Below the pieces are notes generated by a model. That model saw nothing but the letters and a program-made list of their open reading frames with translations, did no database searches and was not told where the DNA came from. Of a stretch of DNA of 64,000 bases, positions 1 through 64,000 are shown one piece after another. A program made the translations under genes and the position numbers. Numbering within the stretch: the stretch's first letter is position 1; the number at the start of each line of letters is the position of its first letter. Source of the DNA: Microscillaceae bacterium (GTDB taxonomy: Bacteria; Bacteroidota; Bacteroidia; Cytophagales; Microscillaceae); the NCBI GenBank assembly GCA_025054775.1, contig JANWZA010000014.1, forward strand, positions 1 through 64,000, read 5' to 3'.

Positions 1-2
1 AA

Positions 3-215
3 TACCGAAGAATACCACAAGTAAAGAGTGAAGGCTCTTTTCATTGGGGAAAAGAACTCGAGCAGGCTTCTCAAATAGATTTAGATGCCACATATACAGC
101 AAGAAACTTACTAAATTTGTTGAGAGCCCGAACGTTTGAAGGCTATCCAAGCTGCTATTTCATAGAAAATGGTGAAAAATACGAAGTCAGAATAAATATT
201 AAAAGAGTAAACTGA
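3..215 (+). CDS. C-terminal end of a formyltransferase-family protein (5' partial)
   Basis: The open frame enters from the left edge and ends at the TGA at 213-215, so about 70 C-terminal residues are visible. The tail has the pattern FHWGKELEQASQIDL, then NLLNLLRARTF and a closing strand ending KYEVRINIKR. This resembles the C-terminal domain of methionyl-tRNA/sugar formyltransferase-like proteins. It ends 5 bases before the next gene, in an operon that also makes a 3-amino sugar nucleotide, so a sugar N-formyltransferase acting on that amine is a reasonable inference. The catalytic N-terminal domain lies outside the window, so the substrate cannot be judged and a PurN/Fmt relative with another role is possible. 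Confidence 0.5.
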   Translation, partial: YRRIPQVKSEGSFHWGKELEQASQIDLDATYTARNLLNLLRARTFEGYPSCYFIENGEKYEVRINIKRVN

Positions 216-220
216 AATTT

Positions 221-958
221 ATGTATTACGACAAAGAGTTTTTGAACAGAAACACTGAAAATATCAGTAAGTTGGGTGAAAACGAAAAGGCTTGGCAGCT
301 AACTCGTGAATGGTTTAGCCATGTGTCTCTTTTTGAATACTCTTACCACTTTACTTGGCTCGGCTTACCTATTATACAATTTCCACAGGATATTCTGGCT
401 TTACAAGAAATTATTTGGCAAGTAAAACCTGACTTGATTATAGAAACGGGTATTGCTCGAGGCGGTTCTTTGATTTTTAGTGCATCTATGCTAGAGTTGC
501 TGGGTGGTGATGGTCAAGTCTTAGGTATTGATATTGATATACGCAAACACAACCGAGAAGCTATTGAAAGCCACCCTATGGCAAAACGTATCACAATGAT
601 AGAAGGCTCTTCGGTAGATGAACAAGTTGTGAGCCAAGTATATGATTTTGCCAAAGGAAAACAGAAAGTTTTGGTACTGCTGGACTCCAACCATTCGCAT
701 AATCACGTATTAGCCGAACTCAAAGCCTATACCCCCTTGGTGAGTGTAGGTAGCTATTGCATTGTGTATGATACCGTAGTAGAAGATATGCCCGCTGATT
801 ATGATTGGCAAGGTCGCCCTTGGGGAAAAGGCAATAACCCTAAAACTGCCGTTTGGGAATTTTTGAAAGAAAATGATAACTTTGAAATTGATAAAACTTT
901 TCAGAATAAGTTACTAATCACCGTTGCCCCTGATGGATATTTAAAAAGGATAAAATAA
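221..958 (+). CDS. CmcI/cephalosporin-hydroxylase-family SAM-dependent methyltransferase
   Basis: A 245-residue protein with the layout of the CmcI family (Pfam PF04989 type), class I SAM-dependent methyltransferases that often O-methylate sugars in surface polysaccharide clusters. The SAM-binding loop reads ETGIARGGS at residues 75-83. The acidic strand GIDID follows at 102-106 and the LDSNHSH segment near residue 154. It starts 5 bases after the preceding stop and is followed closely by a glycosyltransferase, so it is probably co-transcribed and modifies a polysaccharide sugar. The family call is firm; the acceptor is unknown. Confidence 0.8.
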   Translation: MYYDKEFLNRNTENISKLGENEKAWQLTREWFSHVSLFEYSYHFTWLGLPIIQFPQDILALQEIIWQVKPDLIIETGIARGGSLIFSASMLELLGGDGQVLGIDIDIRKHNREAIESHPMAKRITMIEGSSVDEQVVSQVYDFAKGKQKVLVLLDSNHSHNHVLAELKAYTPLVSVGSYCIVYDTVVEDMPADYDWQGRPWGKGNNPKTAVWEFLKENDNFEIDKTFQNKLLITVAPDGYLKRIK

Positions 959-969
959 GTTTTTTGATT

Positions 970-1866
970 ATGGACAAACTTCCTTTGGTTTCAATTGGTA
1001 TTCCTGTTTATAACGAAGAGCGTTTTTTAGCCAAGACGATAGAATCTGCTATCAGCCAAACTTATCCAAATTTAGAAATTATTATCTCAGATAATTGCTC
1101 TACTGACGAGTCATTTGAAATAGCTCAAAAGTATGCGAATAAAGATAAAAGAATAGTACTTTTTAGGCAACCTGAAAATATGGGTTCTCTTAAAAACTTT
1201 TATACTGTATTAAAAAGAGCAAAAGGGATGTATTTCTGTTGGCTGGGTGCTCACGATATTTTCTTGAAAAATTATATTCAAATAGCCATCGAGATATTCG
1301 CACAACAACCAGAAGTAGTTATGGTCTATCCGATAAGTAGACTTATCGACGTAGAAGACAGGCTTTTGCAAATAGAAGGCAGTGATATACACACTGCTGG
1401 ACTTCCCTTAGAGGATAGATTGTGTAAAGTTGTAAGTAATCTTAATTCCTGTGTAGCTATAAGTGGAGTATTCAAAAGTGTGATTGCAAAAAAATTACCT
1501 TTTAAGAAAGTAATAGGGAGTGATCATCTGATGCTTTTCGCAACAGCTTTCTGGGGCGGCATATGTGAGGTTCAGCAGGAGGGTATTTACAGAAGAGTAG
1601 TAAGGCAAGAGTCCCATAAAGAAGTATTAAAAAGATATGAAAAAATGAGTGTTTACAGCCCAATCAAGTACATAAGTAATCCTTATTCTTTGCTGGTATA
1701 TTATCATTATACTTTTCTATTAAAACAAATGCTCTTTTCTCATCCTCGTCTGTGCATCAGAATAATAAAAAAATTAGAAAAAATTTTTCAATGCAGGTTT
1801 GGTGTAGAAACTAGAGAAGTAAAAAGAATATTTTGGAATAATCTATTTCTCTGTAAAATTCTATAA
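970..1866 (+). CDS. Family 2 glycosyltransferase
   Basis: A 298-residue GT-A fold enzyme. The N-terminus PLVSIGIPVYNEERF is the classic GT2 nucleotide-sugar binding strand, followed by IISDNCSTD and, near residue 94, the AHDIF segment in the place of the DxD metal site. The C-terminal half carries two hydrophobic stretches around residues 220-260 that may dock on the membrane. I chose the ATG at 970 over an in-frame TTG at 964 because it directly precedes the conserved first strand. It lies in the polysaccharide operon and probably adds one sugar to a lipid-linked repeat unit. Donor and acceptor cannot be read from sequence. Confidence 0.85.
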   Translation: MDKLPLVSIGIPVYNEERFLAKTIESAISQTYPNLEIIISDNCSTDESFEIAQKYANKDKRIVLFRQPENMGSLKNFYTVLKRAKGMYFCWLGAHDIFLKNYIQIAIEIFAQQPEVVMVYPISRLIDVEDRLLQIEGSDIHTAGLPLEDRLCKVVSNLNSCVAISGVFKSVIAKKLPFKKVIGSDHLMLFATAFWGGICEVQQEGIYRRVVRQESHKEVLKRYEKMSVYSPIKYISNPYSLLVYYHYTFLLKQMLFSHPRLCIRIIKKLEKIFQCRFGVETREVKRIFWNNLFLCKIL

Positions 1867-1875
1867 AACCTAATT

Positions 1876-3636
1876 ATGAATCTAGCTCCTATCGTCCTGT
1901 TTATCTATAACCGTGCTGATATATTAGATCGTACCTTAAATACTTTGTCTCGTAATGTCTTGGCTAAAGAATCAATACTATATATTTATGCAGATGGAGC
2001 TAAAGAAAATGCTACAGAAAAAGATAGGGAAAAAATACAACAAGCTCGTGCAGTGGCAAAATCTAAACAATGGTGCAAGGAAGTGCATATAATAGAAAGA
2101 GAAAAGAACTTAGGCTTATCTAATTCCATCATAGCAGGGGTTACAGAGGTGATTAATAAGCATGGAAAGGTAATTGTTTTGGAAGATGATTTGGAGTTAT
2201 CACCTTATTTTTTGAAGTACATGAACGATGCTTTGAATATGTATGAAAAAGAACCCAAAGTATGGAGTATTGGAGCGTGCAATTTCTTTTCTACTTATTC
2301 TCATACTCCTGAAACCTTCTTCATTCCTATTCCTGATTGTTGGGGCTGGGCGACTTGGGCTGATAGATGGCAATATTTTGAGCCAGACTCCAAGAAATTA
2401 TTGCAGCAGCTAAAAGATAGAAAACTAGAAGAGGATTTTAACTTATATGGCACCTATGATTTTATAGGAATGCTTCAAGCACAAGCGGAGGGCAAAATAA
2501 GTTCTTGGGCTATTCGTTGGCAAGCACAAGCCTACTTGCACAATGCGCTTACTCTATATCCTAAATATTCACTAACTAATCATTTAGCTTCTAACGAAGC
2601 CACTCACGCTGCAAATTTTTCCCTTACCCAATACATTATTTTCCCTAATAATGAAATAAAATTAAAGAAGGAAAAAATTGTTTTTTTAGAAAGTATAAAA
2701 AAAGACCTGATAAAAGCATATAAAAAAATCTACGGAAGCAGCTACTATCAAAGAAATTTAGAACAATCTATGAAAGCTAAAATAAAATATTTGTTGAAAA
2801 AAATTACTCCTCCTGTTGTAGTAGATGCCTACAAGGCACTCCGAGCATATCAAAGCCAGTTAAAAGAAAAGTATAAACAGAATACTATCTTTTGGGAAGG
2901 TAACTTTACCTCTTGGCAGGAGGCACAACAGAAGACCGATGGCTATGATGCCCCTCAAATATTAGCCAAAGTACGTGAGGCAACCATGAAAGTAAAAAAT
3001 GGAGAGGCAGTTTATGAAAGGGATAGTGTTATTTTTGACAAAATTCAGTATAATTGGCCTTTATTAGCTTGTTTGCTTAAAGTTGCCGTGGAAAATAACA
3101 ATGAACTTAAAATTATTGATTTTGGGGGCTCTTTGGGCAGTTCGTACTTTCAGAATATTCACTTTCTCAAGTCTATTAAAAAAGTGCAATGGACTGTAGT
3201 AGAACAAGAGCACTTTGTCAAGTGCGGAAGAGAGGAAATTTCTCATAATGGCTTAGATTTTGCCTATACCATAGAGGAAGCATTAAAACAAAACAAAGCT
3301 AATTTATTACTCCTATCAGGTGTTATTCAATGTTTAGATAAACCTTATGAATGGATTGATAAATTTTTATCCTATAATTTTGATTATATTATCATAGACC
3401 GAACCGCATTTATAGAAGATAGCGACGATAGACTTACTATACAGTATGTACCTGAATGGATTTACAAAGCATCTTACCCTGCTTGGTTTTTGAATGAAGT
3501 TAAGTTATTAAATATTTTCTTGCAAAAATATCAGTTACTTTCAGAATTTGATAGCTTTGCCGATGGGATTACCTACTTGGAAGACAATAAGAAATGCTAC
3601 CGAAAAGGCTTTTTCCTAAAATTGAAAACAACCTAA
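1876..3636 (+). CDS. Glycosyltransferase fused to a TIGR04325-type methyltransferase
   Basis: A 586-residue two-domain protein. Residues 1-270 are a GNT-I/HlpA-like glycosyltransferase: it opens APIVLFIYNRADIL, has the acidic VLEDD motif at 101-105 and a WGWATWADRW tryptophan-rich segment near 155. After a basic linker at about 270-330, residues 335-586 look like the TIGR04325 putative methyltransferase family, with a SAM-site-like IIDFGGSLGSSYF near 413 and a YIIIDRTAF strand further on. The two activities are normally separate genes in polysaccharide clusters. Here one continuous frame joins them with no internal stop. The likely role is transfer of a sugar and its methylation in the same operon. 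The domain calls are recognition from motifs, not a search. Confidence 0.75.
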   Translation: MNLAPIVLFIYNRADILDRTLNTLSRNVLAKESILYIYADGAKENATEKDREKIQQARAVAKSKQWCKEVHIIEREKNLGLSNSIIAGVTEVINKHGKVIVLEDDLELSPYFLKYMNDALNMYEKEPKVWSIGACNFFSTYSHTPETFFIPIPDCWGWATWADRWQYFEPDSKKLLQQLKDRKLEEDFNLYGTYDFIGMLQAQAEGKISSWAIRWQAQAYLHNALTLYPKYSLTNHLASNEATHAANFSLTQYIIFPNNEIKLKKEKIVFLESIKKDLIKAYKKIYGSSYYQRNLEQSMKAKIKYLLKKITPPVVVDAYKALRAYQSQLKEKYKQNTIFWEGNFTSWQEAQQKTDGYDAPQILAKVREATMKVKNGEAVYERDSVIFDKIQYNWPLLACLLKVAVENNNELKIIDFGGSLGSSYFQNIHFLKSIKKVQWTVVEQEHFVKCGREEISHNGLDFAYTIEEALKQNKANLLLLSGVIQCLDKPYEWIDKFLSYNFDYIIIDRTAFIEDSDDRLTIQYVPEWIYKASYPAWFLNEVKLLNIFLQKYQLLSEFDSFADGITYLEDNKKCYRKGFFLKLKTT

Positions 3637-3637
3637 T

Positions 3638-4678
3638 ATGTACTATTTTTGCACTTATTTTGACAAAAATTATTTAACTCAGGGATTAGCTTTGTGGGAA
3701 TCATTAGAGAAAGAATTGCCCAAAGAATTCATATTATTTGTGCTAAGCCTTGATGAATATGTATATAAATTTTTTCAAAGGCATCATTTTGAAGGGATAA
3801 TTCCTATTCAACTTACGGCTATTGAGCAGAAATATCCTGAACTTTTAGCAGTAAAGCCTCAAAGAAAGAATTATGAATATTATTTTACTATCACACCTAC
3901 CTTACCTTGGTATATTCTAGAAACACGGCAAGAAGTAAATATGATTACCTATGTTGATGCCGATATTTATTTTTTCCAATCTCCTAAAATATTATTTGAA
4001 GAGTTAGCAGATAATTCTATTTTTATTGTTCCTCATTTTTTTTCTGAAAAAAACAAGAATCTAGAAATTTATGGTATTTACAATGTGGTATTTAATACCT
4101 TTAAGAGAGATATACATGGATTAGCCTGTTTGAATTGGTGGCGAAAAAGTTGTATAGAATGGTGTTTTGATTATATAGAAGGTGATAAATTTGCAGACCA
4201 AAAATATTTAGATAAATTCCCTATACTTTTTCAAAAGGTAAAGATTTGTGAAAACCGAGGAGCTAACTTAGCAGTTTTCAACCTTGATAATGCTAATATC
4301 TCAAAGAAAAATAATGTCTTTTTTGTAAATAATCAACCTTTAATTTTTTATCACTTTCATCATCTCAGACGTTTCCACAAATACTTTTTTAATCCTAATT
4401 TTTTGGAAAATCATATCTACAAAAATAAGATATTAGTTGAAATTTACATAAGATATATTTGTTCGATGCTAAAATTTGAGAGGAGATATAAATTACCATA
4501 CAATGACAATAATCGGTATAAATCTAGGTACTTAAAAGGAAAAGATTTGTTATATCGGTTAATCTATAATTATTCTATCGCATATTTTCCTTTTTATCGT
4601 GGTGTTGTACATTTGGATAAATACTATCGAAAAATTAGCTTTTTGTGTAAAAAACTTAAGTTAAAATGGCATACTTAA
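3638..4678 (+). CDS. Putative glycosyltransferase (GT8-like DAD motif)
   Basis: A 346-residue protein beginning MYYFCTYFDKNYL, one base after the previous stop. The pattern of an N-terminal strand, a helix with LTQGLALWESL, and MITYVDADIYFFQSP near residues 100-115 is that of nucleotide-sugar transferases with a DxD metal site, close to GT8-like proteins of polysaccharide clusters. A late histidine-rich IFYHFHHLRRFHKYF segment near residue 245 may contribute to donor binding. The C-terminal 90 residues are basic and aromatic, consistent with membrane association. Its last 13 bases overlap the next gene, so translation is probably coupled. Substrate unknown. Confidence 0.65.
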   Translation: MYYFCTYFDKNYLTQGLALWESLEKELPKEFILFVLSLDEYVYKFFQRHHFEGIIPIQLTAIEQKYPELLAVKPQRKNYEYYFTITPTLPWYILETRQEVNMITYVDADIYFFQSPKILFEELADNSIFIVPHFFSEKNKNLEIYGIYNVVFNTFKRDIHGLACLNWWRKSCIEWCFDYIEGDKFADQKYLDKFPILFQKVKICENRGANLAVFNLDNANISKKNNVFFVNNQPLIFYHFHHLRRFHKYFFNPNFLENHIYKNKILVEIYIRYICSMLKFERRYKLPYNDNNRYKSRYLKGKDLLYRLIYNYSIAYFPFYRGVVHLDKYYRKISFLCKKLKLKWHT

Positions 4679-5028
4679 TTAGCCTTAAAACTTTCACAGA
4701 TAGCCGGGGTAATCTAACAGTAATAGAAAAAGCTATTCCTTTTGATATAAAACGAATTTTCTATATCTACGGGGTAGATAACTCTGAGCGAGGAGGACAT
4801 AGGCATCATGAAACTATGCAGGCTGCTATTTGCATTCAAGGAAGTTGTAAGATTTATAACCACGATGGTGAGAAAGAGGAAGTTTTCGTTTTAGATAGTC
4901 CTGCAAAGTGTTTAATCTTAGAGCCTAAAGATTGGCATAAGATGTATGATTTTAGCCAAGACGCTATTTTAATGGTGTTAGCTTCTACATTTTTTGACCC
5001 CAAAGACTATATATATGAAAAATATTGA
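4666..5028 (+). CDS. fdtA: dTDP-4-keto-6-deoxyhexose 3,4-ketoisomerase (FdtA/QdtA family)
   Basis: A 120-residue cupin of the WxcM/FdtA/QdtA family, the usual length. The active-site strand [10 protein letters not shown] at residues 43-52 supplies the histidines that move the keto group of dTDP-4-keto-6-deoxyglucose from C4 to C3. The product is the substrate of the aminotransferase encoded next, which overlaps it by 14 bases. FdtA gives the galacto and QdtA the gluco epimer; these cannot be told apart by eye, so the final sugar may be Fuc3N or Qui3N. The start ATG at 4666 lies inside the end of the preceding glycosyltransferase gene. Confidence 0.85.
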
Positions 5029-6109
5029 CTATGAAAACCTGCAGAAGTTAAATACTCCCTTTCTAGCTGAATACACTGCTGTATTTGAGGCAGTTGCCCA
5101 TAAAGGATGGTATATTCTTGGTGAGCAAGTTCGCTTATTTGAAGAAGAGTTTGCCAAATATTGTCAAGCAAAATATTGCGTAGGCGTTGCTAATGGCTTA
5201 GATGCTCTTATTTTAGCCCTCAAAGCCTTTGAATTTCCTGCTGAAAGCGAAATAATTGTTCCCTCTAACACCTACATTGCTACTATTTTAGCTATTGTGC
5301 AGTGCGGCTTAAAACCTGTTCTTGTAGAACCTGATATTCGTACCTACAACATCAATCCTGATCTTATTGAAAAAAAAATAACTACAAATACAAGAGCAAT
5401 TATGCCTGTACACCTTTATGGCAAACCTTGCGATATGCCTAAAATTATCAAAATTGCCCAAAAATATGATTTGAAAATTATAGAGGATGCCGCACAAGCC
5501 CACGGTGCCCATATACACGGAAGAATGATTGGAAGTTGGGGAGACATTACTTGTTTTAGCTTCTATCCAACTAAAAATTTAGGAGCCTTGGGAGACGCAG
5601 GGGCAGTTACTACCAACAATCAAGAATTAGCAGAAAAAATTCGTACTTTGAGAAATTACGGCTCAAAGGTCAAATATTATAATGAACTAATTGGTTACAA
5701 TTCGCGATTAGATGAAGTTCAAGCTGCTTTTTTGCGTATCAAACTCAAAAGACTAAATGAAATTATACAACACAAACGCCAACTTGCTAACATCTATTTT
5801 GAAAATCTAAGTGATAAATTTATCAAGCCTATTCAACAAGAAAATTTTTTTGATGTTTTTCACATATTTAATATTCGTCATCAGCAGCGTAATAGATTAA
5901 GGCAATATTTATTAGAAAATGGCATAAAAACAGAGATTCACTATCCTGTGCCACCGCATAGGCAAAAAGCCATGCAAAATATTTTAGAAAATAAAAGTTA
6001 TCCTATTGCAGAGGAAATTCACGATACCACTTTGAGCCTACCATGCTCATTCTGTCATAGTAAACAAGAAATTTTAGAGGTTATTGATTGCTTGAATAAA
6101 TTTGAATAA
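5015..6109 (+). CDS. fdtB: dTDP-3-amino-3,6-dideoxyhexose transaminase (DegT/DnrJ/EryC1 family)
   Basis: A 364-residue PLP-dependent sugar aminotransferase. The conserved EDAAQAHGA lies at 158-166 and the Schiff-base lysine is K187 in [15 protein letters not shown]. Family members with an FdtA/QdtA partner aminate the 3-keto sugar to dTDP-Fuc3N or dTDP-Qui3N using glutamate. The start is the ATG at 5015; the frame is open further up only to a TTG at 4994, which would add seven residues not typical of the family. The 14-base overlap with the isomerase gene supports coupled synthesis. Confidence 0.87.
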
Positions 6110-6136
6110 TTCAATAAGCATGAAAAATCACCAAGA

Positions 6137-7390
6137 ATGAAAGTTTTGCACCTTTCTACTTATGATCAAGGTGGTGCCGCTAAGGCAAGTATTCGCTTGC
6201 ATGAAGGGTTGCTCAAAGAGGGTGTAAATTCTAAAATACTTTTCAAGGTTAAGACCCAACCAATCGTAAATTCTTTTCAGATTCCTAATATTTCATTAAA
6301 ACAATGGATAGAAAATAAACTAAAACGATTAGGCAAAATCCTAAAGATTATCCCTATTGATGAGCATACCGAAGGTGAAATTTTGAAAGTCCAACGGCAG
6401 CGCCACGGTTTGGGTTTACTTACTTTGCCTACCTCTCACTTTGACCTCATTCAGAGCCCACTCTATCAAGAAGCGGATATTATTCATTTACATTGGGTAG
6501 CTAATTTTTTGGATTGGAAAACTTTTTTTGCTAAAAATACTAAACCCATAGTTTGGACTTTACACGACCAAAACCCTTTTTTAGGCATAGAACACTACGC
6601 AGAGCGTTTTATCGGGGTTGATGAAAACGGAGCGCCAATTCCAAGAAAATATACCGAAATAGAATTACGTGAGAGTGAGTATTGGCTCAATTACAAGAAA
6701 AAATGCTTGCAAAATGTAAAAAACTTACATATTGTTACCCCTTCACAATGGCTCTTAAATTGCTCAAAAAGTAGTGAACTTTTTGCACAATATCCGCACT
6801 ACCATATTCCTTATGGTTTTCCTACGGATATTTTTAAGCCCCTTGACCAAAAAACTTGTCGTGAAATATTAGGGCTGCCCTTAGACAAGAAAATTATACT
6901 TTTTGTAGCGGATAGTGTAGAAAATACTCGTAAAGGCTTTGCATTTTTGAAAAAAGCCTTGGAAAATTTACGAAATGAAAATCTTTGTTTGTGTGCTATT
7001 GGTTCTAAAACTCAACTTCAACAGCATAAAAATTTGATAGAATTAGGTAAAATCGTAGATGAGCGTTTGATGGCAATGGCTTACTCGGCTGCCGATGTAT
7101 TTGTTATTCCTTCTTTGGAAGATAATTTACCTAATACTATGATTGAGGCTCTGCTTTGTGGTACACCTGTAATCGGCTTTCCCACTGGAGGTATTGTAGA
7201 GGTGCTTAGGAACGGAGAAAATGGCTACATTTGCAAAGAAATTTCAGTGCAAAGTTTACAACTAAATATTGAAAAATTTCTAGCAAATTTTACTATTTTT
7301 AATCGTAAGCAAATCTTTTCTACAACTCTCAACTTATACGCCCTTGAAGTACAAGCAAAAAGGTATATTCAATTATATCAAAACATTTGA
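6137..7390 (+). CDS. Family 4 glycosyltransferase
   Basis: A 417-residue GT-B enzyme. The N-terminal MKVLHLSTYDQGGAAKAS is typical of GT4 proteins of Bacteroidota polysaccharide clusters. Further on come HLHWVANF and WTLHDQNPF near residues 115-150. The donor-binding C-terminal block near 315-350 contains FVIPSLEDNLPNTMIEALL followed by GTPVIGFPTGG, with the E-x7-E spacing that holds the sugar nucleotide. It is the last gene of the plus-strand polysaccharide operon and meets the minus-strand mreD gene 165 bases later. I found no convincing terminator hairpin in that gap. Donor sugar unknown. Confidence 0.85.
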   Translation: MKVLHLSTYDQGGAAKASIRLHEGLLKEGVNSKILFKVKTQPIVNSFQIPNISLKQWIENKLKRLGKILKIIPIDEHTEGEILKVQRQRHGLGLLTLPTSHFDLIQSPLYQEADIIHLHWVANFLDWKTFFAKNTKPIVWTLHDQNPFLGIEHYAERFIGVDENGAPIPRKYTEIELRESEYWLNYKKKCLQNVKNLHIVTPSQWLLNCSKSSELFAQYPHYHIPYGFPTDIFKPLDQKTCREILGLPLDKKIILFVADSVENTRKGFAFLKKALENLRNENLCLCAIGSKTQLQQHKNLIELGKIVDERLMAMAYSAADVFVIPSLEDNLPNTMIEALLCGTPVIGFPTGGIVEVLRNGENGYICKEISVQSLQLNIEKFLANFTIFNRKQIFSTTLNLYALEVQAKRYIQLYQNI

Positions 7391-7554
7391 CTTAAAAATC
7401 AATAAGTTGCAATACAACCCTTGTAAAAATGTTGATGTGGGGTGTTTGAAATAACTACAAAATTTTACTAGCAATTGAACTCTAATTGTACTTTTGAATT
7501 AAATACTTACACTTATCATACATCATAAACCACTGCCTGAATTTTAGTCATTTC

Positions 7555-8058
7555 TTACTTTTTCACTGAAACGAACAAGTATTGACTGATGACTACTAAA
7601 CTAAATGTAAATAAGGTGCTACTAACTACTTTTACTATTGTGGTAGCAAGATATTGAAAACTGGTAGCTTCAATAAAAAATATGAGCAAATGATGAATAA
7701 AAATAAGAGGTAAAGAATAAGTGCTAAACCACCCCCATCCTGTTTGGTGAATGGAAATATAATTTACCTCTTGCTCTGCTAATAGGCTAATAAGCCACGG
7801 TCGCAAATAAGCAATAAATACGCAAGCAAAGGCATGAATACCTAGCGTATCATAAAAACTATCTATCATTAACCCTAATACAAACCCTAACAAGAGAAGT
7901 ACTAGCCTATCCGTATCTAATGGTAAAAGGAGCAGAAAACCTACATAGACAAAGCAAAAAGCAACTTCAAAGAGAACCAAATTTTTAGCTAAAAATATTT
8001 GTATCAAAATGTATAGAAAAAAGTAAGCAATTTGCCTAAAAATATTTGTGTTATTCAT
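7555..8058 (-). CDS. mreD: Rod shape-determining protein MreD
   Basis: A 167-residue very hydrophobic protein with about five membrane segments and the VLGLMIDSFYDTLGIHAFACVF region typical of MreD (shown in part as GLMIDSFYDTLGIHA). MreD is the small membrane partner of MreC in the elongasome that guides side-wall peptidoglycan synthesis. Its ATG overlaps the mreC stop by four bases (ATGA at 8055-8058). It is the last gene of the minus-strand purH-mreBCD run. The mrdA and rodA genes that often follow in Bacteroidota are absent here, because the next gene is convergent. Confidence 0.85.
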   Translation of the reverse strand: MNNTNIFRQIAYFFLYILIQIFLAKNLVLFEVAFCFVYVGFLLLLPLDTDRLVLLLLGFVLGLMIDSFYDTLGIHAFACVFIAYLRPWLISLLAEQEVNYISIHQTGWGWFSTYSLPLIFIHHLLIFFIEATSFQYLATTIVKVVSSTLFTFSLVVISQYLFVSVKK

Positions 8059-9056
8059 TGTTTTTGGGCACTATCAGTAGCTTGCATGAGTTGAGGTGTT
8101 GTACTTTTAGCTTCTTTTTTTAGTTTGGCACTATCGTTTGTAGGTTTACTTTTATCCTTATCTTTGTTTTTTTCGCTATCTTGTTTTTCCTTTTCTTGTT
8201 TTCTTCTAAGTTCTTTAAGTGTTTCTTTTTCGTTCTTTATGGTATCTTGTTCTAATTCTAATTGCTCTTTTGCTAACTTATTGCGTACAACGTACACATA
8301 AGAAATTTGATTAAAATTATTTGTTAGTTCTACATCAATATCATAAAAAGCTTCAGCAGCTTTACTGCTAGCTACCTTGCCGATCATGATGTTAGGAGGA
8401 TAGATAGGATTATACCCTGAGGTAACCACGGAGTCTCCTACTTGAATGGTAAAATAACGAGGTACATACAGCATTTTCACCTTTTTAGGGTTATTACCTA
8501 ACCACTTTACTGAGCCAATTACATTGTTTCGCTTTATTTGCGAGGAGACTAATATTTCAGAATGGAGTAAGGAGAATACTGTAGCATAATTACTACTCAC
8601 ACTTTTCACCTTACCCACGATACCTTCTGCAGTAATCACTCCCATACCTACCTCTACTCCATGCTTTGCACCTCTGTTAATGGTAATATAGTTGTTAGAT
8701 TTATGGGTACTGTTGTTAATAACTTTGGCAACTATATAGTCGTATTTGTTTGTAATAGTAGTATCTTCCAAGGGTTTGAAGTCAAGCCAACCTGTGCGTT
8801 CCTCTTTTTGTGAAAGCCTGCGTCGCAATTCAGCATTTTCTTTAGCTAACTTATCATTTTCATTTTTAAGGTTAATGTATTCCCACACACTATTTACCAC
8901 CTCTAATACAGAACCTACATAATAGTTAGCAGAACTAAAAAATACGTAACCTTGATACCTATTTTGTGTTACGATAAGCCAAATAGCTAATAGCTCCAGG
9001 ACGATAAAAAGACTAAAATTACGATATTGCTTGATAAATAATAACAAAGATTGCAT
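8055..9056 (-). CDS. mreC: Rod shape-determining protein MreC
   Basis: A 333-residue bitopic protein: a short cytoplasmic start, one membrane segment near residues 15-30, a coiled coil (EYINLKNENDKLAKENAEL, about 60-85), then the MreC double beta-barrel with GVEVGMGVITAEGIVGKV and YNPIYPPNIMIGKV. MreC is the periplasmic scaffold linking MreB to penicillin-binding proteins. From about residue 262 there is a charged, Lys/Glu-rich low-complexity tail of about 70 residues, longer than in most MreC proteins. It lies directly downstream of mreB and overlaps mreD. Confidence 0.9.
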   Translation of the reverse strand: MQSLLLFIKQYRNFSLFIVLELLAIWLIVTQNRYQGYVFFSSANYYVGSVLEVVNSVWEYINLKNENDKLAKENAELRRRLSQKEERTGWLDFKPLEDTTITNKYDYIVAKVINNSTHKSNNYITINRGAKHGVEVGMGVITAEGIVGKVKSVSSNYATVFSLLHSEILVSSQIKRNNVIGSVKWLGNNPKKVKMLYVPRYFTIQVGDSVVTSGYNPIYPPNIMIGKVASSKAAEAFYDIDVELTNNFNQISYVYVVRNKLAKEQLELEQDTIKNEKETLKELRRKQEKEKQDSEKNKDKDKSKPTNDSAKLKKEAKSTTPQLMQATDSAQKQ

Positions 9057-9093
9057 AACACAACATCAAAATTTTAGAGTAGCATTTTTTATA

Positions 9094-10131
9094 CTAAGTC
9101 ATCAATACTGACTTAAAACTATTCAAATTCTTGAGAGCAATCCCTGTACCACGTACTACGGCGCGAAGCGGGTCATCAGCGATATGAATAGCTAGTTTTG
9201 TTTTCATAGATAAGCGTTTGTCTAATCCTCTGAGCAAAGCACCCCCACCTGTGAGATAAATCCCATTGTTGTAAATATCCGCTGCCAATTCAGGAGGGGA
9301 CATTTCCAAAGTTTTCAAAACACCATCTTCTATTTTGATAATAGATTTGTCTAAACAAAAAGCTATCTCTGAGTAACTTACTTTGATAACCTTAGGAATA
9401 CCTGTCATCAAATCGCGCCCGCGTACTTCGTAGTCAGGAGGAGGATTATCTAGTTCTGCTAAAGCGGAACCTACTTCAATTTTAATCTGTTCGGCAGAGC
9501 GTTCTCCGATTAAAAGATTATGTTGGCGGCGCATGTAATCCAAAATATCGCGTGTAAATACATCACCTGCTACTTTGATAGATTGCTCGCATACAATTCC
9601 TGAGAGTGAGATCACGGCAATTTCAGTAGTACCTCCCCCGATATCCACTACCATAGAACCTACGGGTTCTTCTATGTTGATACCGATTCCAATTGCTGCG
9701 GCAATTGGTTCGTGAATCATATACACCTCGCGGGCATTGCAGTGTTCGGCAGAGTCTTTTACAGCACGTTTTTCTACCTCTGTAATGCCTGAAGGGATAC
9801 AAATAACCATTCTGTACGAAGGGCTAAAGAACCTGTTGCCTGGGTTTATCATTTTTATCATACCCCGAATCATTTGTTCGGCAGCAGTGAAGTCTGCAAT
9901 TACACCGTCCTTAAGTGGACGGATAGTACGAATACCCTGATGCACCTTTTCGTGCATGTTCATAGCGGTTCTTCCGACGGCAATTACTTTGCCTGTTTGC
10001 TGGTCAAGAGCGATAATAGAAGGCTCATCTACTACAATCTTATCATTACTAATAATCAGGGTATTAGCAGTGCCTAAATCAATGGCAATATCGCCTGTAA
10101 ATAGATCTCTAATGCTCTTAAATAAACCCAC
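9094..10131 (-). CDS. mreB: Rod shape-determining actin-like ATPase MreB
   Basis: MreB is the bacterial actin homologue that orients the elongasome. The phosphate-1 loop DIAIDLGTANTLI, the DIGGGTTEIAVI phosphate-2 loop and the late LTGGGALLRGLD adenosine motif are present. The frame is open to an upstream codon at 10209, which would add 26 hydrophobic residues resembling a membrane segment. I prefer the GTG at 10131-10129 because it gives MGLFKSIRDLF and 345 residues, the usual MreB length and start. Order purH-mreB-mreC-mreD is common in Bacteroidota. No exact promoter match was found in the 200 bases between purH and mreB, so it may be read from purH. Confidence 0.93.
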   Translation of the reverse strand: MGLFKSIRDLFTGDIAIDLGTANTLIISNDKIVVDEPSIIALDQQTGKVIAVGRTAMNMHEKVHQGIRTIRPLKDGVIADFTAAEQMIRGMIKMINPGNRFFSPSYRMVICIPSGITEVEKRAVKDSAEHCNAREVYMIHEPIAAAIGIGINIEEPVGSMVVDIGGGTTEIAVISLSGIVCEQSIKVAGDVFTRDILDYMRRQHNLLIGERSAEQIKIEVGSALAELDNPPPDYEVRGRDLMTGIPKVIKVSYSEIAFCLDKSIIKIEDGVLKTLEMSPPELAADIYNNGIYLTGGGALLRGLDKRLSMKTKLAIHIADDPLRAVVRGTGIALKNLNSFKSVLMT

Positions 10132-10332
10132 TTTCGTAAATGTTTTGAGGTTAAAGCCTAAATTAAATTGAAATAAAAGAAATAAGAAAAATAGTTTATA
10201 TTTAATCAAAATTTTATAGTGTCATTTCGTTGTGTGTCATTTTATATAATTTTATTATCATGGTGTAAATTAAAATTTATATTTCGGATGTTTTTTTCAA
10301 TTTTTAGAAAAGAATGTTCCCTATGGCATTGG

Positions 10333-11856
10333 TTAATGCTTAAAGTGCCGAATACCTGTAAATACCATTGCCAAATGGTGAGCGTTACAATAGTCAATAG
10401 AGGCTTGGTCTTTAATTGAGCCTCCGGGTTGAATAATTGCAGTAATACCTGCTTGGTGGGCAATTTCCACGCAATCAGGAAAAGGGAAGAAAGCATCTGA
10501 AGCCATAACTGCTCCTTGTAGCGCAAAGCCAAAATTTTTAGCTTTTTCGAGAGCTTGTTTCAAGGCATCTATTCGCGAAGTTTGCCCTACTCCACTTGCT
10601 AAGAATATGTCTTTTTTTGCTAAAACAATTGCGTTCGATTTAGTATGTTTCACAATTTTATTAGCAAAAAGCAATGCCTCCACTTCTTCTTCTGAGGGCT
10701 TACGATGTGTTACCACTTTCAAATCTTCGCGTGTTTCGGTTTTATTATCTTTGTCTTGGGCTATTACCCCATTCAATAAACTCTTAAATTGTATACCTTG
10801 AGGTAGGGGTTGTTTTTGCTTTACAAGGATACGATTTTTCTTTTCTTTCAAAAGTTCTAGGGCTTTGGTTTCATAGTCAGGGGCAATCAGTACTTCAAAA
10901 AACAATTTGTTAAGTTCTTGTGCTGTGGGCAAATCGATAGTTTGGTTGGTGCAAAGCACACCCCCAAATGCTGAAACGGTATCACAAGCAAAGGCTTTAA
11001 GGTAAGCCTCTACCGTAGTAGAGGCTATACCCACACCACAAGCGTTGGTGTGTTTGATAATAACAAACGCTTTTTCGGTAAACTCCTCAGTCAAAGCAAT
11101 AGCTGCCTCTATATCTACCAAATTATTGTAAGAAAGTTCTTTACCATGCAATTGTTCTAACATTTGGCTCAAATCGCCATAAAAAATACCTCTTTGGTGT
11201 GGATTTTCACCGTATCGCAATACCTGTGCCTTCCGAATACTTTGCTTAAAACTTGGAACAGCCTGACTTTGATTGAAATAATGAAAAATAGCCGTATCAT
11301 AATGCGAAGTTACATCAAAAGCATAAGCAGCAAGTAATCTCCTGTCTGCATAACTAATTATTCCCTGATTCTGCTCTAATTTTTCTAGTAAAAAGCCATA
11401 TTGTTCTTGTGAGGCAATTACTACTGTATCTAAATAATTTTTCGCTGCTGCTCTTATCAATGCAACGCCTCCAATATCTATTTTTTCAATAATCTCCTCG
11501 TGGCTTGCTCCTGAGGCTAAGGTTTGCTCAAAAGGATACAAATCTACAATAACTAAATCAATTGCTGGAATATCATACTCTTCTATTTGGGCGATATCTT
11601 GAGTCTCGGAACTGCGGTACAAAATGCCACCGAAAATTTTAGGATGCAACGTTTTCACACGTCCTCCCAAGATAGATGGATAGCCCGTAACTTCTTCTAC
11701 TGCTATCACAGGCACGCCCAAGGTTTGGATAAAGTCTTTTGTACCTCCTGTAGAATAAATAGTAACTCCTTGATTGTGAAGTACTTGAACTATTCTTTCT
11801 AAATGAGTTTTGTTGTAAACAGAAATGAGTGCAGAGGTAATTTTTTTGGGCTGCAT
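10333..11856 (-). CDS. purH: Bifunctional AICAR formyltransferase / IMP cyclohydrolase PurH
   Basis: A 507-residue enzyme for the last two steps of purine synthesis: formylation of AICAR with 10-formyl-THF and ring closure to IMP. The N-terminal cyclohydrolase (MGS-like) domain carries YSTGGTKDFIQ and KTLHPKIFGGIL. The transformylase domain contains RYGENPHQRG, IIKHTNACGVGIA near residue 265 and the C-terminal SDAFFPFPDCVEIAHQAG. Length and both domains are complete. It starts a minus-strand run with mreBCD. A TAnnTTTG element lies 35 bases upstream of the ATG at 11856. Confidence 0.97.
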   Translation of the reverse strand: MQPKKITSALISVYNKTHLERIVQVLHNQGVTIYSTGGTKDFIQTLGVPVIAVEEVTGYPSILGGRVKTLHPKIFGGILYRSSETQDIAQIEEYDIPAIDLVIVDLYPFEQTLASGASHEEIIEKIDIGGVALIRAAAKNYLDTVVIASQEQYGFLLEKLEQNQGIISYADRRLLAAYAFDVTSHYDTAIFHYFNQSQAVPSFKQSIRKAQVLRYGENPHQRGIFYGDLSQMLEQLHGKELSYNNLVDIEAAIALTEEFTEKAFVIIKHTNACGVGIASTTVEAYLKAFACDTVSAFGGVLCTNQTIDLPTAQELNKLFFEVLIAPDYETKALELLKEKKNRILVKQKQPLPQGIQFKSLLNGVIAQDKDNKTETREDLKVVTHRKPSEEEVEALLFANKIVKHTKSNAIVLAKKDIFLASGVGQTSRIDALKQALEKAKNFGFALQGAVMASDAFFPFPDCVEIAHQAGITAIIQPGGSIKDQASIDYCNAHHLAMVFTGIRHFKH

Positions 11857-11891
11857 AATGACTGCAAATCAAGGTATCTTTTTTTGAGGTG

Positions 11892-11899
11892 CAAAGTTA
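11892..11899 (-). promoter_or_regulatory. Probable -7 element of the purH promoter
   Basis: On the minus strand the sequence is TAACTTTG, an exact match to the Bacteroidota -7 consensus TAnnTTTG, 35 bases before the purH start codon. A matching TTTG at the usual 19-21 base distance is not present, so only half of the promoter is supported. Confidence 0.45.
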
Positions 11900-11957
11900 A
11901 TACTTTTTTTGAAAAAAATAAATTGTAACTTCGCTCTACTATCAAATTTGAAACTGC

Positions 11958-12998
11958 ATGAACTATATTGGCTCTGAAAAATCAGAGTTAGGCTTTGTAG
12001 AAAAAGCAATTTTACAAATTGCTTCTCAATTTACTACATTTGCAAACCTATTTGCAGGTACAGCGGGGTAGGGCAACATTCAAAATAAAGGGCTGTCAAA
12101 TTATTGCTAATGATTGGCAATATTACAGTTTTGTACTAGATAGAAATTATACCAGCAATCACCAACTACTTTTTTTGAAGGTTTAGAAAGTGAGATTCCT
12201 ACTTTGAAAACCAAGAGTAGTTTTTATGAACGAATTGAAAGCGTATGCTATTTTTTAGAAAATTTGGAAGGAAAAGAGGAGTTTATTTTTCAGAATTATT
12301 CCCTTGGTGGAACGCAAAATACTATTCTTAAGTGAATGTATTACTCTGACAAAGATGGCAAAAAGGCTGATGCTATAAGGCAAAAAATTGAACGGTGGTA
12401 TAACAATACGCAAATTACTGAAAATGAATACTTTTTTTTGCTTGCCTCCCTTTTGGAAAGCATAGACGAGGTAGCTAATACTGCTTCGGTATATGGAGCT
12501 TTTTGAAAAAACCGAAAAAAACGGCTTAAAAATCTTTACAACTTAAACCCGCTTTTTTTACTTTGAGCAAAAAGCCTCATTTCTTTTTTCAGGAAAATGC
12601 CGAAAAGCTAATTACCCAAATTCAAAGTAGTGTATAGACCCACCCTACAACCATCGTCAATATGCTCCAAATTATCACCTTTTGGAAACGATTGCTTGCT
12701 ATGACAACCCTACCATTGAAGGTAAAACAGGATTGAGAGAATACACTCACTAAAAATCAAGATTTTGTCAAAAAAAGAAGCCTTGTCAGCTTTGCAAACG
12801 CTTATAGAAAAAGCCCAAGCCAAATAAACAACGAAGGGATTATCTCTCACGGGGGGATAAAAATTTAATGAAACAGCGCGGTAAATACGAGGTATTTACT
12901 ACCGAATACCCGTCCGTTGTAAGGCAGATACCAACCCAAACCGAAATCATAAAGCCGAAACTACTATGGAATATTTGCATTATGTTGTTTGCAAATAA
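11958..12998 (+). pseudogene. Decayed D12-class DNA N6-adenine methyltransferase
   Basis: No long frame is open here, but translation pieced across three frames reads as one methyltransferase. ATG 11958 gives MNYIGSEKSELGFVEKAIL and the SAM-binding FANLFAGTAG, broken by a TAG at 12069. KIKGCQIIANDWQYYSFVLDR continues in another frame. An in-frame TGA at 12333 interrupts a clear helical region. The catalytic DPPYNHRQYAPNYHLLET is at 12637 onward, just after a TAG at 12635. The C-terminal TMEYLHYVVCK ends at the TAA 12996-12998. I count at least six frame changes and several nonsense codons, too many for sequencing error beside intact genes. The intact ancestor would be about 330 residues and part of a restriction-modification system or a solitary methylase. 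No restriction gene or remnant was recognised beside it. Confidence 0.85.
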
Positions 12999-13095
12999 AG
13001 TCATTTTTGTAACTACTTACTAATTGGTAAAAACATAAAAACAATTCAAAAGGTTAAACAAGTAGTAATTTGGTTTTCAATCAAATTGTATCAAG

Positions 13096-14589
13096 ATGGT
13101 TAGCCCATGTCTTAAAACCTCTCCCACGGTAGTTATTGTAGGGAGTGGTATGGCCTCACTTACTGCGGCTTGCTTATTAGCCAAAGATGGTTTTAGTGTA
13201 AAAGTAATAGAACAAAACTATTTGCCTGGTGGTTGCACAAGTTCCTATTGGCGCAAGGGTTTTGTTTTTGAGTCAGGAGCTACTACTTTGGTTGGATTGC
13301 AACAGGGAATGCCTTTACACTATCTTTTGCAACAGATTGGCATAGAAATCCCCGCTTGGAAGTTGGACCTGCCTATGCAAGTTCACTTAAAAAATGGGCA
13401 AATTGTGAATCGTTACCAAGAGTTAGAGGCTTGGATACGTGAAGTAGAACGTATTTTTGGTAAAAAAAATCAGCGTGCTTTTTGGCAGTTTTGTTATCGT
13501 GTAAGTCAATTTGTGTGGCAAACTTCTTTGAAACAAACCGCCTTTCCTCCTGCTACTTTAAGCGATTGGTGGCTTTGTGCTACACGAGCTACCATCAGGC
13601 AACTCAGCTATGCGCGTTATGCTTTCTTTAGTATGGAATATTTGCTCAAAAAATTTGATTTGTTGGATAATCTACCTTTTGTAGAGTTTGTAAATGAGCA
13701 ATTACTCATAACGGCACAAAATTACTTGAACGAGGTAAATATCCTGTTTGGGGCTACGGCTCTTTGCTATACTAATTATGATAATTTTTATGTACAAGGT
13801 GGGCTAATTCATTTGGTACAGCCTCTTGTTAATTATTTGCAGAGCAAAGGTTCGGAAGTGATTTTAAGAGAGAAAGTAGAAAAAATTATCCGAAAGAGTA
13901 AGCACTATGAAGTGCAAACTAACAAAGGAAGCTACATAGCAGATTTTATTATCTCAGGTATTCCTATTAACAACACACTGCAGATTTATGAAGGTACGCA
14001 CAGCCAAAAGTTTGCTAAAAAATTACTTCAAAGTGAGTACCTTCATAGTGCTTTTCAAATGGGTATAGGTTTCAAGTTAGAAGAAGAGAACCTGAAACAT
14101 TTACCACCAAACTGCATTCATTTTCAAATTCACTTGCCTCAGCCTTTAACGGAAATTGGCTCAAAGAGTATTTTTGTCAGCCTAAGTCACCCAAAAGATA
14201 TTACTCGGAGTGATTATCCGAACATGCGGGTAGCATCTGTTAGTACCCATATTTCGCACCCTGCAAAGTACACAAGCATAAATAAAACACAAGTAGAAAA
14301 AGAAATAATACAAATTTTAGCGCAGAAAAAGTGGCTCAATCCAGAAAATATAGTATATTCGCACAGTTCTACGCAAAAATCTTGGGAAAAATGGACAGGA
14401 CGCATGTACGGCTTTGTGGGAGGTTACCCACAATACTTTCGGATTAAACCTTGGCAAATGATTGAAGCCCGTTTAGACCACTACAAAGCCTACATTTGTG
14501 GTGATACTACTTACCCAGGTCAAGGTATTCCAGGTACAGTGTTGAGTGGTATCATTGCATATCAAAAACTTAAAAGAGATTGGTTTTGA
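13096..14589 (+). CDS. CrtI/CrtISO-like FAD-dependent oxidoreductase
   Basis: A 497-residue flavoprotein of the phytoene desaturase/carotenoid isomerase group. The dinucleotide-binding fold VIVGSGMASLTAACLLAK is near residue 13, followed by EQNYLPGGCTSSYW. The C-terminal FAD contact YICGDTTYPGQGIPG lies near residue 470. The middle has FYVQGGLIHLVQPLVNYL, typical of the family. It could act in carotenoid synthesis, or be a general retinol/polyene oxidoreductase. No crtB or other carotenoid gene is adjacent, so the substrate is open. It stands alone, 97 bases after the decayed methylase. Confidence 0.75.
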   Translation: MVSPCLKTSPTVVIVGSGMASLTAACLLAKDGFSVKVIEQNYLPGGCTSSYWRKGFVFESGATTLVGLQQGMPLHYLLQQIGIEIPAWKLDLPMQVHLKNGQIVNRYQELEAWIREVERIFGKKNQRAFWQFCYRVSQFVWQTSLKQTAFPPATLSDWWLCATRATIRQLSYARYAFFSMEYLLKKFDLLDNLPFVEFVNEQLLITAQNYLNEVNILFGATALCYTNYDNFYVQGGLIHLVQPLVNYLQSKGSEVILREKVEKIIRKSKHYEVQTNKGSYIADFIISGIPINNTLQIYEGTHSQKFAKKLLQSEYLHSAFQMGIGFKLEEENLKHLPPNCIHFQIHLPQPLTEIGSKSIFVSLSHPKDITRSDYPNMRVASVSTHISHPAKYTSINKTQVEKEIIQILAQKKWLNPENIVYSHSSTQKSWEKWTGRMYGFVGGYPQYFRIKPWQMIEARLDHYKAYICGDTTYPGQGIPGTVLSGIIAYQKLKRDWF

Positions 14590-14679
14590 TGCCCTAAGAC
14601 TATGGCAAATTGAATTAAAAACATAAATGCAAATCGATATTTACAATTCAATTCACAAACTCATTATTCTTTTATTCCC

Positions 14680-15129
14680 ATGACAGAAGTACATAAAGAA
14701 GATGTTTACAGAATGATAGCCCAGTTCGTGAAAAGTGTAGGGCTAGACCCCAGAGAAGTTTTTCATCCCGAAGACCAAGTATGGCATTGGCAATACAACG
14801 ACCACGATATTCAGGTTTTTGTAGAAACCATCTATTTCAAAGAAGGTTATGTGCGCGAATATTTACGCATCTTTTCCCCTTTGTTGGCGTTACCCCAGCC
14901 TTATGAAGTGAATTTGATGGAATTATTGAGGTACTTGTTAGAACTTAATGATGTGAAATTAGGAGTAAAAATAAGCATTATGCCAAGAACTGACTGGGTA
15001 TATGCTACCTATGAACGCGATATCAGAGGTATGGATTACCAAGAGTTAGTTACCTGTCTTTCGGATTTAGCCTGGTGGGCTGAACAACTTACGCAAGAAA
15101 TAGAAAATAGAATAGCTGAAATGCGATAA
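14680..15129 (+). CDS. YbjN-like (type III chaperone-fold) protein of unknown function
   Basis: A 149-residue acidic, soluble protein without signal peptide or membrane segment. The pattern resembles the YbjN / type III secretion chaperone-like fold: an N-terminal helix, strands with VWHWQYNDHDIQVFVET, a helix around LMELLRYLLELND, then KLGVKISIMPRTDWVYATY. YbjN-fold proteins bind or stabilise other proteins, but no partner can be named here. It follows the oxidoreductase gene by 90 bases and is followed by a long imperfect palindrome that may end transcription. The family call is by resemblance only. Confidence 0.5.
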   Translation: MTEVHKEDVYRMIAQFVKSVGLDPREVFHPEDQVWHWQYNDHDIQVFVETIYFKEGYVREYLRIFSPLLALPQPYEVNLMELLRYLLELNDVKLGVKISIMPRTDWVYATYERDIRGMDYQELVTCLSDLAWWAEQLTQEIENRIAEMR

Positions 15130-15248
15130 AGAGAGTAACTATTTTTTACGAAACTTTACTAAAAATAGAACGGCTAATCGTATTTTTGAAGGTAAGGCGG
15201 CTTATGCGCATCACATACATTGAACCCATCTTTTTTGCCTAAAAAAGT

Positions 15249-15327
15249 TTATGAACGCAAGCATTCTTACAAAAAAGTAGCTCTAAAAAAATAGTAAGCT
15301 ACATTTTAGTAACTTTTGCGTTCATAA
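15249..15327. repeat. Long imperfect palindrome between convergent genes
   Basis: TTATGAACGCAA (15249-15260) and its exact complement TTGCGTTCATAA (15316-15327) flank 55 bases. Inside them a second pair (TTAC..GTAGCT at 15268-15283 and AGCTAC..GTAA at 15297-15312) also pairs with few mismatches. The whole 79 bases can fold into one long hairpin. It lies between a plus-strand and a minus-strand gene, so a bidirectional terminator is the simplest reading; a small non-autonomous mobile element is the alternative. I saw no second copy of these arms in the window. Confidence 0.6.
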
Positions 15328-15358
15328 GTTTATTTTTATTTTATCGCACTACTGTTTT

Positions 15359-16399
15359 TTACTTGTTAGGAATAGTTTTAACTTCTCCTGAGGGAGTAAT
15401 GAGCCAGTATTCTTTACTAGGCTTTTCTACTTTTTCTATGGGTAGTCTTACTTTAAGATGGTAAGTAAATTGTACTACGGGTGCCAAAACTTTTGGATTG
15501 ATGACGATATCATAACCGTTTTCGCTAATTCGATTGTAATAATAAGTGATAGGTTTACGTATGCGTGTAACAGGTGCATTGCGTCGCTTAGCGGCATCTA
15601 CCGAGGAGGCTCCTGCTACTTGGTAGCTTTTGTACCTATCGTGAGGATAGGCTACGCCTGTCTCTTCGGCTAAAACGCGATGATTAGGGGAAAAGTTAAT
15701 ACCTAATTTCTTAAACTTTTCCATTTTAGCAGTTATCAATGCGAGAGCTTCCTCTTGCATTTGATTGTAGATTTTTTTACTATCATTGATATTATATTCT
15801 ACTTTTATAATTTCATAAATTTCTTGACTGGCAGCTAAGGTGAGAATGGTATTAAGTTTCTGCTCGTCTTCAAATAGAATGTGGATATTTTTCTGAATTT
15901 CAAAGCCTTTGGGGACTTCATTATAGCTTTTGCTAAACAGTTTCTTTTCAACTTCTACCTCGTAAATAGGTAAAAGAGAAATCATGTCAATAAAAATATT
16001 CTCGGGTTTAATGCCTATTTTTTGCAGCTCAGTAGTAAAATTTTTGATACGTTCATTAGCTAATCTGTCAGCTTCGGCGGCAGTTTCTCCTACTTGTACT
16101 ACGTTGAATAAAGCCACCAAATTGTCAGGTGAAGCGTTGTAAAGTACGTTTACTTCTAGCTCTACAAAGTCGTTGTTAATAGCTTTGGCTTGGGCAATGC
16201 CTGAACCACGTTCTACTGAACTTTTGCTTACAACTTGTGCCTGATAAATTTGGTTACTTCTGAACGATTGTTGCTGTACAGGCTCCTCTTCGTAAGTATT
16301 ACCTTTGGCTTGAGCAAAAGTATATTGAGGTAAGTAAAGAATAAAAACTGATAAGTATAAAAATGAGTAAGCTATTAAGAAAAAATTAGGAGTTTTCAT
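15359..16399 (-). CDS. Exported SIMPL-domain (DUF541) protein
   Basis: A 346-residue protein with an N-terminal signal peptide of about 29 residues (MKTPNFFLIAYSFLYLSVF..). The mature part fits the SIMPL/DUF541 family: FVELEVNVLYNASPDNLVALF, then ANERIKNFTTELQKIGI, and the paired region KKIYNQMQEEALALITAKM, as in periplasmic SIMPL proteins. The family is linked to stress and envelope functions but has no defined reaction. The C-terminus FTYHLKVRLPIEKVEK suggests a final strand. A TAnnTTTG element lies 54 bases upstream. Confidence 0.65.
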   Translation of the reverse strand: MKTPNFFLIAYSFLYLSVFILYLPQYTFAQAKGNTYEEEPVQQQSFRSNQIYQAQVVSKSSVERGSGIAQAKAINNDFVELEVNVLYNASPDNLVALFNVVQVGETAAEADRLANERIKNFTTELQKIGIKPENIFIDMISLLPIYEVEVEKKLFSKSYNEVPKGFEIQKNIHILFEDEQKLNTILTLAASQEIYEIIKVEYNINDSKKIYNQMQEEALALITAKMEKFKKLGINFSPNHRVLAEETGVAYPHDRYKSYQVAGASSVDAAKRRNAPVTRIRKPITYYYNRISENGYDIVINPKVLAPVVQFTYHLKVRLPIEKVEKPSKEYWLITPSGEVKTIPNK

Positions 16400-16452
16400 A
16401 GAATTAGGTAAAATTTAATCTGATTTTTAAGTTAGACTAAAAAAATGTAAGT

Positions 16453-16460
16453 CAAAACTA
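16453..16460 (-). promoter_or_regulatory. Probable -7 element for the SIMPL gene
   Basis: Minus strand TAGTTTTG, an exact TAnnTTTG match, 53 bases before the ATG at 16399. No TTTG at the proper upstream distance, so half a promoter only. Confidence 0.35.
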
Positions 16461-16539
16461 TCAATTTCAAAAAAAGTTAGCTTTCCATATGTTGGGAAGT
16501 GGTTCAAAACATACATGTGTTTCCTATTCGATAATACAA

Positions 16540-16558
16540 TTAGCAACGTAGTTGCTAA
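16540..16558 (-). terminator. Hairpin after the outer-membrane-like gene
   Basis: TTAGCAAC (16540-16547) and GTTGCTAA (16551-16558) form an eight-base-pair stem with a three-base loop, about 80 bases after the stop of the minus-strand gene at 16639. On the minus strand it is followed by TTGTATT, a weak T-tract. Plausible terminator; it could also be an operator for the gene at 15359-16399. Confidence 0.4.
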
Positions 16559-16638
16559 TAAAAATTTCGTAGCTGTTTCACAATAAATTAAGTAAGGTTT
16601 TATTTGGTAATAATTTCCTACGGAGATACTCTCATTAG

Positions 16639-17358
16639 CTACTTAGAGAGAGAGACCTGAAAACCCAGATAAAGTTTAACATAAAAACTTTCACGCATGG
16701 TTTCAGGTAATCCTTGCACAATTTCGGAGTCAAAGCCGTCTTCGGTAGATTCACCATATCGCCAGTTTCCTTGCAAAAAGCTAAGCGTAGTTCCTGTACG
16801 TATTCCTACAATCATTTCTTTCTTACTTCCTAACTGATTGATTAAAAGGTTAATTTCAGGATTGAGTACCATGGCAGTACGTCGGGCATAGGCCTTATTG
16901 CTGAATCCTAAACCTACTAAACTTGGAGGGATTATTCGCTTAAAATTGATGCGATTAGTCTGCAAACCTACCCCTAAGCATGGGATAAGGTGTATGTTTC
17001 CCCAACTCCTTACATTATATCCACGTTTGAGAACAAGAGAATTATGATTAGGTGTAGGTTTTTGTCCATTAGTAAGAATGTGGTTATAATATTCCAAGCT
17101 AGTGTAGTTACCATCAGGGTTAGCAGCATACAAATCAAAGCTAATAGGTATGTAATGGCTTGTGCCTTCGGACATATTTTGCCATCTTGCCCAGCGGTTA
17201 TAGCCTGAAGCGTCGCTATAAGAATAACCCAAAGAACAACCTACTCCAAAAATATCTCTAAAATTGCGAGGGAAGTTGATATTTTGAGCAAAGATAAAGG
17301 CATGAGAGCCTGTAAGTAATGCTATTGTTAAGCAAAGAACGCGATAGAGGTGGCTCAT
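16639..17358 (-). CDS. Exported beta-barrel-like protein of unknown function
   Basis: A 239-residue protein with a clear signal peptide (MSHLYRVLCLTIALLTGSHAF, cleavage after IFAQ around residue 25). The mature part has alternating strands rich in Tyr and Gly (FGVGCSLGYSYSDASGY, LIPCLGVGLQTNRI, VGIRTGTTLSF) and ends SFYVKLYLGFQVSLSK, whose terminal aromatic/hydrophobic strand is typical of outer-membrane barrels. I do not recognise a family. It is monocistronic-looking, with a TAnnTTTG element about 30 bases upstream and a hairpin downstream. Confidence 0.55.
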   Translation of the reverse strand: MSHLYRVLCLTIALLTGSHAFIFAQNINFPRNFRDIFGVGCSLGYSYSDASGYNRWARWQNMSEGTSHYIPISFDLYAANPDGNYTSLEYYNHILTNGQKPTPNHNSLVLKRGYNVRSWGNIHLIPCLGVGLQTNRINFKRIIPPSLVGLGFSNKAYARRTAMVLNPEINLLINQLGSKKEMIVGIRTGTTLSFLQGNWRYGESTEDGFDSEIVQGLPETMRESFYVKLYLGFQVSLSK

Positions 17359-17388
17359 ATTAGATAAGGTAGTAAAATGGTTTTAATG

Positions 17389-17396
17389 CAAATATA
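17389..17396 (-). promoter_or_regulatory. Probable -7 element for the beta-barrel-like gene
   Basis: Minus strand TATATTTG, exact TAnnTTTG, 30 bases before the ATG at 17358. No TTTG at the expected upstream spacing. Confidence 0.4.
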
Positions 17397-17461
17397 AAAA
17401 AGTTTGTAAAGAGTTTGTAGACATTTTAAGAAGGCAATTAAAAATTTCTTTCTAAGGGAAC

Positions 17462-18127
17462 TTAGAATGCAGTAAATGCAAAGGTAAGCAAATTAGCTCC
17501 CATTTTTAAGGCTTGTTGGCGCACTTCTTCGGGATCGTTATGTATGCTTTGGTCTTCCCAGCCGTTGCCTAAATCGCATTCATAGGAATAAAAGCAAACT
17601 AGTCTACCTTCATATATAATGCCAAAACCTTGGGCAGGTTTGCCATCATGTTCGTGAACTTTAGGCAAGCCATTAGGAAAATCATATTTTTGGTGGTATA
17701 TGGGGTGGCTAAAAGGCAATTCTACAAAGTCGGTTTCAGGAAAAATCTTTTTTATTTCTCGTCGGATGTATTTATCCATGCCATAGTTATCATCAATATG
17801 CAGAAAGCCCCCTGAGAGCATGTAATTTCGTAGGTTTTGGGCTTCTTGTTCTGTGAATACGACGTTGCCGTGCCCTGTCATGTGAACAAAAGGATAAGAG
17901 AAAATATCAGAACTTCCTGCTTCTACTATGTCAGGTTCAGGATGGATGTTCATGCGGAGGTTTTTATTACAAAATTCAATCAAATTAGGGAGAGAGGTTT
18001 TGTTAGCGTACCAGTCCCCTCCGCCACTGTATTTGAGCTTGGCGATGCGATAGGTCGGTTTTTGGGCAAAAGTAGTAGTGGTAAAAAGCAGAAAAGTTAT
18101 AAGTAATAAAGAGAATAGTTTTAACAT
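17462..18127 (-). CDS. DUF4159 family exported protein
   Basis: A 221-residue protein with a signal peptide (MLKLFSLLLITFLLFTTTTFA). The rest matches the DUF4159 pattern: RIAKLKYSGGGDWYANKTSLP, then FVHMTGHGNVVFTEQEAQNLR, GGFLHIDDNYGMDKYIRREI and YSYECDLGNGWED. The fold resembles type 1 glutamine amidotransferase-like domains, but no catalytic role is established. It is encoded 20 bases upstream of ybeY on the same strand, so the two may be co-transcribed. The family name is firm, the function unknown. Confidence 0.8.
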   Translation of the reverse strand: MLKLFSLLLITFLLFTTTTFAQKPTYRIAKLKYSGGGDWYANKTSLPNLIEFCNKNLRMNIHPEPDIVEAGSSDIFSYPFVHMTGHGNVVFTEQEAQNLRNYMLSGGFLHIDDNYGMDKYIRREIKKIFPETDFVELPFSHPIYHQKYDFPNGLPKVHEHDGKPAQGFGIIYEGRLVCFYSYECDLGNGWEDQSIHNDPEEVRQQALKMGANLLTFAFTAF

Positions 18128-18147
18128 AGTAAGTTAGTGAGTTATTT

Positions 18148-18591
18148 TTAGGTATATTTGCCCTGTTCCCAAAGCAGTAAGCAAAAGTCCTCTTGCTGTC
18201 GCATGATAATTTTTTGCTCGGGGGTTTTGTCCTTAAAGCCGAGCAGATGTAGCAATCCATGTACCATAACTCGGTGCAATTCGCTGTCAAAGCTTACGCC
18301 ATATTTTTCAGCATTTTCGCGTACGCGGTCAATACTAATTAAGATGTCCCCTTCAATTTGTCGTTGATAGTCTGAATTATCGAAGGTAATGACATCAGTA
18401 AGAGTATTGTGCTGAAGATAACGAATGTTGTATTGGCTAAGAATTCCATCGGAGCAGAAAACGTAATTAAGTTCTATTAGGTCAAAATTAAAATGTTGAA
18501 CGATTTGTATTATCCAACGTTGTAATTGGATTTTTTGTTTCTTATTCAACTTAAATTTTGTTTCTTGATAAAAGAAATGAATTTTGGACAT
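18148..18591 (-). CDS. ybeY: Endoribonuclease YbeY (16S rRNA maturation)
   Basis: YbeY is a metal-dependent RNase needed for 16S rRNA 3'-end maturation and ribosome quality control. The metal site reads HGLLHLLGFKDKT near the C-terminus; the third histidine of the usual HGxLHLxGxDH is replaced by Lys-Asp, a change I associate with Bacteroidota members. The FNFDLIELNYVFCSD and DVITFDNSD strands also match. The frame is open up to 18684, but the ATG at 18591 (MSKIHFFYQETKF) gives 147 residues, the normal length, and avoids the terminator and the clpP stop. Confidence 0.85.
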   Translation of the reverse strand: MSKIHFFYQETKFKLNKKQKIQLQRWIIQIVQHFNFDLIELNYVFCSDGILSQYNIRYLQHNTLTDVITFDNSDYQRQIEGDILISIDRVRENAEKYGVSFDSELHRVMVHGLLHLLGFKDKTPEQKIIMRQQEDFCLLLWEQGKYT

Positions 18592-18619
18592 TTTTTTACG
18601 TTGAGATTGATAAATGAGA

Positions 18620-18660
18620 GGTAAGAAAAGCGAAGTATGCAGGAATGTGATACTTCGCTT
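18620..18660 (-). terminator. Rho-independent terminator after the clpP pair
   Basis: AAGCGAAGTAT (18628-18638) and ATACTTCGCTT (18650-18660) form an 11-base-pair stem with an 11-base loop. Read on the minus strand the second arm ends in TTTTCTTACC, a T-rich tail. It begins 14 bases after the stop of the clpP at 18674 and separates it from ybeY. Confidence 0.8.
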
Positions 18661-18673
18661 AGGTTGGGGACTA

Positions 18674-19300
18674 TTACATTTCAATTTTGTTAATAATCTT
18701 ATCTACTATTCCATACTCTACGGCTTCTTTTGCGTTCATCCAGTAGTCGCGGTCAAAATCTTTTATGATTTTTTCCAAGGGTTGTCCACAGTTTTGGGCT
18801 AGAATTCTTGCCCCGAGTTCTTTGGTTTTAGCAATTTGGCGAGCATTGATTTCAATATCAATAGCTCTTCCCTGGAAATAGCCTCCGATGCTAGGTTGAT
18901 GTATCATTACTTCACCATGCGGAAAAATAGCGCGTTTGCCTTTTGCTCCACCTGAAAGCAAAATAGAACCCATAGAGGCGGCTAGACCCATACACACCGT
19001 AGCCACTGGTGAGGAGATCATTTGCATGGTATCGTAGATTACCATGCCAGAGGTGATTACACCACCTGGGCTGTTGATATAAAAAGTGATCTCCTCTCCT
19101 GGTTTTTCTGCTTCCAAGTAGAGCAAACGGTTCACTACCTCTCTGGCGGAGCCGTCATGTACAGGTCCCCACAAGAATACTTTGCGTTGCTCTAAAAATT
19201 TTTTGTTAAATAAGCGCGCATCTGTCATAAAATCAAAGATTTCCCTCAGGGGATTATCCTCCTCCTCGTCTTCAAGGCAAGTTTCAAAATATTTTCTCAT
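18674..19300 (-). CDS. clpP: ATP-dependent Clp protease proteolytic subunit, paralogue 1
   Basis: A 208-residue ClpP with a complete catalytic triad: Ser109 in GLAASMGS, His134 in VMIHQPS and an Asp in DFDRDYWM at 183-185. The FYINSPGGVITSG oxyanion region is intact. ClpP forms barrel-shaped proteases with ClpX or ClpA/C. It lies 73 bases downstream of a second clpP on the same strand and is followed by a terminator. No clpX gene is present in the window, so the partner ATPase is encoded elsewhere. Confidence 0.92.
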   Translation of the reverse strand: MRKYFETCLEDEEEDNPLREIFDFMTDARLFNKKFLEQRKVFLWGPVHDGSAREVVNRLLYLEAEKPGEEITFYINSPGGVITSGMVIYDTMQMISSPVATVCMGLAASMGSILLSGGAKGKRAIFPHGEVMIHQPSIGGYFQGRAIDIEINARQIAKTKELGARILAQNCGQPLEKIIKDFDRDYWMNAKEAVEYGIVDKIINKIEM

Positions 19301-19373
19301 AGTTGAGCATGATAGAAATGTATGAAAGATTTTTTTGAAAGTTTTTTTCCTAAGTGTAATAAAAAGAAATAAT

Positions 19374-20111
19374 TTATCTAACTAAAACTTCGTCAATTAG
19401 CCCATATTCTTTGGCTTGTGGTGAGGTCATCCAAAAGTCCCGGTCAGCATCTTGGGCTATTTGGTCAGCGCTTTTTTGTGTATGTTTGCTCAAAATTTGG
19501 TAAATTTCATTTTTAAGCGTAACAATTTGCCTGGCAGTAATCTCAATATCAGAACTTTGCCCTCCTGCAGCGCCCATGGGTTGGTGTATCATGATACGAG
19601 CATGTTGGAGAGCAGAGCGTTTATTTCTTGCCCCACCTGCTAGTAAGACTGCTGCCATAGAAGCGGCAAGTCCTGTGCAGATGCTTACTACATCGGGTTT
19701 TACATATTGCATGGTATCATAAATGCCTAGCCCTGCATAGATAGAACCTCCAGGACTGTTGATATAGAGCAAAATATCTTTTTTAGAGTCCGTAGATTCT
19801 AAAAAGAGTAGTTGGGCTGTAACGATGTTGGCAATATAGTCATCAATAGCTGTACCAAGAAAGATAATTCTATCCATCATGAGGCGTGAAAATACATCAA
19901 TTTCGCGGAAGTTGGTAGGGCGCTCCTCAATAACGGCGCGCGTCATATTTTGAAATTGGTGTATGTATTTATCAAATACTAAACTGCTAATACCTCTGCC
20001 TTTGATAGCAAAGCTACGAAATTCCTTTTGCATTTTTCGCTCGCTTTGAAGGTCGGTATAATCGTATTGACTTACGATGTCATGCATAGGGTTTGAGATG
20101 TTTTGGTTCAT
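19374..20111 (-). CDS. clpP: ATP-dependent Clp protease proteolytic subunit, paralogue 2
   Basis: A 245-residue ClpP, about 40 residues longer at the N-terminus than paralogue 1. The triad is complete: Ser151 in GLAASMAA, His176 in IMIHQPM and an Asp in DADRDFWM near 223. The N-terminal 40 residues (LQSERKMQKEFRSFAI) are charged and could be a propeptide or control the axial pore. The adjacent paralogue suggests hetero-oligomeric ClpP barrels, as in organisms with two ClpPs; that is inference. The ATG at 20111 is used; MHDIV at residue 9 is an alternative start. Confidence 0.92.
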   Translation of the reverse strand: MNQNISNPMHDIVSQYDYTDLQSERKMQKEFRSFAIKGRGISSLVFDKYIHQFQNMTRAVIEERPTNFREIDVFSRLMMDRIIFLGTAIDDYIANIVTAQLLFLESTDSKKDILLYINSPGGSIYAGLGIYDTMQYVKPDVVSICTGLAASMAAVLLAGGARNKRSALQHARIMIHQPMGAAGGQSSDIEITARQIVTLKNEIYQILSKHTQKSADQIAQDADRDFWMTSPQAKEYGLIDEVLVR

Positions 20112-20405
20112 GAGTTGGCAAATGAATAAATATATGAAAATCTTATTTCGGATTTGTTGTTAGTTTGGAGTTCAATAATACATTTTTTTCATGTATTCAC
20201 AAAATTTGGCTTTTATTTGCCTTTCCCTCTCACTTGGGGAAGTATTATTTTTCGGAGATTTTATGTTATAGCATACTATTTTGCCCGTTAAGATGTTAAG
20301 AGATGATGGAAACTATTAAAAATTAAGAGTTGAATCTTTTCCGATTTTATTTGACTTGATATTTTTTAATTGTTTTATTTTAGAACCTAAAACGAAAGGA
20401 CTTGA

Positions 20406-23141
20406 CTAATAGCTACTTACTTTTTGTTTTGCTTTTTGCAAGGCATATTCTAGAATTTTATCGATAAAATGATAGGGTTTGTAATGGTTAATTGCCGCTT
20501 GGTGAAAAATACACGTAGCGGGTGTCATACCAGGAAGTGAATTAACCTCAATAATGTAGACTTCTACGCGTTTGTCGGCATAAATTTTCACAAAAGCATC
20601 AATACGGGCATAGCCCTCAATGTTGAGAATTTTGGCTACTTTAAGCAGTTCTTTTTTTACAATTTGGCTAATTCGCTCATTTTCAGTGGCATCAGAGCTA
20701 TACACTGCGGGAGTAATGTTTTGTCCTTCACCTGCTAAAAACTTCTCTTCCAAACTTAATACTTCGCCGAGGGCTAAGGCTTCTGAAGGTTCAAAAATTT
20801 CATACTCAATACCTTGGGGCGTATAGTGCGTAAGTAATCCACCTGTAATTTCTAGAAAGTGTACGGCTTCGCCTTTTTCTATCAAAGTTTCTATCAAAAA
20901 GGCATTTTTCATAGGAAACTCCTCATTAGGTTTCAGTTTGAGTGCTTGGGCTTCTTTGAGAGGGATTTCAGGTGAATTACGAAACATAATTTTAGCGTAA
21001 GCTATCAACTCGCCTCGGGATTTAATTTTTTTCACTGCTGAACTGCACCCCTCATCAACAGGTTTAGCTATGCAAGGATAGGAGAAACGCATTTCTAATT
21101 CCTCGATCAAAGCATCAAAACGATTCTCCAAGTCATGTTGGTAAACCATCATGTGTTGGGCGACTTTTAGCCCGTGTTTTGCTAAAATTTCATTAGTTTC
21201 AAACTTATTGATAGTAATTTTAGAAGTTTGTGCTGAGGAGCCGTTGTAAGGAATTTGGTAGCTATCTAATAGAGATTGCAGTTCTCCGTCTTCGCCTGGT
21301 CTGCCGTGAAGGGCAATAAATACTACATCGGCTAAATTTTTTAGATCTTTTAGGCTAATTTTTTGTGGTTCGTTTATGCTCTGTCCTGCAAAATATTGTG
21401 TAATAGGTTGTGCCTCTTGTCGGATTTGTTGCATGTACTTTCCTGTGGCACTGTTTTTATATTGCTCAAAGGCAAGTATTTTTTCTCTAATGTCGTCGGC
21501 ATTGTCTTTGAGCATCATGTTTATGGGCAACAGGTATAGTTCAAAAGGGGTACTTTCAGGGGCGAATACTTCGCGGCTCAAAAAGACAGGAAAAGGAGCG
21601 TATTTGTTAGAAGAGGCTAATTTTTCAAACACGTTGCGTCCACTTTCCATAGAGATATGTCTTTCTGTGGAATAGCCTCCCATGATAACTGCTACTCGGA
21701 TTTTGCTTTTTACTTCTTGTTGCAAATTTTCTATTTTTTGAGCTAAGAGTGAAAGTTTATTTTGCAAGGTTTGAACTTTTTTGCCCTCACGCAAGCGCGC
21801 CACAAGGCTTGTATAGAGAACATAAGTAAGAAATTGTGAAGGATTTAGCCCAATTTCTGCTGCTTGGTGAAAAAAGAAGGACGAGGGCAGCATGCCTGAG
21901 GTAGTATTCGGGTCATTCAAATAAATTTTGCCCTCTTGGGTGATAAATCCATCAATGCGGGCATAAACTTGGGCAAAAATAGCTTGAAATAGACGGCAAC
22001 ATTCTTGACGAATTTGCTCTATTTGCTCTATGGGCAATTCTATGGGCGTAACCTTTCGGCTAGTGCCAGGCAAATATTTAGAGCGATAATCAAACACATC
22101 TTGAAATTTGCGAATCTCAGTAGGTGGAAGGGCAAAAGGTTTTCCTTCAAAGTCTTCTATCACAATACACGAAAACTCTTTGCCTTCAATCCATTGCTCT
22201 ATCAGGACCACCTCTTCGGTATTTTCGGCAAGCAAATGTACCGAACTTTTGAAGGAAACCTCTTTGAAAATCTTATCTAAAAATTCCCACAATTTTTCAG
22301 GGGTGTAAATAACTTGGTCATATTCAGATACATAAACAGGAAACCCTAATCCTTCACGAATATCAGTAAATTGATTGATAAAATTCTCTTTGTCTATTGA
22401 GGAGAGGTTTCGCCAAAATTGCGGTGTAATTTCTTGCACAAAAAAACTTTTATGAACAGCTTGCTTAAATGTGTGCCAATTATCCTCTTTTACAATACTA
22501 ATCCCAATGGATGAGCCTTGTTTGGGAGACTTGACTACCAAAGGTAAGCCGATTTCTTGTTTTATGTCTTCAAAAAGTTCTTTTTTATTATTAGTTAAAA
22601 GCCAAGTTTTTTTATCTAAAATTCTACTTTTGGGGCGTAGGAATCCATTGTTAGGTAGCCATTGTGTTTGTACATGCTTATCAATGCCAATAGCAGAGGG
22701 CAAAATTCCTGCTCCTGTATAAGGGATATTGTACCATTCTAACAATCCTTGAATATTACCGTCTTCACCATAGCTACCGTGCAGGCACAAAAAAGCCATA
22801 TCAAACAAAGTAGCGAATTCGTGCGGATAAATGGGCCTGCCCACTTCACGCATTATTGCCTCTAATTGTGCTGTTTCAAGCGAAAGCAAAGACTCTACAT
22901 AAATTTGAAACTTCTGTTTTTGATTAGCTTGCAGTTGGTAGCTAATAGGTGGGTAGAAGTCGCGTATCGTGCCTTTGTAAAGATATTGCCATTCTAATAA
23001 AATAAAATTGCCCAAACTATCCACAAAAATAGGAACGGGCTCAAAAAGTTGCTTATTTAGGTTGTCATACACAGTGCGACCTCCTGCAAAGGATACTTCT
23101 CGCTCTCGAGATTGTCCTCCGAAAAAAATACCGATTCTCAT
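20406..23141 (-). CDS. ddl: Tandem-duplicated D-alanine--D-alanine ligase (two fused Ddl modules)
   Basis: A 911-residue protein in which two complete Ddl modules follow one another; normal Ddl has about 310-360 residues. Module 1 (1-455) begins MRIGIFFGGQSREREVS, has LHGSYGEDGNIQGLLE, an omega-loop VFDYRSKYLPG, YARIDG and ends with NDPNTTSGM near 417. Module 2 (about 482-911) begins RVAVIMGGYSTERHIS, has LHGRPGEDGELQSLLD, YARIDA and EVNSLPGMTPATC. A coiled linker (LQNKLSLLAQKIENLQQEV) joins them. Ddl makes the D-Ala-D-Ala end of peptidoglycan precursors from two D-Ala and ATP. In module 1 the metal-binding Glu of the Glu-x-Asn pair is Asp; in module 2 it is Glu. The gene has its own promoter almost at the start codon. 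Confidence 0.88.
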   Translation of the reverse strand: MRIGIFFGGQSREREVSFAGGRTVYDNLNKQLFEPVPIFVDSLGNFILLEWQYLYKGTIRDFYPPISYQLQANQKQKFQIYVESLLSLETAQLEAIMREVGRPIYPHEFATLFDMAFLCLHGSYGEDGNIQGLLEWYNIPYTGAGILPSAIGIDKHVQTQWLPNNGFLRPKSRILDKKTWLLTNNKKELFEDIKQEIGLPLVVKSPKQGSSIGISIVKEDNWHTFKQAVHKSFFVQEITPQFWRNLSSIDKENFINQFTDIREGLGFPVYVSEYDQVIYTPEKLWEFLDKIFKEVSFKSSVHLLAENTEEVVLIEQWIEGKEFSCIVIEDFEGKPFALPPTEIRKFQDVFDYRSKYLPGTSRKVTPIELPIEQIEQIRQECCRLFQAIFAQVYARIDGFITQEGKIYLNDPNTTSGMLPSSFFFHQAAEIGLNPSQFLTYVLYTSLVARLREGKKVQTLQNKLSLLAQKIENLQQEVKSKIRVAVIMGGYSTERHISMESGRNVFEKLASSNKYAPFPVFLSREVFAPESTPFELYLLPINMMLKDNADDIREKILAFEQYKNSATGKYMQQIRQEAQPITQYFAGQSINEPQKISLKDLKNLADVVFIALHGRPGEDGELQSLLDSYQIPYNGSSAQTSKITINKFETNEILAKHGLKVAQHMMVYQHDLENRFDALIEELEMRFSYPCIAKPVDEGCSSAVKKIKSRGELIAYAKIMFRNSPEIPLKEAQALKLKPNEEFPMKNAFLIETLIEKGEAVHFLEITGGLLTHYTPQGIEYEIFEPSEALALGEVLSLEEKFLAGEGQNITPAVYSSDATENERISQIVKKELLKVAKILNIEGYARIDAFVKIYADKRVEVYIIEVNSLPGMTPATCIFHQAAINHYKPYHFIDKILEYALQKAKQKVSSY

Positions 23142-23145
23142 GCTG

Positions 23146-23176
23146 CAAAGGTAGCTATTTTATTAGAAAAAGCAAA
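23146..23176 (-). promoter_or_regulatory. Bacteroidota-type promoter of ddl, very close to the start codon
   Basis: On the minus strand TTTG (23176-23173), 19 bases, then TACCTTTG (23153-23146): an exact consensus match. Only four bases lie between the -7 element and the ATG at 23141, so the transcript should start at or next to the start codon and have almost no leader. Confidence 0.75.
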
Positions 23177-23191
23177 TGGCTATTTTTACAT

Positions 23192-23460
23192 TTACTTTTG
23201 CCGTGCTAACTCGACTTTACTTTTCGTCCATCGGGCATTTCTAAAAGCAGTTCGGTAGTATAAGGAATGAGGTTTTCAATCAAAATATCCTAATCAAAAA
23301 AAGAAATTTGCCATTGATAGGTAACCACTTGTGCTAAAATTTCTGCTAAATTTTCTTGAAAATACATCTGAAAGCACTGTTTTTCTTGCAGATTCTCAGT
23401 AGTAAGCTCTTCTACTAATTTTTTTTCATTTTGTATAAAGAATTTGTATGTGTGGTAATT
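23192..23460 (-). pseudogene. Remnant of an unidentified protein gene
   Basis: Minus-strand translation gives protein-like text with interruptions: KFFIQNEKKLVEELTTENL, then YQWQISFFD and an in-frame TAG, then ILIENLIPYTTELLLEMP followed by DGRKVK. A change of frame then leads to VELARQK and a TAA at 23194-23192. Codon use and composition look coding, but no start or long open frame remains. It sits between the radical SAM gene and ddl on the same strand. I do not recognise the family. Confidence 0.4.
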
Positions 23461-23506
23461 GCAAAAAATTGTACAGTTCAGAGTGTTGCTCTATTTGCGA
23501 GAAAAG

Positions 23507-24484
23507 CTACAAAAGTTGTTTCCATGTACCTTTCCAATAATTGTATTTGAGCGTACTGGGAAGTGCCTTCCAAAAATATTTGTTGATATTGACCGCAAAA
23601 GATGGCTGCATATAGCAGTTGATTACACAGCCTTCGCATTTTGCAAAGCGTCCCTCTTGGGCTACTAGTTGTTGTACTCGGTCAGATTTCCAAAGTTGAT
23701 ACAAATTATTTTCTATTGGAATATGCTCTAATCCCAAATGATAGCATGGCAGGATTAATTGATTTTCAGGAGAAATAACAATGGTAGTGCTACTTGCTTT
23801 GCATACGGGTTTTTGTATATGGTTTCCGCCATCTTTCCGCAAGGCGATAAATCCTTCATTAAGATAGACTTTGTGCTTTTTTGCCCAAAATTGTAGAGTT
23901 TTCAAAGTGTGGGCTGAGAGCGGGCTCCCTGTTTGCACCTCGTTGTATTCAAATACAGGATTGAGAATGAGTACCAAATCGTTGGGCAAAGTAATTTCGC
24001 GATACACTTGCTCTATTTGATGCGAATTATGCTCAAAAACGGTAAATAGAATATCAGGCTTTTCTCCCAGTTCTTTGGCTATTTGGATAGATTGTAAGAC
24101 GAAATTAAAACAAGCTACGCCTCGGCTCGTATCATGTTCGGCTTGATTAGAAGAGTCTAACGAAAAATGTAACATATCTACTTTACCTCTTATTTTTTCA
24201 GCATATTTAGGATAAAGTAAGGTATTAGTAGTAAGGGTAGTAATGAATTTATATTTTTTGGCAATATCTAACAGTTCTGCAATTTTTCGGTGCAAGAGTG
24301 GCTCACCGCCTGTAAAATCAATGACTTTCACACCCAGCCGTTTCAAATCGTAGAGGTTGCGTTCTGCATTTTCCAAAGTAATGTAAGGCGAGGGCTTTTG
24401 CCAAATATCGCAAAAAGCACATGAAGCATTGCAGCGGTAGGTTAAATAATAATTACAAAGCACAGGATGCCTAATCCAACGCAT
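23507..24484 (-). CDS. Radical SAM protein with C-terminal SPASM-like cysteines
   Basis: A 325-residue radical SAM enzyme. The iron-sulfur motif CNASCAFC near residue 17-24 and VIDFTGGEPLLHR near 55 bind the [4Fe-4S] cluster and SAM. The C-terminal part has KPVCKAS, LPCYHLGLEHI and CEGCVINCYM, a SPASM-like set for one more cluster. The start is the ATG at 24484 (MRWIRHPVLCNYYLTYRC); the frame extends upstream only to a TTG at 24511. A TAnnTTTG element lies at 24529-24522. The substrate is unknown; relatives modify lipids, peptides or cofactors, and no precursor peptide gene is visible nearby. Confidence 0.78.
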   Translation of the reverse strand: MRWIRHPVLCNYYLTYRCNASCAFCDIWQKPSPYITLENAERNLYDLKRLGVKVIDFTGGEPLLHRKIAELLDIAKKYKFITTLTTNTLLYPKYAEKIRGKVDMLHFSLDSSNQAEHDTSRGVACFNFVLQSIQIAKELGEKPDILFTVFEHNSHQIEQVYREITLPNDLVLILNPVFEYNEVQTGSPLSAHTLKTLQFWAKKHKVYLNEGFIALRKDGGNHIQKPVCKASSTTIVISPENQLILPCYHLGLEHIPIENNLYQLWKSDRVQQLVAQEGRFAKCEGCVINCYMQPSFAVNINKYFWKALPSTLKYNYWKGTWKQLL

Positions 24485-24582
24485 GGGAATTGTACAGATG
24501 TAAGAAATCAAAAAACTTTGCCAAAATTACGTCTTTTTTTTGAGTTGAAATAAACAACCTAATTCAAAGAAAAAAGTAGAAA

Positions 24583-25677
24583 TTAGCGTACTATTTCTAC
24601 TTTTTGCGTTTTAGGCAAATTAGCATTGCGTATAGCTACTTGCTGTGCCAAATTTTGGGCTAGTTGCTCAAAGGCTTGCTGAGTGGTAGGTTCGGCTTTC
24701 AAAACGGCGGGTGTCCCCTCATCACCACTTTCGCGAATACTTTGCACCAAAGGAATTTCTCCTAAAAAGGCAACTTGATACTTTTGGGCTAATTGCTTCC
24801 CACCATCTTTACCAAAAATGTAATATTTATTTTGAGGCAATTCGGCAGGTGTGAAGTAAGCCATGTTTTCTACAATCCCCAACACAGGCACATTGATTTG
24901 AGGTTGTTTGAACATAAGTAATCCTTTTTGGGCATCACTCAAAGCTACTTTTTGTGGGGTAGTTACAATTACGGCACCTGTAAGTGGAACGCTTTGCACC
25001 AAACTCAAATGAATATCGCTAGTACCAGGAGGCAAATCAACAAGCAAATAATCTAATTCGTCCCAAAGCGTATCAGCTATAAATTGTTGTAAGGCTTTGC
25101 TTGCCATCGGACCCCGCCAAGGAATAGCTTGCTCAGCATCAGCTAAAAAGCCCATGGACATAATTTTGACACCAAACTGCTCTATAGGCAAAAGCAGGGC
25201 TTTGCCTTGTTCGTTCTCTTCTACAAAAGGGCGTTCTTTTTCTACCCCAAACATGATCGGAATAGACGGACCTGTAATATCTGCATCAAGAATACCTACT
25301 TTTGCTCCTGCCTTAGCCAAAGCCATTGCCAAATTTGCCGCAATTGTGGATTTACCTACACCTCCTTTACCTGAGGCAATGGCAATAACATTTTTTACTT
25401 GGGGAAGTAGAGGAGTGTTAGCTCGGTTAGAGGTAACCTCTGCAATTAAGTTTATGCTTATGTCTAAATCAGGGGAAACGTATCGGTGAATAGCCTCAAT
25501 ACAATTTTGCTTTATTTGTTCTTTCAAAGGGCAGGCAGGTGTAGTAAGTACTATAGTAAAACTTACTTTTTTGTTTTCTTCTATTTGTATGTTTCGCACC
25601 ATGTTTAAGCTTATCAAGTCCTTTTTGAGGTCTGGTTCTTGTACGGTGCTTAAAGCCTGCTTAATGCGTTCTATCAT
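24583..25677 (-). CDS. mrp: Mrp/ApbC iron-sulfur cluster carrier ATPase
   Basis: A 364-residue protein with an N-terminal MIP18/DUF59 domain (ERIKQALSTVQEPDLKKDL, 1-95) and a C-terminal Mrp P-loop NTPase with ASGKGGVGKST near residue 105 and LVDLPPGTSDIHL. Mrp proteins carry Fe-S clusters to target apo-proteins. At the place of the usual CxxC the protein reads ENMAYFTPAELPQNKYY, with no cysteine pair. I recall this as common in Bacteroidota homologues, but it leaves cluster binding unexplained. The ATG at 25677 (MIERIKQAL) was chosen over 25734, which would add a hydrophobic stretch untypical of the family. Confidence 0.88.
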   Translation of the reverse strand: MIERIKQALSTVQEPDLKKDLISLNMVRNIQIEENKKVSFTIVLTTPACPLKEQIKQNCIEAIHRYVSPDLDISINLIAEVTSNRANTPLLPQVKNVIAIASGKGGVGKSTIAANLAMALAKAGAKVGILDADITGPSIPIMFGVEKERPFVEENEQGKALLLPIEQFGVKIMSMGFLADAEQAIPWRGPMASKALQQFIADTLWDELDYLLVDLPPGTSDIHLSLVQSVPLTGAVIVTTPQKVALSDAQKGLLMFKQPQINVPVLGIVENMAYFTPAELPQNKYYIFGKDGGKQLAQKYQVAFLGEIPLVQSIRESGDEGTPAVLKAEPTTQQAFEQLAQNLAQQVAIRNANLPKTQKVEIVR

Positions 25678-25825
25678 AAAGCTAATAAAAACACTTGAAA
25701 AATAAACTAAACAAACAACTGCTTTCAAGGGCAAAATGTTTCATAGTAAGCCTAACAAATTTATTGCATTAGTTAGTTTTGAGTTTCCAAGTTTAAGGTT
25801 TTATTTTGTATATTTCTTGTACACT

Positions 25826-25857
25826 TTTGTAATTTATATATTTTTTGGTTAATTTTG
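25826..25857 (+). promoter_or_regulatory. Bacteroidota-type promoter of the HPPD gene
   Basis: TTTG (25826-25829), 20 bases, TAATTTTG (25850-25857). Exact consensus. Transcription should begin near 25863, giving a leader of about 55 bases before the ATG at 25918. Confidence 0.75.
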
Positions 25858-25917
25858 CACAAATCAAATTACATTCAATAATTACCTAAACTTTTTATTC
25901 TTTATTTTTCAACGCAC

Positions 25918-27015
25918 ATGGAAAATATACAAGACCCACTTCCAATAAAAGGAACCGACCATATAGAGCTTTATGTAGGTAATGCCAAACAAGCAGCATA
26001 TTATTACCAAACCGCTTTTGGATACGAGCTTGTAGGGTATGCTGGACCTGAAACGGGTGTACGCGATAAAGCCTCTTACGTATTGAAACAAGGTAAAATC
26101 TGTCTTGTACTTACTACTGCTTTACGCCCTGACTCACCAATTGCCACTCATGTACATAAACACGGAGATGGTGTAAAAGTTTTGGCACTGGAAGTAGATG
26201 ATGCTGAATACTCCTTTTATCATACTGTAGGTAAAGGGGCCAAACCTGCCATAGAACCAACTACCTTACAAGATGAACACGGTAAAGTAGTAATTTCAGC
26301 TATTCATACCTACGGAGATACAATACATACCTTTGTGGAACGAAAGAATTACCAAGGTGTTTTTATGCCAGGTTTTCAGCCTGCCAAAGGAATTAACACC
26401 AAGCCCGTAGGGTTGAAATATGTTGACCATTGCGTAGGAAATGTAGAACTTGGCAAAATGAATGAATGGGTAAAATTTTATGAAGAGGTAATGGGCTTCA
26501 AGCTTTTAATTACTTTTGATGACAAAGATATTTCCACAGAATACTCTGCGCTTATGTCCAAAGTGGTTTCTAATGGAACAGGTTATATCAAATTTCCTAT
26601 CAACGAACCTGCGCAAGGCAAACGAAAGTCCCAAATTGATGAATATTTAGAATTTTATCAAGGGGCAGGCGTACAGCACATTGCCGTAGCTACTGATGAT
26701 ATTATTTATACAGTTTCTGAACTTAGAGCCCGCGGAGTAGATTTCTTGTACGTCCCTGAAACATATTACGATGACCTCAAAGAACGTGTAGGCAATATTG
26801 AAGAGGAAATAGAAGCTCTTAAAAAGTTAAATATCCTAGTAGATAGAGATGAAGAAGGCTATCTACTACAAATTTTTACCAAACCCGTAGAAGATAGACC
26901 TACCCTTTTCTATGAAATTATACAACGCAAAGGAGCTAAATCATTTGGGAAGGGGAACTTCAAGGCCCTCTTTGAAGCTATTGAACGTGAGCAAGCCCTA
27001 CGCGGAAACCTTTAA
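25918..27015 (+). CDS. hppD: 4-hydroxyphenylpyruvate dioxygenase
   Basis: A 365-residue non-haem iron dioxygenase that converts 4-hydroxyphenylpyruvate to homogentisate in tyrosine breakdown. The three iron ligands are His171 (KYVDHCVGN), His254 (AGVQHIAVATDD) and Glu333 (LFYEIIQRKG). The two-fold vicinal-oxygen-chelate architecture is complete and the length is normal. The gene is alone, with its own promoter and a hairpin 25 bases downstream. It implies an oxygen-dependent, aromatic-amino-acid-degrading organism. Homogentisate dioxygenase is not in the window. Confidence 0.96.
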   Translation: MENIQDPLPIKGTDHIELYVGNAKQAAYYYQTAFGYELVGYAGPETGVRDKASYVLKQGKICLVLTTALRPDSPIATHVHKHGDGVKVLALEVDDAEYSFYHTVGKGAKPAIEPTTLQDEHGKVVISAIHTYGDTIHTFVERKNYQGVFMPGFQPAKGINTKPVGLKYVDHCVGNVELGKMNEWVKFYEEVMGFKLLITFDDKDISTEYSALMSKVVSNGTGYIKFPINEPAQGKRKSQIDEYLEFYQGAGVQHIAVATDDIIYTVSELRARGVDFLYVPETYYDDLKERVGNIEEEIEALKKLNILVDRDEEGYLLQIFTKPVEDRPTLFYEIIQRKGAKSFGKGNFKALFEAIEREQALRGNL

Positions 27016-27039
27016 TTATTTGTAATCAAAACCTGTAAG

Positions 27040-27071
27040 CAAAGGCAAAACAAGTAAAAGTTTTGCCTTTG
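27040..27071 (+). terminator. Hairpin after the HPPD gene
   Basis: CAAAGGCAAAAC (27040-27051) and GTTTTGCCTTTG (27060-27071) are perfect complements around an eight-base loop, 24 bases after the stop codon. No T-tract follows, so it may act as a 3' stabilising hairpin or a weak terminator. Confidence 0.5.
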
Positions 27072-27271
27072 AACTTCTTGGAAGCTGATGCAATAAAAAA
27101 TTTAATCTGCTTATCTACCCCTACTTAAACAACTTTACCGCACAAACTCATACCCTCTAAACGAACACCCCCAACTAAAATTAAAAACTGAAAACGACAA
27201 AGTGTAATTTTACGTTATATCTAAAAAATACTTAAAAATTCATCTAACTTTTTGTCTTTCGCCTAATTTTT

Positions 27272-29080
27272 ATGAAAAAACTTTTGTGTCTGTTTTGCCT
27301 TGCCTTCGCAAAAATGTATTTGTTTGCCCAAACCCAAGATGTAGAACTAGCAGAACAATATTTTACCCAAAATGAATTTGAAAAAGCCCTTGCCATGTAT
27401 GAAAAAGTAGCTAAATATCCACAGCATCTTGCTTCTATTTACAAGAATTATTTAGCTACGCTTATTCAACTTAAACAATGGAAGGAAGCCGAAAAATTAA
27501 CCAAAAAAATGACCAAAGATTACCCCGAAGACTTTGGCTATAAAGTTGACGCGGCTTGGCTCTTAGAATTACAAGGCAAAACCCAAAAAGCAGAAGAGGA
27601 ATACAACAAACTGATAAATGACAATAGAAAAAATAGTGAACAAACCATTCAACTAGCTAATAAATTCTTGAAATTAGCCAAACCTGAATTAGCTGAGAAA
27701 ACTTACCTACAAGCTCGCAAAACTAACCGAGATAAGAATGCCTTCGCCGCTGAACTAGCCGAAGTATATGGCATTATGAATAGCCTTGATGCAATGATTA
27801 ACGAATACCTCAACATGGTTATTAATGACAAAACTAACCTTGAATTTGTGCGGGGGGCCTTGCAAGACCATCTTTCCAAACAGGAAGATTATGACAAATT
27901 AGAGCGCATTTTATTAGATAGACTGCAAAAAGATAGTAGTGAACTAACGTACAACGAACTGCTTTTATGGTTGTATTTGCAACAAAAATTATTCCATCGT
28001 GCCTTTATCCAAGCAAGAGCCATTGACAGACGCTACAAACTAGAGGGTAGTGAAATTTTGAATATCGGCAACATTGCTATGAAAAATGGGGACTACAAAA
28101 GTGCTATGACTATGTTTGAATACATCGTTAAAGAGTACCCACGTAGTAGCAATTATTCTATTGCCCGCAACTACTACCTTAAAGCCAAAGAACAAGTAGT
28201 TACACAAAACTACCCTATTGTGAAAGAGGAAGTGCAGTCGCTTGTTCAAGATTATGATAAACTAATTACTGAACTTGGTAAAAGCTACCACACTACCGAA
28301 GCCATGCGTAGCAAAGCATTACTTTTAGCTTTTTATTTAGATGAAAAAGATAAAGCCATTGAACAATTAAACGAAGCCATTGAATTAGCTAAAAGTAATC
28401 TGAATTTTGTAGCACAATGTAAAATTGACCTTGGCGATATTTACCTACTCAAAGGAGAAGACTGGGAATCCACTTTGCTCTATTCACAAGTAGAAAAAAT
28501 GCGTAAAGATTCGCCTTTGGGCTATGAAGCCAAGCTACGTAATGCTAAACTTTCTTATTTCAAAGGTGATTTTGAGTTAGCCCAAGAGCATTTAGACATC
28601 CTAAAAGAAGCTACTACTCGTGAAATTGCCAATGATGCTATGGAGTTGAGTTTGCTTATTCAAGATAATACCGTTTTTGATACTCTCGGGCTAGCACTCA
28701 AAGAATATGCTCATATAGAGTTACTGATATTTCAGCACAAAGCTGATGAAGCCTTAGAAAGATTAGACAAAATGCTTAAAGATTTTCCTAATCATAGCCT
28801 CACCGATGAAATTTATTACCAAAGAGCCAAAATTTTGCTCAAAATGGGCAAATACGAGCAAGCTATCCAAAGTTTGGAAAAAATCCTAGCCCTCTATCCT
28901 GACGATATTCTAGGAGACGATGCTAATTTTTTAATAGGCAAAATTTATGAAGAGAATCTAAAAAATAAGGAAAAAGCTATGGAATATTACAAAGCCCATC
29001 TTACTAAATATCCTGCCAGTGTGTATTTGGCTGAAGCACGTAAACGTTTCAGAATTTTGCGTGGCGACGTGGTAAATTGA
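27272..29080 (+). CDS. Exported tetratricopeptide-repeat protein
   Basis: A 602-residue protein with a signal peptide (MKKLLCLFCLAFAKMYLFAQ). The mature part is built of TPR units over its whole length, for example AEQYFTQNEFEKALAMYEKV (23-42), GDYKSAMTMFEYIVKEYP near 275, and YYQRAKILLKMGKYEQAI, with a final YYKAHLTKYPASVYLAEAR. This resembles the large periplasmic TPR proteins of Bacteroidota that scaffold envelope complexes. No enzyme domain is visible. It is followed 111 bases later by the ferritin gene; a functional link is not evident. Confidence 0.75.
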   Translation: MKKLLCLFCLAFAKMYLFAQTQDVELAEQYFTQNEFEKALAMYEKVAKYPQHLASIYKNYLATLIQLKQWKEAEKLTKKMTKDYPEDFGYKVDAAWLLELQGKTQKAEEEYNKLINDNRKNSEQTIQLANKFLKLAKPELAEKTYLQARKTNRDKNAFAAELAEVYGIMNSLDAMINEYLNMVINDKTNLEFVRGALQDHLSKQEDYDKLERILLDRLQKDSSELTYNELLLWLYLQQKLFHRAFIQARAIDRRYKLEGSEILNIGNIAMKNGDYKSAMTMFEYIVKEYPRSSNYSIARNYYLKAKEQVVTQNYPIVKEEVQSLVQDYDKLITELGKSYHTTEAMRSKALLLAFYLDEKDKAIEQLNEAIELAKSNLNFVAQCKIDLGDIYLLKGEDWESTLLYSQVEKMRKDSPLGYEAKLRNAKLSYFKGDFELAQEHLDILKEATTREIANDAMELSLLIQDNTVFDTLGLALKEYAHIELLIFQHKADEALERLDKMLKDFPNHSLTDEIYYQRAKILLKMGKYEQAIQSLEKILALYPDDILGDDANFLIGKIYEENLKNKEKAMEYYKAHLTKYPASVYLAEARKRFRILRGDVVN

Positions 29081-29191
29081 TTTTTAACTCACGCTTGATA
29101 AGTTTTGCCCTGTTTTTTTTTCAAACTTTTTGCTCGGCATTTAGGTTAAACAATATAGTTAATTTTTTAATGTTTAATTTATTTTATTTTT

Positions 29192-29701
29192 ATGCTATCC
29201 GAGAATATTCAAAAACTTCTGAACGAACATTTGGGCAAAGAGTTTTATGCCTCTAAAGCCTATTTGGCTATGGCTTCATGGTGTGATGTGAACTCTTGGC
29301 AAGGTGCTGCCGAATTTTTATACAAAGGAGCAGAGGACGAGCGCGAACATATGCTCAAAATATTTAGGTATATCAATGACAATGGTGGGCATGCTCAAGT
29401 CCCTGCTACTCCCGAACCTCCTGTAAATTACAATTCCTTGCATGAAATATTTAAGAATGTTCTAGAACTAGAAATGTCAGTGGCTAATGCCATACATCAA
29501 ATTGTAGAGGCAAGTTTAACAGAAAAAGATTACCCCACATTTTTATTTTTGCAGGAATATGTAAAAGAACAACAGCAAGCTGAGCAAACAGCACGTAAAA
29601 TCTTGAACCTCTTTGAAAAATTCGGCGATGAGCGTGAACGAGATTTGTTTTTTGTAGATAAATACATCAAAAAATGGTTTGTAGATAATAAAGAAGAGTA
29701 A
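29192..29701 (+). CDS. ftnA: Ferritin (iron storage)
   Basis: A 169-residue four-helix ferritin without haem ligands. The ferroxidase residues are visible: Glu17 (GKEFYASKAYL), Glu50 and His53 (EDEREHM), a Glu in LELEMSV near 94, and the YVKEQQQAEQ motif near 125-134. The protein assembles into a 24-subunit shell that oxidises and stores Fe(II). Length and motifs match bacterial FtnA. A strong hairpin with a T-tract follows directly. Confidence 0.93.
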   Translation: MLSENIQKLLNEHLGKEFYASKAYLAMASWCDVNSWQGAAEFLYKGAEDEREHMLKIFRYINDNGGHAQVPATPEPPVNYNSLHEIFKNVLELEMSVANAIHQIVEASLTEKDYPTFLFLQEYVKEQQQAEQTARKILNLFEKFGDERERDLFFVDKYIKKWFVDNKEE

Positions 29702-29711
29702 AAAACCGCTC

Positions 29712-29770
29712 TAGGCAGATACAGCCTTACTTATTTCAATAAAATTGGCGTTGTATCTGCCTAATTTTTG
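29712..29770 (+). terminator. Rho-independent terminator after ferritin
   Basis: TAGGCAGATACA (29712-29723) and TGTATCTGCCTA (29752-29763) pair perfectly over 12 bases around a 28-base loop, followed by ATTTTTG. It begins 11 bases after the ferritin stop. Confidence 0.75.
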
Positions 29771-29945
29771 TTTGTGAGTTCTTAACAAGTCATAAAAAAA
29801 AAGCAACTTTTCTACTGTTTTTATTAAAAAAAACTTTCATACTTTACCTTATTTAGTTGAATTCTAAAAAAAACATCAAAAATTTGCAAGGTTCAAAATA
29901 ATTCTGCATATTGCCTCTAATTTGTATCACTTACCTAAAAATATT

Positions 29946-30623
29946 ATGAGAATCACACCGATTGAAATACGTCAAAAAACTTTTGAACGGCAGTCTTTTG
30001 GCGGTTACAACAAACAAGATGTAAATAATTTTCTACTCCTCCTTTCCCAAGAATGGGAAAAAATACATGACGAGAACAAAGAACTTAAAATTCGGATTGA
30101 TATTCTAGAAAAAGAAAATGCTAAACTCAAAGAAGTAGAGAACTCCCTATTCAAGACCCTCAAAACCGCCGAAGACACTAGTACGAACATGATAGACCAA
30201 GCTCGGAAGACAGCCGAACTCAAGATTCGTGAGGCACAGCTCAAGTCCGATGCTATATTGAATGATGCGCGTAGCCAAGCTAAAATGATTGTACAAAATG
30301 CTCAAATGCGTGCCAAAAATGTATTAGACGAACTATTACAAGAAATGAAAGAAAAAGAACGGGATTACAAAGATTTGGAAAATCATCGGATAAATATTAT
30401 TCACGAACTCAAAAATTTTCTGCAAGAAATTCAAGAAAAAGTGAACAAATTCGACATGCGTGTGCCACGTACTTATATGGAAGAGCAGATTCAACGCGTA
30501 CAAGAGTTAATTGAGGAGCAGAACCAAAAAATAGATCTCAACCAATATGAGCCTACTATTGACCTAGCTACCGAAAATACTCCTACTAGTGAATACAAAA
30601 CAGACTCCTTCTTTGAAGATTGA
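29946..30623 (+). CDS. DivIVA-domain coiled-coil protein
   Basis: A 225-residue protein. The N-terminal MRITPIEIRQKTFERQSFGG with YNKQDVNNFL is the DivIVA/GpsB lipid- and partner-binding head. Coiled coil occupies about residues 35-75 and 95-190, with helix-rich AQLKSDAILNDARSQAKMI between. Family members mark curved membrane or organise cell-wall synthesis sites; in Bacteroidota the role is poorly defined. The start is the ATG at 29946; the frame is open eight codons further to a TTG at 29922 that breaks the family pattern. The tail is acidic and disordered-looking. Confidence 0.8.
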   Translation: MRITPIEIRQKTFERQSFGGYNKQDVNNFLLLLSQEWEKIHDENKELKIRIDILEKENAKLKEVENSLFKTLKTAEDTSTNMIDQARKTAELKIREAQLKSDAILNDARSQAKMIVQNAQMRAKNVLDELLQEMKEKERDYKDLENHRINIIHELKNFLQEIQEKVNKFDMRVPRTYMEEQIQRVQELIEEQNQKIDLNQYEPTIDLATENTPTSEYKTDSFFED

Positions 30624-31008
30624 AAGCCAGCAATGCCACTTTTATCCTAAAACTTTATGCTATGCAAGATAAATCTTCAAAAAGGAAGCTAATAAGCCAA
30701 AATAGTTCATAATCTATCTATTAAGCTTAACGCGAGTTATTAGCTAAATTTTTGAAAAAGATTTAGATTAATTGAAAAAATGATTAAAATGGAATTGTGC
30801 TTTTCAAATATTTAAATCATATGGCTCAGTTACATATCCCTCAAAGTTGTCGTTGAAACTACAATTGATAAGTTTAATCAGTGTCAATTGAATATAAGAT
30901 TAGAAGTCCCAGGAACTTTATAGTCAATTTGTGTGCAGAACTGATTACCCAAGCCTTCAGAAGGCAAAAATTTAAAGTTCGCTTTTTTTAGGAAAATTAA
31001 ATCTAAAA
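30624..31008. other. Gene-free interval of 385 bases
   Basis: No convincing gene on either strand. It holds a short hairpin, GCCTT-CAG-AAGGC (30954-30966), without a T-tract. No match to tRNA, or to a promoter with both boxes, was seen. The two flanking genes converge here, so it serves as the 3' region of both. Confidence 0.5.
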
Positions 31009-31662
31009 TCAAGGGGCTAAACGTTCTATTTTCCAAGTATTGTCAGATTGTAAAGTGTATAAAATGCGATCGTGCAGGCGGCTCGGTCTGCCTTGCCAAA
31101 ATTCTATTTTTTGCGGGCTTACAGCATACCCTCCCCAATAGGGTGGACGTTGTATAAGTTCTTTCCCACTAAACTGCTGAACGTAAAACTCCCAACTTTT
31201 TTCTAAAAAATCTCTACTTTGAATAACTTGGCTTTGGGGTGAAACCCAAGCTCCAATTTGGCTATCGCGTGGTCTGCTATGAAAATAGTTGTCAGAAGTT
31301 TGTGCCGAAGCTTGCGAGGCGGTGCCTTCTATCCGTACTTGGCGCTCCAACTCTGCCCAAAAGAAAGTGAGGCAAACATGCGGATTATGAGCAATCTCTT
31401 GTCCTTTACGACTCAAGTAATTCGTATAAAATAAAAAATTTCCATTCTCTATACCTTTTAACAATACGACACGTCCTGAAGGTTTATTTTCAGCATCTAC
31501 TGTAGCTAGAAACATCGCATTTGCTTCAAGTACTTGACTATCAAGAGCTTGCTGAAACCATTTCTCAAATAATACAAGTGGATTAGGTGGCACATCAGCA
31601 ATGTCTAACGAAGCTAAGGTATATTCTTTTCTTAGATTTGCAATTTTTTCTATGCTTAACAT
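31009..31662 (-). CDS. pdxH: Pyridoxamine 5'-phosphate oxidase
   Basis: A 217-residue FMN enzyme that oxidises pyridoxine or pyridoxamine 5'-phosphate to PLP. Motifs seen: NAMFLATVDAENKPSGRVVLLKG (in part, near 48-70), FYTNYLSRKGQEIAHNP, the LERQVRIEGTA strand, YFHSRPRDSQIGAWVSPQS, and the C-terminal WQGRPSRLHDRI that closes the active site. Length and all blocks are normal. It is divergent from the DUF349 gene, and the two -7 elements overlap in the 100 bases between them. Confidence 0.95.
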   Translation of the reverse strand: MLSIEKIANLRKEYTLASLDIADVPPNPLVLFEKWFQQALDSQVLEANAMFLATVDAENKPSGRVVLLKGIENGNFLFYTNYLSRKGQEIAHNPHVCLTFFWAELERQVRIEGTASQASAQTSDNYFHSRPRDSQIGAWVSPQSQVIQSRDFLEKSWEFYVQQFSGKELIQRPPYWGGYAVSPQKIEFWQGRPSRLHDRILYTLQSDNTWKIERLAP

Positions 31663-31681
31663 AATTTTTACATTTTTTTAT

Positions 31682-31717
31682 TAACTTTGCACCCTAAAAT
31701 ACTTTTGCACAAAGTTA
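31682..31717. promoter_or_regulatory. Divergent -7 elements for pdxH and the DUF349 gene
   Basis: Plus-strand TAACTTTG (31682-31689) faces the DUF349 gene and minus-strand TAACTTTG (31717-31710) faces pdxH. They are mirror copies 20 bases apart, so the two transcripts should start within about ten bases of each other and may overlap. No TTTG is found at 19-21 bases in either direction. Confidence 0.4.
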
Positions 31718-31761
31718 AAAAATCTCTTAAAAACATTTGCTCTTATCCCTGTATTTTTGCC

Positions 31762-33873
31762 ATGCTTAACGAAAAAGAAGATATATCTTTAGAAAACACG
31801 CTAGCTAGCAACTTTGAAAATACCACCCCCTTAGTAACTCCATCGGTGGACATACAACTTGACTCTGCTTCAAAGTTACCTGAGCAAAGCGAAGAGAATA
31901 AAACAACACCTACACCTGAAGCTACTCTCAGCGAAACCATTAGCTCGGAAGTTTCGCCTCAAAGTGAAAAGAGTGATACTTCTGATATCTCAAATCTAGC
32001 ATCTGAATTGCAAAAACCTACTGCTGAGGTATCTCTTGAAACCAAACCCACTTCTGATGCTGAAACTGAACGTAAAAACGTTGAAAAAGTAGCCTCTTCC
32101 GAAACCACAGCTCAAGATATAGATTACAGCACATATACCAAAGCCGAGCTACTTAAAGCTATTACAGAATTAAGCCAACAAAAAAATATCAAAGCTACCC
32201 ACGCTCAAATTAAAAAGATGCGTTTGGCTTTTGAAGTGATTATCAACACAGAAAGAGCATTAGCCTTTGAAGCACACCTAAAAGCAGGAGGGGATGCAGC
32301 GGATTTTCAATATAATCCCCAAGACGAAGAACGAGATACCTTTTTCAAACTATACAAGCAAGTACAAGCCGCCAAAGCCAAGCAAATAGCACAACTCAGA
32401 GAAGAGCGTGCAGCTAATACCAAAGCTAAATTTGAACTTTTAGACCAATTTAGAAAACTCATCGAGCAAGAAGATAACCAAAACCTCTTTAATGAATTCA
32501 GAATTTTACAAAAACAATGGAATAGCATCGGAAAAGTAGAACCTGATAAAGCCCTTGAACTCAAAGAGAATTACAAAGCTCTTATTAAACAATTTTATGA
32601 CAAGCAAAGCATTTATGCTGAGTTACGCGACTTAGATATGAAGCGTAACCTTGACAAAAAATTGCATATTTGTGAAAGAGCAGAACAATTGGTTCAAGAG
32701 CCCTCCATCAAAAAAGCCATTGCTGAGCTTAATAAGTTGCACGAAGAGTTTAAGGCTACAGGCCCTGTACCAAAAGGAGAACAAAAAAAGATATGGCAAC
32801 GCCTGAAAAACGCCTCCGATGCTATCTATCAAAGAAAAAGAGAATACATAGCAGAACGCGAGAGAATCATCGCAGAAGCGCTAGAAAAGAAAAAGAACTT
32901 GTTAGAAAAGATACAACCTTACAAAGATTTTAATACAGATAAACTCACCGTTTGGAACGAAAAAACACGTGAATTGATAGAAATTCAAAAAGAGTGGGAT
33001 GCTATTCCTCGCATTAGCAAAAGTAAAGCAGGCGAATTGAATAAAGAATTTTGGGCGATTTTTAAGCAATTTTTTAATACTAAAAATGCTTTTTTAAGGG
33101 CTTTAGATAAGCAACGAGCTAATAACTACAAACTTAAATTAGCTCTTTGCGAACAAGCTGAAGCTCTCATAGCAGACGAGCAGGCGGATAGTAAAGAAGT
33201 GGCTGAAAAGTTAAAACAATTACAAATAGAATGGAAAAAAATAGGACCTGCTCCCGTCAAGCAACAAGAAATCATTTATGAAAGATTCAAAAAAGCTTGT
33301 GATAGCTTTTTTGAAAAGCGTAGAAATCAAATAATTTCAAGTGAGAAGCAATATGAGCTAAACTTGAAAGCCAAACAAGAATTATGTAAGAAAATAGATG
33401 CAACTAATATTGAGAGTGCAGAACAGGTTACCATCTTTGATGAATTTATTAACGAATGGAAAAGCATTGGCTTTGTGCCTAAAAAAAATATGAAGGAAAT
33501 TTTACAGAGGTTTGAGATTGCAATGTACCGTCTTATAGAACGTGCAAAAGGATTGAGTAATTCCGAAAAGAAACAAATGCGTTTTGACTTGCAACTCAAA
33601 CTTTCAGAAAGCGGTATTGATAAAGATTTCAGTAAAAAAGCAGGACAAAAAGAAAGTATTTTGAAACGGAAGATTGCTAAGTTAGAAAATGATATAGCAA
33701 CACTTAAAAATAACTTAGGATTTCTGCAAAACTCAAAATCCTCTTCAGCAGAAAAACTTCGCCAAGATATGAATGCCAAAATTGCTGAGTCCGAGAATGA
33801 ACTAGCTTTGTTAAAAAATCAGCTAAAACTTTTACAAAGTAAATTGGGAGAAAAAACTGAAAAAAAAGTATAA
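31762..33873 (+). CDS. DUF349 repeat protein
   Basis: A 703-residue, highly charged helical protein. After an acidic, Ser/Thr/Glu-rich, disordered-looking stretch of about 125 residues it carries about five DUF349 units, recognised by phrases such as ILQKQWNSIGKVEPD, LHEEFKATGPVPKGEQKKI, IQKEWDAIPRISKSKAGEL, LQIEWKKIGPAPVKQQ and INEWKSIGFVPKKNM. The last 90 residues form a coiled coil. DUF349 proteins are widespread in Bacteroidota, but no activity is established. The frame is open upstream to a TTG at 31687; the ATG at 31762 (MLNEKEDISLENT) gives the natural acidic start. Confidence 0.8.
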   Translation: MLNEKEDISLENTLASNFENTTPLVTPSVDIQLDSASKLPEQSEENKTTPTPEATLSETISSEVSPQSEKSDTSDISNLASELQKPTAEVSLETKPTSDAETERKNVEKVASSETTAQDIDYSTYTKAELLKAITELSQQKNIKATHAQIKKMRLAFEVIINTERALAFEAHLKAGGDAADFQYNPQDEERDTFFKLYKQVQAAKAKQIAQLREERAANTKAKFELLDQFRKLIEQEDNQNLFNEFRILQKQWNSIGKVEPDKALELKENYKALIKQFYDKQSIYAELRDLDMKRNLDKKLHICERAEQLVQEPSIKKAIAELNKLHEEFKATGPVPKGEQKKIWQRLKNASDAIYQRKREYIAERERIIAEALEKKKNLLEKIQPYKDFNTDKLTVWNEKTRELIEIQKEWDAIPRISKSKAGELNKEFWAIFKQFFNTKNAFLRALDKQRANNYKLKLALCEQAEALIADEQADSKEVAEKLKQLQIEWKKIGPAPVKQQEIIYERFKKACDSFFEKRRNQIISSEKQYELNLKAKQELCKKIDATNIESAEQVTIFDEFINEWKSIGFVPKKNMKEILQRFEIAMYRLIERAKGLSNSEKKQMRFDLQLKLSESGIDKDFSKKAGQKESILKRKIAKLENDIATLKNNLGFLQNSKSSSAEKLRQDMNAKIAESENELALLKNQLKLLQSKLGEKTEKKV

Positions 33874-33879
33874 AAAAAT

Positions 33880-33910
33880 TTTGTCAGTTCAAAAAAAAAC
33901 TTTACCTTTG
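33880..33910 (+). promoter_or_regulatory. Promoter of tRNA-Thr
   Basis: TTTG (33880-33883), 19 bases, TACCTTTG (33903-33910): an exact consensus match that starts seven bases after the upstream stop codon. Predicted transcription begins about 15 bases before the mature tRNA. Confidence 0.75.
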
Positions 33911-33932
33911 CACCACTAAAAAAATAAAGAAA

Positions 33933-34005
<73 letters not shown>

Positions 34006-34015
34006 CTTATTAATA

Positions 34016-34066
34016 AAAATGCAAACTTAAATACTAAGGATATTAAGTTTGCATTTTAGTTTTTTT
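34016..34066 (+). terminator. Terminator of tRNA-Thr
   Basis: AAAATGCAAACTTAA (34016-34030) and TTAAGTTTGCATTTT (34043-34057) are perfect 15-base complements around a 12-base loop, followed by AGTTTTTTT. It begins 11 bases after the tRNA. Confidence 0.85.
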
Positions 34067-34169
34067 ATGATCATTAGGTAAAGCATTTGGCTTTTTACAA
34101 ATTACAAACGTCTATAAATCAGCTTATTTTGTTTGGGATATTGTTCACGTCATATCATTTCTCCTGCTC

Positions 34170-35069
34170 TCATCTTTTGCTTCTACGGTTTACTTTCTTA
34201 AACCATGTACTCCATTGGTTATAGTTTTCTAGCTCTCGCTCAAGCGAGTCTGCTAATTTAGGAAAAAAATTGATACCCGTCTCCTTTTCTACTTCTGCTA
34301 TAGTTAAGGCATACTCATGAATAGGTTTGGTAATTACTGCATTAGGCATAATAAAGCCAATTCCCTTTTTTTCGGGTTCAGTAATATCTACAACTACCTT
34401 ATAATAAGCAGGTGGTACACTAACTTTGTTTCTTTTACCAATTTTCTTCATTTTACCTTTTAAGACCGGACCTGTAACTATTAAAAGACTTTTGTCTCTT
34501 TTAGCCCATTCGCGTATAGTCTCCTCTAATATTCGCCATCCTTCCCGATTAAGCTCGGGAACTTGTGGGCTCATATTGCTCATGTAAAATGTTTCGGACA
34601 TTGCTTCTTGCGAGAAAGCAAAATCGCCTGCGGGAGCTAAATGCCCGCGGTCATATCCGCTTCCGCGATAGTCCTCAGGGAGGCTTGAGCCCGTAGGGAC
34701 GGCAGGGTCAGGTCTAAAATCGTTTCCACGTTCAGCTTCTTTTTGTAATTCACGAGCATCTAACTGGTAGGCTACCCATTTAGCTTGTTCATGTTCTTCG
34801 CTGTAGCAAAGAGTATAATGCGTATGCCGCACAATGATTTCATCCGAACTAAACTCAGGAATTTCTAATCCCTCTTCCTGTACTTTCCCTTGCTTGTATT
34901 CCTTCTGTTCCTTTTTCTTAAAAATGGGCTCTTGCAGAGTATTGCTAGAGTCTTTTGAAGGAACAGGTTCATATTCTTCAGACTTGCGATTGAAGTAAAA
35001 AAAAGCAACAACGACTATAAGGATGGCTACAATACTCATCCCAAATAAATTAGGTTTAAGGGAAAACAT
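34170..35069 (-). CDS. Membrane-anchored DNA/RNA non-specific endonuclease
   Basis: A 299-residue protein of the Serratia-nuclease (NUC1/EndA) family. The active site reads YDRGHLAPAGDF near residues 138-149, with the general-base His in DRGH, and the metal-binding Asn lies in YMSNMSPQVPELNREGW. A single hydrophobic segment at residues 9-27 anchors it, followed by a charged linker of about 55 residues, so the catalytic domain should face the periplasm. It may degrade incoming DNA or serve nutrition. It is alone on the minus strand with a TAnnTTTG element upstream. Confidence 0.88.
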   Translation of the reverse strand: MFSLKPNLFGMSIVAILIVVVAFFYFNRKSEEYEPVPSKDSSNTLQEPIFKKKEQKEYKQGKVQEEGLEIPEFSSDEIIVRHTHYTLCYSEEHEQAKWVAYQLDARELQKEAERGNDFRPDPAVPTGSSLPEDYRGSGYDRGHLAPAGDFAFSQEAMSETFYMSNMSPQVPELNREGWRILEETIREWAKRDKSLLIVTGPVLKGKMKKIGKRNKVSVPPAYYKVVVDITEPEKKGIGFIMPNAVITKPIHEYALTIAEVEKETGINFFPKLADSLERELENYNQWSTWFKKVNRRSKR

Positions 35070-35120
35070 AGGTTATGTTCGTGCAAAAAGGATATAACAT
35101 TTAAGAAACTATACAATAAG

Positions 35121-35128
35121 CAAAAGTA
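35121..35128 (-). promoter_or_regulatory. Probable -7 element of the nuclease gene
   Basis: Minus strand TACTTTTG, an exact TAnnTTTG match, 51 bases before the ATG at 35069. The upstream TTTG box is not found. Confidence 0.35.
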
Positions 35129-35260
35129 ATAAAACTTTTCGTTTTCTGATTAATTTACTTCTATTTTTTCTCCAAACCCTCGAAACCAATAGATACCTAC
35201 CTATATTCTTATTGTACAAGAAGCACCAAGTTATTCATATCTTTATTTCGGCTTTTTTGC

Positions 35261-35268
35261 TAATTTTG
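35261..35268 (+). promoter_or_regulatory. Probable -7 element of the bestrophin gene
   Basis: TAATTTTG, exact TAnnTTTG, 40 bases before the ATG at 35309. No TTTG at the expected spacing upstream. Confidence 0.4.
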
Positions 35269-35308
35269 TATTCAAAAATATATCAAAAAATACAATTTAA
35301 CCAAAGTT

Positions 35309-36184
35309 ATGCCTGCTAAGCGAAAAAAATTGCAAGCTACTCGTACCATGTTTTTTCACCAATCTATGTGGGATATTACTACCTTGGTGAGTCTTTTAGA
35401 TGGTATGATTATTTTGGGCTTTTATACTTATTTTTTGGTATATCTAAATTACGAAGTGTTTGAATTAAAATTGAAAATGACGGGAGTAGTACACTCTATT
35501 TTAGGTTTAGCGTTGGGTTTGTTACTCGTATTCAGGACGAATACGGCCTATGAGCGTTGGTGGGAGGGGAGACGTATGTGGGGTAGTTTGATTAACAATT
35601 CGCGAAATTTTGCAATCAAAGTTAATGCTTTTTTTACTCAACCTCAAGACCGCGAGTTTTTCAAAAGGCATATTCCCGCTTTCGCTTTTGCCCTCAAACA
35701 TCACCTTCGCGATAATTCTGATGTTAATAATCTACATTCGCTCACTTCCCAAGATAAACAAGCACTGGCTAATGCCCAAAATTTGCCTTCTATGATTGTA
35801 AAACGTATGTATGAATTAGTGGCTTTGCGTAATAATGATAATTCATTGCACGAGTCTCATTTATTGAGCTTAGATGCTCACCTCAAAGAATTTGTAGATG
35901 TTATGGGAGCCTGCGACCGTATTCGGAGCACACCTATGCCTCAAGCATATAACACTCACCTTAATCAATTTCTTAACCTTTACACCATTTCTTTGCCATT
36001 TAGCCTAATACATGACCTGAAATACTGGACTATTTTGGTAGTAGTTTTTACTTTTTATGCCTTAGCAGGGCTAAAACTTATCGGAGAGGAAATTGAAGAC
36101 CCGTTTGGAAAAGATATCAACGATTTACCTTTAGATGCTATTTGCCAAAGTATAGAACGAAGCGTGAATGAAATTTTAGCTTAA
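35309..36184 (+). CDS. Bestrophin-family (UPF0187/YneE) ion channel
   Basis: A 291-residue membrane protein with segments near residues 30-50, 60-78, 220-235 and 240-258. The signature FRTNTAYERWWEGRRMWG near residue 73 is the core of bacterial bestrophins, which form pentameric channels. Also present are LPFSLIHDLKYW and the C-terminal EEIEDPFGKDINDLPLD, the usual family end. Which ion is conducted cannot be told. The gene stands alone, divergent from the nuclease gene. Confidence 0.88.
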   Translation: MPAKRKKLQATRTMFFHQSMWDITTLVSLLDGMIILGFYTYFLVYLNYEVFELKLKMTGVVHSILGLALGLLLVFRTNTAYERWWEGRRMWGSLINNSRNFAIKVNAFFTQPQDREFFKRHIPAFAFALKHHLRDNSDVNNLHSLTSQDKQALANAQNLPSMIVKRMYELVALRNNDNSLHESHLLSLDAHLKEFVDVMGACDRIRSTPMPQAYNTHLNQFLNLYTISLPFSLIHDLKYWTILVVVFTFYALAGLKLIGEEIEDPFGKDINDLPLDAICQSIERSVNEILA

Positions 36185-36564
36185 AAGCTAAATAAAAGTG
36201 AGTGAGTGTTGTTCAGAAAATTTAACAGTAAATTATTTTGCTTGTAAAAAAATGAATGAATAAGAGTAATCAGTTTGAGGACATAAGAAATGTTGAATTA
36301 TATTACCAACTTTTAGGACTCATTTTTTGCAAAAAGTCTTCCGTTGTTCAATAGACTCCACGATACAAAAATCCTACTTGTAAGATTTACCAGACCTACT
36401 GACAAGCTAACTTACTTAGATTTGACTCAAACCTATGAGTTTGAGAAATCTTATTTTAATTGAATATGCTTTTGGGTATTCAAAAAAAAATACTTGCTTT
36501 TAAGCCTTTTGCTTAAAAAAGTGTATATTTGCAGGCAAAAATTAGTACAAATTTAAGAAATTTT
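36185..36564. other. Intergenic region with the icmF -7 element and a small palindrome
   Basis: No gene is visible in the 380 bases. TATATTTG at 36524-36531 is an exact TAnnTTTG, 33 bases before the icmF ATG. Just upstream, TTTTAAGC (36498-36505) and GCTTAAAA (36511-36518) form an inverted repeat where the -33 box would be expected; no TTTG has the right spacing. A repressor or activator site overlapping the promoter is possible. Confidence 0.4.
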
Positions 36565-39500
36565 ATGAATAATCCAATACCTTACAAGCCTAAAAATCCT
36601 ATTCGTATAGTTACGGCGGCTTCTTTGTTTGATGGGCATGATGCGGCTATCAATATCATGCGGCGCGTTATGCAAAGCACAGGAGCTGAAGTTATACATT
36701 TAGGGCATAATCGTAGTGTAGCTGAAGTTGTGGATTGTGCTATTCAAGAAGATGCCCAAGCCATAGCTGTTACCTCTTACCAAGGCGGACATATGGAGTA
36801 TTTCAAATATATGTACGACCTGCTCAAGGCACGTAAAGCGAATATCAAAATTTTTGGTGGAGGGGGTGGCACAATTTTACCTTCTGAAATAGAAGAGTTA
36901 CATGCCTACGGCATAGCCCGCATCTATCACCCTGATGATGGTAGGGCAATGGGCTTACAAGGCATGATAAATGACGTGCTAATGAAATGTGATTTTCCTA
37001 CCTATCAGCCTCAAAAAACTAAATCCTTGATTGCCGTAGGTGAGGAGATAGAAGAACAATCTGAATTAGAACGTTTATTAGAACTTGCTAAAACAAAACA
37101 TCACCAAAGCATTGCCCGCTTAATTTCTGTTGCTGAAAACTATCCGCAAGAATTCGACCAGATTAAAGAACAAATTCAGCAGAGCATTCAACTTAATCCC
37201 AAAATTCCTGTTCTTGGTATTACAGGCACAGGAGGCTCAGGTAAGTCAAGTTTGATAGATGAGCTGGTACGTAGATTTTTAATGGATTTTGAGGAGAAAA
37301 CCGTGGCGGTTATTTCGGTAGATCCATCCAAACGTAAAACAGGAGGTGCTTTACTAGGGGATAGAATACGTATGAATAGCATTTTCAACCCGCGTGTATA
37401 TATGCGTAGCCTTGCTACGCGCCAAAGTAATTTGGCTTTGAGCCGTTACGTGCAAGATGCAATTGATATCTGCAAATATGCAAGGTTTGATTTGATAATT
37501 GTAGAAACTTCAGGTATTGGGCAATCCGATACGGAAATTGTAGAGCATTCAGATATGAGCCTCTACGTAATGACCGCCGAGTATGGTGCCGCTACCCAAT
37601 TAGAAAAAATTGATATGTTGGATTTTGCCGATATTATTGCTATTAATAAATTTGATAAGCGGGGCTCACTTGATGCTCTGCGCGATGTAAGAAAACAATA
37701 CAAACGTAACCATAATCTTTGGAACACTCCTGACGAGCAACTACCCATCTACGGCACTATTGCTTCTCAATTCAATGATGTTGGAACAAATGTTCTCTAC
37801 CGTAAAATTATGGATAAACTGGTAGAGAAAACAGGTGTTACAGCTCTGCAATCTGACTTTGAAATTACCGAAAAGATGTCAGAAAAAATTTACATCATTC
37901 CCCCTGATAGAGTGCGGTATTTGGCTGAAATTTGTGAAAATGCCGAAAGTTATCACAAATTTGTAAAAGAACAAACTGATATTGCTCGCAAAATGTACCA
38001 ACTTAAAGGTACAATAGATTTGCTACGAGCAAATATAGGTAAGCAAAAAATTCAAATTATTGAGCAATCTGAAAATATAGTTTCAGTGGTGGCTTATGAG
38101 CAAGGTGAACCTGAATATTTGAAAGATTTGATTGCTCAATACACTGAATTAGAAAATCGACTTGATGCAGAGTGCAAAGCTATGCTCAAGGATTGGGCGG
38201 CTACTAAAAAGCGTTATAAAGCTGAGAAGTACCAGTTTCAAGTACGTGATAAGATTATTGAGCAAAACCTTTATCATACTTCGCTTTCGGGTACGAAAAT
38301 TCCCAAAATTTCTCTACCTAAATACGAAGACTGGGGCGATATTTTGAAATGGTTATTAACGGAAAACGCTCCTGGGTTCTTTCCCTTCACTGCTGGTGTA
38401 TTCCCTTTGAAACGTGAGGGCGAAGCCCCTACACGAATGTTTGCAGGTGAAGGTGGACCTGAAAGAACTAACAAACGATTTCACTATGTTTCCAAAGGCT
38501 TGACTGCCAAACGCCTCTCTACTGCCTTTGATAGTGTAACACTTTACGGAGAAAACCCTGACTATAGACCAGATATCTATGGAAAAATTGGCAACTCAGG
38601 CGTGAGCGTAGCTACCTTAGATGATGCCAAAAAATTGTACTCAGGCTTTAATCTCTGCCACCCTGCCACCTCCGTTTCTATGACCATCAACGGACCTGCC
38701 CCTATGGTGTTGGCATTTTTTATGAACGCTGCCATTGACCAACAATGCGAACTTTACATCAAACAAAATGGCTTAGAGGAGGAGGTAAGAGCTAAAATTC
38801 AAGCAATTTATCAACAAAAAGGCTTGCCTATTCCGCAATACAACGCACCTGCTTTGCCTGAAGGCAACGATGGCTTAGGCTTAATGCTTTTAGGTGTTAC
38901 AGGTGACCAAGTTTTGCCCAAAGACGTGTATGAGAAAATAAAGGCTTATACTCTCTCTCAAGTGCGCGGTACAGTACAAGCCGATATCTTAAAAGAAGAC
39001 CAAGCCCAAAATACTTGTATCTTCTCCACTGAATTTGCTCTCCGTATGATGGGCGATATTCAGCAATATTTCATTACGCATAAAGTACGTAATTTCTATT
39101 CTGTTAGCATTTCAGGCTATCATATTGCTGAAGCAGGTGCAAATCCTATTACACAACTTGCCCTCACACTTTCTAATGGCTTCACTTTTGTAGAGTATTA
39201 CCTTTCGCGAGGTATGCACATCGATGATTTTGCCCCTAACTTGTCATTCTTCTTCTCTAATGGCATGGATCCAGAGTACTCTGTATTAGGGAGAGTTGCT
39301 CGTAGGATTTGGGCAAAGGCTATAAAGTATAAGTACAAAGGTAATGAGCGTAGCCAAAAACTCAAATATCATATTCAAACTTCAGGACGCAGTCTGCACG
39401 CTCAAGAAATTGCTTTTAATGATATTCGGACTACTTTGCAAGCCTTGTATGCTATCTACGACAACTGCAACTCTCTGCATACCAACGCCTATGACGAAGC

Positions 39501-40065
39501 AATTACCACTCCTACCGAGGAGAGTGTGCGTAGGGCAATCGCTATCCAGATGATTATTAACCACGAACTAGGGTTGGCAAAAAATGAAAACCCTTTACAA
39601 GGTTCATTTATTATTGAAGAATTGACTGACTTGGTAGAGGAAGCCGTTTACCACGAATTCCGCTCTATTTCAGAGCGTGGCGGCGTATTAGGAGCAATGG
39701 AACGAATGTATCAACGGGCTAAAATTCAAGAGGAGAGTATGTATTATGAAATGAAAAAACATACAGGGGAATTACCTATTATTGGTGTGAATACATTTCT
39801 AGACCCTAACGGTTCGCCTACTATTATTCCTTCCGAGATAATTAGAAGTACTACTGAAGAAAAAGAATTTCAGATCGCTCAGTTACATGCCTTTCATGCT
39901 CGCAATGCAGAGAAAGCCCCAGAAATGTTAAAATATTTGCAAAAAGTGTCAGTAGAGAATGGAAACATTTTTGAGGCTTTAATGGAAGTAGCTAAATATT
40001 GCAGTTTGGGGCAGATGAGCCATGCTTTGTATCAGGTAGGGGGGCAGTATAGGCGAAATATGTGA
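36565..40065 (+). CDS. icmF: Fused isobutyryl-CoA mutase (IcmF)
   Basis: A 1166-residue adenosylcobalamin enzyme with three parts in one chain. Residues 10-135 are the B12-binding domain ([27 protein letters not shown]). Residues about 215-430 are a MeaB-type G-domain with Walker [30 protein letters not shown] and INKFDKRG. From about 590 the mutase barrel follows ([41 protein letters not shown]). IcmF interconverts isobutyryl- and butyryl-CoA, and some members accept other branched acyl-CoAs; the GTPase loads and guards the cofactor. The ATG at 36565 is used rather than an upstream TTG. A shared terminator follows. Confidence 0.93.
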
Positions 40066-40078
40066 AATTAAACAAACT

Positions 40079-40121
40079 AAATGCTTTCCAAAAGTTTTTA
40101 TCTTTTGGAAAGCATTTTTTT
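40079..40121. terminator. Bidirectional terminator between icmF and dnaE
   Basis: AAATGCTTTCCAAAAG (40079-40094) and CTTTTGGAAAGCATTT (40102-40117) are perfect 16-base complements with a seven-base loop. T-runs follow on the plus strand, and a weaker T-rich tail follows on the minus strand. It lies between two convergent genes. Confidence 0.85.
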
Positions 40122-40145
40122 GAATAAGGATGCTCTACTAATAAC

Positions 40146-43100
40146 TTAAAACATAATCTCTGCCTCTAGACCTAATTCAGCGACTTTTTGCATAAAGGTT
40201 TCACTTAAACTCACCTTGTATTGTCGTGAAGCCATTTCTACTTGCATTTGACTCTCATAATCCAGTAATTGTACCTTGAGCAGATATTTCCCTGCGTATT
40301 GTTCAATCAAATTTTTTAGGTTGATTACTAAAGTGTTATCTACCTTCAAAATATCAACATTCAGCAAAATACCTTTACATTTTTGTTCTTGTAACTCCTC
40401 TAAATCCTGAATTTGAATTACTTTGAGTTCAAATCTATCTGTAGAGCCGTAACATGGTTGGTATTTTCCTTTAAGCAAAAGGACAGCACCTGACTGCACA
40501 TATTCAGCAAATTTTTTATGTTCTTCTCGCCATAGAGTTATTTCTTTTGAACCTGTAAAATCTTCCAGAGTAAAACTTGTAAAGGCATTTCCATTTTTAT
40601 CAGTTTTAGTTTGAGACTTGGTAACTACGCCTGCTAGACTTATCTCTAAATTTTTACTATTGTCAAGTTTGCTTATAGGCGTAACTTTAAGTGCCTTCAT
40701 GACGGCACGGAAGTTATCCAGAGGGTGTCCAGAGATGTAAAAACCTACGACTTCTTTTTCTTTTTCTAATTGTTCAAGTCTGCTCCAAGGCTTGCAATCA
40801 GGAATTTTAGGGGTGCTGATAGTTTCTTTCATAGCTCTTCCACCGAAGAGTGAACTTATGCTTTCATCTTTACTTTGTTGGAGGGCATTTCCAAATTTGA
40901 TTAGCAGTTCTATGAAGGTGCCTTCATTGCCCAAGGGCTGAAAATAAGTAGCCCGGTGGATCTTAAAGCAATCAAAAGCACCTGCTTGTGCTAAGCTTTC
41001 TAATATTTTTTTGTTAACAGTGCGTAGATTTACACGTTGTATGAAATCAAAAATATCTTTGAATAGTCCGTTTTGATTGCGTTCTCTAATTATCTCCCTT
41101 ACGGCGGCTTCCCCTGTGCCTTTAATAGCTGCTAGACTGAAACGAATTTGCCCTTTTGTATTTACAGTAAAAGTCTCCTCACTTTCGTTAACGTCAGGTC
41201 CAAGAATTTGCACACCAAGCCTAAGAGTTTCTTCAATAAAAGAAGTGATTTTTTCAATATCCATATTGTGGCTAAGCACTGCGGCCATGTATTCAGGGGT
41301 GTAGTTAGCTTTGAGGTAGGCTGTTTGATAAGCTAATACCGAATAAGCGGCTGAATGGGAACGATTGAATCCATATTCGGCAAAACGTTCCATGATGTCA
41401 AAAATCTCTTCGGCTTTGGCTTTAGGGATTTGGTGTAGTTTTTCTGCTCCTTCTACAAATTTTACTCGCTCTTTTGCCATTTTTTCTTTGTCTTTTTTAC
41501 CCATTGCCCTACGCAAGAGGTCTGCTTCACCGAGGGTATAACCTGCTAAGATTTGAGCCGTCTGCATGATTTGCTCTTGATATACCATAATTCCGTAGGT
41601 TTTTTCCAAGATAGGTTTCAAGAGTTCATGCGGATATTCTACCTGCTCTCGCCCATGCTTTCGGTCAATATATATAGGAATAAATGCTAACGGACCAGGG
41701 CGATAAAGGGCATTCATAGCAATTAAATCTTCAATATTAGTAGGTTTCAATTGGCGGAGGTACGTCTGCATTCCCTCAGACTCAAATTGGAATGTACCAA
41801 TGGTATCACCTCTTTGGTAAAGTTGGTAAGTTTTCGGGTCATCTAATGGAATTTTATCTAGGTCGATCTCTATGCCGTGATTTTTTTTAATGAGGGCGAG
41901 TGCGTCTTTCAAAATGGTAAGGGTTTTTAGCCCTAAAAAATCCATTTTGAGCATACCTGCCTCTTCAATTACTTTACCATCATATTGCGTAACTAAAAGG
42001 TTAGTATCTTTGGAAGTACAAACAGGAATGTAATTAGTAAGGTCATCGGGAGCAATGATAACTCCTGCGGCGTGGATACCCGTATTTCGTACTGAACCTT
42101 CCAGGATTTTAGCTTCTTTTAGTACTGTAGTGCGAATGTCGTTGCTGTTAAATATTTCTCGTAACTCAGGGCTTTCGTTAATAGCATCTTCTAACCTGAT
42201 TCCAGGCTTTTCAGGAATAAGTTTGGCAATGCGGTTAGCTTCTTCTAGAGGCAGATCCAGAACGCGGGCTACGTCTTTGACTGCCATTTTGGCTGCCATT
42301 GTGCCATAAGTAATGAGTTGAGCTACTTGATTTCTACCATATTTTTCTACTACGTAATCAATCACTTTTTGCCTGCCAACATCATCAAAATCGGTATCAA
42401 TATCAGGCATGCTTACACGTTCAGGGTTGAGAAAACGCTCAAAAAGTAAATCATATTTTATGGGATCTATGTTAGTAATTCCTATGCAATAAGCTACAGC
42501 AGAACCTGCGGCAGAGCCACGTCCTAGCCCAACTTTTACACCCATAGCTATTGCCGCATTGATAAAATCTTGCACGATAAGAAAATAACCTGAAAAGCCC
42601 ATTTTTTCTATGATTCCTAACTCATAGTTTAGGCGTTGCTCTATTTCAGGGCTAATACTGCCATATCTTTTGCTGGCTCCTAAAAAAGTAAGATGTCGTA
42701 AATAATCGTGCTGATTAGTAAAGCCTTCGGGAAGTTGATAATTAGGTAACAAGACGTCGCGTTTTAATTTTAATTTTTCCACTTTTTCTACGATGTCTAA
42801 TGTATTTTCGAGGGCAAAAGGTATATCAGCGAATAGCTGATTCATTTCAGCTTGAGTTTTGAAATAGAATTGACTATTAGGAAAGCCAAAACGGAAGCCC
42901 TTTCCCTCACCGATAGGTGTAGCTTTTTTTTCACTTGTGTTGATACAAAGCAGAATATCGTGTGCGTTCCAATCCTCCTCGTTTATGTAGTGCGAGTCAT
43001 TGGTGGCAATTACTTTAAGGTTATATTTTTTTGCCCACTTGAGCAATATTTGGTTAATATCTTCTTGGCTAATTCCCGTATTGTCGATATTTTTGAGATT

Positions 43101-43667
43101 ATGGCGTTGGAGTTCAATGTAATAGTCTTCCCCGAAGAGATCAATCCACCATTGGAGTAATTTTTCAGCCTCGTTTTCTCCTTTTTTGAGTATAGTTTGT
43201 GGAATTTCTGCTCCAATACAACACGAGGTAGCAATAAGTCCGTGGTGATACTTTACCAAGATTTCTTTATCAATGCGGGGGTATTTGCTATAAAGTCCTT
43301 CAATAAAGCCTAGAGAGCAAAGTTTAGTGAGATTTTTATAGCCTTCGGGGTTTTTAGCTAATAATAGTTGGTGAAAACGCTCATCCTTTTTATGTTTGCT
43401 AAATTCTTTTTGGTGTCTATTTTTTACAAGATAGAATTCGCAGCCTACAATTGGTTTAAGGTTGTACTTGTCAGCTTCGGCAACGAATTTGAAAGCTCCA
43501 AACATATTACCGTGGTCAGTAAGAGCGATAGCTTTCATGCCGTCGGCTTTGGCTTTTTTCATTAAGCCAGGTATACTTGCTGCGCCATCTAGAAGTGAAA
43601 ATTGAGTGTGTACGTGCAGGTGTACAAAAGGCACGAGTTGGTTTGCATTTTCTTGAAGGTTTTGCAT
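40146..43667 (-). CDS. dnaE: DNA polymerase III subunit alpha
   Basis: A 1173-residue replicative polymerase. The N-terminal PHP domain reads HLHVHTQFSLLDGAASIPGL followed by ALTDHGNMFGAFKF. The catalytic motif MPDIDTDFDD is near residue 424, and GLGRGSAAGSAVAYCIGIT precedes it. The helix-hairpin-helix and OB-fold regions (EISLAGVVTKSQTKT) are complete at the C-terminus. Length and order match type DnaE1. No intein or split is present. It lies downstream of accC on the same strand with a 48-base gap. Confidence 0.97.
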   Translation of the reverse strand: MQNLQENANQLVPFVHLHVHTQFSLLDGAASIPGLMKKAKADGMKAIALTDHGNMFGAFKFVAEADKYNLKPIVGCEFYLVKNRHQKEFSKHKKDERFHQLLLAKNPEGYKNLTKLCSLGFIEGLYSKYPRIDKEILVKYHHGLIATSCCIGAEIPQTILKKGENEAEKLLQWWIDLFGEDYYIELQRHNLKNIDNTGISQEDINQILLKWAKKYNLKVIATNDSHYINEEDWNAHDILLCINTSEKKATPIGEGKGFRFGFPNSQFYFKTQAEMNQLFADIPFALENTLDIVEKVEKLKLKRDVLLPNYQLPEGFTNQHDYLRHLTFLGASKRYGSISPEIEQRLNYELGIIEKMGFSGYFLIVQDFINAAIAMGVKVGLGRGSAAGSAVAYCIGITNIDPIKYDLLFERFLNPERVSMPDIDTDFDDVGRQKVIDYVVEKYGRNQVAQLITYGTMAAKMAVKDVARVLDLPLEEANRIAKLIPEKPGIRLEDAINESPELREIFNSNDIRTTVLKEAKILEGSVRNTGIHAAGVIIAPDDLTNYIPVCTSKDTNLLVTQYDGKVIEEAGMLKMDFLGLKTLTILKDALALIKKNHGIEIDLDKIPLDDPKTYQLYQRGDTIGTFQFESEGMQTYLRQLKPTNIEDLIAMNALYRPGPLAFIPIYIDRKHGREQVEYPHELLKPILEKTYGIMVYQEQIMQTAQILAGYTLGEADLLRRAMGKKDKEKMAKERVKFVEGAEKLHQIPKAKAEEIFDIMERFAEYGFNRSHSAAYSVLAYQTAYLKANYTPEYMAAVLSHNMDIEKITSFIEETLRLGVQILGPDVNESEETFTVNTKGQIRFSLAAIKGTGEAAVREIIRERNQNGLFKDIFDFIQRVNLRTVNKKILESLAQAGAFDCFKIHRATYFQPLGNEGTFIELLIKFGNALQQSKDESISSLFGGRAMKETISTPKIPDCKPWSRLEQLEKEKEVVGFYISGHPLDNFRAVMKALKVTPISKLDNSKNLEISLAGVVTKSQTKTDKNGNAFTSFTLEDFTGSKEITLWREEHKKFAEYVQSGAVLLLKGKYQPCYGSTDRFELKVIQIQDLEELQEQKCKGILLNVDILKVDNTLVINLKNLIEQYAGKYLLKVQLLDYESQMQVEMASRQYKVSLSETFMQKVAELGLEAEIMF

Positions 43668-43715
43668 AGCTTGGTTTTGGATGTAAAATGAAGTGAAGTT
43701 GTAAAGCCTTGGTTA

Positions 43716-45059
43716 TTAAAGCCCCTTAAAATCAAAATTATTCAAAAAAGCGGTATTAAAATCCCCTGCTTTAAATTTCTCATTATCCATAAGGCGGATA
43801 TGGAAGGGGATAGTGGTTTTGATTCCTTCAATTACAAATTCCTGCAAGGCTCGTTTCATTCGTACAATTACCTCTTCGCGAGATTGCCCGCTCACAATCA
43901 ATTTAGCTATCATGGAGTCATAGTTAGGAGGGATAGTATAGCCTGCGTAGATATGGCTATCTACCCTTACGCCACGTCCACCGGGGATATGCAAATTAGT
44001 GATTTTACCAGGGGAAGGTCGGAAGCCGTTGCTAGGGTCTTCTGCATTGATTCGGCACTCCATTGCATATAATAGCGGCTCATAGTTCCTACCTGAAATG
44101 GGGACGCCTGCGGCGATTTTAATCTGCTCTTTGATAAGGTCAAAATCTGTAACTTCCTCTGTAATAGGGTGTTCTACCTGAATGCGTGTATTCATTTCCA
44201 TGAAGTAGAAATCACCGTTTTTATCCACCAAAAACTCTATGGTACCTACTCCTTCGTAATTGATAGCTTTCACGGCTTTGATAGCGGCTTCTCCCATTTT
44301 TGCTCTCAGCTCGGGAGTCATTATAGGGGAAGGAGTTTCCTCTACTAGTTTTTGGTGTCTGCGTTGTATGCTACAATCACGTTCTGAGAGATGACATGCT
44401 TTGCCGTACTGGTCGCCTGCTACTTGAATTTCAATATGACGAGGTTCTTCAATATATTTTTCTAGGTAGAGTCCTCCGTTTCCGAAGGCTGCCTCGGCTT
44501 CTGTTTTAGCACTGTTCCAAGCGTTTTCAAATTCTTCTTCCGATTGGATAATCCGCATACCTCTACCTCCGCCTCCTGCTGTGGCTTTAATGATAACAGG
44601 ATATTGGATAGCTTTGGCTAATTCTTTGGCTTCTTCTAGAGAATTGAGTAGTCCATCAGAACCGGGAATAATAGGTACGCCTGCCTTTTTCATAGTATCT
44701 TTGGCAGTGGATTTATCCCCCATGGTAGCGATCATTTCGGGACTTGCTCCAATGAATTTAATACCGTGTTCTTGACAGACTCTGGAGAATTCGGCATTTT
44801 CAGACAGGAAGCCATAGCCTGGGTGAATGGCATCGGCATTAGTAATTTCAGCAGCAGCAATGATATTAGGAATTTTGAGATATGATTGTCGGCTAGGGGG
44901 AGGACCGATACAAACGGCTTCATCTGCAAACTTTACGTGTAAGCTTTCTCTGTCAGCAGTAGAGTAAACAGCCACTGTTTTTATGCCCATTTCTTTGCAA
45001 GTGCGAATAATACGTAAGGCAATTTCACCGCGATTAGCTATCAATATTTTTTTGAACAT
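43716..45059 (-). CDS. accC: Acetyl-CoA carboxylase biotin carboxylase subunit
   Basis: A 447-residue ATP-grasp biotin carboxylase that carboxylates the biotin on AccB with bicarbonate and ATP, the first step of malonyl-CoA formation. Motifs: [18 protein letters not shown] at the start, [26 protein letters not shown] near 160, and [17 protein letters not shown] near 288. The ATG at 45059 gives the family's normal start; the frame extends to 45116 with a hydrophobic aromatic stretch that is not typical. It follows accB by 113 bases. Confidence 0.96.
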
Positions 45060-45172
45060 AAATTTATTAGGTTGTAAATAATGGACTAAATCTTGAAATT
45101 GAAAAAAAAAATACACAGCTTAGATTTAATGCTAGGTATATTAGGCTTTGAAGCTAATTTTATTTTCAAGGA

Positions 45173-45703
45173 TTAGTTAGGTTCTACCAAAAAGAGCGGT
45201 TGGTCGTATTCTACGGGGGTGGCATTATCTACCAAAACTTTTACAATTCTACCTGAAACTTCTGATTCTATTTCATTAAATAATTTCATAGCTTCTATAA
45301 TACAAACTACTTGCCCTACCTTAACTTCATCACCTACGTTCACAAAAGGAGGTGCTTCTGGGTTAGGAGAGCGATAAAATGTGCCAATCATAGGTGATTT
45401 GATAGGCACTAGTTTTTTTTCTTTTTCTAAGGGCTGAGGTTGTGAGAGGGGTTCAGGCTGGGTTTGGATAGGTTGTGTAGCTGTTTGTGTGGTAACTTGG
45501 GCAACTGGTGATTGAATGATAGGAGCTTGCAGAACGGCTGTACTGGGAGTAGCGCTGGTACTGGGCTGGATGGTTATTATTTCTTGACGAGTTAGATTGC
45601 TTCGTTTGATATTTAGCTTAAAGCCTTCAACTTCAATATTTACCTCTTCTAAACCAGATTTAGCAATACAATCTATTAGTTCCTGAATTTCTTGTGCTTT
45701 CAT
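45173..45703 (-). CDS. accB: Biotin carboxyl carrier protein of acetyl-CoA carboxylase
   Basis: A 176-residue BCCP. The N-terminal helix region is MKAQEIQELIDCIAKSGL. A Pro/Thr/Gln-rich flexible linker spans residues 45-95. The C-terminal biotinyl domain carries the acceptor Lys140 in IIEAMKLFNEIESEVSG. The linker is typical of BCCPs and allows movement between the active sites. It heads an accB-accC pair upstream of dnaE. A TAnnTTTG element lies 48 bases before the start. Confidence 0.94.
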   Translation of the reverse strand: MKAQEIQELIDCIAKSGLEEVNIEVEGFKLNIKRSNLTRQEIITIQPSTSATPSTAVLQAPIIQSPVAQVTTQTATQPIQTQPEPLSQPQPLEKEKKLVPIKSPMIGTFYRSPNPEAPPFVNVGDEVKVGQVVCIIEAMKLFNEIESEVSGRIVKVLVDNATPVEYDQPLFLVEPN

Positions 45704-45750
45704 ACAAAAAATATTATAGTTGTGAAAATGTTTAGCAAAAATTAGGGCTA

Positions 45751-45758
45751 CAAAAATA
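45751..45758 (-). promoter_or_regulatory. Probable -7 element of accB
   Basis: Minus strand TATTTTTG, exact TAnnTTTG, 47 bases before the accB ATG. No TTTG at the expected upstream spacing. Confidence 0.4.
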
Positions 45759-45857
45759 GTATTTTTCTTAGAATTTGTGAGCTATCTTTTATGTTTTTGT
45801 TAAAATATTCAGTTTGTGAGAGATTTTTATTTTAGTTTCTTTTTTGAGAATTACTTT

Positions 45858-48800
45858 TTAGAAGCGAATACCAATTACTAATACGTCATCGGTTTGCTTT
45901 CTATCTCCTTTCCAAGTATTAAGTTCTTGGGCTAGCTTTTCACGTTGTTGGGGCATAGGTAGGTGGCTAATGGAGAGTAAAAATTCTCTAAATCTACGGG
46001 TAGTGTATTTGCTATCTCGCTCACCGCCGAATTGGTCTTGAAAGCCATCAGTGAAGATATAAAATGCATCGCCTTCTTGGTAAGGAATGGTATGCGTTTG
46101 AAAGGACTTGTGCTTAATTTGAGAGCCTCCAATGGGATACTTTGAAGCAGATACGATGTGCATTTCTCCATTACGTACATAAAGTAATGGATTTTTTGCT
46201 CCTGCAAATTCCACGATTTGCTTTGTAAAATCAATCATTAAAAGGGCAATATCCATACCTTCATTTATTTGTCCGCCCTCTTCTTGTTTAAGGAATTTCT
46301 TTACTCCCTGGTCAAGTTTATGCAAAATTTTGTGTGGTACAATAATCTTCTCTTCTATAACAATCGTGTTAAGTAAATCATACCCAATCACGGTCATGAA
46401 GGCTCCTGGAACGCCATGCCCTGTGCAATCTACTGCGGCAATAGCTAGTTTAGGGTCTGTAAAGCCTTTGAATACAGAGGTTCTGTAATCAGGGTTGATA
46501 TCAAATTTAGGTTCAGGCAAGGTTTCTGTAAACCAGTAAAAATCGCCTGAAACGATGTCTTTGGGTTCGTAGAAAATAAATGCATCTTTGAAATAACTAA
46601 TAATTTCCTCTTGACTGCCCAAGATAGTACGCTGAATGCGCCGTGCGTAGCGAATGCTATCGGCAACTTTTTTCAGTGAATTTTCCACAACCTGATTTTT
46701 CTCCTCAATCTCACGCAAAAAATTAGCTTTGGAAAATGCAGAAACTGCATGTTCTTTGAAACGTAATAACCTTTGTACGGTGCCATTTTCTATTACACTA
46801 TCTTTTTGGTAGTTATCCAAAAACATTACTCCTTTGAGGTCATTTTCTATATAAATGGGCATTGCTACGGAGGTTTCAGGTTGGTATTGTGGGGTAAGTA
46901 GTTCACTATTTTTTGCAGGTTCGATAAGCCATAGGTCTTCTTCTATTTTTTTTCCTTGTTGGCAATATTGTTGTACTTTCTGTATTTCAAAATGTTGTTC
47001 AGCAAGGTTTGTATCTTCATAACCATATTGAGCTACTAAATCGAAATGATTGTTTTGTGGGTTTTTGAGCAGGAAGATACCTTTTTGGGCTTGGTCAAAG
47101 AGATGTATACCTTGTTCTAGTACTGTTTTCAGTACATTTTCTAAATGTACCTCTTTGTTTAGGGTGCGTACGATATTGTTAATTCTTTCTAATTCTTCAG
47201 CTTGTTGTGTAATTTTTCGGTATTGTTCAGAGATTTGAATAGTACGTTCTGCTATGCTTCGTTCTAATATCATTTTAGCTCGTTCTAAGCTGTGTATTCG
47301 CCAAAAATAGAGCAAAAAGCCCAAAGAAATTAGACTTGCACTTGCCGAAATATAAAACCACCATGTTTGGTAAAAAAAAGGCTTAATATAGAATTTGAGT
47401 TGTATGCCTTGTTCATTCCAAATACCATCATTGTTAGCGGCTTTAAGCCGAAAGGTATATTTACCAGGGGCTAAATTAGTATAAAAAACTTCGTGTTTGT
47501 TATGTATTTCTATCCATTCGTTATCAAAGCCTTCTAGTTTGTAGCGATAGACAATGCGGTTAGGAGCTAAGAAGCTTAATGCTGCAAAATCAAATTCAAT
47601 CTTGCTGCTTCCTGCAGGTAATTCAATCAATTCTCCGTCTATTGGATAGGGCTTGTTGTCTACCAAAAACTCTTTGATAACAATAGAGGGAGGCAGTTGA
47701 TTGATTTTAATGCTTTCGGGATTAAGCATGGAAATTCCTTTGGTAGTGGGATACCATAGGTTGCCGTTGCGGTCCTTGCAAACGGTAGGTTGTGCTGAGC
47801 CCGCACAATCACTGCTTTTCATACCATCTTCTTCTTGGTAAATTCTGCATGAGATACGGATTAGTCTTTTGGCAAAGAAGTCAAAAATTTGTTTTTTATT
47901 GACAGAAAATACCCCACTGTTACAACTCATCCATAAATTGCCTTCTTTATCTTCTGTAATGGAATAAATAGCGTCATTAGGTAAGCCGTCTTTGGGCAGA
48001 ATAGATTGCAACTTCCCATCTTTCCACAGGGATAATCCGCCTTTTGTTCCTATCCAGAGATTAGTTTCTTTGTCTTCATAAAAAGCAAACACGAGGTCAT
48101 TGGCTAAACCTTTCTTGCTGTCAAGAGCAATAAATTTCTGTTCATTAGGTTTCAGAAAAGCTACCCCTCCTCCATCAGTGCCTACCCACAAATTGCCTTT
48201 ACTATCTTCTAAAATAGGGATAATAGAATTGTTGGGCAAGCCGTTGCGCGTGGTGTAAGTGGTAAATTGCTTATTTCTGAGCATAGATAAGCCGTTGCGC
48301 GTGCCAACCCAAATATTTCCATCGCGAGTTTGGTAAATACTGCGAGTAATGTTACTAGCTAATCCATCTTGGTCTGTATAAACTTTAATAGTTTGATTCT
48401 GTAGTTGCGCAATTCCACCGCCGTAGGTGGCGAACCACATAGAGCCATCTTGGGCTTGCATAATGGAACGCACATGATTGTTAGGTAGTCCTTGGGTTTT
48501 ATCATATTGCTTTATTTTACCATTTTTCAAATAATTTACTCCGCCGCTTAAAGTACCTATCCATAAGGCGCCGTCTTGGTCTTCTAAAATACAATTAACA
48601 ATATTATCTGATAGCCCTTCATTAGTTGTAATATTAGTAAACTTTCCATCGCGCAAGCGATTCAGCCCACCTCGGTTTACGCCAATCCAGAGGCTTCCTT
48701 CTACATCTTCAAACAAGCTGTTAATACTGTTGGCTGAAAGTCCTTGTTTAATAGTGAAGCTATCAAAGCGAGGTTTAGGTTTGTAAAGTTCTTGGGGGGT

Positions 48801-49718
48801 GATACGATTTAATCCACCGTTTTGTGTACCAATCCAAAGTGTACCGCGACTATCTTGTAAGAGATCGGTAATATAGTCATCTGTCAGGCCCTCTTTGGTG
48901 GTAAAGAGGTCTTGTTTACCTATTTGCTCATCGTACCTTAGTAGTCCTGCTGGGGTTCCTATCCAAATTATACGATTTTTATCTTGGTATATGGCAGTAA
49001 CATTTCGGTTAGTGAGTAAAATTTTGCGGTTGTAATCCTCAAATCTACCTTGTTTGTATGCCATTAGCCCACGATTAGTACCAATCCAGAGCGTTTGGTC
49101 TTGTCCTTTTTGCAAGGCTGTAATTTGGTTTGAGACTAAACCGTGTACCGTAGTAAAGGTTTGAAAACTTTCCTCTTGCATTTGCGACAAGCCATTGCGT
49201 GTACCAATCCAAAGTTTTTTTTGATCATCTTCGGCAATAGCTATCACCACGTTGCTGTATAGCCCTTGTTCAGTGGTGTAGGTCTTAAAATTTCCTTTCT
49301 TGTAGCGGATAAGCCCACCGTTGTTCGTGCCAATCCAAAGGGTGCCGTAGCTATCCTCAAATAATTTCCAAGTGCTACTTGTGAGCATTTCAGGTACGTT
49401 TGAGCTATTAAAACAAACGAACTCCGCACCGTCATATCTACCTAATCCTTCATAGGTAGCTACCCACAAATACCCCTCAGCGGTTTGTAAAACAGAAAAA
49501 ACACTATTTTGAGGCAAGCCATTTTCTTTTTTCCAAACATCATGTTGATATTGGGAAATAGCTTTTTGGGGATTAAGCCCGTGTAATTGTGAACTCTCTT
49601 GGCAATAGCCTAAATTGATTGCACCTAAAAAAAAGACCCCCCAACTATATAGCACAAAAAATAGCTCACCTAGAAAGATTTGGTGTAACATTCTTAATGC
49701 AATCCCATATGCGTACAT
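45858..49718 (-). CDS. Double seven-bladed propeller receptor with GAF and SpoIIE phosphatase domains
   Basis: A 1286-residue membrane receptor. An N-terminal signal segment (to about residue 40) is followed by 14 Reg_prop-type blades with phrases such as LWIGTNNGGL and LWVGTDGGGV, enough for two seven-bladed propellers (about 55-670). A Y_Y_Y domain (about 680-770, FEGDNEW-like VYRYKLEGFDNEW), one membrane segment near 789, a coiled coil and a GAF domain (about 850-1003) follow. The chain ends in a PP2C/SpoIIE phosphatase (from about 1046) with catalytic aspartates in DIVSGDFYW, AVDCTGHGVPG, FTDGFQDQFGG and TDDVLVIGIRF. There is no histidine kinase or receiver domain, so the output is dephosphorylation of a protein, probably an anti-sigma-antagonist-type partner. 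The ATG at 49691 is an alternative start. Confidence 0.88.
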   Translation of the reverse strand: MYAYGIALRMLHQIFLGELFFVLYSWGVFFLGAINLGYCQESSQLHGLNPQKAISQYQHDVWKKENGLPQNSVFSVLQTAEGYLWVATYEGLGRYDGAEFVCFNSSNVPEMLTSSTWKLFEDSYGTLWIGTNNGGLIRYKKGNFKTYTTEQGLYSNVVIAIAEDDQKKLWIGTRNGLSQMQEESFQTFTTVHGLVSNQITALQKGQDQTLWIGTNRGLMAYKQGRFEDYNRKILLTNRNVTAIYQDKNRIIWIGTPAGLLRYDEQIGKQDLFTTKEGLTDDYITDLLQDSRGTLWIGTQNGGLNRITPQELYKPKPRFDSFTIKQGLSANSINSLFEDVEGSLWIGVNRGGLNRLRDGKFTNITTNEGLSDNIVNCILEDQDGALWIGTLSGGVNYLKNGKIKQYDKTQGLPNNHVRSIMQAQDGSMWFATYGGGIAQLQNQTIKVYTDQDGLASNITRSIYQTRDGNIWVGTRNGLSMLRNKQFTTYTTRNGLPNNSIIPILEDSKGNLWVGTDGGGVAFLKPNEQKFIALDSKKGLANDLVFAFYEDKETNLWIGTKGGLSLWKDGKLQSILPKDGLPNDAIYSITEDKEGNLWMSCNSGVFSVNKKQIFDFFAKRLIRISCRIYQEEDGMKSSDCAGSAQPTVCKDRNGNLWYPTTKGISMLNPESIKINQLPPSIVIKEFLVDNKPYPIDGELIELPAGSSKIEFDFAALSFLAPNRIVYRYKLEGFDNEWIEIHNKHEVFYTNLAPGKYTFRLKAANNDGIWNEQGIQLKFYIKPFFYQTWWFYISASASLISLGFLLYFWRIHSLERAKMILERSIAERTIQISEQYRKITQQAEELERINNIVRTLNKEVHLENVLKTVLEQGIHLFDQAQKGIFLLKNPQNNHFDLVAQYGYEDTNLAEQHFEIQKVQQYCQQGKKIEEDLWLIEPAKNSELLTPQYQPETSVAMPIYIENDLKGVMFLDNYQKDSVIENGTVQRLLRFKEHAVSAFSKANFLREIEEKNQVVENSLKKVADSIRYARRIQRTILGSQEEIISYFKDAFIFYEPKDIVSGDFYWFTETLPEPKFDINPDYRTSVFKGFTDPKLAIAAVDCTGHGVPGAFMTVIGYDLLNTIVIEEKIIVPHKILHKLDQGVKKFLKQEEGGQINEGMDIALLMIDFTKQIVEFAGAKNPLLYVRNGEMHIVSASKYPIGGSQIKHKSFQTHTIPYQEGDAFYIFTDGFQDQFGGERDSKYTTRRFREFLLSISHLPMPQQREKLAQELNTWKGDRKQTDDVLVIGIRF

Positions 49719-50043
49719 TCAAAAAAAATATTTTTTGATTTACGAACAAATATATTATGGCAAAATGTGTGCAATTTTTCAATACAATTCTAAACCTTCC
49801 TATTTTTGAGAAATTTTACTAAGTAATCCAATGGTAAGAGATAGTTTCTGTATTTGAGGGAAGTAAATCTTTGGGGAATAGGTTAATTCAACTGAATAAT
49901 CTACCAACACCTAGCCAGGCACGCGACTGTCTGCTCTTTGCTTAGAAATCTGAATTAGCACCTGTAATTTATTTTCTAAAAATTTTTATCTTTGCATTAT
50001 ATTCTGTGAATTTAGTTAGTATCTTAATAACCTTATACGATCC
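49719..50043. other. Divergent promoter region of the receptor and porW genes
   Basis: The 325 bases hold minus-strand TATATTTG (49754-49747), 29 bases before the receptor start, and plus-strand TATCTTTG (49987-49994), 50 bases before porW. Both are exact TAnnTTTG elements without a well-spaced TTTG box. The middle (about 49800-49980) shows no gene and no RNA structure I recognise. Confidence 0.4.
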
Positions 50044-52197
50044 TTGCAACACCTCTTTTTTGTATTTACTACGTGTGTAGTCTTTTTATTAATAAGTGCC
50101 TGCGAAAGTAAAATTTATCAAAATATTGTTGGCAAGTATAATGCATATTTCATTGCCAAAGAAAAATTGATGTGGATAGAAAAAAAACGTTTCCAAGTAA
50201 GAATTGACGACTATAACTCTGTATTAGATGTATTTCCTGCTGTAGATAGTATCAAAATGAAGTCCTCTAAGGATAGTTTAGAAGATTGTATCAAGAAGGC
50301 GGCTATTGTTATCAATCGGCGTAAGAAGAGCCGTTGGTTAGATGCCAGTTATATTGCTGTGGGTAAAGCGCGTCAATATATGCAAAATTACGAAGATGCC
50401 ATAATTACCTACAAATATGTAAATGCCAAAGCTAAAACAGACAAGGACCGCCAAACGGCTCTATTGTGTTTGGCTAAAACTTTTTTTGAACAGGGAGACC
50501 TTAACAGTGCCAAATCGGTGATTGATTACTTACGCACCATGGAAATTCGCGATAGGACTAATCGATTAGAGTTTTATTTAGTAAAGGCACACTATTTTAG
50601 AGAAATAGAGGACTGGAAAGAAACCGCCGCACAACTTAACCAAGCCCTAAAACTTATGCCCGGAGGAGAACGCAAAGGCAGAATACGCTTTATCATGGGG
50701 CAGGTATTGCAAAATTTAGGACAAGATGAACAGGCTTTGAAACAATATAGAAAAGTTTTGAATAATAATCCCACCTATGAAATGTCTTTTTATGCACGAC
50801 TTTTCATGGGGCAGGTTGCTAATACAAACAACAAAGCGGACACACGAAAAATCCTACGTTACTATAAACGCTTGCTCAAAGATAGCAAAAATAAAGATTA
50901 CCTTGATAAGATTTACTACGAAATGGCAATGTTTGAACTTAAACAAAAGGATACTACGCAAGCCCTTGACTACCTGCAAAAAGCAACCGAAGTAAGTAAA
51001 AACCCACAACAAAAGGGTTATACCTTCTTGAAATTAGGTGAAATTCACTACAAACGCAAGCAATTTGAATTAGCTCAGCAGGATTACGATAGTGTAATTA
51101 TTCATTTACCTAAACATTTGAAAAATTATGCCGAAGTACAAAAAAGGCAAAAAATATTAGCCGAGTTTGTAAAGCATCTTCGTATTTACCAACGCGAGGA
51201 TAGCTTGCAACGTATGGCAGCTATGCCACCCACAGAATTAGAGGACTACCTAAATAAAGCCCTCAGAAAGCAAGAGGAAGCCAAAATGCAAGCCGAAGAA
51301 CGCCAACGCCTTCTAGCCCAAAAACGTAACCAAGAAAACCAAAAACAACAAGGCACACTTGACCTTGTGAACACCCAACAAAGTGGCTTGTGGTACTTTT
51401 ACAACCCTAATAGCGTAAGCCTAGGAAAAGCCGCTTTCCTTAAAAAATGGAAAAACCGAAAATTAGAAGACCACTGGCGACGCAGCAATAAACCCTCTAC
51501 TGCTACTGCAGAAGACGACTCACTTACTATTTTAGCCCATCGTGAGCCAACCAAAGAGGAAATCTTGAAAAAACGTATAGATACCGAAAAAGCCAAAATT
51601 TGGGCTGAAATTGAAAAAACGCGTTCCAAAATAGACTCCTCTAATATCCGTATGGAAAATGCCGCTTTTGAGCTGGGTAAAATTTATGACTTCAAACTTG
51701 ACGAGCCACGCAATGCAATTCATATTTTTGAAGTTTTACTTAAACGCTTTCCCAACTCCAAATTTGAAAGCGAAACCTTGTATAATCTGTTTTTACTCTA
51801 TCAAAAACAAAATCAACCTGACAAGGCTGAGCATTATAAAAACTTACTTTTAGAGAAATACCCTAACTCCCTCTTCGCAAAAATGGCTAACAACCCGAAT
51901 TATTTAGAAGAGAGCAAAAAAAATGAAGCCCTACTAAAAGCCGAGTACAAACGGGCTTACGAATTATTTGAGCATAACCAACCTACCGAAGCCCTTGCCG
52001 TGATTACAGAAGTAGAGCAAAAATATCCACAAAATTTATTAGCCGATAAGTTTGCTTACTTGAAAATCCTTATTAAAAGCAGTCAAGAGAAAAATAGAGC
52101 CGTGCATATCGCCGCTTTGAAAGAATTTTTGCAAAAATACCCTGAAAGTTCTTTGGTAAATTACATAAACGACTTGCTTAGAAATGTTTTGAAATAA
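50044..52197 (+). CDS. porW: Type IX secretion / gliding lipoprotein PorW (SprE) with TPR repeats
   Basis: A 717-residue lipoprotein. The signal MQHLFFVFTTCVVFLLISAC ends in a lipobox with Cys20, so it should be attached to the outer membrane. TPR-like repeats fill residues 90-360 and 560-700. In the middle lies the segment GLWYFYNPNSVSLGKAAF followed by WKNRKLEDHWRRSN, which I recognise as the hallmark of PorW/SprE. SprE/PorW links the PorL/GldL motor to the type IX translocon in Bacteroidota. The only start that keeps the signal is the TTG at 50044; a stop lies at 50017 and no ATG lies between. It implies protein secretion and possibly gliding. Confidence 0.85.
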   Translation: MQHLFFVFTTCVVFLLISACESKIYQNIVGKYNAYFIAKEKLMWIEKKRFQVRIDDYNSVLDVFPAVDSIKMKSSKDSLEDCIKKAAIVINRRKKSRWLDASYIAVGKARQYMQNYEDAIITYKYVNAKAKTDKDRQTALLCLAKTFFEQGDLNSAKSVIDYLRTMEIRDRTNRLEFYLVKAHYFREIEDWKETAAQLNQALKLMPGGERKGRIRFIMGQVLQNLGQDEQALKQYRKVLNNNPTYEMSFYARLFMGQVANTNNKADTRKILRYYKRLLKDSKNKDYLDKIYYEMAMFELKQKDTTQALDYLQKATEVSKNPQQKGYTFLKLGEIHYKRKQFELAQQDYDSVIIHLPKHLKNYAEVQKRQKILAEFVKHLRIYQREDSLQRMAAMPPTELEDYLNKALRKQEEAKMQAEERQRLLAQKRNQENQKQQGTLDLVNTQQSGLWYFYNPNSVSLGKAAFLKKWKNRKLEDHWRRSNKPSTATAEDDSLTILAHREPTKEEILKKRIDTEKAKIWAEIEKTRSKIDSSNIRMENAAFELGKIYDFKLDEPRNAIHIFEVLLKRFPNSKFESETLYNLFLLYQKQNQPDKAEHYKNLLLEKYPNSLFAKMANNPNYLEESKKNEALLKAEYKRAYELFEHNQPTEALAVITEVEQKYPQNLLADKFAYLKILIKSSQEKNRAVHIAALKEFLQKYPESSLVNYINDLLRNVLK

Positions 52198-52223
52198 TTT
52201 AACACTTAAACTAGCTAACAATC

Positions 52224-52598
52224 GTGTTCCATTGGTTTGTTTTGGTTGCCACAGGCGGAGCAGTAGGAAGTATACTTCGCTATACCCTCAGTTTGGTAAG
52301 CCTTAAAATTTACCCAGGGCAAATCTTTCCATGGGCAACTCTCCTTGCTAATTTGATAGGTTGTTTTTTAATTGGCTTGTTGGTGGGATACTTACCTAAG
52401 CAAATCTCCTATCAACATGAGTGGAAATTACTACTAATTACGGGTTTTTGTGGTGGACTTACTACATTTTCTACTTTTGGATTAGATGGCTTGATACTTT
52501 TGCAAAATCACCGTTACATACTTTGGGCTATTTATTTCTTACTTACTAACCTATTCGGTACGCTTTTAGTTGCTGTAGGTTGGTGGATTACAAAATAA
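52224..52598 (+). CDS. crcB: Fluoride exporter CrcB/FluC
   Basis: A 124-residue protein with four membrane helices. Family motifs are GGAVGSILRY at residues 11-20 and GFCGGLTTFSTFG near 75-87, whose Phe/Thr residues line the two fluoride pores. Channels of this family are dual-topology dimers that lower cytoplasmic fluoride. The start is a GTG at 52224, since no ATG precedes the first helix. It lies 26 bases after porW and may share its transcript. No fluoride riboswitch is seen in that short gap. Confidence 0.92.
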   Translation: MFHWFVLVATGGAVGSILRYTLSLVSLKIYPGQIFPWATLLANLIGCFLIGLLVGYLPKQISYQHEWKLLLITGFCGGLTTFSTFGLDGLILLQNHRYILWAIYFLLTNLFGTLLVAVGWWITK

Positions 52599-52825
52599 TA
52601 AAGTTTCTTAAACGAGAGTCCTTTTATGAAAAATTAGGTTCTGAAAATTAGCAAGTTATGAATTTAACTATTGCTATTCTCAAACCTTAAATTAGCTGAC
52701 CTCTATCTTGGAAAAAGTCTCAAGGTTGAGAACATTACAGAAGAGAAGTTATTTTTTTCTCTATTTTTTTCTAAAAAATAACTTTAACTTGCAAACTAAA
52801 TAAGTTTAATTCCTATGTAGTTGCT

Positions 52826-54301
52826 ATGGTAAGTACTACGCGCGTTCTTTTGGTATTCGTTTACATTGTAGCTATTTTATTGGTTATCAGTCTATTACCT
52901 AGAGAGATTCATTTTTTTGGTAATCAGGTATTGCGTATTCCGCAATTAAGCGATGTATTTAGTAGTAGAGACACCCCCCCGCGGTATGCTGATATAAGCC
53001 AACTGCAAAAGGATTTTGAGAAAAATAATATTACCGAGAAAGTAGAAAAAAAAGAGGTGAAAATTGAGTTTAGAACGTTCAAACCTGACACGCTTCGGCT
53101 TAGACCGCATCTGCGTATTCAGTATGCTGATATGCCGCAAGCTGATACAGCCCTTTATCCCTTTTTTCGTGCTTTGCAAAATTTGGAGAAATCCAAAGAA
53201 CATATTAGAGTGCTGCATTATGGTGACTCGCAATTAGAAGGGGATAGAATTACAGCTTTCTTGCGTGAGAAATTTCAAGCAGAATTTGGAGGGAGTGGAG
53301 TAGGTATGGTTGATATTGTAGATAATTTACACACAAAAACATGCATTTCGCAAAAAGCCAGTGCAAATTGGATTCAATCGGCAATTTTTGGTAAAAATAC
53401 CTATCGATTAGGCAAATCGAATTACTTTGGGGTAATGGGGCATGTTTACAAATTTTACATTCCACCTGCTCAGCCTGCAGGTAAGAGAACCAAAATACAA
53501 TCAATGGTATATTATGCCAAAAATCCGCATGCCACACCACGTCAGCAAAAAGTAGAAAATGTAAAAATTATGTTTCGCAACCCTGAGGCTCCTTTTGAAT
53601 TGCAAATTGAATCACAAAGTGACTCTAGCATTCGTCAAGAAATCCCTGTTAATAAAGATTTTCAGATATATGAATACCCTATTCGCGGGGAATTTGAGAA
53701 TATTCGCATCACTTTTTCCAGTAATGTAGCTAGTCCTGAAGTGTTAGGAGTAAGCCTTGATGCGAATTTTGGAATTACTTTTGATAACATTCCTTTGCGC
53801 GGCAGTTCAGGGGTAGAATTTACTAGAATAAACAGAGAGTATTTTAAGCAACAAATAGAAAAATTGAATGTTAAATGCATGATTTTGCAGTTTGGCGTTA
53901 ATATTGTACCCTATATTTTGAACGATTATACTTTTTATGAGGATCAACTTGTAGAGCAACTGAATTTTTTGAAAAGTCTTAATGAGCAAATGAGCATTTT
54001 AGTTATTGGTGTTTCGGACATGTCAAGGCGTAGTATATCAGGTTTTGAAACTTACCCAAATGTAGAAAAGATACGTAATGCTCAAAAGAAAGCGGCATTT
54101 AGAACAGGCTGTGCTTTTTGGGATTTGTATGAAGCCATGGGCGGTAGAAACTCTATGCCGAGTTGGGTCATGGCAAATCCACCTCTAGCTACCAAAGATT
54201 TTATACACTTTACTGAAAGAGGGGCACAATTAGTTGCTGAAATGCTATACCAAGCTCTTATAACCGAGTATAGCGAATTTTACAAACGAAATATACCATA
54301 A
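52826..54301 (+). CDS. SGNH/GDSL-hydrolase-like exported protein, copy 1
   Basis: A 491-residue protein with one N-terminal membrane segment (residues 8-24) that anchors it on the outside. Residues about 125-490 carry the SGNH layout: block I HYGDSQLEGDRI, an oxyanion-type block LQFGVNIVPYIL where the usual GxND is reduced to GVN, and the C-terminal DFIHFTERGAQ with the Asp-x-x-His pair. A middle all-beta insertion resembles a carbohydrate-binding unit. Similar proteins occur as partners of membrane-bound O-acetyltransferases acting on polysaccharides. No such partner gene is in this window. A second copy follows. Confidence 0.7.
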   Translation: MVSTTRVLLVFVYIVAILLVISLLPREIHFFGNQVLRIPQLSDVFSSRDTPPRYADISQLQKDFEKNNITEKVEKKEVKIEFRTFKPDTLRLRPHLRIQYADMPQADTALYPFFRALQNLEKSKEHIRVLHYGDSQLEGDRITAFLREKFQAEFGGSGVGMVDIVDNLHTKTCISQKASANWIQSAIFGKNTYRLGKSNYFGVMGHVYKFYIPPAQPAGKRTKIQSMVYYAKNPHATPRQQKVENVKIMFRNPEAPFELQIESQSDSSIRQEIPVNKDFQIYEYPIRGEFENIRITFSSNVASPEVLGVSLDANFGITFDNIPLRGSSGVEFTRINREYFKQQIEKLNVKCMILQFGVNIVPYILNDYTFYEDQLVEQLNFLKSLNEQMSILVIGVSDMSRRSISGFETYPNVEKIRNAQKKAAFRTGCAFWDLYEAMGGRNSMPSWVMANPPLATKDFIHFTERGAQLVAEMLYQALITEYSEFYKRNIP

Positions 54302-54321
54302 AATAAAATTTTTAGTACTGG

Positions 54322-54345
54322 TTAGTCCTTAGGAACTAATTTTTT
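54322..54345 (+). terminator. Terminator between the two SGNH genes
   Basis: TTAGTCC (54322-54328) and GGAACTAA (54332-54339) form a short stem with one bulged base and a three-base loop, followed by six T. It begins 21 bases after the first gene's stop. Confidence 0.5.
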
Positions 54346-54435
54346 GTAAAAGGTTCTTTTTCACAAATCCTATTAAGCATTTGAATTTTGTAAACCTAAA
54401 AGATTGATGGTATAACCTGTAATATATGCTATAAA

Positions 54436-55710
54436 ATGAGAGTAGCTATTAATTATCTGATAGGTTTGTACCTTAGTTTTTGGCTGTCTATGGCTTTTAA
54501 TTATGTAGAAAGAAATCCTATACCTCGTATGGGATTAGATGAGCCATATAGTTTTATCAGATACAATAAAAACGTAATTTACAAGCCACAAGAAAATACA
54601 TTAGAACATTTTTATCATGCCTTAGACTCGCTGGTTGCTCAAAAGCGAAAAAAGGTGAATATTGTTCACTTTGGAGATTCGCACATCCAAGCCGACTTTT
54701 GGTCAGATAGAATACGCAATAACTTTTCACAAGAGGCCATGTTTGGCAATGGAGGAAGAGGGTATATCTTCCCTTGCTCTATGATAAAGTCCACCGATCC
54801 ATACAACCTAAAAGTTTCATATACAGGGACATGGCAGGGCACAAGTAATATCAATATCAGCAAAAATGCATCTTGGGGCTTAGCAGGTATGGTGTCGCAA
54901 ACTACAGACTCTAACGCCACTTTTACCATAGATATTAACACACGCTCCATTTACAAGTACAAAGTTTCCCGAGTAAAAGTGTACTATCGAACTCAAGATG
55001 CCACTTCTTACCAAGTGAAATTAGTACTGAAAGATACTACACTTTATCCACAGGTGCTTTCCTCTCTGGGCTATGCCGAATTTCATTTTCCTGCTACCCA
55101 AGATAAAATTACCTTCCAGTTAGAAAAGAACTATCCTATGCAGAACCAATTTGTTCTAGAAGGCTTATCATTTGAGAATGATGAGGTAGGGGTTCAATAC
55201 CATGCTGTGGGGGTAAATGGTGCTTCTGTTTTTTCGTTTTTGCGTAGCCCAAAAATAGAAGACCATTTACAAAGCTTACAACCTGATTTAATTATCATTT
55301 CTCTGGGTACTAACGACGCATACACTACTAATTTTCAAGATAAAACTTTTAAGATGAATTTTGCCAAACTTATCCAACGTATCAAAAAAGCTTGCCCCCA
55401 AACCTCTATTTTGCTCACTACTCCTGGAGATTGTGCCTTGGCAGGGGGCTGGAACTATAACAACCAAGTAGCAGGTAAGCGTATTTTAGAGCTAGCTGAC
55501 GAAACCAACTCTGCTGTTTGGGACTTGTTTACCATCATGGGAGGGTTAGGCTCGGTAAATAAATGGCTTGCTAATGGGTTATCCGCTTATGATAAGGTAC
55601 ACCTCACAGGTAAGGGCTATCGTTTACAAGGGGACTTGTTATATGATGCTCTTACACAGGATTATGCATTCTATCGGTTTCATCAACGAAATTTGACAAA
55701 GAAAAATTAG
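54436..55710 (+). CDS. SGNH/GDSL-hydrolase-like exported protein, copy 2
   Basis: A 424-residue protein with an N-terminal membrane or signal segment (residues 5-22). Catalytic blocks are complete: HFGDSHIQADFW with the nucleophile Ser near residue 79, SLGTNDAYTTNF (the Asn of block III) near 290, and DKVHLTGKGYRLQGD with the Asp-His pair near 390. A beta-rich insertion lies between blocks I and III, as in copy 1. Unlike copy 1 it keeps a full GTND, so it is more surely an active esterase or acetyl-transfer partner. Likely substrates are O-acetyl groups of cell-wall or surface glycans; this is inference. Confidence 0.75.
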   Translation: MRVAINYLIGLYLSFWLSMAFNYVERNPIPRMGLDEPYSFIRYNKNVIYKPQENTLEHFYHALDSLVAQKRKKVNIVHFGDSHIQADFWSDRIRNNFSQEAMFGNGGRGYIFPCSMIKSTDPYNLKVSYTGTWQGTSNINISKNASWGLAGMVSQTTDSNATFTIDINTRSIYKYKVSRVKVYYRTQDATSYQVKLVLKDTTLYPQVLSSLGYAEFHFPATQDKITFQLEKNYPMQNQFVLEGLSFENDEVGVQYHAVGVNGASVFSFLRSPKIEDHLQSLQPDLIIISLGTNDAYTTNFQDKTFKMNFAKLIQRIKKACPQTSILLTTPGDCALAGGWNYNNQVAGKRILELADETNSAVWDLFTIMGGLGSVNKWLANGLSAYDKVHLTGKGYRLQGDLLYDALTQDYAFYRFHQRNLTKKN

Positions 55711-55726
55711 TACAAGTGTGAAAGTA

Positions 55727-57826
55727 CTACCCAACTCTACTCCAAAAAGTAGCTTCTTTTTGGGTTTTTTCTAGGTGTTGTTTCAGGGCTTGGTGTTCAG
55801 GGTGGGTAAGAAGTGCGTCTTTGTCTAAAATAGCTTGAGCGTGATGACGAGCTTCTTGTAAGATGTGAGCATCTTGGGCAAGGTTAGCGATTAGGAAATT
55901 AAGCATACCACTTTGTTGCTTACCCATGATATCACCTGGTCCGCGAAGTTGCATATCTACGTCGGCAATCTCAAAGCCATTGTTAGTACGAACCATAGTT
56001 TCTATTCGTATCTTGCTTTCTTTAGAGAGTTTATAGTCAGTCATTAGAATACAGTAAGATTGCTCTGCCCCACGTCCTACGCGTCCGCGAAGTTGATGCA
56101 GTTGCGAAAGTCCAAAACGTTGCGCGTCTTCTATTACCATAACAGTGGCATTAGGAACATCTACCCCCACTTCAATCACAGTAGTAGCTACCATGATTTG
56201 GGTTTCATTTCGCTTAAAGCGCTGCATCTCCAAGTCTTTTTCTGCACTACTCATTTTACCATGTATCATTCCCACCTCATACTCAGGAAAAACTTTTTTA
56301 ATCTGAGCATAGCCGTCGTGTAAATTTTTATAGTCTAATTTTTCTGACTCCTCAATAAGCGGATAAACGATATAAACTTGCCTTCCTGCTTTGATTTCTT
56401 TTCGTAAGAATTCATATACTCTCAATCGATGCGATTCGTAGCGGTGTGCCGTAATAACAGGCTTACGTCCTTTGGGCAATTCATCTATGATAGAGAGGTC
56501 TAAATCGCCGTATAAAGTAAGAGCCAATGTGCGTGGAATAGGTGTAGCTGTCATAACTAAGATGTGTGGATATATGTCAGAAGTGGTTTTTTGCCAGAGT
56601 CTGGCTCGCTGTTCTACTCCGAAGCGATGTTGCTCATCAATGATGCAGAGTCCTAGATTTTCAAATTGTACGCTGTCCTCAATAAGAGCGTGGGTGCCGA
56701 TTAAAATTTTCAAATTACCATTCATAAGCCTTTCGTGCATGATGCGTCGCTCGCGGTTAGAAGTGGAGCCTGTAAGCAAATCTATGGTAATGCCTAATTT
56801 TTCAGCGTAAGTTTTGAGAGAATGGAAATGCTGTTCTGCAAGAAGTTCAGTAGGCGCCATCATACATGCTTGGGCCTGGTTGCTTAGGGCAATGAGCATG
56901 CTTAAAAAAGCAACTATCGTTTTACCGCTACCTACGTCCCCTTGAAGGAGGCGATTCATTTGCTTGCCTGTGGTCATATCCTTATAGATTTCCTTGACAA
57001 CGCGTTTTTGAGCGTTAGTGAGTTCAAAGGGGAGGTGTTGGTTGTAGAATTTAGTCAAAAGGTGGGTATTCTGAAAAACTTGCCCCTTGTAATATATCTT
57101 TCGGTAGGTCTTTTGGCTTAAAAGTTTGATTTGAACCAAAAATAGCTCTTCAAATTTGAGCCGAAATTTTGCTTTATGTAACTGTTCACTATTTTGTGGG
57201 AAGTGAATTTGCCTAAGAGCCTCAGTAGGAGAGAGGAACTTGTATTGCTCAACTAAGTAAGAAGGCAAAAATTCCTCTATGGTGAATTGTGGTTGCTCAA
57301 GTAAGGTGCGTATCCATTTAGCAATAACCTTACTGCTGATAAATTTCTTTTTTAGTACTTCGGTAGTGTGATAAACAGGTTGTAAGAAGCCCGTTTGTTG
57401 CTTGGCTGTTTCGTCAAAGAGTTCTATTTCAGGGTGAACCATACTGAACCGATTATTGAAAAATTGCACTTTACCAAATACCAAGTATGTTACTTGAAGT
57501 TGTAAACTTTTTTTCACCCAAGCAATACCCTGAAACCAAATCAATTCCATTTCACTGGAACCATCGGTAAGATAGGCTACTAACCTTTGCTTGCTTCCTT
57601 CACCTAAAATTTCAATACGTGTAATGAGGCCTTTCACTTGTACGGGAGGTAGGTTTTCGTCCAAGTCAATAATTTTGTAAATCTTGGTGCGGTCTTCATG
57701 CTTGTAGGGTAGGTGCCATAGCAAGTCAGCAAAGGTAAAGATATGAAGTTCTTTATTAAGCAGAGTGGCTTTGGCAGTACCTACACCTTTAAGAAATTCT
57801 ATTTTGGTCTCTAAAAATTGATTCAT
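55727..57826 (-). CDS. recG: ATP-dependent DNA helicase RecG
   Basis: A 699-residue helicase that remodels stalled forks and branched DNA. The N-terminal wedge domain (MNQFLETKIEFLKGVG..) is followed by Walker A LQGDVGSGKTIVAFL near residue 290, the Walker B IIDEQHRFGVEQRARLW, VMTATPIPRTLALTLYGD, and the C-terminal motifs TTVIEVGVDVPNAT and QLRGRVGRG. The ATG at 57826 is used; the open frame reaches a TTG at 57841. It converges with the SGNH gene, with only 16 bases between the stops. Confidence 0.96.
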   Translation of the reverse strand: MNQFLETKIEFLKGVGTAKATLLNKELHIFTFADLLWHLPYKHEDRTKIYKIIDLDENLPPVQVKGLITRIEILGEGSKQRLVAYLTDGSSEMELIWFQGIAWVKKSLQLQVTYLVFGKVQFFNNRFSMVHPEIELFDETAKQQTGFLQPVYHTTEVLKKKFISSKVIAKWIRTLLEQPQFTIEEFLPSYLVEQYKFLSPTEALRQIHFPQNSEQLHKAKFRLKFEELFLVQIKLLSQKTYRKIYYKGQVFQNTHLLTKFYNQHLPFELTNAQKRVVKEIYKDMTTGKQMNRLLQGDVGSGKTIVAFLSMLIALSNQAQACMMAPTELLAEQHFHSLKTYAEKLGITIDLLTGSTSNRERRIMHERLMNGNLKILIGTHALIEDSVQFENLGLCIIDEQHRFGVEQRARLWQKTTSDIYPHILVMTATPIPRTLALTLYGDLDLSIIDELPKGRKPVITAHRYESHRLRVYEFLRKEIKAGRQVYIVYPLIEESEKLDYKNLHDGYAQIKKVFPEYEVGMIHGKMSSAEKDLEMQRFKRNETQIMVATTVIEVGVDVPNATVMVIEDAQRFGLSQLHQLRGRVGRGAEQSYCILMTDYKLSKESKIRIETMVRTNNGFEIADVDMQLRGPGDIMGKQQSGMLNFLIANLAQDAHILQEARHHAQAILDKDALLTHPEHQALKQHLEKTQKEATFWSRVG

Positions 57827-57919
57827 GGGCAATTTGCTCAAAATTGTTGTAAAATTAGGGCAAAATGCTTACAAAGCAACTATTAAGCACTAGGTAGTTT
57901 AGGTTTCTTTTGATAAAAG

Positions 57920-57950
57920 TTTGTTTTTCTAAAAAAAAGATGTATTTTTG
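57920..57950 (+). promoter_or_regulatory. Promoter of the SiaB-like gene
   Basis: TTTG (57920-57923), 19 bases, TATTTTTG (57943-57950). Exact consensus. The leader to the ATG at 58068 would be about 110 bases and contains a tandem repeat. Confidence 0.75.
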
Positions 57951-57951
57951 A

Positions 57952-57998
57952 GCCGAAACGAATTTGGGTAAGGGAGCGAAATGAATTTAGGTAAGGGA
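57952..57998 (+). repeat. Tandem 23-base repeat in the leader of the SiaB-like gene
   Basis: Two copies of the unit GAAAyGAATTTrGGTAAGGGA lie head to tail, at about 57955-57975 and 57978-57998, period 23, with two mismatches in this stretch. The AAGGGAG at the end of copy 1 sits just before an ATG (57981) that opens a 13-codon frame ending at 58022. The function is unknown; a leader regulatory element or a chance duplication are both possible. Confidence 0.55.
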
Positions 57999-58067
57999 GA
58001 TTGCCCTAAATTTTGTGTGTAGTTTCGTGAGTATATTTTTATCTCTAATTTAGCCTACCAAAAAGCC

Positions 58068-58643
58068 ATGAACTTCTTTGAGAAACTCACCCAACAATTA
58101 GAATTTGATACGCTTTTACTTGCTCACAAGGGCGAATTAACACAAGATATAATGCTTGGTATCTTGAAAGTAATAGAAATAAAAATGGAAGTCATGGGCG
58201 AAAGTTTGGCTACTCGTAAAAAAGTTTTTAATATTACCGTAGAGTGTTTGCAAAATATAGTAAAATATACTCGACTCCCTCCAGGAAGCACCTGTGAGTT
58301 AGAACCTGTCTTTGCACTTACCAAAAAAGGAGATATTTTTTTAATAGCCTCAGGAAACTCTGTTGAACGAAGTGCTATCAATAAAATTATCGAAAAATTA
58401 AACCACGTGAACTCTTTAGATAAAGCAGGTTTAGTACAACTTTACAAGCAAATTTCGCAAGAGAACCTCAAAATGGGTATGGAAGCTCATAAAAATAGTG
58501 CGGGGCTGGGCTTTGTAGATATGGCACGTAAAGCGGGCAATCCTTTGAAAGCAGAATTTGTGGATACTAAATATCCTGACTACGTGTTTTTCTTTTTCTA
58601 TGTAACCGTAAAAACAGTACATAAGGATAAGGGTTTAGAATAG
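58068..58643 (+). CDS. SiaB-like (DUF6272) protein kinase of partner-switch systems
   Basis: A 191-residue protein with the layout of SiaB-family kinases, which relate to anti-sigma-factor GHKL kinases. ATRKKVFNITVECLQNIVKYT near residue 48-68 holds the N-box-like Glu-x-x-x-Asn pattern, and NSAGLGFVDMARKAG near 150 corresponds to the glycine-rich lid. In characterised systems SiaB phosphorylates an STAS protein that a PP2C/SpoIIE phosphatase (SiaA) dephosphorylates. A SpoIIE receptor is encoded 8 kb away in this window, but no STAS gene is adjacent. It has a strong promoter and a long leader. Confidence 0.7.
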   Translation: MNFFEKLTQQLEFDTLLLAHKGELTQDIMLGILKVIEIKMEVMGESLATRKKVFNITVECLQNIVKYTRLPPGSTCELEPVFALTKKGDIFLIASGNSVERSAINKIIEKLNHVNSLDKAGLVQLYKQISQENLKMGMEAHKNSAGLGFVDMARKAGNPLKAEFVDTKYPDYVFFFFYVTVKTVHKDKGLE

Positions 58644-58652
58644 AAAAAACCG

Positions 58653-58660
58653 TAACTTTG
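58653..58660 (+). promoter_or_regulatory. Probable -7 element of the PTPS-like gene
   Basis: TAACTTTG, exact TAnnTTTG, 95 bases before the ATG at 58756 and 9 bases after the previous stop. No TTTG at 19-21 bases upstream. Confidence 0.35.
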
Positions 58661-58755
58661 CAGTCTAATCCTTTGGTACTAGTATTACAAGCCGTATCTT
58701 TCAAACCATTCCTACTTTTGTAGTAAATTTCATTGCCTTGAAGTAACTAAAAAAG

Positions 58756-59193
58756 ATGGTTTATTTAACCAGAAAAGAACATTTTAACGCAGCACACCGC
58801 TTATACAATCCTCAATGGAGTGAGGAAAAGAATGCTGAAGTTTTTGGAGCTTGTGCCAACCCCTATTATCATGGACATAATTTTGAACTAGAAGTTACCG
58901 TAAAGGGCAGACCTAACCCTGAAACAGGATGTGTAATTGACCTGAAGGAATTGAGTCAAATTATTCGCAGAGAGGTAACGGATAAATTAGACCACCGTAA
59001 TCTCAATTTAGAGATTGATTTCTTGAAAAATAAAATTCCTAGCTGTGAAGTATTGATTATAGAAATTTGGAAAATCTTGGATAAAGCCTTAAAAAATACT
59101 AATACTTCGGCAAGGTTACATTCCTTAGTTTTGCATGAAACAAGCAGAAACATTGTAAGCTATTTTGGAGAAGAAATTGAAAAATACGCCTAG
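58756..59193 (+). CDS. 6-pyruvoyltetrahydropterin synthase / 6-carboxytetrahydropterin synthase family
   Basis: A 145-residue T-fold enzyme. The zinc histidines are His14 (NAAHRL) and His39/His41 (YHGHNF); the catalytic set is Cys33, Asp79-His80 (KLDHRNLN) and Glu128 (LHETSRNIV). The Cys-x5-His-Gly-His spacing equals that of animal PTPS rather than the Cys-x3-HGH of E. coli QueD, so synthesis of a biopterin is possible besides the queuosine role. No queC, queE or GTP cyclohydrolase gene is near. It sits 38 bases upstream of ftsW on the same strand. Confidence 0.82.
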   Translation: MVYLTRKEHFNAAHRLYNPQWSEEKNAEVFGACANPYYHGHNFELEVTVKGRPNPETGCVIDLKELSQIIRREVTDKLDHRNLNLEIDFLKNKIPSCEVLIIEIWKILDKALKNTNTSARLHSLVLHETSRNIVSYFGEEIEKYA

Positions 59194-59230
59194 CTAATTC
59201 TCATAAGCCCGTTATACCATAACGATAAAA

Positions 59231-60394
59231 ATGATTGAGGAAAAACCCGAAAACCGACCTGTAGAGGCTATTTTAGAGAAGCCTAATCTAGTGCAGTCCT
59301 TTTTTAATACTTATTTTCAAGGAGATAGGATTATTTGGTTTCTTATCTCTATGATGCTTATTTTCAGCATTCTAGCAGTTTATAGTGCCACAGGCACATT
59401 AGCATTTAAGAAGTTAGTCAATCCTGAATATTACCTCATTAGCCACAGCTTGCGTGTATTAGTAGCCTTGGTGGCAATATGGCTTTTTCATATGATTGAT
59501 TACCACTACATTGCTCGTACTGCTCGTGTTTTTTTGTTGCTTTCTGTACCACTTTTGCTCATCACCTGGCGATATGGTGTAACCATTAACGATGCTAGCC
59601 GGTGGCTCACTATTCCATTCATTGGGCAATCGTTTCAGCCTTCCGATTTGGCAAAACTAGCCCTTATTGCCTATGTGGCTACTATGCTTTCCAAAGGGCA
59701 GAAACTTAATATGGATTTTCAGAAGATTATTGTACCTATCTTAATTTGGACAGGGGTAATATGTACACTTATTGGACTTTCCAACCTTTCTAATGCTATT
59801 TTGCTGGCTATTACCGTCATTGTGCTTATGTTCGTGGGAAGGGTAGAGGGTAGATATATCTTAGTCCTCACTCTGGTAGGTGTGTTTTCTATCGGCATAG
59901 CATTGTTGGGTGGGCAAAGACTAGAGACAGCAAAAAGCAGATTGAAAAAGTATACTAATACTGAATTAGATTTTCAAGCCCAACAGGCACATATTGCCGT
60001 AGCCACAGGTGGTTTTTTAGGTAAAGGACCTGGACGAAGCGATCAACGTAATTTTTTGCCTAATCCTTTTTCTGATTTCATTTATGCCATTATCGTAGAG
60101 GAGTATGGCTTATTAGGAGGATTATTCATCATTTTTTTATATTTGGCTTTGCTTTATCGTGGGGTAATGATTACAGTAGAAAGCCATGAACCTTTTGGTG
60201 GAATCTTAGCCATTGGACTTGCATTTAGTATCGTAATTCAAGCATTTTTGAATATGGCAGTTTCGGTAGGGTTAGTCCCTATTACAGGCGTAACTATGCC
60301 CCTGATTAGCATGGGGGGAACTTCGCTGCTCTTTACAGGAATTGCCTTAGGCATCGTTTTAGCCATTAGCCGAAGTGTGAAAGAGGCAAACTAA
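59231..60394 (+). CDS. ftsW: FtsW-type SEDS peptidoglycan glycosyltransferase
   Basis: A 387-residue protein with ten membrane segments. It carries the SEDS motifs SRWLTIPFIGQSFQPSDLAK, LDFQAQQAHIAVATGGFLG followed by KGPGRSDQRNFLP, SDFIYAIIVEEYG, and the C-terminal LPLISMGGTS-like MPLISMGGTSLLF. The pattern VYSATGTLAFK at the first helix and QRNFLP are nearer to FtsW than to RodA, so I assign septal wall synthesis with a class B PBP partner. The usual mur/fts cluster is not adjacent, which leaves some doubt about FtsW versus RodA. Confidence 0.82.
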   Translation: MIEEKPENRPVEAILEKPNLVQSFFNTYFQGDRIIWFLISMMLIFSILAVYSATGTLAFKKLVNPEYYLISHSLRVLVALVAIWLFHMIDYHYIARTARVFLLLSVPLLLITWRYGVTINDASRWLTIPFIGQSFQPSDLAKLALIAYVATMLSKGQKLNMDFQKIIVPILIWTGVICTLIGLSNLSNAILLAITVIVLMFVGRVEGRYILVLTLVGVFSIGIALLGGQRLETAKSRLKKYTNTELDFQAQQAHIAVATGGFLGKGPGRSDQRNFLPNPFSDFIYAIIVEEYGLLGGLFIIFLYLALLYRGVMITVESHEPFGGILAIGLAFSIVIQAFLNMAVSVGLVPITGVTMPLISMGGTSLLFTGIALGIVLAISRSVKEAN

Positions 60395-60405
60395 TTAGGC
60401 AAGGA

Positions 60406-60436
60406 TTTGTTTTTTCAAACAAAACGCGTATTTTTG
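60406..60436 (+). promoter_or_regulatory. Promoter of the GatB/YqeY gene
   Basis: TTTG (60406-60409), 19 bases, TATTTTTG (60429-60436). Exact consensus, starting 12 bases after the ftsW stop. The predicted leader to the ATG at 60488 is about 45 bases. Confidence 0.75.
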
Positions 60437-60487
60437 TAAATCCTTAAAACTTGAATAATATCCGTAACTTTCTTGATAGATAGAATT

Positions 60488-60946
60488 ATGCCACTTAAAC
60501 AACAAATTGATGCCGATATTAAGCAAGCTATGTTAGCTAAAAAACAAACAGAACTATTGGCTTTGCGTAGCATTAAGTCTAAAATCCTATTAGAAGAAAC
60601 CAAAGAAGGTAGAGCTATCCAAGGCGACCTCACCGAAGCCGAAGAACTACAGCTCCTTAATAAAGAAGCCAAACAACGCCGCGAAGCTGCTGAAATCTAT
60701 ACTAAGCAAGGACGAGTAGATTTAGCACAAAAAGAATTAGAAGAATTAGCAGTTATTGAGCGATATTTGCCTAAACCCCTCAGCCCTGAAGAGTTGAAAG
60801 CCGAATTACAAGCTATTATTGCACAAGTAGGAGCTACCAAACCCCAAGATATGGGCAAAGTGATGGGAGTAGCTACTAAAAAATTAGCAGGTAGAGCCGA
60901 TGGGAAAGCCATTTCTGAAATGGTAAAAACTTTGCTCAACTCCTGA
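60488..60946 (+). CDS. GatB/YqeY domain-containing protein
   Basis: A 152-residue helical protein matching the YqeY family: LKQQIDADIKQAMLAKKQTE, LALRSIKSKILLEETKEGR, then YTKQGRVDLAQKELEELAVI, YLPKPLSPEEL and the C-terminal DMGKVMGVATKKLAGRADGKA (in part). The fold equals the tail domain of the GatB amidotransferase subunit that contacts tRNA, so a tRNA-linked role is possible, but none is proven. The ATG at 60488 is used; the frame extends to a TTG at 60473. The promoter of the next gene lies inside its 3' end. Confidence 0.88.
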   Translation: MPLKQQIDADIKQAMLAKKQTELLALRSIKSKILLEETKEGRAIQGDLTEAEELQLLNKEAKQRREAAEIYTKQGRVDLAQKELEELAVIERYLPKPLSPEELKAELQAIIAQVGATKPQDMGKVMGVATKKLAGRADGKAISEMVKTLLNS

Positions 60947-60961
60947 AACTTGCTATTTTTG
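60931..60961 (+). promoter_or_regulatory. Promoter of cvpA, overlapping the end of the YqeY gene
   Basis: TTTG (60931-60934), 19 bases, TATTTTTG (60954-60961). Exact consensus; the TTTG box is within the last codons of the preceding gene. The leader to the ATG at 61011 is about 43 bases. Confidence 0.75.
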
Positions 60962-61010
60962 TAAAAACATTGCAAAGACCTACTATTTTGCGAATCATAT
61001 TACATAAATT

Positions 61011-61523
61011 ATGATATTAGACCTCCTCTTGCTTGTCCCAATTGCTTTTGGGGGCTATCAAGGCTATAAACAAGGGCTATTAGCACAAGTAGTTTCACTT
61101 CTGCATTTCGTGTTGGCTTTTATGATATGCTTCAAAGCAGTAGGATTTTTACTTCGGCTTATTAATTTGTATATATTTTTTTTCAATGAAGTAATGTTCC
61201 CATACATCGGTTTCCTGTTAGCCATTGTTGCTACTTTCGTTTTATTAGATAAAGTGGGTAAGCATTTCAAAACAGAGGTAGATTACGACATACCCGGTAA
61301 ATGGGACAACATTATCGGAGCCGTCTTGGGAACTTTGCGATATGCTTTTGCTGCAAGTTTTATTCTTTGGTTTATAGAAGGTTTTGGCACTATCCGCCTC
61401 AATGATGGAGAGGGCTGGCAAAAAAAAGGAGTTATCAATCCTATTGTTAAATCTATTGCCCTCAAAGTGTCAGGCTCGCAGACGCAAGACCAATTAGCCC
61501 GCAAAATTAGAGAAGCCCTATGA
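61011..61523 (+). CDS. cvpA: CvpA family membrane protein
   Basis: A 170-residue protein with four membrane segments (about residues 1-22, 25-45, 62-82 and 100-122). The start MILDLLLLVPIAFGGYQGY and the GLLAQVVSLLHFVLAF helix are typical of CvpA proteins. Members are linked to colicin V production and to envelope and bile resistance, but no molecular activity is firm. The C-terminal 50 residues are soluble. It has its own promoter and is the last intact gene before the decayed pair downstream. Confidence 0.85.
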   Translation: MILDLLLLVPIAFGGYQGYKQGLLAQVVSLLHFVLAFMICFKAVGFLLRLINLYIFFFNEVMFPYIGFLLAIVATFVLLDKVGKHFKTEVDYDIPGKWDNIIGAVLGTLRYAFAASFILWFIEGFGTIRLNDGEGWQKKGVINPIVKSIALKVSGSQTQDQLARKIREAL

Positions 61524-61634
61524 TTACAAGTTGTTAGTAACTAAACTCGAAAAATACTGAAAAAAGGAATGAAAAACATCTTTTCTTGTTGTTTGAATAA
61601 ACTTGTAACTCACCCTAAAAATCTACCTACCCTA

Positions 61635-61831
61635 ATGAAAAAGACTAAAAAATTTGATTTGAAATTACCCAAACCATGTATAGTTAAGCCCCTCCGAAAT
61701 TATTGAGGCAGGCGGTCCAGAGGCTTGGGCTAAAAAAACAATTAATAGAAACAGGAGAAAGTTTAATAGCAAAAATCAAACTTATCCCTAAATTACATAA
61801 AAAAACCAATAGATTATCGCTCGAAGGCTAA
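61635..61831 (+). pseudogene. Decayed small gene, antitoxin-like
   Basis: Translation across three frames gives MKKTKKFDLKLPKP (from ATG 61635, frame ending at a TGA 61704), SPSEIIEAGGPEAWAKK (from 61687), and QLIETGESLIAKIKL..RLSLEG ending at the TAA 61829-61831. Two frame changes join them. The TAA overlaps the ATG of the next frame (TAATG), as in many toxin-antitoxin pairs. The family is unknown; the antitoxin idea rests on this arrangement and the PIN-like start that follows. Confidence 0.45.
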
Positions 61832-62037
61832 TGGCTATTTTGTATGATACGAGCGTTTTGATTGATATTGTAAGGCTAGCGAAGATAGAAAACCGTTATT
61901 TGGGTAGAGGGCTAACCCTAATTTGGAAAGCCTACAACAAAAAAGCATTAGAGGAGTTTACAATTAACCAAAGCGACGAGCAATTTTTACGTAAAACAAC
62001 AACCTCACACGATATTGGCTTAGCAAAAGTAGGGTAG
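61831..62037 (+). pseudogene. Truncated PIN-like toxin fragment
   Basis: A 68-residue frame that begins MAILYDTSVLIDIVR, like the first strand of PIN-domain RNases (VapC) with its first catalytic Asp. A full PIN domain has about 130 residues with further acidic residues; the rest here (ENRYLGRGLTLIWKAYNKK..) does not show them, so it is either a remnant or an unrelated short protein. It overlaps the stop of the decayed gene before it. Confidence 0.4.
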
Positions 62038-62047
62038 AAGTGCTTAT

Positions 62048-62078
62048 TTTGAACATTGGAATAAAAAATATATCTTTG
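62048..62078 (+). promoter_or_regulatory. Promoter of comEC
   Basis: TTTG (62048-62051), 19 bases, TATCTTTG (62071-62078). Exact consensus. The leader to the ATG at 62185 would be about 100 bases. Confidence 0.72.
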
Positions 62079-62184
62079 TGTTTTAGTGCGGTGAAGTGCT
62101 ACGAAACCCCCGCCTTTGCCAAGCTCCTTCCGTAAAGTATCTAAAAATTTGTAAAAAACTTGTAATTTTTTTGAATTAGAGTTT

Positions 62185-64000
62185 ATGCACTTGCCCATTT
62201 CACACAAAAAGAAACAGTTTAGTTGGGCAACTATCCCTTTTTTACGATTTTTGACTTTTTTAGTAGCAGGTATTCTTTTGCAGGTTCACCTCAATTTATA
62301 CACACCTCTTTTGTTGTATATTTGGTTGGGTTGTTTGTTGCTTTATGCCTTGTTGTATTTTTTTGTTTTACCCCAAAAGCCGTATTTTGTGCTATTTGCC
62401 AATGGTTTTTTGGCTAATATAAGTTTGTTGTTATTTGGTATTATTCATACATATTTCTATACAGCTAAAAACAATCCTAAGCATCTTATCCACGAAAAAG
62501 AACCCATAGAAGCTTACCTTGCTACAATAGATAGCGAAATTCAAGAAAAAAAGAAAAGCTACAAAGCCGAAGTGGAAGTTTCACAAATTTTGGTTCGTAA
62601 TGCATGGAAGCCCGCTTGTGGGCGTGTGGTTTTGTATGTAGAGAAAGAGGAAAATTACAAAAACATCTTCCGATATGGTGATAAAATTTTGGTAAATGGT
62701 ACACCGCACCCTGCCACCCAAGCCCCAAACCCCAAGCAATTTGATTATTCGGCATATTTGTATTTTCAAAATATTTATCATTTGCACCGTATCAAAAGAG
62801 ATAAGGTACATTTCTTATCGCATAGCACCCCAAACTATGTAGTGGCTTGGGCAATTGCTTGCAGAGAATTTTTTAAGGAAAAATTTAATCAATTAGTGCG
62901 TACACCACAGGAAGCGGGTTTGACTGCCGCTCTTTTGTTAGGTATCAAAGATGGGTTGGATAACGAAATTATTGAGGCATATTCCAATACAGGCACAATG
63001 CACGTATTAGCTGTTTCGGGTATGCACGTAAGCTATTTGTTTTTTGCGATAGGTTTTCTTTTTGGTTTTTTGAAGCAAAATCGCAAATACGAATGGCTTT
63101 TTGTGCTGATTTCTCTGTTTTTGTTGTGGTTTTATGCTTTTGTAACGGGCTTATCGGCTTCGGTGTTGCGGGCTGTAACCATGTTCTCTTTCCTGATTAT
63201 TCGCCAATCGCTTAGGAGGCATACCAACTTCTACAATATCATGGCACTCTCTGCGGTACTTTTGCTCTGTTGGCAACCTTTTTTGCTTTTCCAAGTTGGT
63301 TTTTTACTTTCTTACTTGGCTGTGGTGGGCATAGTATATTATCAACCTAAAATAGACAGACTTTTTAGCCCTAAAAATCAATTTTTAGCCCACATTTGGA
63401 CAATTACAACCGTATCTATTGCTGCACAAATAGCTACTTCTCCTATTAGCTTGTTGTATTTTCACCAATTCCCTAATTATTTTTTGCTCTCTAATATAGT
63501 AGTTATTCCGCTTTCGGCTGCGGTTATGTACTGTGGCATTGCTTTGATGGCAGTTTGCAGTATTCCTTGGGTGAATATGGTAGTGGGAGAGATAATGCGT
63601 GGTTTGGTGTGGTTTATGAACTTATGTATTTTTAGCATAGAAAAACTGCCCTACGCTCTTACGCAAGGATTGGATATTTCAGTAGGGCAAACAGTTCTTT
63701 TGTATGTTTTTTTATTCTTTTTCTCGGCTTTTTGGTTTGAGAGTAAACGTTTTTCGCATTTAGTTTTAAGTTTTGTTTGCTTATTGGTTATCAGTAGTTT
63801 GCAAGTAAAAGAAGTGTTGGCACAAAGCACACAACAAGAACTTATGGTCTATAATGTGCATGGGCATAGTGTATTAGCCAATATCAAAGGGCAAAATGCA
63901 CAAGTTTTGAGTTCAGTAGATTTGAAAAAAGAATATGATATTCAGAAAAATAGCATTTTGCCTTATTTGTACTACAAAGGTATTAGCCCTAAAAATATTC
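62185..64000 (+). CDS. comEC: ComEC/Rec2-family DNA uptake channel (3' partial)
   Basis: The frame from the ATG at 62185 stays open to the right edge, giving 605 residues. It starts with helices near residues 15-30 and 35-75, a DUF4131-like soluble part (EAYLATIDSEIQEKKKSY, YGDKILVNGTPHP), then the competence domain with GLTAALLLGIKDGLDNEII and the signature VLAVSGMHVSYLFF near residue 270-285. About eight more helices follow, with LSASVLRAVTMFSFLIIR. The beta-lactamase-like C-terminal domain may start near LMVYNVHGHSVLANI, and its end is outside the window. ComEC moves single-stranded DNA across the inner membrane in natural transformation. Confidence 0.9.
   Translation, partial: MHLPISHKKKQFSWATIPFLRFLTFLVAGILLQVHLNLYTPLLLYIWLGCLLLYALLYFFVLPQKPYFVLFANGFLANISLLLFGIIHTYFYTAKNNPKHLIHEKEPIEAYLATIDSEIQEKKKSYKAEVEVSQILVRNAWKPACGRVVLYVEKEENYKNIFRYGDKILVNGTPHPATQAPNPKQFDYSAYLYFQNIYHLHRIKRDKVHFLSHSTPNYVVAWAIACREFFKEKFNQLVRTPQEAGLTAALLLGIKDGLDNEIIEAYSNTGTMHVLAVSGMHVSYLFFAIGFLFGFLKQNRKYEWLFVLISLFLLWFYAFVTGLSASVLRAVTMFSFLIIRQSLRRHTNFYNIMALSAVLLLCWQPFLLFQVGFLLSYLAVVGIVYYQPKIDRLFSPKNQFLAHIWTITTVSIAAQIATSPISLLYFHQFPNYFLLSNIVVIPLSAAVMYCGIALMAVCSIPWVNMVVGEIMRGLVWFMNLCIFSIEKLPYALTQGLDISVGQTVLLYVFLFFFSAFWFESKRFSHLVLSFVCLLVISSLQVKEVLAQSTQQELMVYNVHGHSVLANIKGQNAQVLSSVDLKKEYDIQKNSILPYLYYKGISPKNI

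Follow-up and report, generated by a model that had tools for sequence, protein, structure and literature searches.

Two diverged D-alanine–D-alanine ligase modules joined in one chain in a Microscillaceae bacterium and its relatives

The question raised by the locus

D-alanine–D-alanine ligase (Ddl), an essential enzyme familiar from textbooks and a target of drugs, is described as a protein of one module that forms a dimer with itself. What two such modules might do within one chain is the question raised by an intact open reading frame of 911 amino acids with an ATG start, located on the minus strand (20406-23141) of the window, i.e., the whole 64,000-nucleotide stretch of contig JANWZA010000014.1 from a Microscillaceae bacterium that was analysed here. 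With middling confidence, and arguing from sequence comparisons, we take it to be a tandem fusion, ancient and inherited vertically, of two ligases that would have divided the work, module 1 being the housekeeping enzyme and module 2 a competent ligase with an altered preference for its second substrate.

The fused gene and its predicted structure

That two complete Ddl modules lie in this one protein, as the initial annotation had proposed, is borne out by Pfam, which finds the N-terminal (PF01820) and C-terminal (PF07478) Ddl domains twice each, as well as by NCBIfam, which likewise finds two complete modules; the minus-strand orientation is added here. Module 1 comprises residues 1-455 (21777-23141) and module 2 residues 479-911 (20409-21707), and they are joined by a variable linker of residues 456-478 (21708-21776) that contains two TTG codons and no ATG. 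All the motifs claimed for both halves are present, namely SREREVS in module 1 and STERHIS in module 2, YARID in each half, and the Asn-x-x-x-Gly-Met motifs N412-TTSGM and N867-SLPGM, respectively.

The AlphaFold2 model of the whole protein (pLDDT 79.9, pTM 0.80) predicts the linker as a single helix, residues 456-479. Module 1 of the model matches the Thermus Ddl structure 6u1d (Z 33.9, 319 residues, 2.2 A). As a structure search with the whole model covered module 1 only, module 2 was modelled and searched on its own, and it matches the Coxiella Ddl structure 3tqt (Z 31.8, 324 residues, 3.1 A). Together with the module-wise alignment to Escherichia coli DdlB, by which both halves are Ddl-like, the predicted ATP-grasp fold in each indicates that, in sequence as in predicted structure, either half is a full Ddl module.

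When the whole 3.0-Mb source genome was scanned with PF07478, no further Ddl was found, the other matches falling largely on the ATP-grasp portion of the profile, as they should for unrelated members of the ATP-grasp enzymes; the fused gene is thus the sole Ddl. Directly downstream and on the same strand lie two ClpP paralogues of 208 and 245 amino acids (18674-20111). Among the relatives, a gene for Mrp adjoins several fusions and one truncated form, and ClpP is found near one split module 1. The source genome also has two MurF matches, one in an 824-amino-acid frame shared with alanine racemase (G000:C5:30190-32541) and one in a frame of its own (G000:C13:7375-8604).

Module-specific residues at the active site

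For residue comparisons, 41 fusions were aligned and numbered according to E. coli DdlB, the sequence of which was checked against PDB 1iov. Among these, module 1 keeps E15, R16, E17, H63, K97, K144, S150, S151, E180, E187, K215, Y216 (Tyr356 in the source protein, codon 22074-22076), R255, D257, N272, G276 and S281. With its Ddl N-domain and ATP-grasp C-domain and with E15, S150, Y216, R255, D257, N272 and S281 in place throughout, it has the marks of a D-Ala-D-Ala ligase except for the Glu at position 270. The replacement of this Glu by Asp in the E-x-N pair, already noticed in the single sequence (Asp410, codon 21912-21914), proves to be clade-wide, as it is found in 41 of 41 first modules and in all eight truncated forms described below. 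As known Ddl have Glu at position 270 with a conservation of 98-100% (PMC6899670), this fixed Asp is unusual.

Module 2 keeps E15, R16, H63, K97, K144, S151, E180, E187, K215, R255, D257, E270, N272 and G276 in the 41 fusions and so has, besides the Ddl fold, the ATP-binding, metal-binding and catalytic residues; Glu187 was read from the alignment of the fusions, as the protein alignment of family f21 (see below) is out of register there. Leu210 and Leu212 are always present. Four changes are fixed in 41 of 41, namely E17H (His495, codon 21657-21659), S150C (Cys699, codon 21045-21047), Y216F and S281T. An assignment of the His to the substrate-binding position Glu15 was rejected, Glu15 being kept and the changed residue being Glu17. 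Phe801, at the Tyr216 position, lies in the omega-loop LSLEEKFLAGEG (20724-20759), and the altered loop that had been pointed out in this protein is likewise a property of the whole clade.

Ser150 and Tyr216 of DdlB are conserved in ligases that make only D-Ala-D-Ala, and DdlB gains a weak D-Ala-D-Lac activity when they are changed to Ala and Phe, respectively (PMC7691350). In lactic acid bacteria, Phe versus Tyr at the Tyr216 site sets depsipeptide versus dipeptide activity (PMC5996685). Module 2 lacks both marks of the D-Ala-D-Ala-only ligases and shares the Phe with the Phe-type D-Ala:D-Lac ligases; by these patterns, therefore, one module of the fusion is of the Tyr/Ser type and the other of the Phe/Cys type. 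Of the earlier suggestion that one module has become regulatory or has changed its specificity, the second part thus gains support for module 2, as Cys and Phe replace Ser150 and Tyr216 in all 41 fusions.

Distribution of the fusion

Among 57 relatives searched, about 33 have the two modules fused end to end, eight have a truncated form, two have split genes and eight an ordinary single Ddl. In a sample of the order comprising 156 genomes, each at least 90% complete, 134 match strongly, of which about 85 are fused, 34 truncated, all of them in the families f2, f4 and f11, nine split and one with module 2 only; for both sets, the architectures were counted by hand in the result rows. Two diverged Ddl modules in one chain are hence the arrangement in about half the genomes sampled from the order. 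The occurrence of the same fusion in dozens of genomes, sought as a check on the first observation, also disposes of an assembly artefact. The order is most likely Cytophagales; Microscillaceae UBA8158 is an example of a named relative with the fused form and Bernardetia of one with the truncated form. A few fusions are also found in records named Flavobacteriales and Chitinophagales, and one lies beyond the order, in another genome of its class. No description of a tandem Ddl fusion was found in a search of open-licence PMC papers, and in one case, a truncated form, the database annotation reads plainly 'D-alanine--D-alanine ligase'.

Two genomes of over 9 Mb from the source's own family (G003 and G012) have an ordinary single Ddl in place of the fusion, which has probably been replaced there. 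In another genome (G230), a chain of 1197 amino acids (L095:2251-5844) contains both Ddl modules followed by a hydrophobic stretch resembling a transmembrane segment and by two PASTA domains, and joins a cytoplasmic Ddl to a part that is likely to bind peptidoglycan.

Phylogeny and constraint

In an unrooted maximum-likelihood tree of 90 modules, including 40 single Ddls, all second modules form a clade (100/100), as do the first modules with the truncated forms (100/100), and both clades together are set apart from the single Ddls (97/92). This topology fits one duplication followed by fusion; as the tree is unrooted, a fusion of two old paralogues would be the alternative. In both module clades a fused protein (G027) branches deepest, and the split genes of family f21, other genera of which are still fused, therefore arose by fission. 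The truncated forms also form a single clade (99/99), and therefore the active site of module 2 was most simply lost once, the loss being inherited by three families.

The two modules are equally constrained: mean pairwise identity is 56% for module 1 and 58% for module 2 as compared to 21% for the linker, with 99 and 89 invariant columns in the two modules, respectively, and in 70% of genome pairs the higher conservation is that of module 2. As its tip lengths are also similar to those of module 1, module 2 is under full constraint wherever it is kept. Its stem branch is long (1.68 vs 0.9), and a long stem with similar tips is what a shift with subsequent constraint leaves behind.

Natural losses of either module

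The truncated forms, which account for every strongly matching sampled member of the families f2, f4 and f11, consist of a complete module 1 with Asp270 and a remnant of module 2, in which the glycine loop and the whole ATP-grasp part are lost and about 110-170 residues of the N-terminal domain are kept, with an LP(V/I)(N/S)xxxK motif region of 36% identity between families. A PF07478 scan found no other Ddl-like protein in seven of eight such genomes; in the eighth (G024) there is L098, a C-terminal Ddl-like ATP-grasp match with no match to the Ddl N-domain. Module 1 with Asp270 must therefore be the working Ddl of these lineages, and since it is their only recognisable one, Asp270 does not abolish its function. 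A module 1 inactivated by Asp270 was accordingly rejected as unlikely, and the part of the earlier suggestion that would make module 1 the regulatory half is not supported. Conversely, the loss of the module 2 active site implies that its product is dispensable in these three families. One truncated Ddl, that of Bernardetia sp. Wsw4-3y2 (L113, NZ_CP147018.1:82783-84654), is encoded on a replicon of 601,782 bases that its record calls a plasmid.

A different situation is found in f21, an endosymbiont-like family with genomes of 0.7-2.7 Mb that is probably Amoebophilaceae; Cardinium and Amoebophilus have been reported to make peptidoglycan (PMC3486910). Six genomes of f21 have the fusion, 12 have the modules split into distant genes, one has module 2 only and two have neither module; one of the latter (G351) lacks MurF and Alr too. 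The genome with module 2 as its only Ddl (G350; 0.7 Mb, 96% complete) has kept MurF and Alr, and on the MnmG side, where its nearest sampled relative G349 has module 1, it has other open reading frames. It thus appears to have lost module 1, as judged from one lineage and one incomplete genome. G349 itself was rejected as a second such case, its module 1 being an intact frame of 409 amino acids. In both genomes (L131:1522-2742 in G349, L132:1492-2748 in G350) module 2 has Ser150 and Asp17, with Phe216 kept, as opposed to Cys at position 150 in every other module 2 examined. This return of Ser150 suggests that Cys150 matters, and the survival of G350 with no other Ddl suggests that D-Ala-D-Ala can come from module 2. 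With 12 genomes encoding it separately from module 1 and one having no other Ddl, module 2 is useful outside the fusion as well.

In two split-gene genomes (L059, L061) the conserved His63 of module 1 is replaced by Asn or Tyr, and Gly276 of their module 2 by Ala. Several f21 genomes in which module 2 is kept have an Alr fusion with a degraded or missing MurF part.

What the second module may do

If the two ligases have divided the work, module 1 would be the housekeeping D-Ala-D-Ala ligase, as its conserved residues and the lineages in which it alone has stayed catalytic suggest, and module 2 a second, catalytically competent ATP-grasp ligase; the activity of each is what we infer from these patterns. 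Using the conserved Lys, Glu, Asp, Asn and Arg, module 2 would convert D-Ala (or a near relative) to the acyl-phosphate and pass it to a second substrate differing from, or broader than, D-Ala, because Cys and Phe take the place of Ser and Tyr at the two positions that determine the acceptor. That the product is then a second dipeptide or depsipeptide other than D-Ala-D-Ala, which would provide much of a Gram-negative order with a built-in two-product ligase that may vary the ends of the peptidoglycan stems, is a tentative extension and rather doubtful. D-lactate in particular, put forward at the outset as a possible substrate, finds no support in the genome context. Although Phe216 and a residue other than Ser150 are shared with the ligases of lactic acid bacteria, the source genome (best LdhA/VanH-like match E 1.8e-31) and the split-gene genomes tested have no clear LdhA, which is found in eight of 24 genomes with an intact fusion and in four of eight with a truncated form and across 40 genomes shows no association with an intact module 2. 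Moreover, no M15-type D,D-peptidase was found in the source genome, the rest of the module 2 loop is unlike the canonical one, and the 911-amino-acid protein scores far below the cut-offs of the NCBIfam Van models. A Phe-type D-Ala:D-Lac ligase is therefore a very improbable identity for module 2.

Two further explanations were considered. Module 2 might be weakly or not at all catalytic, binding ATP and D-Ala and holding or regulating module 1 as one half of a pseudo-homodimer; Ddl is usually a dimer (PMC6899670), the whole-protein model has a pTM of 0.80, and a scaffolding or regulatory role is suggested by the truncated lineages, which retain part of the module 2 N-domain despite the lost active site. 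However, module 2 retains every ATP-binding, metal-binding and catalytic residue, for which a pseudoenzyme would have no use. Two classical dimer-interface positions (taken from PMC6899670) are also changed in module 2, Gly74 to K/Q/A and Ala92 to Q/S, in a region missing from module 2 of the truncated forms, and in f21 the modules persist as distant genes, with one genome having module 2 alone. These observations disfavour a simple built-in classical dimer and speak against a strict need for one, so that the pseudo-homodimer is a possible but not a probable explanation. Alternatively, both modules might be ordinary D-Ala-D-Ala ligases, the fusion serving as a built-in dimer or a double dosage and the changes being neutral to specificity. 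Each module is apparently the sole Ddl somewhere, and fold and chemistry residues are conserved in both. On the other hand, module-specific changes are fixed at specificity positions in many families, the module 2 stem is long, and Ser150 has returned in the module 2 of G349 and G350, which makes two ordinary ligases an unlikely description. The division of work between a housekeeping module 1 and a module 2 of altered second-substrate preference is hence retained as the best explanation.

Nature has in effect carried out the domain-removal experiment, as three families have lost the module 2 active site, one lineage has split the modules and one genome appears to lack module 1. Natural proteins therefore allow direct tests of what S150, Y216 and E270 do, and of the part played by the second module.

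Comparison with known systems

Each half of the fusion shares its fold and its ATP-binding, metal-binding and catalytic residues with the single-module ligases DdlA and DdlB (TIGR01205, PF01820 plus PF07478), with module 1 being of the same Tyr/Ser type. It differs from them by having two modules per chain, by Asp270 in module 1 and Cys150/Phe216 in module 2, and by the grouping of both modules apart from the sampled single Ddls. LmDdl2 (1ehi), the Phe-type Ddl of vancomycin-resistant lactic acid bacteria, shares Phe216 with module 2 only, the model of which matches it with Z 30.1; yet LmDdl2 has Ala at position 150 (PMC7691350) where module 2 has Cys, and the fusion has no genomic link to D-lactate. 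With the VanA, VanC and VanG ligases the fusion has superfamily and fold in common, but not the scores required by the curated Van models nor, in the source genome, an accompanying M15-type peptidase. A parallel in architecture is provided by the MurC-Ddl bifunctional protein (NF011171), in which a Ddl is likewise part of a larger fused cell-wall enzyme, whereas the partner here is a second Ddl and the score is 164 against a cut-off of 1015.
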